Positions 1 through 41,885 of a stretch of DNA of 41,885 bases are shown piece by piece. Under the pieces are notes generated by a model. That model worked only from the letters and a program-made list of their open reading frames with translations. It was not told the DNA's origin and ran no database searches. Source of the stretch: Limisphaerales bacterium (GTDB lineage Bacteria > Verrucomicrobiota > Verrucomicrobiia > Limisphaerales > UBA11358); assembly GCA_003161635.1 (NCBI GenBank), contig PMOA01000078.1, forward strand, positions 9,019 through 50,903. The letters are read 5' to 3'. Position numbers and translations under genes: made by a program. Every line of letters starts with the position of its first letter. Position 1 is the first letter of the stretch.

Positions 1-2
1 GG

Positions 3-242
3 TCGGGATACCAACACTATTCATATAATCTGGGCACTTTTACTGGATCTCTGAATCCGACCTCCGCCAACCTTGCTTTTGGGATTGGCGTGGTCGCCTT
101 CGGTAACAATATGACTGCTAGCCCCGAAACGCTGCTTGTGGACAATGTTCAGGTTACCATGGTTCCCGAACCGAGCACGTTCGCCATGATCCTGGGAGGC
201 CTCGGCCTTTTTGCCGGCTGGCGCCGGTATCGTCGGGCCTAA
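3..242 (+). CDS. PEP-CTERM sorted secreted protein, C-terminal part
   Basis: The frame is open from the window edge and ends at TAA 240-242, so only the last 79 residues are present. The tail has the full PEP-CTERM pattern: VPEPSTF, then a hydrophobic stretch (AMILGGLGLFAG), then a basic end (WRRYRR). In the known exosortase/PEP-CTERM system such tails direct cleavage and surface sorting of exported proteins. The 50 or so residues before the tail (YNLGT..SGSL, FGIGVVA.GNNMTASPET) are nearly the same as residues of the protein at 3274-4869, which lacks the PEP-CTERM tail. The function of the shared domain is unknown to me. A strong terminator follows at 306-338. Confidence 0.85.
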   Translation, partial: SGYQHYSYNLGTFTGSLNPTSANLAFGIGVVAFGNNMTASPETLLVDNVQVTMVPEPSTFAMILGGLGLFAGWRRYRRA

Positions 243-305
243 TTCGGAAGCCATGACGGCTTCGAGAAAACCGAAGTTCACATTCCGAATAGTTCAATCA
301 ATGCT

Positions 306-338
306 CCGCGCGGCAATCAACTGCCGCGCGGTTTTTTT
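306..338 (+). terminator. Rho-independent terminator of the PEP-CTERM gene
   Basis: A perfect 10-bp GC-rich stem (306-315 with 322-331), a 6-nt loop (ATCAAC) and a run of seven T (332-338) lie 64 bases after the stop codon of the PEP-CTERM gene. Confidence 0.9.
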
Positions 339-421
339 GAACTGAAAGGGAAGCGCAGGCAAGCTATGTCGGATTTGACGCAGCGGATTTCGAGGCGCGC
401 ATTTCTTTGGGCGCAACTTGA

Positions 422-545
422 CACTGCCCCTGTCTCCCTCTCCCCGCCCGAGCGGGGAGAGGGGTTCAAGCGTGTAAACATATTGGCCTCCTCACCCCGA
501 CCCTCTCCTCCCTTGGGGGCGGAGAGGGAGAAAACGGGGGCAGTG
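422..545. repeat. Composite hairpin repeat (REP-like)
   Basis: Two hairpins are nested inside an outer inverted repeat. The first has a perfect 12-bp stem (436-447 with 452-463, loop CCGA). The second is weaker (501-508 with 521-528). The outer arms are CACTGCCCC near 422-430 and GGGGGCAGTG near 536-545. The CCCTCTCC/GGAGAGGG core is a type often seen as a dispersed intergenic repeat in bacterial genomes (recalled, not searched). An ATG frame running through it (366-611) has no protein-like features and is not annotated. Confidence 0.6.
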
Positions 546-568
546 CACGGATACGCCCATTCGTTTCT

Positions 569-612
569 TAAGTATGCTTACTCATTCCTGACCCGCAGAA
601 AAAGCTTATAAT
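569..612 (+). promoter_or_regulatory. TGAGTA-N4-TACTCA type palindrome followed by a -10 box
   Basis: Bases 569-584 read TAAGTA-TGCT-TACTCA, a palindrome with one mismatch. It is the same motif as at 3179-3196, 3201-3216 and 5143-5158. A perfect TATAAT lies at 607-612, starting 23 bases after the last base of the palindrome. No good -35 hexamer is visible at normal spacing, so an activator site or an alternative promoter is possible. If the -10 is real, transcription would start about at the ATG at 618, giving a leaderless message. This last point is inference. Confidence 0.55.
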
Positions 613-617
613 ACTAC

Positions 618-954
618 ATGCGTGTAGTTAGATTCATCTTTCGGTTCATCATTGGTCCAGTTTTGTTCTTTGTTCGCAGCCCTTTGCTGCAATGCGGGCG
701 TCATCGTTACGGAGAACGTTTCTCCGGGGGCGACCAGTTGGCCGGGAAATCCGATCATCCGCATAGTGACCAATCCGGCCAGCCAGGCTTCCACGGGCGA
801 AAGTTTCACCGGCGCGGGCGGTTGCACCAATTACGCCCAAACCTTTACGGTCACCGGGACCAACTGCACGCTCCAAACCATCAGCATTTATGCGGGCGGC
901 GGGATACATTTCACCGGCGCGGTTATCGGCCTGCATGTCAGGCGGACTCCCTGA
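618..954 (+). pseudogene. Broken small secreted protein gene
   Basis: The ATG at 618 opens a hydrophobic start (MRVVRFIFRFIIGPVLFF) that looks like a signal peptide. The mature-type sequence (AGVIVTENVSPGATSW, then a Thr/Ser/Gly-rich beta-like stretch with two Cys) continues in the next frame, open from about 652 to the TGA at 952-954. The two parts would join by a frameshift at about 665-690. The protein also ends early, soon after YAGGG. I do not recognise the family. A 122-bp inverted-repeat element begins 17 bases after the stop and may have removed the original 3' end. A TTG start at 652 in the second frame is the alternative, giving a 100-residue protein with a short signal peptide. Confidence 0.5.
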
Positions 955-971
955 GGTTTCGCCGGACGCAA

Positions 972-1093
972 TTTGACAGTACCACCAAGTCAACGATCTG
1001 TACCCATGCGGAACGCCGGATTCATCTTGCAGGGAGGGCAAGCTGCGCGTGGTTGCTGCGGGATAAATCCGCCGTTCCGGTGGTACTGTCAAA
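972..1093. mobile_element. 122-bp MITE-like element with 15-bp perfect terminal inverted repeats
   Basis: TTTGACAGTACCACC at 972-986 is matched exactly in reverse complement at 1079-1093. Inner sequence pairs further but imperfectly (CGGAACG near 1009 with CGTTCCG near 1073), so most of the element could fold. It has no coding capacity. I see no clear target-site duplication. It separates the broken gene at 618-954 from the GH43 gene at 1171. It could be a non-autonomous transposable element or a structured repeat; no second copy was noticed in this window. Confidence 0.6.
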
Positions 1094-1170
1094 GTGCGCC
1101 CGTTTCATCCGCATCAAATCTTTTCCGTTTTCTCGAAGCAACAAACTGTGATATAATTCAAAGGACGCTA

Positions 1171-2964
1171 ATGATAAACAAGATCATCAAACTCATAGCC
1201 ACCACCTCCGCCGTGCTCTGCACGCTCGGATTCTGCATCACCAACGCGCCCGCATGGCAATCGGACGACGGCGATGGCACGTTCACCAATCCGCCGCTTT
1301 ATGCGGACTATCCCGATCCGGACATCATTCGCGTCGGCAACGACTTTTACTTTTCCACGACCACTTTCATTGATGTGCCGGGACTGACCATTTTGCATTC
1401 ACAGGACCTGGTGCATTGGGAAATTGTCACGCATCTCATTTCACAACTAACTGGCAGCCCAAAGTATAACATCACAAACGGCGTCCAAAACTATGGCAAC
1501 GGTGTTTTTGCGTCGAGCTTGCGGTATTACAACGGAACGTTCTATTGCGTGGAGACGCCGAATGGCCAAAACACCACTATTTATTATTCCACAAACATTG
1601 CCGGGCCGTGGCAGTCTCATCTGCTCAACACCAGCGCATTTGACCCGGGACTCTACATTGAAACCAACGGCACGGGCTACATCGCCACTGCTGGCGGCTG
1701 GCAAAACAATACCACGTTTCTGACCTTGAACTCCACTTTTTCCCAGGTCGTCGCATCCACCACCATAACTAATAATTTGGGACTTGAAGGCTCTCATGTG
1801 GTCAAGCGCGGCAACTATTATTACATTTTCAACGCGCAGCCGGGGACCGCGTCACTCTACTGTTCGCGCGCAACGAACCTTTTTGGCCCTTACATATTCA
1901 TGAAAATGTTGGATGACGCGCATGGGGGACACCAGGGCGCCATCGTGGATATGCCGGACGGCACTGATTATGGATTTGTCATGAAGGACAGCGGCACCAT
2001 CGGCCGGATGACTTACATCAGTCCCATTATTTGGTCGAACAACTGGCCGGTCTGGGGCCTGACGAACGCGCCCGGGCGGGTTCCGGCCACTGCGCCTATG
2101 CCGATTGTCGGAAAACCGGCGTACCAGATTCCGACTTCGGACGATTTCTCGTCTCCGACGCTCGGTCTGCAATGGCAGTGGAATCACAACCCGGACAACA
2201 CGCGCTGGTCATTGACCGCCCGACCCGGTTTCCTGCGGCTGCATCCGACGGGCGCAACGAACTTCTGGTATGCGCGAAACTCGCTCATCCAAAAAGGCCA
2301 GGGGCCATGGAGCGGCGCCGAAGTTAAATTCGATTTGAGCAATCTACAGTCCGGCGATATTTGCGGCCTTGGCGCACTTGGGAAGATCAATGGCACTATT
2401 GCCGTCACGTGCAACAGCCCCGGCAACTACACTTTGAGCCAGAACCTGATTGTGTCAACCGACAGCACCAAAAACAACCTGATCAACACAACTGTCACCA
2501 CCGCGCCGTACACGAACACGACCATCTTTCTGCGGCTGGGCATGGATTTTATCAAGAGCAAAGGAACCGTGCTCTACAGCGCCGACGGCATAACCTGGAC
2601 GCAACTGGGCGGCCAATTCAACATCGCATACGACTGGTACACGGGGACGTTCCAAGGCGAGCAATTTGCGATTTTCTGTTACAACCTGCAACCCGGCACG
2701 GGTTATCTCGACGTGGATTGGTTCAGATTCACGCCTCCTGCGTTCATTAACGACATCGTGGAAAACCCGGACTCCAGCATGACACTGTATTTTGCGAACA
2801 GCCCCAACTCCACGAACTTTGTTCAAGCAAGCACCAATCTGCCGGCATCGGCGGCGTGGCAGAACATTTCCACCAATCTTGCCGATGGGGGCGGTTCGTG
2901 GCAGTTCACCGACACTAACACCAGCGTGTTACCCAGCCGGTTTTATCGTTCTTACACCCGCTGA
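1171..2964 (+). CDS. Secreted glycoside hydrolase family 43 (beta-xylosidase / alpha-L-arabinofuranosidase type)
   Basis: This is a 597-residue enzyme, starting at ATG 1171 with AAGGA just upstream and a signal peptide of about 28 residues. It has the five-bladed propeller signature of GH43: the catalytic base Asp49 in YPDPD, the pKa-modulating Asp158 in FDPGLYIE, and the general acid Glu206 in GLEGSH. A second beta-sandwich follows at about 310-530 (DDFSSPTLG, QWQWNHNP), as in two-domain GH43 xylosidases. The last 60 residues form a module (FVQASTNL...W..IST...FTD....RFYR) also found on other proteins here. It should release xylose or arabinose from oligosaccharides outside the cytoplasm. 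Its 5' end is close in DNA to the fragment at 11447 and the pseudogene at 23926. The exact substrate cannot be told from the sequence. Confidence 0.88.
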   Translation: MINKIIKLIATTSAVLCTLGFCITNAPAWQSDDGDGTFTNPPLYADYPDPDIIRVGNDFYFSTTTFIDVPGLTILHSQDLVHWEIVTHLISQLTGSPKYNITNGVQNYGNGVFASSLRYYNGTFYCVETPNGQNTTIYYSTNIAGPWQSHLLNTSAFDPGLYIETNGTGYIATAGGWQNNTTFLTLNSTFSQVVASTTITNNLGLEGSHVVKRGNYYYIFNAQPGTASLYCSRATNLFGPYIFMKMLDDAHGGHQGAIVDMPDGTDYGFVMKDSGTIGRMTYISPIIWSNNWPVWGLTNAPGRVPATAPMPIVGKPAYQIPTSDDFSSPTLGLQWQWNHNPDNTRWSLTARPGFLRLHPTGATNFWYARNSLIQKGQGPWSGAEVKFDLSNLQSGDICGLGALGKINGTIAVTCNSPGNYTLSQNLIVSTDSTKNNLINTTVTTAPYTNTTIFLRLGMDFIKSKGTVLYSADGITWTQLGGQFNIAYDWYTGTFQGEQFAIFCYNLQPGTGYLDVDWFRFTPPAFINDIVENPDSSMTLYFANSPNSTNFVQASTNLPASAAWQNISTNLADGGGSWQFTDTNTSVLPSRFYRSYTR

Positions 2965-3178
2965 AAAAACTCAGAGCCCTGAAATAAACAGTTGCGCTTC
3001 GCGCCCATATGATCTGGCTGGCAGAATTGTCCATTGCCATTGCCGCAAGTTTTTGCTGCGCACAACGTATTGGTTGAAGATAAAGGGGCAGATCACGCCC
3101 TGCGCGTTTTGTCCGCCTCCCCGCCGCTCCAGCTTCCGCGCCCCCTCACGAATTCGCCGTTTGTGCAGTCCTCGCCAG

Positions 3179-3216
3179 ATGAGTATTCATACTCATTCTC
3201 TGCGTATTGTTACTCA
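3179..3216 (+). promoter_or_regulatory. Tandem palindromic operator-like sites
   Basis: The first site, ATGAGTA-TTCA-TACTCAT (3179-3196), is a perfect 7-bp inverted repeat. The second, TGCGTA-TTGT-TACTCA (3201-3216), is imperfect on its left arm. The two centres are 21 bp apart, two helical turns, so two dimers would lie on the same face of the DNA. A weak -10 candidate (CATCAT, 3240-3245) begins 24 bases after the second site, close to the spacing at 569-612 and 5143-5187. The rest of the interval 2965-3178 shows nothing I can interpret. Confidence 0.65.
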
Positions 3217-3273
3217 TAGACATTCATAAACAAATGTTGCATCATTGTGTCGAACAGTTCACAAACCAAGCAT

Positions 3274-4869
3274 ATGAGAAGAACAATCCCAACGATATAC
3301 TTGATCGCCGCGTTGAGCGGCTTGACCGTCGCGACTCAAGCGCAAGTCGTCGTCTGGTCACTAAACTTCGATTCCGATGCGTTAGGTACGTATGGCACGA
3401 CTACCGACTATGGTGGTGGTAGTGGTCTACCCGAGACAACCAGCATCGTCACTCCTGGAGATGGGGGATCTGGTAACGCAATGCAAGTGACATTCTACCC
3501 TGTCAGCGGGCTCAGTGTAAACTTCCAGTCGGCTACTCCAACATATGCGGCCAGCGGCAACACTGACCCGTATGCGACAAACTACACCCTTTCATTTGAT
3601 ATGGCAATCCAAGGCGTTGATATATCAAGTGGTTATGGCGGACTGGAGATTAGCGTCCAGAACGGCGGTGGGATATTTGGCCCACATCGGCTTTTTGACT
3701 TTTTAGTCCCTCCTGCGGGATCGGCGGGGTCGGGATACCAACACTATTCGTATAATCTGGGCACTTTTTCTGGATCTCTTGCTCTGACCAACGGCAACCT
3801 TGCTTTTGGGATTGGCGTGGTTGCCTATGGTAACAATATGACTGCCAGCCCAGAAACGATCCTTCTGGACAATGTTCAAATAACAATGAAGACAAACCCG
3901 CCCCCGCCCCCGCCCCCGACATTGAGCGTGCTGATCACCAAACCTGGGTTGAGAATTTTTGCCAAGAACTATTCCGCACCATTCAATCAGGAAGGGCTTG
4001 CAACGGTGGCGGGGTACCAGTCCTGGGTTGGTGCGACTCCAAGTAATCCGAAGAGCTATTCGATTACGTTTGAGGACTTCGATACTATTGACAATTATAC
4101 GCTCTACGTACAGTTCGTTCCGGGTGCCGGGATCAACCCGTATGTCGTTTGGGAGAGCCCCAATGCCTTTGTGTGGAGCATTACGCATGTGGGTACAGGG
4201 TTTACGACAAGTGTTGATTGGAAAACCAACCACATTGAGTTCGGCCAAACGAATAACGCGCTCACGTTGGCCACCACCAGCACCGACGGTCGCGGCACTT
4301 GGACATTAACCTTCACCAACGACACGGATGGCACGGTGACCGCGCCGGGTGGCTCCAGCGGATCCTTCTCCTTGCCCGCGGATATGGCCGCTCTATTCGC
4401 GGATCCAGTGGGTATTTACTTAGGAACAGCCCCGAATGGCTCAGGAGGTTACGGCCAATACATAGACATCAGTCGCATTACCACTACGAATGTTACTGGA
4501 GTAAGGCTCAATGACGACTTCACAAAGGAAAGCGACTTAGACCCCGCTGTCTGGGATACGTCCTTTTCCTTGGACTCCGGCAGCGTCATTCAAGTCTCAA
4601 CCAACTCGGCTTTGTGGGTGAATTGGACGGTTCCCGATGACGGATACGGACTGGGAACAAAAGCTAGCCTGAAAGGTGGCACCAATGTGTGGTTCTCGCC
4701 AAGCTATTACGGCAATGGTGTCACACCAATCGGCCCGGAACAGATGGGACCTTCGCTGAAGTGGGTTTTGCTCCCCAAAGCATGCCTGCCGACCGTGGAC
4801 GGGACAGTGGGTGGCACGCCTTCGACACAAGGATTCTTCCGGATGTCGAATCCTGCGCCAATCCAGTGA
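3274..4869 (+). CDS. Secreted beta-rich protein sharing a domain with the PEP-CTERM protein
   Basis: This is a 531-residue protein with a signal peptide cleaved near ATQAQ (residue 22). The ATG at 3274 is chosen because it places the signal peptide at the very start. Residues about 20-205 form a beta-rich domain. Its end repeats, in DNA and protein, the C-terminal domain of the PEP-CTERM protein at 3-242, but here a NPPPPPPP linker replaces the sorting tail. Two further beta-sandwich-like regions follow (about 215-410 with ITFEDFDTIDNYTLYV, and about 415-500 with DDFTKESDLDPAVWD). The end, GFFRMSNPAP, resembles the FFR-type C-terminal module of its neighbours. No catalytic motif is seen. A carbohydrate-binding or surface role is only a guess. 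Confidence 0.8.
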   Translation: MRRTIPTIYLIAALSGLTVATQAQVVVWSLNFDSDALGTYGTTTDYGGGSGLPETTSIVTPGDGGSGNAMQVTFYPVSGLSVNFQSATPTYAASGNTDPYATNYTLSFDMAIQGVDISSGYGGLEISVQNGGGIFGPHRLFDFLVPPAGSAGSGYQHYSYNLGTFSGSLALTNGNLAFGIGVVAYGNNMTASPETILLDNVQITMKTNPPPPPPPTLSVLITKPGLRIFAKNYSAPFNQEGLATVAGYQSWVGATPSNPKSYSITFEDFDTIDNYTLYVQFVPGAGINPYVVWESPNAFVWSITHVGTGFTTSVDWKTNHIEFGQTNNALTLATTSTDGRGTWTLTFTNDTDGTVTAPGGSSGSFSLPADMAALFADPVGIYLGTAPNGSGGYGQYIDISRITTTNVTGVRLNDDFTKESDLDPAVWDTSFSLDSGSVIQVSTNSALWVNWTVPDDGYGLGTKASLKGGTNVWFSPSYYGNGVTPIGPEQMGPSLKWVLLPKACLPTVDGTVGGTPSTQGFFRMSNPAPIQ

Positions 4870-4911
4870 TGAGCGCGACAATGCGGTTTTAATTACAAAC
4901 CGAAATTATGT

Positions 4912-4949
4912 GACGGCACCGGTCGCAATTTAAAGCGACGGCGCCGTTG
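4912..4949 (+). terminator. Possible terminator hairpin after the 3274 gene
   Basis: GACGGCACCGGTCGC (4912-4926) pairs, with about two imperfect positions, with GCGACGGCGCCGTT (4935-4948) around an AT-rich 8-nt loop. It lies 43 bases after the stop. No T-run follows, so it may instead be a Rho-dependent or mRNA-stabilising structure. Apart from this hairpin and the site at 5143, the interval 4870-5245 shows nothing recognisable. Confidence 0.4.
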
Positions 4950-5142
4950 CCATTGCTTCTTTGTGAACCCCCAAAGCGGAGCATATGTCATGGCCGGTTT
5001 CAGCGTATGCTCGGCACAAATGTTTTCGACACTTTCGAAAAGGGACAAGACACCCGCTACCAGGAAATGAAACGCTATGCGGACACATGGGGACTTGATA
5101 TCCATCCAACCCATCCGCCTGTCGGCGTCGCCCTGCTTCTTG

Positions 5143-5187
5143 TGAGTATGGTTACTCATACCAAAGACCGGCCACAAGTGGTATAGA
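5143..5187 (+). promoter_or_regulatory. Palindromic operator-like site with a -10 box
   Basis: TGAGTA-TGGT-TACTCA (5143-5158) is a perfect 6-bp inverted repeat with a 4-bp spacer. TATAGA (5182-5187) starts 24 bases after its last base, matching the layout at 569-612. Transcription would then begin near 5194, which favours the ATG at 5246 over a TTG at 5201 as the start of the next gene. Confidence 0.6.
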
Positions 5188-5245
5188 TAAAAGGGCAACT
5201 TTGAACCTCAAAAAAGGTTCAACCGCCCTGTTAATACTAAATATC

Positions 5246-6112
5246 ATGAACGTTTGCACGCATCCAAACCGTCACTCTCAGAACTCACGTTGTGCGGGTT
5301 TCACCTTGATCGAACTTCTGGTGGTGATCGCCATTATCGCCATTCTGGCGGCCATTCTTTTACCGGCCTTGGCCAGGGCGAAAACCAAGGCCCAGCGCAT
5401 TACCTGTATGAGCAATGAACATCAGATGGCAATCGCGCTGTTCGTGTACGCCAGCGAGAGCCAGGACAAATTGCCCACGGGAGGTACCGCGGCTTTTAAT
5501 GCATGGGATCTCGCATCCACTGTGGCTGCGAGTATGTTAAACAACGGCGTCACGAAAAAGACTTTCTACTGCCCCAGTACAGCCCCGGAATACGATGACG
5601 ATATCAATTTTCTCAAACCTAATCCCAGAAGTCTTTGGTTTTTTAACCAAAGAGCGGACGAGGGGCAACCAGGATGGAATTCCGCTGGTTTTAACATCGT
5701 TGGATACGCTATGTCGTTCCCGGGAATTACAAGCAGCGGCGCACCTTATCTGTACACTACGAATATAAATAAAACGATGGGCTTCGAAAGAATTACGAAT
5801 AGTACCGGTGGTTTCATAGTTCCCAATTCGGACCGGGTCATATTCGCGGACAACATAATGTCGTTTAATAATACGGATACTCATGACAAATGGGCAAGTG
5901 GTACAAAAACTGTTTTTTACGGCATGACGGGCAGCTTTACGACAGATGGCAGGAACTTGTATAAACATTTTAGCTCACATCTCAACGCGCACTTCGCCGG
6001 GGGTGTTCCAGATGGCGGAAATGTCACATTTAAAGATGGCCATACGGAATGGCGCAAGTTTGCGGATATGGAGCAACGGGCAACTGGCTCGAGTTGGGGT
6101 TTTTGGTGGTGA
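5246..6112 (+). CDS. Type II secretion pseudopilin-like protein with prepilin N-terminus (H-X9-DG family)
   Basis: This is a 288-residue protein. A short basic leader is followed by the prepilin cleavage motif [20 protein letters not shown] at about residues 18-38, a single long hydrophobic helix. A prepilin peptidase would cut after the Gly and methylate the Phe. The C-terminal region ([22 protein letters not shown]) matches the family's closing DGH motif. Such proteins are present in many copies in Verrucomicrobiota and Planctomycetota genomes, and their roles are mostly unknown. ATG 5246 is preferred; an in-frame TTG at 5201 would overlap the likely transcription start. No other secretion genes are nearby. 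Nothing convincing lies between its stop and 6330. Confidence 0.85.
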
Positions 6113-6334
6113 GGGTGTCCGTGCCAATCGTTGCGGATGACTTACACTGCCTGAATGAAAACGCCCGCCAGCGCTGAAATCTTAACTTCGAAACCGAAAG
6201 TCCGCAGTACAAAATCTCTTTGCGTTAGCCCGCAGGTTTCGGAGTTGGGTCCTCGGATTTCAGATTTCTTTCGGCGTTCGGCGTTCGGGTTTGGGCTTGG
6301 TTATTTTGTTTCCTGTAGCTTTTGTGTCGCCGCC

Positions 6335-6396
6335 TCCCGTGGCCAATCTTCTGGCACGGGCACTCTGACCATCCAGGCGGTAACATCTTCAATCTT
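6335..6396 (+). pseudogene. Remnant of a GH51-type leader peptide
   Basis: One frame here reads FCVAASRGQSSGTGTLTIQA and stops at 6398-6400. This resembles the signal peptide and first mature residues of the adjacent GH51 gene (ALAQTGTVTIQA). It is best explained as the leftover 5' end of a duplicated gene just ahead of the intact copy. The match is short, so chance cannot be excluded. Confidence 0.35.
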
Positions 6397-9300
6397 ATGA
6401 AAAACCTCAATCAATTCGTATTGGCAGGCGTTTGCCTGGCGCTCGGGTCGTCGTCGGCCCTGGCCCAAACCGGCACCGTCACCATCCAGGCCAACCAGCC
6501 TTCGGCCAACATCAGTTCCAATCTCTTTGGCATTTTCTTCGAGGAGATCAACATGGCGGGTGATGGCGGAATTTATGCCGAACTGATCCGCAACCGAGGG
6601 TTTGAAGACGGATCAACACCAGTCAACTGGACACTCGTGACCAACGGTGTCGCTGCTGGAAGCTTCGCGCTCGACACGTCCCTGCCGTTGAGCCCGAGCA
6701 ATACCCATTCACTCAAGTTGACGAAAACGAGCGGCACCGGCAGCATCGGCGCGGCCAATAATGGTTATTACGGGGTACACCTGACCAATGGCGCCACCTA
6801 CAACCTGGGTCTCTATGCTCGCGCTGCCAGCGGTTTCAGTGACAGCATCACGGTTTCCTTGGAGAGCACCAGCGGCGCCACAACCTACGCTTCAAGCACG
6901 GTCAGCGGGCTGACCACGGGCTGGCAGCACTTCACGATGGCGCTGGTCCCGAACGCGACCGATCCCGCGGCGCGGCTTGCGCTGCGGATCTCCCAAAACG
7001 GTTCGGTTTACCTGGATTTTGTTTCGCTGTTCCCGGCGGTGACTTTCAACAACCGCACCAACGGATTGCGCCCCGATCTGGCCAATATGCTGTTCAACCT
7101 GAAACCCTCGTTCATGCGTTTCCCCGGCGGCAATTGGGTGGATGGCTACGGCGTCGCTAACGCCTATAATTGGGAATTGACGGTTGGCGACCCCGCCAAT
7201 CGGACTCCACGGAGCGGCGCTTGGGGTTACATGGTGGACAACGGCCTGGGTTTTCACGAGTACCTCCAGTTGTGCGAGGACATCGGCGCAACGCCATTGC
7301 TTTGCGTCAACGCTGGCATGGACGGGAACCAGGTTGCCGTTCCGCCCAGCCAACTGGGGCCGTGGGTGCAGTTGGCGCTGGACGCGATTCAATACGCGAA
7401 TGGTGACACCAGCACTTATTGGGGCGCGCAACGCGCCGCCAATGGCCATCCGGCGCCGTTCAATCTGCAATACATCGAAATTGGAAACGAAAACCACGGC
7501 GCGTCCTACAACACCAATTACGGGATATTCTACTATGCGATTAAGTCGAATTATCCCGCCATCCATGTCATCGTCAATTCGCCCAATTATTCGTCGGACC
7601 CCATTCCCTCGTCGGCTCCGCTCGAAATCGTGGATGAACACTTCTATACGAGCCCTGCTATCTACATGGCCCAGACTGCGACGCGTTACGACAGTTACAG
7701 CCGGAACGGACCGAAAATCTTTGTCGGCGAATACGCCGTGGCCTACGCGACTCCGCCGAACACGTTTCCGGCCACGCTCCAGAACGCTATAGCCGAAGCC
7801 GCCTGCATGACCGGATTCGAACGCAACTCGGACCTCGTGCAAATGACCTGCTACGCGCCCTTGTTCTGCAACTTGAACAACCCGAACTGGTATCCGGATT
7901 TGATTTATTTCAACGGCACGAACGTGTATGGCACGCCGTCTTATTACGTTCAGCAGATGTTCAGTGTCAACCGCGGCGACGTGGTGCTCCCGACAAGCGT
8001 GTCCGCCCCGGCCAACACGCTCTACGTTTCTTCCAGTCTGGTTGAGTCGTCGGGCCAAATCATCGTCAAGGCCGTCAACTTCAACAGCAGCGCGATTTCA
8101 ACAACCTTCAATCTGAATGGCGTTGCTTCCATCGCCTCCAGCGCTACGACGATTCAGCTTACCGGCAATTCGGGAGACACGAATTGGTTCGGGTCGCCAC
8201 CCCTCATTTTCCCGGTGACCAACTCGATTGGCACCGCGGGCACAAACTTCACCATCTCACTGTCGGCCAATTCACTGACGATCTTCAAATTGCAGGGCAG
8301 CGGATTCAGCAGCGTCACGAATTTGCAGTTCCAGTTCTTGTCCCCGATCCATCTCAATCAGTCGGTGCCGAGCACCCTCTCGGGCCAGGCTTCAGGGCAG
8401 ACCTTCAATCTGGCCGGCAATTACGCGGTGACCTACGCTTCGATGAATCCCACGGTGGCGATGGCCGATGCCAACGGGATTGTTTCCGGAACGGGCATTG
8501 GGACGACGGTGATTGTCGCGAGCTACGCCGGAATTTCCGCCACTCAATCCGTGCAGGTTTTGCCAGCACTGCCGACACCGCCGACGCAATTGATTCACCG
8601 TTACAGTTTCAATGACGGCACGGCAAACGATTCCGTCGGCAACGCCAACGGCACCTTCCACAACGGGAGCGGCGCCTCCTCGATCTCCGGCGGGCAGTTG
8701 AACCTGAAGGGTTCGACCAGCGATTACGTTGACTTCGGACCGGGTATCATCTCCACGACCAACATCACCACGGGCGCGGTCACGTTCGAAGCCTGGGCGT
8801 CGTTCAATTCGGCCAACACCGGCTGGGCGCGGCTGTTTGACTTTGGCACCAGTTCCGGTTCTTCGGGCGCGAACTACATTTTCCTGTCGCCGAACAACGC
8901 GAACAACGGCGGCAACGCGCGGATGGCGGTCACTGATTCTGTGGGCAATGGCAATGAAACCGGTTTCAACATCAACAATCTTTTGGGCCAGACCAATCTT
9001 CATTTGGTGGCTGTTTTCAACCCGACTCCGAACCGGCAGTTTCTCGGCCTCTACACCAACGGCGTTCTGGCCGCCTCGACTTCGACCGGCAGCAAGCAGA
9101 TCTCTTCCATCAAAGATGTCACCAGCTTTCTCGGACATTCTCATTGGTCCAACGACCCCGGCCTGAATGGTTCCATCGATGAGTTCCGGATTTACGACGG
9201 CGAGCTGAACACAAACCAAATCGCCGCGACCGACGTGCTGGGGCCGAACCAGGTCCTGAGCACCGGTAGTCCGCCCCTCAGCCTGACGACCACACTGACC

Positions 9301-9477
9301 AGCCTGACCCTGACCTGGCCGCTCGTGTCCGCGGGCTTCACATTGCAATCATGCACGAATCTGGTTTTGGGCGGTTGGCTGAATGTGACATCGCCCGCGC
9401 CGCAAATCGTCGGCACCAATTATCAGATCGCGTTCCCGGTCACCAATGCGATACAATTTTTCCGACTGTCCGAGTAA
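6397..9477 (+). CDS. Secreted multidomain GH51 alpha-L-arabinofuranosidase
   Basis: This is a 1026-residue enzyme with a signal peptide of about 24 residues (ends SALAQ). Residues about 30-215 include a CBM4_9-like insert (GFEDGSTPVNW.., WQHFTMAL). The TIM barrel follows, with acid/base Glu365 in EIGNENHG and nucleophile Glu445 in FVGEYA, then the GH51 C-terminal beta domain to about 635. Three more modules are added: a BIG2-like Ig domain (about 640-720, MNPTVAMADANGIVSGTG), a LamG/concanavalin-like domain (about 732-948, HRYSFNDGTANDSVG ... GSIDEFRIYD), and a C-terminal module ending FFRLSE. Known GH51 enzymes remove arabinose side chains from arabinoxylan or arabinan. It is much longer than the usual 500-650 residues. 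It opens the operon, 18 bases before the next GH51. Confidence 0.93.
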   Translation: MKNLNQFVLAGVCLALGSSSALAQTGTVTIQANQPSANISSNLFGIFFEEINMAGDGGIYAELIRNRGFEDGSTPVNWTLVTNGVAAGSFALDTSLPLSPSNTHSLKLTKTSGTGSIGAANNGYYGVHLTNGATYNLGLYARAASGFSDSITVSLESTSGATTYASSTVSGLTTGWQHFTMALVPNATDPAARLALRISQNGSVYLDFVSLFPAVTFNNRTNGLRPDLANMLFNLKPSFMRFPGGNWVDGYGVANAYNWELTVGDPANRTPRSGAWGYMVDNGLGFHEYLQLCEDIGATPLLCVNAGMDGNQVAVPPSQLGPWVQLALDAIQYANGDTSTYWGAQRAANGHPAPFNLQYIEIGNENHGASYNTNYGIFYYAIKSNYPAIHVIVNSPNYSSDPIPSSAPLEIVDEHFYTSPAIYMAQTATRYDSYSRNGPKIFVGEYAVAYATPPNTFPATLQNAIAEAACMTGFERNSDLVQMTCYAPLFCNLNNPNWYPDLIYFNGTNVYGTPSYYVQQMFSVNRGDVVLPTSVSAPANTLYVSSSLVESSGQIIVKAVNFNSSAISTTFNLNGVASIASSATTIQLTGNSGDTNWFGSPPLIFPVTNSIGTAGTNFTISLSANSLTIFKLQGSGFSSVTNLQFQFLSPIHLNQSVPSTLSGQASGQTFNLAGNYAVTYASMNPTVAMADANGIVSGTGIGTTVIVASYAGISATQSVQVLPALPTPPTQLIHRYSFNDGTANDSVGNANGTFHNGSGASSISGGQLNLKGSTSDYVDFGPGIISTTNITTGAVTFEAWASFNSANTGWARLFDFGTSSGSSGANYIFLSPNNANNGGNARMAVTDSVGNGNETGFNINNLLGQTNLHLVAVFNPTPNRQFLGLYTNGVLAASTSTGSKQISSIKDVTSFLGHSHWSNDPGLNGSIDEFRIYDGELNTNQIAATDVLGPNQVLSTGSPPLSLTTTLTSLTLTWPLVSAGFTLQSCTNLVLGGWLNVTSPAPQIVGTNYQIAFPVTNAIQFFRLSE

Positions 9478-9495
9478 CCCTGAAATAAAAAAAAC

Positions 9496-11450
9496 ATGAA
9501 GAAATTCGCAATCTTGTCAATCTGTACAATAGTTTTGGCTTTTCATTCCCCGGCGGCTCCGACGTTCACAGTTGATGCCAGCCGCCCGGCGGGAAAAGTA
9601 AGCCCGCTGTTCTACGGCTTGATGACCGAAGAAATCAACCATAGTTACGATGGCGGTCTTTACGCCGAATTGATTCAGAACCGCGCCTTTCTCGACAGCG
9701 CAACCACGCCGGTTCATTGGTCGGTTATGAACGACGCCGATGCCGCGGCATCCATCGCCCTCGACCCCACAAATTCTGTCAATGACCAACTCACGAGCAG
9801 CTTGCGGTTGACCGTGACGAAGGCCGCCAAGGGTCACCCAGCCGGTGTGGCCAACAGCGGCTATTGGGGAATCCCGGTGCAGCCAAAGACAAGCTACCGC
9901 GCTTCGATTCTCGCCCGGGCAGATTCCAACTTCTCCGGTCCAGTGACGGTTTCCATCGTGAGCGACGACGGAGCAACCGTCTATGCGACGGAAAAAATCT
10001 CCGGGCTGGCGGCGGATTGGAAAAAATTTGAAGTGACGCTCAAGACGGGAAAAGTTCCGCCGACGGCGGCGGCGCGTTTGGTCATTACGCTGGACCATCC
10101 AGGCACGGTCTGGTTCGGCCTGGTGTCGCTTTTCCCGCCGACATGGAACGACCAGCCGAATGGTTTTCGCAAGGACCTGTTGCAAATGTTGGTGGACTTG
10201 AATCCGAAATTCCTCCGCTTCCCCGGCGGCAATTATGTTGAAGGTGACACCATCGAGACGCGCTTCGACTGGAAGAAAACCATCGGCCCGATTGAAGAAC
10301 GCCACGGTCATCCGTGTCCGTGGGGTTATCGCTCGGCGGACGGCCTCGGGCTATTGGAATTTCTGCAATGGTGCGAGGACATGAAGGCCGAGCCCGTGCT
10401 CGCGGTTTATGCCGGCTATTCGCTCAAAGGCGCGTACGTCAATCCGGGGCCGGACCTCGAACCCTATGTGAAGGAAGCGCTCGAAGAAATTGAATACGTG
10501 ACCGGCGATACCACCACGACCTGGGGCGCGTGCCGCGCGAAGGACGGCCATCCGGCACCGTTCAATCTGACTTACGTTGAGATCGGCAATGAAGACTTTT
10601 TCGATAAATCAAAAAGCTACGACGAGCGATTCGCGCAATTCAACGAATTGCCATCAAGGCAAAGTATCCGCAGTTGAAACTGATCGCCACCATCGGCAAC
10701 GACCAGCCTGCAACCAACCGTGTTCACAGCCGCAAACCGGAGGTGATGGATGAGCATTACTATCTGGCCACGGACGAATTCGTCCGCATGTCGCCCGGCT
10801 ATGCCAATAAATATGACCGTTCCGGCCCGGAAATTTTCGTCGGCGAATGGGCCGCGCACGAGGACGCCGCCGTCAAACCGTGGGAAGCCGCCGCGCGCAA
10901 ACAACCGCCGACGCCAACCATGAAAGCGGCAATTGGCGATGGTGTGTTCATGGCGGCGATGGAACGCAACGCCGACTTGATCAAGATGCAGTGTTACGCG
11001 CCGTTGCTCGTGAACGTGAATCCCGGCGCGCGCCAATGGCGGCCCGACCTCATCGGCTACGATGCGCTTTCGGCCTACGGCTCGCCGAGTTACTACGCCC
11101 TGCAGATGTTAAGCCGAAATCTCGGTGATGAAATCTTGTCCGTCACGTCGCACGAAACCGCCATCCAAGGCTCGGCGACGCGCGACAGCCAGATGGGTGA
11201 AATCATTCTCAAGCTGGTGAATCCGCAGCCGACCGCTGAACGGCTGAACATCGAAATCCAGGGCGTTGCCTCCCTTGCTTCCGAGGCCAGCGCCATCACC
11301 CTGGCGGGGTCTCCGGAGGATACAAATTCCATCAATCGTCCAAGAAATGTTGTGCCGGTCACGACAACGGTGAGCCAAGTCAAACCGCAATTTGTCTATA
11401 CGTTGCCACCAAACAGCATTGTCGTGCTCAAATTAAAAGCCTTTAGATGA
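9496..11450 (+). pseudogene. GH51 alpha-L-arabinofuranosidase split by a frameshift
   Basis: The first part (9496-10677) has a signal peptide (ends HSPAA), the CBM-like insert and half the barrel, with acid/base Glu366 in EIGNEDF. It stops after FAQFNE. The second part, open from about 10640 and ending at 11450, resumes with AIKAKYPQLKLIATIGNDQP and carries the nucleophile Glu (codon 10845-10847) in FVGEWA and the C-terminal beta domain. One missing A near 10643-10648 (GAATT for GAAATT) would account for the break. As read, the two catalytic residues are on separate frames, so no active enzyme would form. Otherwise the gene is complete and well conserved, so this is either a recent mutation or an assembly or sequencing error. 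It lacks the extra modules of the preceding GH51. Confidence 0.85.
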
Positions 11451-11575
11451 AATTCAAAGCTACCGCTGCCACCGTGCTCTGCCCGCTTGGATTCTGCATC
11501 ACCAGCGCCTCGCATGGCAAGCTGACAACGGCGACGGCACGTTCACCAATCCACCGCTTTACGCTGATTATACTT
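11447..11575 (+). pseudogene. 5' fragment of a GH43 gene
   Basis: The DNA closely follows the 5' ends of the GH43 genes at 1171 and 23926: an ATG with the signal peptide (VLC.LGFCITS), the GDGTFTNPPLYADY region in a shifted frame, then loss of similarity at CTGATTAT (about 11575), just before the catalytic YPDPD. It overlaps the end of the split GH51 by four bases (ATGA). Confidence 0.8.
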
Positions 11576-11630
11576 TGTCAAGTTCTTCGGCCTGAATCCA
11601 TGCTGAATCGCCGATTACATCCACAATTCC

Positions 11631-11806
11631 ATGACCAAGAACGTTACCGCCGGTAAGATTCCGGCCAACAAAAACTCCCGATTGCCCGCCGCGAAGCGTG
11701 TTAAGAATCTTCTGTCGCGTATGCCGCTGGCCGAGAAAGCCGCGCAAATGACTTGCGTCTGGCAGGAGAAGGCACAGAAGCTGGTGGATGCCGAGGGTAT
11801 CCACGT
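11631..11806 (+). pseudogene. 5' fragment of a GH3 glycosidase gene
   Basis: From ATG 11631 the frame reads a typical GH3 N-terminus (RLPAAKRVKNLLSRMPLAEK, AAQMTCVWQEKAQKLVDAEG) and then loses similarity, ending at 11838. It has no signal peptide, unlike the complete GH3 at 19019, and its sequence is of a different GH3 subgroup, so it is not simply a copy of that gene. It abuts the next esterase gene. The stretch 11576-11630 before it looks like another scrap of coding DNA that I could not place. Confidence 0.65.
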
Positions 11807-11836
11807 CTGCACGTTCAACCTTATCAAATCACTCAC

Positions 11837-14286
<2,450 letters not shown>

Positions 14287-14311
14287 GAATTTTGCCCAAT
14301 CCCTGCATCCA

Positions 14312-16426
14312 ATGAAAACTACCTGTTTCATCCTTATCGTTCTCGCCGCACTCGCTGCGGGAGCCCAAACGGCTGCTCCCAGCCAGCCCGTGACCGCCAC
14401 CATTGAAGCCTCCAAAACCGGCCCGCTGATTTCTCCTTATGTTTACGGCCAGTTCCTTGAACACGGCGGCAGCCTCGTTTACAACGGTCTGTGGTGCGAG
14501 ATGCTCGATGACCGCAAGTTTTACTACGCCGTGACGAACAGATCTGCGGATGACGGTCAGCCCGGGTCCGGCGGCGGACGCGGTCGCGGCGGCGGTGGCG
14601 TCTTCGGTCGGGGGTTCGGCGATCCGGGGCGGTGGAATCCGATCGGCCCGGTAGATTCCGTGGTAATGGATACCAGCCACCCGTTCGTCGGCGATCATAC
14701 GCCGTTGATTATGCTGGCCGGTAATGCCCCGCGCGGCATAAGCCAAACGGGCATTAACTTCGTTGAAGGCAAGACCTACAACGGCCGCGTCCAGTTGGCC
14801 GGCGATTGCACGGCCAAGGTTGCCATCAACATTGTCTGGGGCACCAACGCCGACGCCGTGCGGCAGACGGTTCCAATTGACAGATTGCGCGCCGACTACA
14901 AGAAATTGACGTTCTCATTCAAGGCCGAAAAATCCGGCGCGGCGCAATTTGAAATCGTCGGCACCGGCGCCGGTTCGTTCCATGTCGGCGCGGTTTCACT
15001 CATGCCCGCCGACAATCTCGACGGCTGGCGTCTCGATGCCATTGCCGCGCTCAAGAGTCTTCGCTCCGGTGTTTACCGTTTCCCCGGCGGCAATTTTGTT
15101 TCCGCCCATGAATGGTACTGCGCGATTGGCGACCCGGACAAGCGTCCGCCCATCTATGACCCGGTTTGGAGCAGGGGTCAGCCAGTAATTCAGCCCAACG
15201 ACATCGGCACGGATGAGTTTATGACGATGTGCAAACTCCTCGGTGTCGAGCCATATATTACGGTCAATGCCGGCACCGGTGATGACTGGTCCGCCGCGGA
15301 ATTGGTCGAATACTGCAACGGCTCCGTCTCCACACCGATGGGCAAATTGCGCGCGGCCAACGGCCATCCCGAACCGTATCACGTGAAGTTCTGGGGCATC
15401 GGCAACGAAGCGTGGGGTTACAGTTACCAGTATGGCGCCATGAAGCTCAATCAGTTTGAGTATAAGCACAACCAGTTTGCCAGGGCCATGAAGCAGGTGG
15501 ACCCAACCATCACACTGATCGCCAGCGGTGCCATGCCGGACACGATGACCGGTTCCAAGGAATCGTTGAACCTGGGCACCAATCTGGTTCCGCCTTACCT
15601 CTCACCGGCGGACTGGACCGGCGGACTGCTTTCAAACTGTTTCAACAACATTGACCTCATCAGCGAGCACTTCTACAACTACGGCGGCACGCACTTCAGC
15701 CTGGCCGAAGGCCGCCAGGTGCCGAACGATCCCAACGAACCCATTACGGACTGGATGCGCCGCCCCGCGAACCACATCCGCATCAAATACGAGGAATACA
15801 AGGACTACGAGAAATTGATCCCGGCACTCATCTTCCATCCAAAACCGCTGAACATTGACGAATGGGCCTACAGTTCCCGCGGCGCCAGTGTGAGTTATCC
15901 GGTTTATCCGTCCTACGCCTGGGTCTTCCATGAAATGTTCCGGCATTCGGATCTTTTCCAAATGGCGGCTTACACCTTTGCCACCTCGCTGCTGGCGCGC
16001 GATGGAACAAACGTCTCGCTCAATGCCAACGGCCTTGTCTTCAAAATCTACCGCGACCACTTTGGCTCCATCCCGGTCGAGGTTACCGGCAACTCACCCC
16101 AACCCCAACCCACCGATCCTCCGGGCGGCGAGCAACCCGTTGTCAACGCCGGCAGCCCCACTTTCCCCTTGGATGTCGTCGCCGCTTGGACCGATGATCA
16201 CCGGTTTCTCACGGTGGCGGTCGTGAATCCCACCAATGTCGAGCAACCCCTTAAACTCAACATGACCGGCGCCGCACTATCCGGCAAAGGCACGCTGTGG
16301 CGGCTCGCGTCCACTGAAGACAACGGCCAGAATCCCAGCATCAGCCGTTTGCCCGTTGATTCGATTCCCGGTTCGCTCACCTTGCCACGCTTCAGCGTGA
16401 GCATTTACGAGCTTCCGGCGAGATAG
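14312..16426 (+). CDS. Secreted GH51-type alpha-L-arabinofuranosidase
   Basis: This is a 704-residue enzyme with a signal peptide of about 18-20 residues (LAAGAQ). It belongs to the same superfamily as the two GH51s upstream but to a distinct subgroup (YVYGQFLEHGG, LWCEMLDDRKFYY). Acid/base Glu366 lies in GIGNEAWG and the nucleophile Glu517 in NIDEWAY. The N-terminal region has a Gly/Arg/Phe-rich insert at about residues 78-100 (SGGGRGRGGGGVFGRGFG). A linker (PQPQPTDPPGGEQP) precedes the C-terminal beta domain. It should remove arabinose side chains. Subgroup differences suggest another linkage preference or substrate size from the first GH51, which is inference. ATG 14312 is chosen because it opens the signal peptide. 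Confidence 0.9.
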   Translation: MKTTCFILIVLAALAAGAQTAAPSQPVTATIEASKTGPLISPYVYGQFLEHGGSLVYNGLWCEMLDDRKFYYAVTNRSADDGQPGSGGGRGRGGGGVFGRGFGDPGRWNPIGPVDSVVMDTSHPFVGDHTPLIMLAGNAPRGISQTGINFVEGKTYNGRVQLAGDCTAKVAINIVWGTNADAVRQTVPIDRLRADYKKLTFSFKAEKSGAAQFEIVGTGAGSFHVGAVSLMPADNLDGWRLDAIAALKSLRSGVYRFPGGNFVSAHEWYCAIGDPDKRPPIYDPVWSRGQPVIQPNDIGTDEFMTMCKLLGVEPYITVNAGTGDDWSAAELVEYCNGSVSTPMGKLRAANGHPEPYHVKFWGIGNEAWGYSYQYGAMKLNQFEYKHNQFARAMKQVDPTITLIASGAMPDTMTGSKESLNLGTNLVPPYLSPADWTGGLLSNCFNNIDLISEHFYNYGGTHFSLAEGRQVPNDPNEPITDWMRRPANHIRIKYEEYKDYEKLIPALIFHPKPLNIDEWAYSSRGASVSYPVYPSYAWVFHEMFRHSDLFQMAAYTFATSLLARDGTNVSLNANGLVFKIYRDHFGSIPVEVTGNSPQPQPTDPPGGEQPVVNAGSPTFPLDVVAAWTDDHRFLTVAVVNPTNVEQPLKLNMTGAALSGKGTLWRLASTEDNGQNPSISRLPVDSIPGSLTLPRFSVSIYELPAR

Positions 16427-16540
16427 GTGCAAGTCTGTCAATCGCATCCCAACCGACAAAAAGCTAACAATCCAAATGCCCGAAAAACTGGCAAAACGAC
16501 GAACAAAGTTCGCACTTCAAATCACGTGAACCATACTCCG

Positions 16541-17815
16541 ATGAAAACTCGCATCTTGAATCTCAACTTATACATCGGCCTGCTTGCGACTGCGCTGCTG
16601 GCCATTGGGGCCACGGCCCGGGCTGCCGACGCGCCCACCCTCAAAGACGCCTACAAAGACCATTTCTATGTTGGCGTGGCCATCAACCACACCATTGCGA
16701 CTGGCGCCGCAGTGCGGGCCGACAACGTCAACCGGACGGAGGAACGGGTCGAAAAAGACATTGCTCTTATCAAGGAACAGTTCAACCAGATCGCTCCGGA
16801 GAACGATCTGAAGTGGGCGTTGATCCATCCGCAGGAGGGTGCGGACGGCTATGATTTCGGCCCGGCTGACGCCTTTGTAAACTTCGGCGTGAGCAATCAC
16901 ATGTATATCGTGGGACACACGCTCGTTTGGCACGGCCAGACGCCAAACTGGGTGTTCGCGGGGACGAACCAGCCGCCGGAAGTCGCCAACGTTTCACCCA
17001 GCACCGTCACGAACATGAATGCGGTTGGGACAAATGCACCCGGCGGTCGCAGATTTGGTCGCGAGGGTTTTGGTTTTAGGGGACCACGCGGATCCCGCGA
17101 GGAGTTGCTCCAGCGGATGCGCGATCACATTCACACTGTGGTCGGCCGTTACAAGGGTAAGATCAAAGTCTGGGACGTCGTGAACGAGGCAATCGCTGAC
17201 CGCGGCACGAACACCTTGCGGAACTCGCTTTGGCTGCAAATCATCGGGCCGGACTTCATCGCCAAAGCTTTCGAATACGCCCACGAAGCCGATCCTGATG
17301 CGATCCTTCGCTACAACGACTATGGGTTGGAAAGCCCGGCAAAACGCCACAAATTCATCTCTTTGATCAAGTCGTTGCAGGCGCAACACGTTCCAGTCAT
17401 GGCCATCGGCTCACAAACGCACGTCAGCGTTTCTTCGCCGAGCTTTGAGGCTGAAGACCAGGCGCTGACGGAGTTGGAGACGCTTGGCTTGCCCATTCAC
17501 ATAACCGAACTCGACGTTAACAGCGCGCAAGGCGGCCAGCGTGATACCGGGGCGGACATCGCCAACAATGCCGCGACGACTCAGGGCGGCCTTGTCGATA
17601 ATGCCAATCAGCGTCTCGCTAATCAGTATGCCAACCTTTTTAGAGCGTTCCTAAAGCACCAAAATTCCGTGAAGGTTGTCACTTTGTGGGGAGTAAACGA
17701 CGGTGTTTCCTGGCGCGCCGGTGGTCGTCCGCTGTTGTTCGACGCCAATGACCAACCCAAGCCAGCTTTTGAAGCCGTTATCGCTGAGGCGAAGAAAGCA
17801 ACCGTTACAAAGTAG
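16541..17815 (+). CDS. Secreted GH10 endo-beta-1,4-xylanase
   Basis: This is a 424-residue enzyme with a signal peptide of about 28 residues (GATARAAD). The GH10 barrel shows NDLKW, the substrate-binding GHTLVWHGQTPNW, acid/base Glu216 in WDVVNEAI and nucleophile Glu323 in HITELDV. It cuts the xylan backbone. Between WVFAGTNQ and REELLQRMRDHI there is an extra stretch of about 45 residues (about 145-190), ending in a Gly/Arg/Phe-rich run (GGRRFGREGFGFRGPRG), where GH10 enzymes usually have a short loop. A second small insert lies after ELDVNSAQGG. It is the only backbone-cutting enzyme in the window. The 114-base gap before it is the second largest in the operon and might hold a processing site; nothing specific was seen. 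Confidence 0.93.
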   Translation: MKTRILNLNLYIGLLATALLAIGATARAADAPTLKDAYKDHFYVGVAINHTIATGAAVRADNVNRTEERVEKDIALIKEQFNQIAPENDLKWALIHPQEGADGYDFGPADAFVNFGVSNHMYIVGHTLVWHGQTPNWVFAGTNQPPEVANVSPSTVTNMNAVGTNAPGGRRFGREGFGFRGPRGSREELLQRMRDHIHTVVGRYKGKIKVWDVVNEAIADRGTNTLRNSLWLQIIGPDFIAKAFEYAHEADPDAILRYNDYGLESPAKRHKFISLIKSLQAQHVPVMAIGSQTHVSVSSPSFEAEDQALTELETLGLPIHITELDVNSAQGGQRDTGADIANNAATTQGGLVDNANQRLANQYANLFRAFLKHQNSVKVVTLWGVNDGVSWRAGGRPLLFDANDQPKPAFEAVIAEAKKATVTK

Positions 17816-17842
17816 CAACTCGCTACGAAACCCGGCATCCGT

Positions 17843-18883
17843 ATGGCTTTTATGCCTAAATCACTCATCCGCCCGCGTTTCTGCACATTCGGCTTTGTTC
17901 CGCTCCTGATCGCCGCTGTGGCGATTGCCCAAGTCCCGGATGGCGCAAGAACCGATGGTGGGCCGGCAGCCGATTCACCCGCGGCACCCAATGCCCCAGC
18001 AAATCCTGTTCACCGGGGCTCTGGAGGATTCGGTTTCAGCCGTCCTGCGCCGTTGCCGGCCGGTGTTAAAGCGGAGCGAAACATTCCTTACGTCGAGAAT
18101 GGTCACCCCAATGAGGTGTTGGATATTTTCCTGCCCGAACAGCCTTCCGACAAGCCGCTGGCGTTGATGATCTGGATTCACGGCGGAGCCTGGATGGGCG
18201 GCAACCAGGCCAGTCCGCTCGTGCTGTATCTGGTGAGCAAGGGCTTCGCCGTGGCCAGCATCCAGTACCGCTTTTCCTCGGATGCCATCTGGCCTGCGCA
18301 GTCTTGCGATTGCAAGGCTGCCATCCGCTTCCTCCGCGCCAACGCAGCCAAATATAACCTGGATCCCAATCACTTCGGGGTAGGCGGCGATTCCTCGGGC
18401 GGACATCTGGCTGCATTTGTCGGCACGAGCGGCGATGTGAGAGAAATGGAAGGCGATCTGGGCAACACCAATGTCTCCAGCCGCGTGCAGGCGGTTGTAG
18501 ATTGGTTTGGCCCAACCGACGTCACGTTCATGGCCCAGCAGTCAGGGCCTCACAGCATGATCCGGCACGATGCTCCCGATTCTCCCGAATCGCGGCTCCT
18601 GGGTGGACCGGTGCAAGAGAAGCGCGATTTGGCCAGGACGGCAAATCCGTTGACCTATATTGACAAAAACGATCCTCCGTTCCTGATCATGCACGGCGAC
18701 AACGATCAACTGGTCCCGCTGGGACAGAGTGTGGTTTTGGCCAAAGCCCTGATTGACGCCGGCGTCGAGGTGACCATGAAAACGATCCCCGGGGCCGGTC
18801 ACGAAGGTCCGCAGTTCCGCAACGCGGAAAGCCAGCGGCTGGTTGAGGAATTCCTTTCACGAAAGCTCAAGGTGGACAAGTAA
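17843..18883 (+). CDS. Secreted alpha/beta-hydrolase esterase (BD-FAE/HSL-like), likely xylan de-esterifying
   Basis: This is a 346-residue protein with a signal peptide (VPLLIAAVAIAQ). A Gly/Ala/Pro-rich region follows (residues about 30-70). The hydrolase then shows the oxyanion motif HGGAWMGG, nucleophile Ser184 in GGDSSGG, Asp288 in HGDNDQLVP and His320 in GAGHEGP. The fold family includes bifunctional acetyl/feruloyl esterases found in xylan loci. Given its place between GH10 and GH3, removal of acetate or ferulate is the likely job. It differs in fold subgroup from the two CE1 esterases, so the operon has two independent kinds of esterase. A second in-frame ATG at 17852 is also possible as the start. 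Confidence 0.85.
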   Translation: MAFMPKSLIRPRFCTFGFVPLLIAAVAIAQVPDGARTDGGPAADSPAAPNAPANPVHRGSGGFGFSRPAPLPAGVKAERNIPYVENGHPNEVLDIFLPEQPSDKPLALMIWIHGGAWMGGNQASPLVLYLVSKGFAVASIQYRFSSDAIWPAQSCDCKAAIRFLRANAAKYNLDPNHFGVGGDSSGGHLAAFVGTSGDVREMEGDLGNTNVSSRVQAVVDWFGPTDVTFMAQQSGPHSMIRHDAPDSPESRLLGGPVQEKRDLARTANPLTYIDKNDPPFLIMHGDNDQLVPLGQSVVLAKALIDAGVEVTMKTIPGAGHEGPQFRNAESQRLVEEFLSRKLKVDK

Positions 18884-19018
18884 CCGACACCTTCGTTCGT
18901 CACCCATGCCATCGTTCATTACACCGGCAAGGCGGTCACCGTCAGAACCAAGCAATAGTCAAACCATTACTTTGTTATAGAAACCGAGTGTGATATTCAC
19001 CTCCAAAGAGTATAAATT

Positions 19019-21763
19019 ATGAAAGCCCTTGGAACCCATTCAATGTTCACCCTGTCTGCCCGGCTTTTGCTCGCGGGATTGCTGGCATCTGCCTCCGTCG
19101 CTTTTGCCGAAGACGAAATCTGCGCTTCCTGTGGACAGCAGGTGAGTGTCAGCGGCAGCTTCACCCATCACAAGGACGACGCGAGCGTGGTCATCGAAGG
19201 AGCGGGCAGCGATGCCGCGGTATTCCGGGAGGAGGTCAACGGCTCGAATTTCACCGTCACCATCACGCATCTGCCGGCGGACAAATACACGATCACAATT
19301 AGCGCGGTGGAAACCGTTGCCGGTGGAGCCGGTGAAAGGTTGTTTGATGTGACCGCCGGCGACAAGGTGCTGGCGAAAGACTTTGACATTTTTGCGACCG
19401 CAGGTGGTGCGCGAAAAGTTGCTGCGATCACCGGTTCGGTGGAGCATGAGGATGACTCCCTGAAGGGGCCGTTGACGGTTTCCTTCACGGCGAGCAAGGG
19501 CGCGGCGAAGTTCAACACGTTTGAAGTCAAAAATGCCGCCGGAGCGTCGGCGGTGTCATTCAGCGCCTCGGAACTGGCGGACGCATTTTCCGCGGCCGCG
19601 ACTCGCGTGCCGGAAATATCCGAAGCGCCGATCTGGAAAGACCCGTCGCATCCTTTGAAAGTGCGCACCTCCGATTTGATTCGCCGCATGTCGCTGGCCG
19701 AAAAAGTGGCGCAGTTACAAAACGGCGCACCGTCCATTTCGCGGCTCGGCCTGCCGGCTTATAATTATTGGAACGAAGCGTTGCACGGCGTCGCCAACAA
19801 CGGCATCGCTACCGTTTTCCCGGAGCCTGTCGGCATGGCCTCCACGTGGAACCTGGAATTGCTTCATCAGGAAGGGACCGTCATTGGCGTCGAAGGCCGC
19901 GCGAAGTTCAACGATTACACCATGAAGCATAATGGCGATTCCAAATGGTGGTATGGCCTGACCTTCTGGACGCCCAACATCAACATTTTCCGCGATCCGC
20001 GCTGGGGACGCGGCCAGGAAACTTACGGAGAGGATCCGTATCTCACGAGCGAGATTGGCATCGAGTTCGTCAAGGGCATTCAGGGTGATGACCCCAACTA
20101 CATGCTCGCGATGGCTTGCGCCAAACATTACGCGGTTCACAGCGGGCCTGAAGCGGATCGCCATAGTTTCGATGCCACGCCGGCGGAACGCGATTTGTTT
20201 GAAACGTATCTGCCACAATTCGAGCGTGTGGTGCGCGAAGGAAAAGTCGCCGGTGTCATGGGGGCTTACAATGCGGTGAACGGCGTGCCTTGTTGCGCCA
20301 GTTCCTTCCTGCTCGACGATTTGCTGCGCAAGCAATGGGGATTCGAGGGTTATGTCGTTTCAGATTGCGACGCGATTCATGACATTTGGGGTCGCCAGGA
20401 ACATTCCTATGTGAACACCCCAGAGGAAGCCGCCGCCGTTGCGGTGAAAGCGGGCTGTAACCTTTGTTGCGGCGGAGATTACAACGCCCTGATGCGGGCG
20501 GTGCAAAAGGGGTTGATCACTGAGAAAGAAATTGATCTGGCGTTGTATTACACCTTGTGGACCCGTTTCCGCCTCGGCCTGTTTGATCCGGCCGAGAAAG
20601 CTCCTTATTCAAAGATCACCATCAAGGACAACGACACGCCCGAACACCGCCAAGTGGCTTTGGAGATTGCACGGCAATCACTGGTACTGCTGAAGAACGA
20701 CGGCATTCTCCCGCTCGACCGCTCCAAGATCAAACGGATCGCTGTCATTGGGCCTAATGGCAGATCGAAGACCATGTTGCATGGCAATTACCACGGGTCA
20801 GCTTCGCATCCGATCTCAATTCTGGACGGCATCAGGCAATTGGTCGGGACGAACGTGGAAGTCACTTTTGCACAAGGATGTCCCATCACCACCAAAACCA
20901 ACAGGGGGATTGCTGCGTGGAGTCGCCAGGACAACGATACGACCCGTCCATTGCCCGAACTTAACGCCGAGGCCCTCAACAATGCGACGAATGCGGACTT
21001 GATCATTTATGTCGGCGGCATCACTCCGGCGCAGGAAGGCGAAATGTTCGATCGTGATTCGATTGAACTGCCCGAAGTGCAGGAAAAACTCGTGCAGGCG
21101 CTCCATGCCACCGGCAAGCCGGTGGTCATGGTCAATTGCAGCGGTTCAGCCATCGCGCTGCCGTGGGAGGACGAACATCTGCTGGCGATTCTCCAAGCCT
21201 GGTATCCGGGCGAGGAAGGCGGACGCGCCGTTGCTGAGGTTCTCTTTGGCGAGGTCAATCCTTCGGGCCATCTGCCGTTGACGTTCTATCGGGCTACCAC
21301 TGACCTGCCGGCTTTCACGGACTACTCGATGACCAATCGCACCTACCGCTACTTCAACGGCACACCTCTATATGCATTCGGTCATGGCTTGAGCTACACC
21401 AAATTTGAATTCAAGAATGGCAAGTTGGATTCAAAAAAGATTGCTCCGAACGGCACGGTGAAAGTGACGTTCACGGTGAAGAATTCCGGCAAACGTGATG
21501 GCGATGAAGTGGCGCAGGTTTATTTCCGCCACGTCAATTCCGCGGTCCCGCAACCGAAACTGGCGCTGTGCGGTTTTGTCCGTGTTCAGTTGAGGCGTGG
21601 TGAGTCCAAAAAAGTTGCGGTTGAAGTCCCTGCCGAACGATTCCGTTACTGGGATACGGAGAAAAAGCAATACGTAGTGGAGCCGGGAAAATATGAGTTC
21701 CTCGCTGGCGCGGCTTCGGACGACATCCGGCTGAAATTGCCGATAACAATCACCGCTCGATAA
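19019..21763 (+). CDS. Secreted GH3 beta-xylosidase/beta-glycosidase with malectin-like domain
   Basis: This is a 914-residue enzyme with a signal peptide of about 30 residues (ASVAFA). Residues about 35-190 form a beta-rich malectin-like region (VIEGAGSDAAVFREEV, ERLFDVTAGDKVL). The GH3 catalytic domain follows, with KHYAVHSGPEADRH and the nucleophile Asp449 in VVSDCDAI. The C-terminal alpha/beta domain has an acid/base candidate (Glu673 or Glu675 in QEGEMFDR), and a fibronectin III-like domain closes the protein (about 810-905). The VSDCDAI and EGE.DR pattern matches GH3 beta-xylosidases more than beta-glucosidases. Its likely role is release of xylose from xylo-oligosaccharides. It starts 135 bases after the preceding gene. 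An 11-bp palindrome, GTGATATTCAC (18990-19000), lies just upstream. Confidence 0.92.
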   Translation: MKALGTHSMFTLSARLLLAGLLASASVAFAEDEICASCGQQVSVSGSFTHHKDDASVVIEGAGSDAAVFREEVNGSNFTVTITHLPADKYTITISAVETVAGGAGERLFDVTAGDKVLAKDFDIFATAGGARKVAAITGSVEHEDDSLKGPLTVSFTASKGAAKFNTFEVKNAAGASAVSFSASELADAFSAAATRVPEISEAPIWKDPSHPLKVRTSDLIRRMSLAEKVAQLQNGAPSISRLGLPAYNYWNEALHGVANNGIATVFPEPVGMASTWNLELLHQEGTVIGVEGRAKFNDYTMKHNGDSKWWYGLTFWTPNINIFRDPRWGRGQETYGEDPYLTSEIGIEFVKGIQGDDPNYMLAMACAKHYAVHSGPEADRHSFDATPAERDLFETYLPQFERVVREGKVAGVMGAYNAVNGVPCCASSFLLDDLLRKQWGFEGYVVSDCDAIHDIWGRQEHSYVNTPEEAAAVAVKAGCNLCCGGDYNALMRAVQKGLITEKEIDLALYYTLWTRFRLGLFDPAEKAPYSKITIKDNDTPEHRQVALEIARQSLVLLKNDGILPLDRSKIKRIAVIGPNGRSKTMLHGNYHGSASHPISILDGIRQLVGTNVEVTFAQGCPITTKTNRGIAAWSRQDNDTTRPLPELNAEALNNATNADLIIYVGGITPAQEGEMFDRDSIELPEVQEKLVQALHATGKPVVMVNCSGSAIALPWEDEHLLAILQAWYPGEEGGRAVAEVLFGEVNPSGHLPLTFYRATTDLPAFTDYSMTNRTYRYFNGTPLYAFGHGLSYTKFEFKNGKLDSKKIAPNGTVKVTFTVKNSGKRDGDEVAQVYFRHVNSAVPQPKLALCGFVRVQLRRGESKKVAVEVPAERFRYWDTEKKQYVVEPGKYEFLAGAASDDIRLKLPITITAR

Positions 21764-21791
21764 GGCCGGACGACAACTGCGATTCGATATT

Positions 21792-23888
21792 ATGAACAAA
21801 TCCATTCTAACTCGTATCTTCGCCGTCACGCTGCTGGCTGGCGGCACTCTATTGAGCCATGGGGACACTCCGGATTCTCCCGGGATGCCACCTGCGGCGA
21901 CAAAACATTGGACGGCCGACAACGGCAACGGCACCTACTCCAACCCGCTGTTTTACGAGGAGTTCGAAGACCCGGATCCCATCCGCGTCGGTGACGATTA
22001 CTATCTCGCCAGCACGACGATGCACATGAACCCGGCTGTTATCATCATGCATTCCGAGGACCTCGTGAACTGGGAATTGGCCGGCTACTGCATGGATCGG
22101 CTGGATTTGGGACCGGCCTTCCGTTTGGAGGGAGGACAGATCTATGGCAACGGTATCTGGGCGCCTTGCATTCGTTACCACGATGGGATGTTCTATGTCT
22201 TCTGCAACGTCAACCGGGCGGGTCTGCAGATTTTTCGCTCCAAATCCGCCAGCGGCCCATGGCAGCGCAACCAGATCCCGGGTTTTCATGACCTCTCAGT
22301 CCTTTTCGACGATGGCGGCAAGATCTATCTCGTCTACGGCAACAGGAATCCTTACACCATCGTGGAACTCAATAAGGACCTCACCGGCGTGGTTCCCGGT
22401 GCCACTCATCAGATGAATGCCCCGGGCTTCGGCGAAGGCCATCACCTTTACAAGATTAAGGGTAAATACTACGACATCTCCGCCATCCCTGGCGCCCAAA
22501 CTGACCAGATGGTCGCCCGTGCGGATTCAATTGACGGGCCTTGGCAGGTTGAGCGCATGGTCCAAGGCGAGTCGTTGGGTGTGCCCAGCCGAGCTCCCCT
22601 GCGCGGTGGCGGCCCCGGACCGAACGTCCGCGGCTTGACCCTCCACCAGGGCGGCATGGTTGATACACCCTCCGACCAATGGTGGAGCATCATCATGCAG
22701 GATCATGGCAGCATTGGCCGCATGGTCGCGCTGGTCCCGATCACTTGGGACAACGACTTCCCAATCATCGGCCTGCCAGGCAACCTCCGCAAAGCACCCA
22801 ATACCTGGATCAAGCCTGACACCGGCTACACCCAGGAGCCCAAACCAACATTTGTCCACGACGACAACTTTGATGGCGGCAAGCTCAATCCGCTTTGGCA
22901 GTGGAATCATGTTCCGGATGACACCAAGTGGTCTCTCACGGAAAAGCCCGGCGTGCTGCGTCTCCATTCCCTGCCCGCAAACGACTTCTACAACGCCCGC
23001 AACAGCATCTGCCAGCGGCCGCCTGGACCCGAGTCCATCATGAACGTAGAACTGGATGGTTCCGGCCTGACCAACGGTGACACGGCTGGTCTGGCGCTGT
23101 TGAGCAATCCCTATGCGTGGATCGGCCTGGTGAAATCCGCCGAGGGCATCACTCTGCAAATGTTGGATCAGGGCGTTCACAAAACAAACAGTGTCTCGGC
23201 CAGTTCCACTCACGTCTGGCTGCGCGTTGCCTGCAACTTTGACACCGATTATGCCATTTTCAGTTGGAGCGCTGACGGCAAGCAATTCACGCCGCTGGGC
23301 GACCCTTATACCATGACCTTCCAGCTAAAAACCTTTCAAGGCGTTCGTCCTTCTTTGTTCAACTTCAATACCTCCGGCCAGCCAGGCGGCTATGCCGACT
23401 TTGACAACTACACCGTTGACGAGCCGCGCGCGCGGGGCATTGAACGGATGATTCCCCTGGGCAAGACCATTACGCTGACCAGCGGCGCCGACGGCAGTTT
23501 GCTGGCGGTTGACACCCAAAACATGTTACTTGTGAATGTGGCGGCCGATTCCACTAACGTGGTTTCGCAGAACGTTCAATTCCAAGTCGTAGATCTCGGC
23601 AAGGGCCGCGTGGCGTTGAAGGCTTCCAACGGCCGGTTCGTTTCCGCCGCGACTGATGGTGTTTCATTAAAAGACCTCGCCGGAAAGGCGCCCGGCGATG
23701 CGGAGTCCTTCCAATGGGTCAACCTGATGCGCAGCGACACCATGCTCATGTCTCTGGTCAATCATTGCTATTTGGCCACCAAACCCAACGAGCCCGGGCC
23801 GGTCACGGTTTCCGGCACCGGTCCGCAGCCCGACCGCAAGGACGGTTCCTGCTTCGTCTGGAAAGAGGCTCAGGCTTCAACTCTCTGA
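21792..23888 (+). CDS. Secreted three-domain GH43 with C-terminal beta-trefoil-like domain
   Basis: This is a 698-residue enzyme with a signal peptide of about 24 residues. The GH43 propeller has catalytic base Asp60 in FEDPDPIR, a modulator Asp near 167 (FHDLSVLFDDGG) and general acid Glu215 in GFGEGHH. A beta-sandwich domain (DDNFDGGKLNPLWQWNH) lies at about 350-550. The last 140 residues (about 555-695; VALKASNGRFVSAATDG, LVNHCYLATK) look like a fascin/ricin-type beta-trefoil, usually sugar-binding. It is more distant from the other GH43s here, which share a signal peptide of different sequence. It probably acts on xylo- or arabino-oligosaccharides. It starts 28 bases after GH3. Confidence 0.9.
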   Translation: MNKSILTRIFAVTLLAGGTLLSHGDTPDSPGMPPAATKHWTADNGNGTYSNPLFYEEFEDPDPIRVGDDYYLASTTMHMNPAVIIMHSEDLVNWELAGYCMDRLDLGPAFRLEGGQIYGNGIWAPCIRYHDGMFYVFCNVNRAGLQIFRSKSASGPWQRNQIPGFHDLSVLFDDGGKIYLVYGNRNPYTIVELNKDLTGVVPGATHQMNAPGFGEGHHLYKIKGKYYDISAIPGAQTDQMVARADSIDGPWQVERMVQGESLGVPSRAPLRGGGPGPNVRGLTLHQGGMVDTPSDQWWSIIMQDHGSIGRMVALVPITWDNDFPIIGLPGNLRKAPNTWIKPDTGYTQEPKPTFVHDDNFDGGKLNPLWQWNHVPDDTKWSLTEKPGVLRLHSLPANDFYNARNSICQRPPGPESIMNVELDGSGLTNGDTAGLALLSNPYAWIGLVKSAEGITLQMLDQGVHKTNSVSASSTHVWLRVACNFDTDYAIFSWSADGKQFTPLGDPYTMTFQLKTFQGVRPSLFNFNTSGQPGGYADFDNYTVDEPRARGIERMIPLGKTITLTSGADGSLLAVDTQNMLLVNVAADSTNVVSQNVQFQVVDLGKGRVALKASNGRFVSAATDGVSLKDLAGKAPGDAESFQWVNLMRSDTMLMSLVNHCYLATKPNEPGPVTVSGTGPQPDRKDGSCFVWKEAQASTL

Positions 23889-23925
23889 GAATTTTCCGTA
23901 TGCCGCTCAAACTGAAATCGCATTT

Positions 23926-25218
23926 ATGAAATTCAAAACAATTACTGCCGCGGTGCTCTGCACGCTTGGATTCTGCATCACCAGCGTGCCCGCATGGCAA
24001 TCTGACAACGGCAACGGCACATTCACTAATCCGCCGCTTTATGCCGATTATCCTGATCCGGATATTATCCGCGCGGGCGGGGACTTTTATTTTGCCACGA
24101 CCACGTTCGTCAATTCCCCTGGACTGACAATTTTGCACTCGCAAGACTTGGTGAATTGGGAAATTGTCTCGCACGTCATTCCGCGGTTGGATGGCCGAGA
24201 GCAATATGACCTCAAAAACGGCGCGGCTTATCGCCAGGGAATGTTCGCGGCGAGCCTGCGGTTTTACAGTGGTACTTTCTACGTCGTCGTCACGCCCGTG
24301 AATCACAATACTCGTGTTTATTATTCCAAAGACATCCACGGCTCCTGGCAGTTTCACGAACTCAACCGGGCGGCGTTTGATCCGGGATTGTTTATCGAAC
24401 CCGACGGCACGGGTTACATCGCCACTTCCGGCGGCTGGGACGGGCACGTCACGCTGTTGAAATTGAGCGCGGATTTCTCGAAGGTCGTCGAATCGGGCGG
24501 AATTTTTTATTAGAAGGGCGTCGAAGGCTCGAAGGTCATCAAAAAGGGCGACTGGTATTACATTTTCAACGCGCTGCCTTCAAAACTCGGCCTCACCTGC
24601 TCGCGCGCGACGAATATTTTCGGCCCCTACGAAACCATTGAGCCGTTGAACGACCGAACCGGCGGACACCAGGGCGCCATCGTGGATTTGCCGGACGGCG
24701 AGTGGTACGGCTTTGTGATGAAGGATTGCGGCGCCATTGGCCGCATGACTTACCTCAGCCCGATTTTTTGGAAAAATGATTGGCCGGTCTGTGGCACGCC
24801 AGACGCGCCGGGAAGAGTTCCCGCCGTGGTGCACAAACCGATTCAGGGAAAGCCAATTTGCCGGCCGGCAACGTCGGACGACTTTAGTTCCCCAACTCTC
24901 GGACCACAATGGCAATGGAATCATAATCCCGACGACTCGCGCTGGTCGCTTACCGAACGCCCCGGCTTTCTCCGGCTCAAACCGACCACGGCGACGAATT
25001 TCTGGACGGCACGAAATACTCTCACTCAAAAAGGCCAGGGGCCGTGGAGTCGCGGCGAAGTAAAACTCGATTTGGCAACAACCCGATCTGGAGATTGGGC
25101 GCGCTCGTTTCTTGGCTGTGACCGCACGAGTCAACTGGTGCCGTCCCCGAGGGGCCGAGCACGGATAGCAGGAAGAGCAACGGCTGCCGCCGTTGACCGC
25201 GCCAAGATTACGTTTTGA
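23926..25218 (+). pseudogene. GH43 gene with in-frame amber stop and degraded 3' end
   Basis: The first 195 codons match the GH43 at 1171 (same signal peptide, YPDPDIIR with the catalytic base, FDPGLFIE). A TAG at 24511-24513 then interrupts the same frame, which continues with KGVEGSKVIKKG, holding the general acid Glu. The stop is explained by one change from GAG. The frame stays open through the second domain (DDFSSPTLG, QWQWNHNP) but after VKLDLATT (about 25077) the sequence no longer matches and ends at 25218. The product of the first part would lack the general acid. This is a decaying copy at the end of the operon. The remaining bases to 25350 show nothing recognisable. Confidence 0.85.
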
Positions 25219-25350
25219 AACTCGGCCCGGGCCGGAAAGGAAAAAAAGACAAAAACCGCTTTTAAGAAAAAACAAAAACAGCCCCGCGCTACGCAGCCTT
25301 GACATTACTCATAGCAGTGCGGCGACATCACCCATCAAGCTGAATGATAA

Positions 25351-26016
25351 ATGAAAATAATATGCTTGCTCATACTGTTGGCTGCCGGTTCTGTGGTGAA
25401 CGCATCGTCGAATGATGTTTCGGGGGCCAAAACACCCGGGCCAATCGCGTTGGGCGACTCTTTTGTTGAAGCGGAAAAGCGAACCCGGGCATGGCTGGAA
25501 TATCCCGGAACTGCGGCGGGAGGATGGCAGCTTGTTTTAAGGCTGCCGACCAATACGTTTCAAATCGGGAAGCCGATTGCGGCAATGGTGGTGTATAAAA
25601 ACGTTTCCACCAACCAGCTCAGATTATATGTGGCCCCTCCGGGACTGCCCTACATGTTTTCCTCCCACGTCTTTGACGAGTCGAACAAGGAACTGCCGAT
25701 GACCGACCAGGCGCTCGATCAAATTGAAGACGGGCATTCTTCCTTAAGCAGGTTTCGCGGCATGTCTCCCGGTGTCCGCCTTGCGTTTCCCCTCGAATTG
25801 GACCATTTCTATCAGTTCAAAACACCGGGGACCTGCCATGTTGACGTGACCGCGCATGGTCCGCTGATGGACGCTTCCCCCCCGTTGTCAACGGGTGTTG
25901 CCGAAATCAAGATCGTCCCGACAAGGCCCGCATCGAAAACTGCCGCCACCAACGAACCCTCCGGAAGCGGCACCATGTTGCTAACCAACCGCTTCGCGCC
26001 GACCGGCAAAAACTGA
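25351..26016 (+). CDS. Small secreted protein of unknown function
   Basis: This is a 221-residue protein starting at ATG 25351, with a signal peptide (IICLLILLAAGSVVNA). The middle (WQLVLRLPTNTFQIGKPIAAMVVYKNVS, FPLELDHFYQFKTPGTCHVDV) is predicted beta-rich and reads like an Ig/E-set-type domain. The tail is Pro/Thr/Ser-rich. I do not recognise a named family. It lies 132 bases after the GH43 pseudogene on the same strand and may or may not belong to the operon. No catalytic or metal-binding motif stands out. Confidence 0.7.
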   Translation: MKIICLLILLAAGSVVNASSNDVSGAKTPGPIALGDSFVEAEKRTRAWLEYPGTAAGGWQLVLRLPTNTFQIGKPIAAMVVYKNVSTNQLRLYVAPPGLPYMFSSHVFDESNKELPMTDQALDQIEDGHSSLSRFRGMSPGVRLAFPLELDHFYQFKTPGTCHVDVTAHGPLMDASPPLSTGVAEIKIVPTRPASKTAATNEPSGSGTMLLTNRFAPTGKN

Positions 26017-26239
26017 TTGCTGCCGGAAACGAATCCGCCAAATCGTGGAATTCGCTTCTTCCTTCTACATTATACCATTTCCTGGTGGGATTCGGCACAT
26101 TGGCACTCTGTGCATACTGTGCTGTTGTGCGGACGAGCGGCGGGCAGATGGTGAGTCGTTTATATCGCATCAGAGAACAGCCTTGCGGGTATTGCACAAC
26201 GCTAATTATAAGCTTGGAGCGGGTGGCCGCCTCTCACAA

Positions 26240-26269
26240 AAAGGCAACGAACATGGGTTCGTTGCCTTT
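26240..26269 (-). terminator. Rho-independent terminator of the minus-strand HTH gene
   Basis: A perfect 13-bp stem (26240-26252 with 26257-26269) has a 4-base loop. Read on the minus strand, it is followed by five T. It lies 15 bases after the stop of the HTH gene, and supports that gene being real. The plus-strand interval from 26017 to here shows nothing else. Confidence 0.85.
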
Positions 26270-26283
26270 GGCTATTTGGGGCG

Positions 26284-26568
26284 TTATTTCGTCAGTTTCC
26301 CGAAAGGGTCACAGCCCATATACGCAATAATTCGAGCGTGATAGGGGACGGTTGGGAACAGCCTGTCGCATTCCCAAAGGCTCAAGGTTCTGGCGCTAAC
26401 CCCGAGTATTTGAGCGGCTTCCAATTGTCGGATTCCTGCGCCAAACCGTTTCTTCTTGAGATGCTTGCCAAGGGTCTTAGGCTCCTTTGCGATTGGAAAA
26501 CTGCGAGTCCAAACCGGTGCAACGTCTTTGCGCGGCACGCTCACAACCCTGTCGCAAAAAGGCAACAT
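26284..26568 (-). CDS. Small XRE-like helix-turn-helix protein
   Basis: This is a 94-residue protein. After a variable N-terminus, residues about 33-90 form a Cro/XRE-like HTH (LGKHLKKKRF, QLEAAQILGVSARTLSLWE) followed by a closing segment (PYHARIIAYMGCDPF) that I recall from a family of small bacterial and mobile-element HTH proteins. DNA binding is likely; its target is unknown. It is an isolated gene, transcribed against the upstream operon, with its own terminator. ATG 26568 is the furthest upstream start seen. The 174 bases between it and the next gene contain no obvious promoter. Confidence 0.75.
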   Translation of the reverse strand: MLPFCDRVVSVPRKDVAPVWTRSFPIAKEPKTLGKHLKKKRFGAGIRQLEAAQILGVSARTLSLWECDRLFPTVPYHARIIAYMGCDPFGKLTK

Positions 26569-26742
26569 CGCGCACCGACTTTATTGGGGTCACCACCTTT
26601 CTCGTTGCAACTTAGTTATACGGCTGATGAATCACTTCTGGCGTTTACCTCAGTTATCAAGCCTCCAAGGCGCGAATCGGTTTGGAGCGCGGGGAAGTGT
26701 TGCGGACAGCGCCACCGGGGGCCGCCTTGGTTTTCAGAACCG

Positions 26743-27705
26743 TCACGTCACCGCTGCGTGAATGCGGTAGGTTGGCATGATTTGCTCGCCTGAATTGTCA
26801 TAGCTGACCGGCAAATCCGCGCCGATGTGCGCGCTGAAGTTTTCCGACCATGTAAAACTGATTTCTGGGCCGACATACACAATCGTTTCCGCCGAATCAT
26901 TGTCCGGCACGCCACCATAAGTGTCCTTGCCCTTGCTTTCGCCCGAAACGGTTCCCTGTAGCGCGATGGTGTAATCATCCTGCAACGCCAGATACACGCC
27001 CGGTCCACCCGTCCATGTCCAGTCGTTCGCATATTGATGCTGGAAATCACCTTCCGTGCGGATCGCGTATTGCATCTGGCCGTTGAAAAATAATTTCTTC
27101 CAGCGTGTGGAAAATCCAGTTCCCAAAAGTCCGTCAAACGAACCCGAACCCAAGGCCAGATCGTGCCCGCCGATGCCCACCGCAAAATCCGGCTTGCCCA
27201 GCCAGCTTGAATCGCCCGTTGGAAATTTGATTCCGCCCAGCGCCGTCCAGGTGAAGTTGAATTCGTCCAGCGATTTCTGGTAGAGCTGGACATTTCCGGT
27301 CAACGACGCGTCACCGGGGCCAAATTCACTGCCGTGCGCGGCGACCTGTCCATACTCCCGCCAAATCAATGGCAGATTGAATTGCACGCCAAAGCGTTTG
27401 TTGAAATTGTAACCGGCGAACAGTTGCGACGATAAACTGTAGATGTATTCGCTGTCGGGATTCGGAGCCGAATGCCCATCCGACATGAAGGTGTTAAAAT
27501 CCGTGAATTGCTCCGCTACGCCCGCAAAAAATCCCTTACCGTTTCCCTGCGCTTCCTGCGCCGAATAAATCGCGCACAGATCACACCCCAAAACCGGCTG
27601 CGCCCCCCCGACTGCCACCAATGCCAAGACGAGACGAATAACAAGGGCAACTAACATCGTCCTTTGTCGCCGTTTGATTGTGGCAATGATTATTGTTGGC
27701 ATCAT
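26743..27705 (-). CDS. Outer-membrane beta-barrel protein linked to the cation transporter
   Basis: This is a 320-residue protein. A basic, hydrophobic start (start at 27705, or the inner Met about 16 codons on) leads to a signal peptide ending near VLGC. The mature start CDLCAIY carries two Cys that could bind metal. The rest has the alternating short beta strands of a barrel (FGVQFNLPLIWREY, FNGQMQYAIRTEG, VYLALQDDYTIALQG). It resembles barrels of the phenol-degradation/transporter type (MetA-like). It lies 45 bases after the transporter gene in the same direction, so the pair is likely co-transcribed for metal or cation handling. Substrate unknown. Confidence 0.75.
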   Translation of the reverse strand: MMPTIIIATIKRRQRTMLVALVIRLVLALVAVGGAQPVLGCDLCAIYSAQEAQGNGKGFFAGVAEQFTDFNTFMSDGHSAPNPDSEYIYSLSSQLFAGYNFNKRFGVQFNLPLIWREYGQVAAHGSEFGPGDASLTGNVQLYQKSLDEFNFTWTALGGIKFPTGDSSWLGKPDFAVGIGGHDLALGSGSFDGLLGTGFSTRWKKLFFNGQMQYAIRTEGDFQHQYANDWTWTGGPGVYLALQDDYTIALQGTVSGESKGKDTYGGVPDNDSAETIVYVGPEISFTWSENFSAHIGADLPVSYDNSGEQIMPTYRIHAAVT

Positions 27706-27750
27706 GGCTTGCTATCATTTGTCGGTGGCAATTGTCGGTGACTTGCGTTT

Positions 27751-28416
27751 TCAATGACAACCGCAGCTTTCACCCCGCAAAGCTTCAATGCCTTCCTTGA
27801 TGATGATGGGAAGCATCACCAGCGCAGCCACGGGGTCAGCCCACCACCAGCCAAACAACGCGTTGAGCGCAAGGCCGCAAAGAAGAATCGCCGCCAGATA
27901 AGCACAGATGGAACTCTGTTTTGAATCCGCTTGCATTGCGCGGCTGTTCAAGCGCGCAGCGACCCGCCGCTTGGCGCGGGCGATCAAAGGCATGACAATC
28001 AGACAAAGCACCGAGAAAACAATGCCGAAATAACTGACGCCCGGCGGCTGATGTTTTACCAATGATTCAACGGCTTCCCAACCCACATAAACTGCGAGCA
28101 AAAGAAAACTTACGCCCACAAGTCGCAGCGCAGTGCGTTCGCGCTCTTCGCCAAATTCATGATTCAGACGCCAGAGCAATATCGCGCTCGAACCCACTTC
28201 GATGAGCGAATCCGCACCAAAGCCAATTAGAGCGATACTGCCCGCAATCACACCCGCTGTGACTGCCGCCAATACTTCAATCGAAGTCCATGCGAGGCTG
28301 ATATATTCAATCCGCCGTCCGGCGCTAATGCCGGCTGAATTTTCGGCCGGGGTCGCGGACTTGCAGCAGTCAGAAGGGCATTCGTTTTGCATTCTTGCAT
28401 GGACTTTAACAGCCAT
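27751..28416 (-). CDS. CDF-superfamily cation transporter
   Basis: This is a 221-residue inner-membrane protein with about six hydrophobic helices. It has the CDF-type second helix motif (GFGADSLIEVGSS) and the matching fifth/sixth helix (WWWADPVAALVM). It lacks the long cytoplasmic C-terminal domain of classical zinc exporters, and the His of the usual HDxxD sites is not evident. Cys-rich ends (ECPSDCC near the N-terminus, CGCH at the C-terminus) suggest metal contact. It is the first gene of a two-gene minus-strand unit with the barrel protein. An inner ATG (28392) could also be the start. Confidence 0.82.
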   Translation of the reverse strand: MAVKVHARMQNECPSDCCKSATPAENSAGISAGRRIEYISLAWTSIEVLAAVTAGVIAGSIALIGFGADSLIEVGSSAILLWRLNHEFGEERERTALRLVGVSFLLLAVYVGWEAVESLVKHQPPGVSYFGIVFSVLCLIVMPLIARAKRRVAARLNSRAMQADSKQSSICAYLAAILLCGLALNALFGWWWADPVAALVMLPIIIKEGIEALRGESCGCH

Positions 28417-28475
28417 GTCGTGTTAAGGCAACCGATGCCTTGATCATTTCATATCAGCTTCTTTGCAATTCCATC

Positions 28476-28613
28476 ACGCTTTTCGGACCAAGCTCCGGCG
28501 CAGCGCTGGCGTGCGTGGTGGGCGTGCTGGTGGAAGTGCCGGTGATGTTGTCCGTCTGCAAAGTCTGCAACCAGTCGCGCGGCTGGTATGGAAGGCCGGC
28601 TATCGGTAATTGA
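28476..28613 (+). pseudogene. C-terminal stub of an ACR3 arsenite efflux pump gene
   Basis: The frame reads TLFGPSSGAALACVVG and then VGVLVEVPVMLSVCKVCN and SRGWYGRP, ending at TGA 28611-28613. This is the characteristic end of ACR3-family arsenite transporters. The first roughly 300 residues are absent; similarity fades upstream of about 28465. It lies head-to-head with the CDF gene. The 144-bp repeat begins 25 bases after its stop, so an insertion or deletion there probably removed a former arsenic or metal resistance gene. Confidence 0.75.
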
Positions 28614-28638
28614 CGCGCGAGGGCGGTTGGGTTGCCCG

Positions 28639-28782
28639 AAAACCTTCAGTGAAATCTTCAGTAAGAGGGTTAAAACAAGTTAAGCCGAATAGTGAAAGAT
28701 TATATTGAAATTGTTCGGCGAAGATTGTAGTTTTTGGTCGAAAAACGGGCATTAGCCGTCCGATTCCGACCCTCGCCTCCAT
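28639..28782. repeat. 144-bp direct repeat, left copy
   Basis: This is equal in length to the copy at 37218-37361, with 8 mismatches and no gaps by eye. It begins AAAACCTTCAGTG and ends CCGCCTCCAT or CTCGCCTCCAT. It contains two TCAGT(G/A)A elements 12 bp apart (from 28646 and 28658). It sits 25 bases after the ACR3 stub and 199 bases before the kinase start. It has no coding capacity. The leader 28783-28981 is open in the kinase frame but does not look protein-like. Confidence 0.92.
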
Positions 28783-28981
28783 CAAAGACTTACGACGAAA
28801 ATGGGTGACAAAAACCCCCATTTTTGCGAGGGTTGAAAACCGACCTCCGCCTCCCTTTCAAATTCATGTTGGTCGCGGCGATGAACCCGACCGACTTTAT
28901 TGGTGTCCCCGATTGATCCGGGACAGCCAATACTTTTCTGCGCCATTTGCGCTGGATTTCCGCATTGAAGAGCAGAAAGTA

Positions 28982-31900
28982 ATGCCGCCCGCACCGCACA
29001 TGACAAATCCACCTGACCGCGAAGTGGCCGTTTTTAGCGATGCCCGGCGTTTGCCGGCGCGGGAGCGCGCCGCTTTTCTGGACGGAGCGTGCGCCGGCGA
29101 CTCCGCCTTACGTGAACGCGTCGAAGAACTCCTTCAAGCCAGCGATGAAGCGGGTGCCTTTCTTGATAGCCCGGCAGCAATTCTACCTAGATCAGGCGAA
29201 ACCGTCGGTCTCCCGGCCATTCCCGCCAATAAGCCAGGCGACCGGATTGGCCGCTACAAATTGCTTCAGCAAATTGGCGAAGGCGGCTGCGGCGTGGTGT
29301 ATATGGCCGAGCAGGAGGAGCCGGTTCGCCGCCGGGTCGCGCTCAAGGTCATCAAGCTGGGCATGGACACCAAGCAGGTCATCGCCCGGTTCGAAGCCGA
29401 GCGGCAGGCGCTGGCTTTGATGGACCATCCAAACATCGCCAAGGTGCTGGATGCCGGCGCGACCGAAACCGGCCGACCCTACTTTGTGATGGAACTGGTG
29501 CGCGGCATCAAGATCACCGACTACTGCGACCAGAACGACCTCTCCACCCGGGAACGGCTGGATTTGTTCATTCAAGTCTGCCGGGCCATCCAGCACGCGC
29601 ACCAGAAAGGCGTCATTCACCGGGACATCAAGCCCTCGAACATCCTGGTGACGGTGGACGACGGCGTGCCCGTGCCCAAGATGATTGACTTTGGCATCGC
29701 CAAGGCGACGGAAGGCAAATTGACCGATCAAACCGTCTTCACCGCCTTCGAGCAATTCATCGGCACGCCCGCCTACATGAGTCCGGAACAGGCCGAGATG
29801 AGCGCGCGGGATGTGGACACGCGCAGCGACATCTACTCGCTGGGCGTTTTGCTTTACGAATTGCTGACCGGCCAGACACCGTTTGACGCCAAAAAATTGC
29901 TGAAGGCCGGACTGGATGAAATCCGCCGCACCATCCGGCAGGACGAACCGGCGCGTCCCTCGACCTGCTTGAGCACGATGGCGGGCGCGGACTTGACGGC
30001 AATCGCCAAACACCGGAAAGCCGAGCCGCCGAAGTTGATTCATCTGGTGCGGGGCGACCTGGACTGGATTGTGATGAAGGCCTTGGAAAAGGATCGCTCG
30101 CGCCGTTACGAGACGGCCAATGGTCTGGCTGTGGATATCCAGCGTCACTTGAACAACGAACCGGTGGTGGCCCGTCCGCCAGGCAATCTTTACAAATTTC
30201 AGAAACTGGTCCGACGAAACAGGCTGGCCTTCATCGCTGCCAGTGCCGTGACCGCTGTGCTCATCATCGGACTGGTCGTGTCCACCTGGATGTTCTTCAA
30301 CGAGCAGCAAGCCCGCCAGCAAGCCGAAGCCGAAAAAAAAGCAGCGGAGACGGAAGCAGCCAAGAGCCAGCAAGTCGCCCAGTTTCTCAAGGACATGCTC
30401 AATGGCGTTGGCCCGTCGGTGGCCCTGGGGCGGGACACAACGTTATTAAGAGAAATCCTGGATAAAACGGCAGAGCGCATGGGCAAGGACCTGACGAACG
30501 AGCCGGAAGTGGAGTTGGAACTGCGCGACACCATCGGCAAGGTTTACTATGATCTAGGGCAGTATACCGAAGCGATTCAAATGCACCGGCGGGCGCTGGA
30601 ACTGGCCCGAAGCCTGTATGGCAACGAGAATATTCAAGTAGCGGACATCTCGCTCAGTTTGGCATGGGATCTCAGAGGGAACATAATTAACGACGAGGCG
30701 GAAAAGTTGTGCCGCGAAGCTCTGGCCATACGGCGGCGTCTGCTGGGCAACAAAAATCTTGCGGTAGCCAATACCCTTAATTGTTTGGGAGACGTTCTTA
30801 GGGCTCAGGGCAAACACGTGGAGGCGGAGTCTAGCATTCGTGAAGGGCTTAACTTGTATAAAGAACTGACGGGAAGCAACAACCTGCACATCGCTGCATC
30901 ACTTTTGAACCTCGGCCTAGAACTCAACGCGCAAGGCAAGCTGGCCGAAGCCGAGACTTTCGAGCGCGAAGCGCTCGAAATGCAAAAGCAGCTACTGGGT
31001 AACACGCATCCAAAGGTCGCGCTATTCATTCACGATCTTGGAAGCACACTCTTCTCCGAAGGAAAGTTGGCCGAAGCAGAAAACCTATGCCGGGAGGGTT
31101 TGGAACTCAACCGCCGGTTCATAGGCAACGACCACCCAGAAACAGTGAACAACTTCAACAGACTGATTTGGATACTTCGCACGGAGGGCAAGACAAACGA
31201 AGCCGAACAACTATTGGCTGCGGTTCAGCCTCCGGCCAAGGGTTTCCAGCCGTTCCTCATGCGCTCAACTGTCAGTTGGCGCATTGTTGATAGTCGCTTC
31301 GCCGAAGCGGCCGCCGACCTGGCCAAGCTGGTGGAAGCGAACCCGGACGACGATTGGGATTGGTGCCTCCAGGCGATTGTGCTGGCAGACAGTGGCGAGG
31401 AGCAGCAATACCGCAAGCTTTGTCAGGCCATGCTGGCACGATTCGACGCGACAAAGGACCCACTTGTCGCGGAGCGGGTCGCCAAGGCTTGTCTGTTGCT
31501 GCCGGCAGCCAGCGACCTCAAGGTGGCCGCACGGCTGGCCGATACAGCGGTCACGCCAACCAAAGGGCACGAAACTTCGGGCTGGGACTTTTTGGTCAAG
31601 AGCCTGGCGGAATATCGCCAAGATCATTTTGTCATCGCAGCGGAATGGGCTCGTAAGACCGTAGCCGCGCCGGAAGCAGATTACGAGCGGGACATCGACG
31701 CCAACGCGATTCTGTCCATGGCTTGCCTGCGTTCCCAACAACCACACGAATCCCGTGCGGCTCTGAGCAACGCGATCACGTGCGCCCATGCGAATCTCGT
31801 TAATTTTGAGGGTGATGCATTCTGCTGGGTCTACCAAAAGTCAATGTTAGCCAATATTTTTCTGCGCGAGGCCATTGGTATGCAAAAAAAACTGGCGGGC

Positions 31901-32413
31901 AATGAGGATCCGTTTGTGGCCGAATTGCTGAATGGCATGGCGAGAGAGCTCCGGGCACAACACCGGTTCGTCGAGGCCGAAGCCATGAGCCGCGAGGCGC
32001 TGGCCATCAATCAAAAAAATTGGCCCAACGACCCGGAGAAATGGGGCGTGCTCGGCTGCCGGGTTGATGCCGACGAAGTCGTCTTTGTCTTCGAGCCTGC
32101 GGCCTTCGGTGTCCAAATCGCCACCAATGCCGAGGTGCATGTGGCGGGCGATTTCAACCAGTGGCTGGATGCCAGTGAGGGCAAAATCAACAAACCTGCA
32201 CCCGCCTGGCAAATGCAGTTAGTGTCCACTAATCGTTATGAACTGCACAAGCAACTCGCGGACTTTCGCGAGCATCCGAAATGGGAGTTCAAATTCGTCG
32301 TCAACCTCAACCAGTGGATTGAGCCCCCAAGCACGGCTGTGAACCAGTCTGGCGGCGAAACGGCGAACTTGATGCTGACCGTTCCCGAAAAGCCCGTCCC
32401 ATCCGCTCCTTAA
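28982..32413 (+). CDS. Membrane Ser/Thr protein kinase with TPRs and C-terminal CBM48-like domain
   Basis: This is a 1143-residue protein (ATG 28982; ATG 29000 also possible). An N-terminal helical region (RERAAFLDGACAGD, RERVEELLQAS) precedes the kinase at about 92-400: glycine loop GEGGCG at 99, Lys122 in ALKVI, catalytic Asp215 in HRDIKPSN, Asp236 in DFG. One membrane helix lies at about 415-439, then a charged coiled coil, about seven TPR-like repeats (470-830, AEAENLCREGLELNRRF), helical repeats, and at about 1035-1130 an E-set/CBM48-like domain (VHVAGDFNQWLD, WEFKFVVN). It should phosphorylate cytoplasmic targets in answer to a periplasmic or protein-protein signal. Kinases of this layout are often coupled to ECF sigma factors in Planctomycetota and Verrucomicrobiota; one is encoded 4.2 kb downstream. 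The glycogen-binding-like end is unusual. Confidence 0.93.
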   Translation: MPPAPHMTNPPDREVAVFSDARRLPARERAAFLDGACAGDSALRERVEELLQASDEAGAFLDSPAAILPRSGETVGLPAIPANKPGDRIGRYKLLQQIGEGGCGVVYMAEQEEPVRRRVALKVIKLGMDTKQVIARFEAERQALALMDHPNIAKVLDAGATETGRPYFVMELVRGIKITDYCDQNDLSTRERLDLFIQVCRAIQHAHQKGVIHRDIKPSNILVTVDDGVPVPKMIDFGIAKATEGKLTDQTVFTAFEQFIGTPAYMSPEQAEMSARDVDTRSDIYSLGVLLYELLTGQTPFDAKKLLKAGLDEIRRTIRQDEPARPSTCLSTMAGADLTAIAKHRKAEPPKLIHLVRGDLDWIVMKALEKDRSRRYETANGLAVDIQRHLNNEPVVARPPGNLYKFQKLVRRNRLAFIAASAVTAVLIIGLVVSTWMFFNEQQARQQAEAEKKAAETEAAKSQQVAQFLKDMLNGVGPSVALGRDTTLLREILDKTAERMGKDLTNEPEVELELRDTIGKVYYDLGQYTEAIQMHRRALELARSLYGNENIQVADISLSLAWDLRGNIINDEAEKLCREALAIRRRLLGNKNLAVANTLNCLGDVLRAQGKHVEAESSIREGLNLYKELTGSNNLHIAASLLNLGLELNAQGKLAEAETFEREALEMQKQLLGNTHPKVALFIHDLGSTLFSEGKLAEAENLCREGLELNRRFIGNDHPETVNNFNRLIWILRTEGKTNEAEQLLAAVQPPAKGFQPFLMRSTVSWRIVDSRFAEAAADLAKLVEANPDDDWDWCLQAIVLADSGEEQQYRKLCQAMLARFDATKDPLVAERVAKACLLLPAASDLKVAARLADTAVTPTKGHETSGWDFLVKSLAEYRQDHFVIAAEWARKTVAAPEADYERDIDANAILSMACLRSQQPHESRAALSNAITCAHANLVNFEGDAFCWVYQKSMLANIFLREAIGMQKKLAGNEDPFVAELLNGMARELRAQHRFVEAEAMSREALAINQKNWPNDPEKWGVLGCRVDADEVVFVFEPAAFGVQIATNAEVHVAGDFNQWLDASEGKINKPAPAWQMQLVSTNRYELHKQLADFREHPKWEFKFVVNLNQWIEPPSTAVNQSGGETANLMLTVPEKPVPSAP

Positions 32414-32577
32414 AGGCCGGTCTTTGCTTCGTATCCATTGGCGATCGTTCGCGTTTCGACTCCTCCTGCAAATTTAATTTGCGCCTTTGGTCGCGGAATC
32501 TCGCATTGATTAACGGTGGTCAAAAAACGAAAAAACCAACAACCCGGCGCATAGCGCCAACCAAGAAAGGAAACACA

Positions 32578-33372
32578 ATGAAAAACCGCTCCATACTATT
32601 AAATCACATCCTCCCGACCAGCCGGTGGTTGCCAGCCCTGGCCGTATGTGCATTGCTGACGGCGACAAATGCGCCGGTCTTGGCGGACGACGACAGCGTC
32701 AGCGCTCCCAGCGTCATACCGCCCGTCTTGCCAACCCGACCGTATGGCCATACCTACGCCGAGTGGCTGACCAAATGGTGGCAATGGTCGCTTGCCTTTC
32801 CCGTCAGTGCCGATCCGGAATACGGCACGGCGGACATCAGTGCCGGACAATCCGGTGACGTCTGGTTTTTGCCGGCCCCACTCGGCGGCGGCACGGGGAC
32901 TCGAACCGGCACCGTTCCGGCCGGAACCGCCTTGTTTGTGCCGGTGCTGACCTTCGAGGCCGATAACACCGGTTGTCCCACCTACACCACCTTCACGGCT
33001 GCTGAACTGGCCGGACTCGTGCAAGGCGGCTGGAGCGCGGTAACGACGACCTCCTGCACCATTGACGGGGTTGCCGTGGCCGGGATGGATAATCCAACCG
33101 ACTCGGTTTACCTGGTCCAGACCCAGCCGTTCAGTTACACGGTGGCGGCCTATGACAATGTGCTCGCCAATTATCCGGGGTTTGTCGGCGAATCGTGCAT
33201 TCCGGATGGAACCACCGTGAATCCCACCGTGGCTGAGGGAATTTGTGTGATGATCCGGCCAATGTCCGTGGGAACGCACACGATTCACATTGGCGCGGCG
33301 GCCCCGGCCTACGGACTCAGTTACGATGTGACTTTTGACATCACCGTGACTCCGCATAAAAAGGACAAGTAA
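32578..33372 (+). CDS. Conserved secreted protein with WWQW motif, unknown function
   Basis: This is a 264-residue protein with a good ribosome site (AAGAAAGG) before ATG 32578 and a signal peptide of about 37 residues (ending VLAD). The mature start YAEWLTKWWQWSLAFPV, followed by QSGDVWFLPAPLGG and VPAGTALFVPVLTFEADN, is a pattern I recall from uncharacterised secreted proteins of many soil bacteria. Four Cys (near residues 139, 161, 205 and 220) may form disulfides. The C-terminal part is beta-rich (GTHTIHIGAAAPA), and the end is basic (PHKKDK). It lies 164 bases after the kinase gene. No enzyme motif is seen. Confidence 0.75.
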   Translation: MKNRSILLNHILPTSRWLPALAVCALLTATNAPVLADDDSVSAPSVIPPVLPTRPYGHTYAEWLTKWWQWSLAFPVSADPEYGTADISAGQSGDVWFLPAPLGGGTGTRTGTVPAGTALFVPVLTFEADNTGCPTYTTFTAAELAGLVQGGWSAVTTTSCTIDGVAVAGMDNPTDSVYLVQTQPFSYTVAAYDNVLANYPGFVGESCIPDGTTVNPTVAEGICVMIRPMSVGTHTIHIGAAAPAYGLSYDVTFDITVTPHKKDK

Positions 33373-33387
33373 CCAGCACCTGGCCTC

Positions 33388-33414
33388 GTGGGGCGTCGCC
33401 TCACAGGACTTTTT
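33388..33414 (+). terminator. Weak terminator candidate after the WWQW gene
   Basis: GTGGGGC and GCCTCAC form a 7-bp stem with one G-T pair, followed six bases later by TTTTT (33410-33414). It would separate the WWQW gene from the next one. The remaining bases to 33580 show nothing recognisable. Confidence 0.35.
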
Positions 33415-33580
33415 CGCTCCGCGCGTTCGTCACTCAAAATAAAAGCTATGCAAAAACTCCCAGCTATCGTAGCGGCGGGTCGGCAGACCGCCGCGCTGGC
33501 TCAAGAAACAGCATGGTCCGGCTTTCTGCCGAAAGCCGCTACGCCCGTTTTGCAGAAGTCGCCTTTAACTAAACAACCTT

Positions 33581-36535
33581 ATGACTAAATTGAACCGTTC
33601 CCGACAACTGGCGGCGCATTCGTGTGCCGGTTGTTACCTGCTCGTGCTGGCCGGCATGCTGGCCACCATTGCGCCGCTACGCGCGGACAGTCCACCGACG
33701 TATTTGTTTGAGATTGATTCTTCGGCCGTTCCGAAGGGTTTTGTGCCTGCCGGTGTTGCCATTGATATAAACAAAAACGTATATATCACTGACATTTCTT
33801 TTAATCCTTTTAATCGGATCGTGAAATTCACAAGCGGCGGAGCCTATTTAACGCAATGGAACTCATATAATGGTCTGCAATTCTATCCAACCGGTATCGC
33901 GCTCGACAGCAACAACGTTATTTACGTCGCCGACAACCTGAATGCACAATATCTCAAATTCGATAGCAACGGTAATTTTATAGGATCTGGTGCGTTGGAT
34001 TCTGTCTATTTTCCCGCCGGCATCGCCGTTGGCATCAGCAACCATGTCTATGTCGCATCAGATAGCGGTAATAACATCGTGGAGTTCGACAGCAACGGCA
34101 CTTCTTTGACTAGTTGGGGAGCCTTCCAAAGTCCCGATGGGGTTGCCATAGATCACAGTAATAATGTGTATGTGGTGGATTTTGGCGCGGGCCATATTGC
34201 GAAATTCGACAGCAACGGCAATTATTTGATGCAATGGGGGAGCCCGGGTGCCAGCATCGGACAATTCAGCGACCCCTCCGGTATTGCCATTGACGTGAGC
34301 AACAATGTATATGTGACCGACACTGGCAATAACCGCGTAGAAAAGTTCGACAGCAACGGCAACTTCCTGGCGCAGTGGGGAACTGGTGGCAGCGGCCCCG
34401 GTCAATTCTCAAGTCCCCAGGGAATCGCGGTAGATGCCAGTGGCAACTTCATTTACGTGGCCGATCAAGGAAATCAACGCATTCAGGTTTTCGTTAATAA
34501 TTCCAATATTGTCCCACCCATCATCACCAGCCAGCCCCTAGGCCATATTCTTCCAGAAGGCGTCAATGTGACCATGAACGTCGGCGTCGTTGGCACCGCG
34601 CCGTTTGCCTATCAGTGGAATTCCAATAATATTGCCCTGCCCGGCGCAACGAATGCCACGTTCACGCTGACCAATGTCGGTCCTTCGGTTTCTGGGACTT
34701 ATACCGTCCTAGTCACGAACATCAATGGCAGCGTCTTGAGCAGCAATGCCGTGCTGACCGTTTTGCCGGTAGCGATTGCAATCACCCAGCCGGCCAGCGG
34801 CCTTTCCGCCACCGGCGCGGTGCTCAACGGTTCGGCAACAGTCGGCCCGCAGGAAACGGTGGTCTGGCTTGACTGGGGCACGGATACTAATTATGGCAAT
34901 GTCGCTGGAACAACTGTTGTGCCGGGCAACAGCGGAAGCAACAGTGTCAGTGTGGCCTTGACCGGATTACCCGGAAATTTTTATCACTACCGGCTCGTGG
35001 CCGCGAACGATTTTGGAATAGTGTATGGCAATGACCAGTTGTTCACCGTGGGATTCGCCCCCGCCGCTACCACGCTTGCAGCGGTTACCAGCACGAATGG
35101 TGCTACCCTGAATGCCACGGTCAATCCCAATGGCTGGGACACGACCGTTTATTTCAAGTGGGAAGTCGCATTTAATGTTACAAATACGACACCGGTCATG
35201 GATGTGGGTGCGGGTGCCACATCACTGAATGTGAGCAATTTCATCACCGGCCTGGCTCCGGCCAAACAATACGATTATCAGGTAGTGGCCTCGAATCATC
35301 TTGGCACCATCTTCGGGGCGCAGTTGGCCTTCTACACTCCCCCGTTTGTCACCGTGCCCAACGAGAATTGGGATTCTGTCGCTTCATCGGCCGATGGCTC
35401 AGTTTTGGTAGCGGTGGCGAACAACAACCCCATGCTTTCTACTCCCGGCGGTCCGATTTACATTTCAACAAATTCTGGAGCTGCCTGGGCGGTGGCCGCC
35501 GGTGCGCCGACCAATGGACTGTGGGAAACCGTCGCCTGTTCCGCCGACGGCAGCAAGATGATTGCCGCCGGTGGTGGCGGCGTGGGCAGTTATGTCTTCC
35601 CGATTTATACCTCGTCGGATACGGGCGCGACCTGGGTGTCGAATAATGCACCCGTCGCCAACTGGCAATCCGTCGCCTCTTCCGCCGATGGCACAAGACT
35701 GGTGGCGGCTGATTATCGTGATCAAGTTATTTACACCTCGACGAATTCTGGAGCCGTTTGGACGCGCGCCACCAATGCGCCAAAGACGGGTTGGTTTTCC
35801 GTCGCTTTGTCGGCCGACGGCTTAAAATTGGCGGCGGTGGCTTTTAGTAGCGCGAGCGCGAACATTTACACTTCACCGGATTTTGGCACGACTTGGATAA
35901 CGAATAACGTGCCTGCAGGCCCGCCGCAAGGAATCCAACGTAATTGGTCTTCGATTGCCTCTTCGGCGGATGGCAGCAAACTGATCGCTGCGGCGGGCGG
36001 CAACAACACTTCAGGTTTTATTTTCATCTCCACAAATTCCGGGGCGGCCTGGAAGGTGACAGCCACCAATATTTTATTCGGTCTTACTGCTCACCCGTGG
36101 ATCAGTGTCGCCTCATCTGCCGATGGCAGCAAACTGGCGGCGGTGTCAGATGCAACCCGTCCACTTGGCGTTCTCATTACCTCGACCAATTCCGGCGCCA
36201 CATGGACTACGAATGCGGTGCCATTTCTGGATTGGAATGCGGTGGCGTTGTCGGCCGATGGGGCCAAACTTGTGGTCACGGTTGGTTATCCGTCCACCGG
36301 GCCTATTTATGTCTCGCAAACGACACCCGCGCCACAGTTAAATCTGTCGGCTTCGGCCAATGATACCGTCATTTCATGGATCATTCCGTCGCTGGATTTC
36401 ACCTTGCAGCAAAGTCCGGATCTTTTGAGTTGGACAGATGTGACGAACCTGCCGGTGCTGAATCTGACGAACCTGGATAATCAAGTCGTGCTGCCGCCGC
36501 CGGCTGGCAACGGTTTCTTCCGGCTCATGCATTGA
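33581..36535 (+). CDS. Large secreted NHL-propeller/Ig/BNR-repeat protein
   Basis: This is a 984-residue protein with a signal peptide of about 36 residues. Residues about 45-305 hold six NHL-type propeller blades (GVAIDINKNVYITD, KFDSNGNFLAQWG). An Ig-like domain lies at about 310-395 (PFAYQWNSNNIALPGATN). Two FN3-like domains follow (400-580; VVWLDWGTDTNYG, VYFKWEV). Then six or seven BNR/sortilin-like blades lie at about 590-920, each with an SVASSADGSKLVA-like step followed by YTSTNSGATW. The C-terminal module (FTLQQSPDLLSWTDV ... GFFRLMH) is the one seen on GH43 and GH51 here. Two propellers suggest binding of a ligand at the cell surface; no catalytic residues are evident. The repeats are very alike, which points to recent internal duplication. 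Confidence 0.88.
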   Translation: MTKLNRSRQLAAHSCAGCYLLVLAGMLATIAPLRADSPPTYLFEIDSSAVPKGFVPAGVAIDINKNVYITDISFNPFNRIVKFTSGGAYLTQWNSYNGLQFYPTGIALDSNNVIYVADNLNAQYLKFDSNGNFIGSGALDSVYFPAGIAVGISNHVYVASDSGNNIVEFDSNGTSLTSWGAFQSPDGVAIDHSNNVYVVDFGAGHIAKFDSNGNYLMQWGSPGASIGQFSDPSGIAIDVSNNVYVTDTGNNRVEKFDSNGNFLAQWGTGGSGPGQFSSPQGIAVDASGNFIYVADQGNQRIQVFVNNSNIVPPIITSQPLGHILPEGVNVTMNVGVVGTAPFAYQWNSNNIALPGATNATFTLTNVGPSVSGTYTVLVTNINGSVLSSNAVLTVLPVAIAITQPASGLSATGAVLNGSATVGPQETVVWLDWGTDTNYGNVAGTTVVPGNSGSNSVSVALTGLPGNFYHYRLVAANDFGIVYGNDQLFTVGFAPAATTLAAVTSTNGATLNATVNPNGWDTTVYFKWEVAFNVTNTTPVMDVGAGATSLNVSNFITGLAPAKQYDYQVVASNHLGTIFGAQLAFYTPPFVTVPNENWDSVASSADGSVLVAVANNNPMLSTPGGPIYISTNSGAAWAVAAGAPTNGLWETVACSADGSKMIAAGGGGVGSYVFPIYTSSDTGATWVSNNAPVANWQSVASSADGTRLVAADYRDQVIYTSTNSGAVWTRATNAPKTGWFSVALSADGLKLAAVAFSSASANIYTSPDFGTTWITNNVPAGPPQGIQRNWSSIASSADGSKLIAAAGGNNTSGFIFISTNSGAAWKVTATNILFGLTAHPWISVASSADGSKLAAVSDATRPLGVLITSTNSGATWTTNAVPFLDWNAVALSADGAKLVVTVGYPSTGPIYVSQTTPAPQLNLSASANDTVISWIIPSLDFTLQQSPDLLSWTDVTNLPVLNLTNLDNQVVLPPPAGNGFFRLMH

Positions 36536-36641
36536 AATGGCTGGCGGGTGGCGGCGACAAGACGCCCGCGCCGGTTGCGGTTATGGTGGCAGCGCACGGA
36601 TTGTCTGGCGCAATGTCGGAGCATCTGGTAATCGTCGTTGG

Positions 36642-37202
36642 TTGAGCGACGTTACCCGCATTCTTGAGTCCATCCAGCAAGGCGACCCTAGGGCCGCCGA
36701 TGAATTGCTGCTGCTGGTCTATGGCGAACTGCGCAAACTGGCGACGTCTAAAATGGCCAATGAAGCCCCCAACCAGACTTTGCAGCCCACCGCGCTGGTC
36801 CATGAAGCTTGGCTACGGTTGGTCGGCGGAGCCAACCCAAAATTCGATGGCCGCGCTCATTTTTTCGGGGCTGCCGCCGAGGCCATGCGGCGCATCCTCA
36901 TTGACAAGGCCCGCCGCAAGCGCGCCGCACGTCATGGTGGCGATCAGCAACGCGTGGACTTGGAAAATGTGGAAGTCGCCGCACCGGGTGATGACGACGA
37001 ACTCCTCGCCGTGAACGAGGCGCTCGACAAACTCGCCGCCCAAAACAAGGTCGAGGCTGAACTGGTGAAGCTGCGCTATTTCGTCGGCATGACCCTTGAA
37101 GAAGCCGCCGAAGCTCTGGGCATCTCCGCCCGCACCGCCGACAACTACTGGGCACACGCCCGCGCCTGGCTCTTCCGCGAAATCAAAGCTCAATCCCGTT
37201 AA
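36642..37202 (+). CDS. ECF-type RNA polymerase sigma factor (kinase-linked group)
   Basis: This is a 186-residue protein. The start is placed at TTG 36642 because LSDVTRILESIQQGDP matches the usual beginning of this family and its usual length; an ATG at 36537 would add 35 residues without family character. Region 2 reads LLLVYGELRKLA and TLQPTALVHEAWLRL. Region 4 reads LVKLRYFVGMTLEEAAEALG with an HTH ending DNYWAHARAWLFREI. It belongs to the sigma-70 ECF-like group often next to Ser/Thr kinases (called ECF43 in published classifications, from memory). It follows the NHL protein by 106 bases and could direct transcription of this block. No anti-sigma gene is present, which fits control by the kinase. 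The right repeat begins 15 bases after its stop. Confidence 0.9.
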   Translation: MSDVTRILESIQQGDPRAADELLLLVYGELRKLATSKMANEAPNQTLQPTALVHEAWLRLVGGANPKFDGRAHFFGAAAEAMRRILIDKARRKRAARHGGDQQRVDLENVEVAAPGDDDELLAVNEALDKLAAQNKVEAELVKLRYFVGMTLEEAAEALGISARTADNYWAHARAWLFREIKAQSR

Positions 37203-37217
37203 CTTCGGGAACTGTCA

Positions 37218-37361
37218 AAAACCTTCAGTGAAATCTTCAGTAAGAGGGTTAAAACAGGTTACCCCAAATAGTGAAGGATTATATTGAAATTGTTCGGCGA
37301 AGATTGTAGTTTTTGGCCGAAAAACGGGCATTTGCCGTCCGATTCCGACCCCCGCCTCCAT
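37218..37361. repeat. 144-bp direct repeat, right copy
   Basis: Matches 28639-28782 with 8 substitutions and equal length. It contains the paired TCAGTGA/TCAGTAA elements at 37225 and 37237. It begins immediately after the sigma factor gene and ends at the ATG-like CCAT at 37361. Together the two copies bracket the kinase-to-sigma block. Confidence 0.92.
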
Positions 37362-37410
37362 GTTTTGCTGCGTGAGCAGCAAGGAGTTAGGCCAATCGGA
37401 ACGGCCACTG

Positions 37411-37506
37411 TCAGTGAAAGTGTCAGTAAAATGGTGAGTGCAATCACAATTCGCCAGAACTAGCCAGAACTGCACTGAAACTCGCCCACTACTCGCTAAC
37501 GCGAGT
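37411..37506. repeat. Short direct and inverted repeats before the integrase remnant
   Basis: TCAGTGAAAG and TCAGTAAA (37411 and 37423, 12-bp period) copy the core of the 144-bp repeats. GCCAGAACT occurs twice, 10 bp apart (37453 and 37463). ACTCGC-TAAC-GCGAGT (37491-37506) is a perfect inverted repeat. Such clusters resemble recombinase arm and core sites, but that role is inference. The rest of the interval 37362-37528 has nothing recognisable. Confidence 0.45.
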
Positions 37507-37528
37507 GAGCCGGACAGGTTCACGATTC

Positions 37529-37960
37529 ATGACGAAGAAAGGCATTGTCATGAAACAGCGTTTTATATTGTTCCGCCGCGCCGGTGTTTTCTACTACGAA
37601 GACACTACCACCGGTAAACAACTCAGCCTCCGCACGAAAGACGAAGCGGAAGCCATCACCCTGCTCAACGCCAAGAACGAATCGTTCCGGCAGTACGGGA
37701 GCGCCTTGGGCGAAAGGCCTTGCACCGCGGTGTCCGGGAAACGGACGATGAACACTGTGCTGCCACTCGTTTGGACGTATAATCGTGATTGCCGATACCC
37801 GACGTTCGATGAGATGGTCCTTAACATCATGCCCCTGCTAAAGAATGGTGATACACCCGAACATCAAACCATTCTAAATGTTTTGGAAACTATCGCTGAA
37901 AGATATTTGCACGACAGGTGGCGGCTAAGAAAAAGTTGTCAAAATTTGTTGAACCTGTGA
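37529..37960 (+). pseudogene. N-terminal remnant of a tyrosine-recombinase-like integrase
   Basis: Residues about 8-60 (RFILFRRAGVFYYED, TTGKQLSLRTKDEAEAI, LLNAKNESFRQ) match the arm-binding N-terminus I recall from integrases of Verrucomicrobiota. After this the sequence loses similarity and ends at 37960 with no catalytic domain (no R..H.R..Y region). Thus it is probably the front of an integrase gene cut by a later event. Alternative ATG starts lie at 37505 and 37550. It follows the right 144-bp repeat and its associated short repeats. Confidence 0.5.
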
Positions 37961-38126
37961 CCTGAACGAGAATTGCAATGAGCGGTGGGCTTGCTATGTC
38001 CGCGCAACCGAGGTGGTCAGAGCGAGGTTGACGACTTGGAAAAAGCTGGAAGCAAAGGGAAAGATTCTGTCTTCGCAACGGCAACAAACATCCGCCAGAA
38101 AGTGGTTGCTGGGGCGTGCTAGTTAG
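37956..38126 (+). pseudogene. Unidentified coding remnant
   Basis: One frame, without a start codon, reads a helical, basic sequence (CYVRATEVVRARLTTWKK, LEAKGKILSSQRQQ) ending WLLGRAS at a TAG (38124-38126). The composition is protein-like and I recall similar ends in small proteins near integrases, but I cannot name it. It follows the integrase remnant in another frame. On the opposite strand, 38151-38270 also has a short protein-like run (YARPVRELFAGLYEQIEQEV) that I could not place. Confidence 0.3.
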
Positions 38127-38318
38127 CCCAAAACGGAAAGTCGTGCCCGGCTAAGTGAGGATTTTGGCTCGTTCAGCCACTTCCTGTTCGATCTGCTCAT
38201 ACAGGCCGGCAAAGAGTTCACGAACAGGCCGTGCATATATCGCCTCATAGGAAGATGAAGTTCGTGTAGATTGTTTCAGCGTTTTCTTTTCAAAGTGCCA
38301 TGGGGTATGATGTCTCCT

Positions 38319-39788
38319 ATGAAAAAATTCACCACCGACACCCTGATCATCGGTGCCGGGCCAGCCGGGCTTGCGGCGGCCATGGAGCTTTCGAAGGCCA
38401 AGAGGGACTTCATCGTGATCGAGCGGCAATCTCGCGTGGGTGGCCTAGCCAAGACCCATGAATTCAGGGAAGGTGATCTTACTTTCCGCACTGATACCGG
38501 TCCGCACCGCTTTTTTTCCAAGAATCCCTACCTCTACGAATTCATTGCCGATCTCCTTGACGAAAAGTGGATCCATGTCGAGCGTCAGACCCGCCAGTTC
38601 ATCGAGGGCAAGTTCTATGATTATCCAGTGAACGCAGTGCAGACACTGAAGAATATAGGGCCGTTTCGTGCAGTGAAGATTCTGATCGATTATGGGGTCG
38701 CAAAAATACAATATGGCCTGTTGAAAAAACCAATCGTGAATTTCGCTGACTACATATATGCCAATTTCGGCAAGTCACTCGGAGAGTTCAATATGATCAA
38801 CTATACAGAGAAGATTTGGGGCATCCCGTCGGAAGATATCCACATAGACTGGGCCGGTCAGCGCATTAAGGGCCTATCGATAACCTCTCTCGCCGGAGAC
38901 ATGATCATGCGAGTTTTTGGTCGCAATAATACGGGCTCACCCAAAACGCTGGTAGATACTTTCTACTATCCGGAGCTGGGCACCGGCCTAATATACGAAA
39001 CTATTAAGACTCGTCTTGAGTCGCGAGGTTATAAGATCTTATTGAACACGGTCCCTATAAAAGTCTTGCATTCCAATGACAAGATCAACAAAGTGATCTG
39101 TTCCAGTCCGGAAGGTGAGCTGGAGATAACATTTAAACAACTGGTAGAGTCTGTGCCGGTCAAAGGATTTTTAAGCCTATTGGACCCGAAGCTACCGCAA
39201 GATATCGCAATGCAACAAGCCAAACTCCGCTATAGAAGCCAGGCGTATCTTTTTATCACACTTGATCAGGAATCGGTTATGGCCGATCAATGGATATATC
39301 TGCCGGAGAAACAGTATCTCATAGGTCGAATAAGCGAGATGAGGAACTTCAGCCGTAAGATGTCGCCTCCAGGCAAGACCTCTCTATTCCTGGAATTTTT
39401 CTGCACCGAGGGTGACGAAGTATGGAATATGTCCGCCGATCAGCTTTTCGAGAAGGCTATCGGCGAGCTCACAGAGTTCGGCTTCACCGACAAGAGCAAT
39501 GTCAGGAAGTATTATCATCTTAGAGAGAGGAACGTGTATCCTATATATGATGTTAATTACAAGGAGTATCTGAACCATATCAAGGCATATCTCGACGGTT
39601 TCAAGAACCTATACTACATTGGCAGGCCGGGACGATTCCGCTACAACAATCAGGACCATTCGCTAGAGATGGGTATGCTCGTCGCCAAGGGCATCATCGA
39701 AGGATTCAGACCCGATATAGAAAAGGTTGGCGAGGAGAAAGAGTACTATGAGAGCGGGAACCTATATACAAAACGACCCCAGAACTAG
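38319..39788 (+). CDS. FAD-dependent amine-oxidase-like / UDP-galactopyranose-mutase-like oxidoreductase
   Basis: This is a 489-residue protein. It opens with the dinucleotide-binding motif TLIIGAGPAGLAAAMEL and an acidic end of the second strand (VIERQ), then GGLAKTHEF. The TGPHRFFSKNP and YDYPVNAVQTL segments occur in a group of protoporphyrinogen-oxidase-like enzymes common in polysaccharide clusters. A C-terminal FAD contact is seen in YYIGRPGRFRYNNQDHSLEMGM. A role in modifying a sugar nucleotide or a lipid is plausible; the substrate is unknown. Codon choice is clearly AT-richer (ATA, AGA, TAT) than in the flanking genes, suggesting transfer. ATG 38319 is chosen; 38307 and 38310 are also in frame. 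Its 3' end overlaps a convergent gene by 83 bases. Confidence 0.85.
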   Translation: MKKFTTDTLIIGAGPAGLAAAMELSKAKRDFIVIERQSRVGGLAKTHEFREGDLTFRTDTGPHRFFSKNPYLYEFIADLLDEKWIHVERQTRQFIEGKFYDYPVNAVQTLKNIGPFRAVKILIDYGVAKIQYGLLKKPIVNFADYIYANFGKSLGEFNMINYTEKIWGIPSEDIHIDWAGQRIKGLSITSLAGDMIMRVFGRNNTGSPKTLVDTFYYPELGTGLIYETIKTRLESRGYKILLNTVPIKVLHSNDKINKVICSSPEGELEITFKQLVESVPVKGFLSLLDPKLPQDIAMQQAKLRYRSQAYLFITLDQESVMADQWIYLPEKQYLIGRISEMRNFSRKMSPPGKTSLFLEFFCTEGDEVWNMSADQLFEKAIGELTEFGFTDKSNVRKYYHLRERNVYPIYDVNYKEYLNHIKAYLDGFKNLYYIGRPGRFRYNNQDHSLEMGMLVAKGIIEGFRPDIEKVGEEKEYYESGNLYTKRPQN

Positions 39789-40188
39789 CGAGGAGATAGA
39801 TGAATGGATCGGCGGGGAGGCGATAGCGAGCGTCCGACACCGGGCCAGTCAAGAGGGCTAGATAGATCACAATGCCGGCGCATATCCATACTGCGACATT
39901 TCGGCGTTGTTTGATGACAGCATACATACAACAGAGGGCGATGAAACAAATGCCGAGGCGCTCTGCAAATTTCCACCAAGGCGTGGCTAGCTTAGAGAGG
40001 AAAGCCCCGATATGTCCATTGGCGAGCTCGAATATTGCGGCTTCACCGCCTGGATTGAAGGGCTTGTTTATGGCGATATGATAGAGGTTGGCGGACCATT
40101 CCAGGTCTGAGGCGAAGCAAAATGGCACGGTTGTGGTGAGATGATATCTTGCATATCCGTGGTCGCGAAATGTTGACATGGAAACCAA
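39706..40188 (-). pseudogene. C-terminal part of a membrane glycosyltransferase-like (ArnT/PMT type) protein
   Basis: This is a 160-residue frame with three hydrophobic helices (LGICFIALCCMYAV, VWICAGIVIYLALLTG, PFIYLLASSGVVLYIG) and the SDARYRLPADPF motif typical of the end of dolichol-mannose or ArnT-like family 39 transferases. The N-terminal catalytic part is missing; the frame runs on to about 40245 without a start or similarity. The 3' end overlaps the oxidoreductase gene. It shares the AT-rich character of its neighbour. Both may come from a surface-polysaccharide cluster cut short at about 40190. Confidence 0.5.
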
Positions 40189-40493
40189 GACGTGTGTGTG
40201 CGCCAGCCCCTTTGCGACGAGAACGGCGTTGGGTTCGGAGCTCGTCTTTTAGCGGAGAATTCAACGCTGCTTTGGTCGCACCATTCAATTCTACGGAGTG
40301 ACGAAACTTGGCTGCCGGAATGGAGCGGCAACCTGGGCGGAGTGCAGCGGTGGCGCAGTTCGGTCGCGTGGGGTGTCTTGGGGCAAGCCAGTCTTCGGCT
40401 TACGGCGTCAAGCCAGTTGGCTGAAAGTCTGGCGCGGGGGCGGGTGCAATTTCAGCGCGACGGAACGAGCACACAAGCGGAACGGAGGCCAGG

Positions 40494-40964
40494 TTGACGC
40501 GGAATGTAGGCGGTAAAGTTTGGTCACGACAACGGACGTGCAACAGAATTGAGACTGCGGTGACCATGTTCTTTGCACTCGTCCGCCGCCTGTGCCGCTG
40601 GTTCAAAATCCCGTTTCGCAAGTGCGTCTGGGCTTTGCGCCAGGAGCCGGGGAAAATCAGCGGACGATTACACTTTCATTTTCTGATCGTGGGTTTGCCG
40701 CCGTATGCCGTCCAGGTCGCCACCTGTATGAGTTTCAAGGCGCAGTGGGAAAAACTCGGTGGCGGCATGGCCCGAGTCAGAGAATACGATTCGAGAAAAC
40801 AAGGTCTCGAATACACGTTGAAATGTCTCAACGTCACGAATGGGGGAGCGAATCTCTACGAAGTGGGGAAGTTCTCGCATTCGGTGGATGAGGTCATGTT
40901 GTCGAACTCAATCTGGAACCCGGAAAATCTCAACCGGGTCTCGGATACGCTTGTCACTGCCTAG
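40494..40964 (+). pseudogene. Truncated HUH-type replication protein (rolling-circle Rep-like)
   Basis: The frame (TTG 40494; GTG 40560 or ATG 40566 also possible) encodes up to 156 residues. It shows GRLHFHFLI, the His-hydrophobic-His motif of HUH nucleases, and about 50 residues later GLEYTLKCL, which fits the catalytic Tyr/Lys motif. Between them lies FKAQWEKLGGGMARVREYDSR. The upstream motif 1 region is not in frame and stops interrupt it, so the N-terminus is lost or frameshifted. Such proteins nick DNA to start rolling-circle replication or transposition. The interval 40189-40493 has a long open frame without recognisable features. A strong hairpin and a small HTH-like gene follow. Confidence 0.55.
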
Positions 40965-40999
40965 TCGAACGCTCGGCGGCGGTGGATTCGTCAACCGAT

Positions 41000-41045
41000 T
41001 CGGGGGAGCGTGAGCGCGCGCGGAGCGCGCGCCACGCACCCCCGA
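41000..41045. repeat. 20-bp-stem hairpin between the Rep-like and HTH-like genes
   Basis: Arms 41000-41021 and 41025-41045 pair as TCGGGGG/CCCCCGA, GCGTG/CACGC and GCGCGCGC/GCGCGCGC, with one bulged A, one A-A mismatch and a 3-base loop (GGA). No T-run follows on either strand. Its place next to a HUH-type gene suggests a nicking or origin hairpin, but it could also be a terminator that needs no U-tract. Confidence 0.75.
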
Positions 41046-41087
41046 TGGCTTGAAGATGAATTATGTCCAGATGAAAACGACTGAATT

Positions 41088-41420
41088 ATGACTGACGATA
41101 TCACGCAAGCGGCGATGACGACCTGGGCTGCGAAAGACCTGCCGGCCCGGCTACTGGCGGTGCAAGTTGCGAAACTGTTGAACTGCTCAACGGAAGATGT
41201 CGCCATTCGAGTCAGCGCGGGGAAACTGCGGGCGCTCGGCAAGCCCAGGCCCAACGCGGTGAAATTCTTTAGCGCCATCGAATTGATCACCCTGCTGGCC
41301 GACCCTGATTGGCTGGACGAAGCGACGAAAACCATCGGCCAATACTGGCGGCGAAAGAATGCCCGCCGCAATGGTTTGCCCACTGAAAAACAAACGGATT
41401 CGGTCGTCGTAGTTCGTTAA
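41088..41420 (+). CDS. Small HTH/excisionase-like protein
   Basis: This is a 110-residue protein from ATG 41088. Residues about 20-60 (RLLAVQVAKLLNCSTEDVAI, VSAGKLRALGKP) read like the winged-helix start of excisionase-type or MerR-like DNA binders, followed by VKFFSAIELITLLADPDWLD and a basic stretch (YWRRKNARRNG). I recall such proteins beside HUH genes in Verrucomicrobiota genomes. It probably regulates or assists the mobile element. It lies 43 bases after the hairpin. Confidence 0.6.
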   Translation: MTDDITQAAMTTWAAKDLPARLLAVQVAKLLNCSTEDVAIRVSAGKLRALGKPRPNAVKFFSAIELITLLADPDWLDEATKTIGQYWRRKNARRNGLPTEKQTDSVVVVR

Positions 41421-41465
41421 AATTAGCTTGCATCATAAGCCGATTTGCCGTATAAGGTGTAGCTA

Positions 41466-41885
41466 ATGAAACCTCCGCAATCTGTGAAGATTGCCTGTCT
41501 GCTGTGTGCGGTGATGATGCTGCCCGCCGTGATGCAAGCCCAGTTCCTTTTCACGACCAATAACGATGGTTCGCTCAACATTTACCAATACACCGGTTCC
41601 GGCGGTGCGGTGACCATCCCCAGCACGACCAATGGCCTGCCGGTCACCAGCATCAGGAGCAATGCGTTCCATATGAGCAGCGTGACCAGCGTCACGATTG
41701 GCACTAACGTCACCAGCATCGGGGACTATGCGTTCCAATACTGCGGCCTAACCAACGTGACGATCCCCAACAGCGTCACCAGCATAGGGAACTATGCGTT
41801 ATATTACTGCTCCGGCCTGACCAACGTCACGGTCCACAAAAGAGTCACCCGCATCGGGGGCTGGGCATTCTCATGCTGCTACCTC
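41466..41885 (+). CDS. BspA-type leucine-rich-repeat secreted protein, N-terminal part
   Basis: Open from ATG 41466 to the window edge, 140 residues so far. A signal peptide (IACLLCAVMMLPAVMQAQ) is followed by a YTGSGGAVTIPSTTNGLPVTSI cap and then 23-residue repeats of the LRR_5/BspA type (VTSIGDYAFQYCGLTNVTIPN, read in overlapping steps). In known cases such repeats bind surfaces or host proteins. Verrucomicrobiota and Planctomycetota often carry many. Just upstream lies a possible -10 (TATAAG, about 41451). The 3' end is outside the window. Confidence 0.85.
   Translation, partial: MKPPQSVKIACLLCAVMMLPAVMQAQFLFTTNNDGSLNIYQYTGSGGAVTIPSTTNGLPVTSIRSNAFHMSSVTSVTIGTNVTSIGDYAFQYCGLTNVTIPNSVTSIGNYALYYCSGLTNVTVHKRVTRIGGWAFSCCYL

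Follow-up and report, generated by a model that had tools for sequence, protein, structure and literature searches.

Inovirus satellites lack virion genes, and a plasmid satellite of an inovirus was reportedly described by Schmid et al. in 2024. Among the elements closest to the one described here, RS1 of CTXphi is a satellite of a filamentous phage, according to passages of PMC11389934. An inovirus survey takes as canonical inovirus attachment sites those repeats that are found at tRNA genes or next to an integrase, and its main text contains neither 'Verrucomicrobi' nor 'satellite' (PMC6813254). An inovirus has been reported in Lentisphaerae, a phylum of the wider PVC group, in the relevant section of PMC11361711. 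For rolling-circle replication more generally, passages of a review describe a nick site exposed at a hairpin-like double-strand origin and initiators with HxH and tyrosine motifs (PMC5714925). A literature search over titles and abstract openings, mostly outside subscription journals, found no account of the elements described below.

Here we analysed a Rep–hairpin–HTH locus in a 41,885-nucleotide stretch of DNA from a Limisphaerales bacterium (the window), together with its relatives in other genomes. Like inoviruses (Tubulavirales, for example fd), the relatives place a small REP_ORF2-G2P-type Rep beside a small gene, of the size of the family that we call F1; one of them, L094, carries coat-like, adhesin-like and Zot genes, and the relatives' repeats lie at tRNA genes or beside an integrase. 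Unlike inoviruses, they gave no significant match in our searches of INPHARED and IMG/VR, and most copies seen are without virion genes; their order is F1–Rep with the origin after Rep, whereas the fd record gives II, X, V. Satellites such as RS1 accompany or depend on filamentous phages, and helper dependence is putative here; the relatives differ from these satellites in encoding a tyrosine integrase of their own, to which two of them add restriction–modification genes. With pC194/phiX174-type replicons they share HxH and tyrosine motifs, a proposed hairpin-like double-strand origin and a CTTG|A site that presumably resembles the nick site of those replicons, but Rep here has a single YxxK motif, the elements are integrative and there is no significant family match.

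The truncated Rep gene and its neighbours

A forward-strand open reading frame with a TTG start (positions 40494–40964, 156 aa) contains the motifs GRLHFHFLI and EYTLKCL, as expected from the original prediction of a Rep-like frame. Comparison with intact Reps corrected the extent of the homology: it begins only at query residue 23, at approximately position 40560. The copy has therefore lost the start region and its FxTLTF motif, and the approximately 22 leading codons (40494–40559) are not of Rep origin but form a junction with a dispersed repeat. The remaining part (40560–40964) is the 3′ portion of an HUH-type Rep gene that corresponds to approximately residues 31–166 of 166-aa intact Reps and includes the HxH (GRLHFHF) and YxxK (EYTLK) motifs. 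The window copy is therefore 5′-truncated, and no F1 gene lies upstream of it. Intact relatives with the same hairpin downstream, which the prediction had named as its check, were found in a scan of bacterial genomes: the Reps at L017 and L018 are complete (166 aa), share 87–88% amino acid identity with the window Rep and are both followed by the hairpin.

Rep homologues occurred in 23 of 146 genomes of relatives, at 26 distinct loci, and the intact Reps of relatives measured 166–245 aa. Across 12 aligned Reps, the window copy included, H70, H72, Y117 and K120 were invariant, and all 12 carry the HUH Rep signature of an HxH metal motif and a catalytic tyrosine; the nearly invariant E64 is a lysine in the window Rep. 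No second tyrosine follows four residues past Y117, leaving a single YxxK motif instead of YxxxY.

REP_ORF2-G2P was the sole Pfam family found for Rep, with matches below the curated cut-off in all four Reps tried (E = 0.0012 for the window copy). PHROGs linked 5 of the 12 Reps to a family of unknown function (best, 5e-4). The phage records in INPHARED gave 25 weak matches, mostly to microvirus replication initiators (best E = 0.01, none covering 80% of the query), a search of 72,556 plasmid records found no relative (one match, at E = 5), and no relatives came from IMG/VR scans, which used short peptide patterns as seeds and Rep, the Rep alignment or Zot as queries. PDB profile searches gave nothing useful. 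AlphaFold (AF2) models were of low confidence for Rep (pLDDT 43.8, built from three sequences) and for F1 (pLDDT 39.7), and Foldseek searches with these poor models gave no match at E ≤ 0.001, the ribosomal and designed proteins listed being discounted. Neither F1 nor the HTH protein had a significant library match. Profile comparisons of Rep with the first 134 residues of fd gene II, and of F1 with fd gene V, detected no similarity, each being a weak test against a single sequence.

On the 3′ side of the hairpin, the predicted small HTH-like gene is present as a complete forward-strand frame of 110 aa (41088–41420). Between hairpin and HTH gene lies the start of a third gene on the forward strand (41071–41088; MKTTEL, then a stop), a remnant of the small gene found 3′ of the hairpin in L017 and L018. 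The gene after the hairpin in these two relatives is thus a different one, not HTH, and their DNA homology to the window ends at 41087 (L017) and 41076 (L018). A BspA-type leucine-rich repeat (LRR) gene begins less than 50 nt after the window HTH gene (the two within 41088–41885); an LRR match also follows HTH at five other loci, at varied distances (L002, L062, L065, L069 and L081), and this recurrence suggests that the HTH–LRR pair may travel together.

We fetched 20 Rep neighbourhoods and counted 19, dropping L102, which had no Rep at the threshold used. The conserved F1 gene (88–97 aa) stands upstream of Rep in 16 of the 19, and the order in relatives is F1, Rep, hairpin, followed in 11 (L086–L095 and L103) by an HTH-family gene on the same strand. 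Eight of these 11 (L086–L092 and L095) have a full-length tyrosine integrase of the family F4 (PF00589) next, on the opposite strand. In L095 (G020:C58), a 565-aa ORC-CDC6-like AAA protein without a PADLOC match lies between HTH and integrase (+1292..+2989) as apparent cargo.

The HTH family is commoner than Rep (73 versus 23 of the 146 genomes). We examined 34 HTH loci, four from the window's own genome and 30 of the best matches, and found an F4-integrase match (fragments included) at 16, the tail sequence described below upstream at 9, a Rep match at 7 and a BspA-type LRR gene at 6, the window being among each of the last three groups. Given its greater abundance and the integrase at 16 of 34 loci, the HTH gene seems to belong primarily with the integrase. 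A small HTH protein accompanying a tyrosine recombinase, as expected of an excisionase or recombination directionality factor, was thus seen at 16 loci and is absent from the window's own. A comparison of the window HTH protein with an HTH_17 protein by hhalign aligned 28 columns (Prob 51, E = 1.5e-4). From these similarities and gene contexts, we propose that the HTH protein would be a recombination directionality factor or regulator.

The left flank of the truncated Rep is a dispersed repeat (40179–40549, forward strand) with many copies in the same genome (contigs C35, C2, C138, C121, C110 and C142); it also occurs 1.2–1.7 kb upstream of Rep in four relatives (L089, L091, L092 and L095). 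The repeat is non-coding and may be an integration neighbourhood. The simplest history of the window copy would be a deletion from the repeat edge into Rep. A forward-strand fragment of an F4-type tyrosine integrase (37550–37699; G000:C9:46568–46717), a 66% match over residues 3–52, lies 2.8 kb upstream of the relic, past an intact 505-aa FAD-dependent oxidoreductase-like gene. A search for tRNA genes in the window found none. Elsewhere in the same genome we found a second Rep remnant with hairpin (L005), 12 matches to HTH and 15 to the integrase, two of the latter near full length; judged by these matches, the genome appears to be a graveyard of such elements.

The hairpin and the conserved tail

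Folding bore out the predicted 20-bp-stem GC hairpin at exactly 41000–41045 on the forward strand: the stem is built of 7 + 5 + 8 bp with one 1×1 mismatch and one bulge, and the loop is GGA. The region 40965–41087 folds at −35.9 kcal/mol, compared with −23.7 ± 2.5 kcal/mol for 200 dinucleotide shuffles (z = −4.96, 0/200). A short perfect hairpin is not rare by itself, with seven placements of perfect stems of at least 8 bp in the window and 2–4 in five mononucleotide shuffles. However, of six CTTG[AT]AG sites in the window, only the one at 41049 has a hairpin with a stem of at least 8 bp within 40 nt upstream. An automated repeat search reported no inverted repeats in the window; it requires a seed of 9, and the longest unbroken stem here, at 8 bp, probably fell short of that.

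After the hairpin stands a 20-nt tail, CTTGAAGATGAATTATGTCC (41049–41068, forward strand), that is conserved 3′ of Rep homologues. Of the 25 Rep homologues whose 3′ flank was long enough to use, 22 have it 3′ of a hairpin, in the form CTTG(A/T)AGA-N5-TATG(C/T)CC or a variant (L028, with a flank of only 179 nt, was omitted). Twenty of these tails were found by regular expression and two, at L104 and L036, by eye; 14 of the 22 follow the strict pattern CTTGWAGA-N5-TATGYCC and the other eight are looser variants. No tail was found at L039, L041 and L044, the most divergent or partial Rep homologues, and L038 and L098 have the tail with no strong hairpin.

The regular expression, which was composed with the sequences already in view and contains literal variants taken from L098 and L099, had 25 matches in 766 kb searched on both strands (three of them duplicate loci). 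All lay just 3′ of Rep or of a Rep remnant, and those away from Rep homologues were at the remnants L005 and L102 only. Across the 146 genomes, the pattern CTTGWAGA-N4..8-TATGYCC gave 26 matches versus 12 for a reversed control. Exactly 5 nt separate the halves in 18 of the 26, of which 14 are at Rep, two at Rep remnants (G000:C2 and G031) and two at neither.

The hairpin arms of 19 loci paired at 87.7%, compared with 54.6 ± 3.8% when arms were swapped between loci (0/2000), in a test that used the best stem per locus, which raises pairing by construction, and in which some loci are close relatives. It excluded L005, L102 and L098, the duplicates L023, L026 and L037, and L038 with its poor hairpin; L104 was entered manually. 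The stem sequence thus varies from locus to locus while complementarity is maintained. The spacing of Rep 3′ end, tail and HTH is the same 39 nt in L005 and L057.

We propose on these grounds that hairpin and tail form the double-strand origin of the element, with a candidate nick at CTTG|AAG in the window. The original prediction had read a hairpin beside a HUH gene as an origin or a terminus; recurrence of the tail after Rep homologues fits the former, and the internal position of the hairpin region in three bounded relatives (L096, L097 and L104) speaks against the latter.

Integrated relatives, cargo and filamentous-phage genes

Those three relatives lie between direct repeats in tRNA genes: L096 spans 2.98 kb between 30-bp repeats in a tRNA-Asp gene, L097 4.9 kb between 37-bp repeats in a tRNA-Gly gene, and L104, on the L018 contig, 9.6 kb between 31-bp repeats in a tRNA-Val gene. 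The unit is thus mobile in kind. The L096 integrase frame is just 203 aa, so this element may be defective. The PF00589 assignment covers the F4 family and the L104 integrase, with the L096 and L097 integrases outside the Pfam scan. The left ends of L096, L101 and L104 contain a direct repeat like CCTCACAAATAGCCTCACAA, a candidate integrase arm site, and a similar repeat lies near the integrase C terminus in L096.

L104 contains F1, Rep, the origin, a ParD/PIN pair, type III restriction and modification genes, an HTH_17 protein and the integrase. PADLOC identified the type III genes at 2.8e-235 and 7e-251; the restriction frame spans positions 239–877 of 883 and may therefore be broken. On the L017 contig, L105 carries an F4-family integrase, a NotI-family endonuclease and a D12 methyltransferase upstream of F1; the contig stops approximately 220 nt past Rep, leaving the right end of L105 out of view. 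At the F4-integrase loci L086–L092 we found no convincing attachment repeats, and the restriction genes upstream of L090 and L092 were therefore not counted as cargo. The prediction that Rep, hairpin and HTH gene form one mobile unit thus holds for relatives, in which the trio recurs and elements are bounded by tRNA repeats; the window copy is a relic, and L017 and L018 have another gene after the hairpin.

A link to filamentous phages comes from L094 (in G070), where the row reads F7, F1, Rep, hairpin, a 67-aa coat-like frame, a 582-aa protein, a 162-aa protein, Zot and HTH. Zot matches PF05707 above the cut-off (E = 1e-10), and the 582-aa protein has a signal-like start by eye. The coat-like frame, which sits between origin and HTH, matches Phage_Coat_B below the cut-off (E = 0.32), and an unrelated family scores better (0.028). 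By this gene content, L094 looks like a filamentous prophage; it is the only Rep-bearing element with virion-type genes among those seen. In G018, a hairpin and tail of similar kind lie 1.4 kb from a Zot gene, whereas no tail was found in the stretches fetched around three further Zot loci, in G014, in G020 and at the second site in G070 (G031, G041, G115 and G133 were outside the set). Rep occurs in 4 of 8 Zot-positive genomes versus 23 of 146 overall, a co-occurrence that hints at packaging by a helper inovirus and is suggestive only. No Zot match was found in the genome of the window, and we therefore did not file the window as an inovirus.

Interpretation and alternatives

Taken together, the locus is likely to be what remains, in decayed form, of a small rolling-circle element that integrated site-specifically and had filamentous-phage (inovirus-like) ancestry; this element was probably satellite-like, with no virion genes of its own. 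Where relatives are functional, excision would be carried out by the integrase and probably steered by the HTH protein. With the hairpin extruded, Rep would then nick one strand next to it, at CTTG|(A/T)AG, and rolling-circle replication would yield circular single-stranded DNA. F1, the small protein encoded upstream, may coat this DNA, with packaging or transfer possibly provided by a helper. The window copy, without F1, the Rep start or a following integrase, cannot act by itself.

An unlikely alternative is that the relic derives from an integrative mobilizable element or integrated rolling-circle plasmid, spread by conjugation with Rep as both initiator and relaxase and with no virion tie. 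It would account for coat-like and Zot genes being confined to L094 among the Rep neighbourhoods examined, others having an integrase plus, in L104 and L105, restriction genes. Yet in L094 the same F7–F1–Rep–hairpin–HTH frame surrounds the coat-like and Zot genes, no relaxase was recognised among the proteins scanned, and the plasmid records yielded no Rep relative beyond the single match at E = 5.

Two further readings concern the hairpin. That it merely terminates transcription of a Rep operon, and is not an origin, seems improbable: it does start 35 nt past the Rep stop codon in the window, and the L094 tail contains six Ts, but no T-run follows the window hairpin, and the tail sequence is maintained although its start lies approximately 80 to 390 nt after the Rep match across loci. 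That it marks the terminus of an IS91/helitron- or RAYT/REP-like transposon is very improbable. The hairpin adjoins a HUH-type gene, and CTTG occurs in IS91 targets too; against this stand its internal position within the tRNA-repeat-bounded elements, the lone tyrosine at Y117 and the mere two copies of the hairpin pattern in the genome. We rejected IS91, helitron and RAYT termini on these three grounds; for RAYT/REP there is in addition no Y1_Tnp Pfam match, and the two copies contrast with many dispersed ones. Least credible, and almost certainly wrong, is the idea that a dead Rep, a hairpin and a common HTH gene lie side by side by coincidence. The HTH family is indeed widespread without Rep, and L017 and L018 have no HTH directly after the hairpin, but the three features occur together in other genomes too, with the 39-nt spacing repeated in L005 and L057.

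Beyond a remnant of inovirus-like ancestry, a broader picture is possible, which we hold tentatively and with some doubt: integrase-encoding satellites of filamentous phages might occur across Verrucomicrobiota, spread as circular single-stranded DNA from a hairpin–CTTGWAG origin and carry restriction–modification cargo, with full phages such as L094 as relatives or helpers. The window copy itself is merely a relic of an element group for which our searches of phage, plasmid and virus collections gave no significant match. Its relatives provide, for this group of mobile elements, a gene set and a proposed origin that is compact and easy to recognise, a hairpin followed by a 20-nt tail; they also suggest that relatives of filamentous phages may move restriction systems among environmental Verrucomicrobiota.
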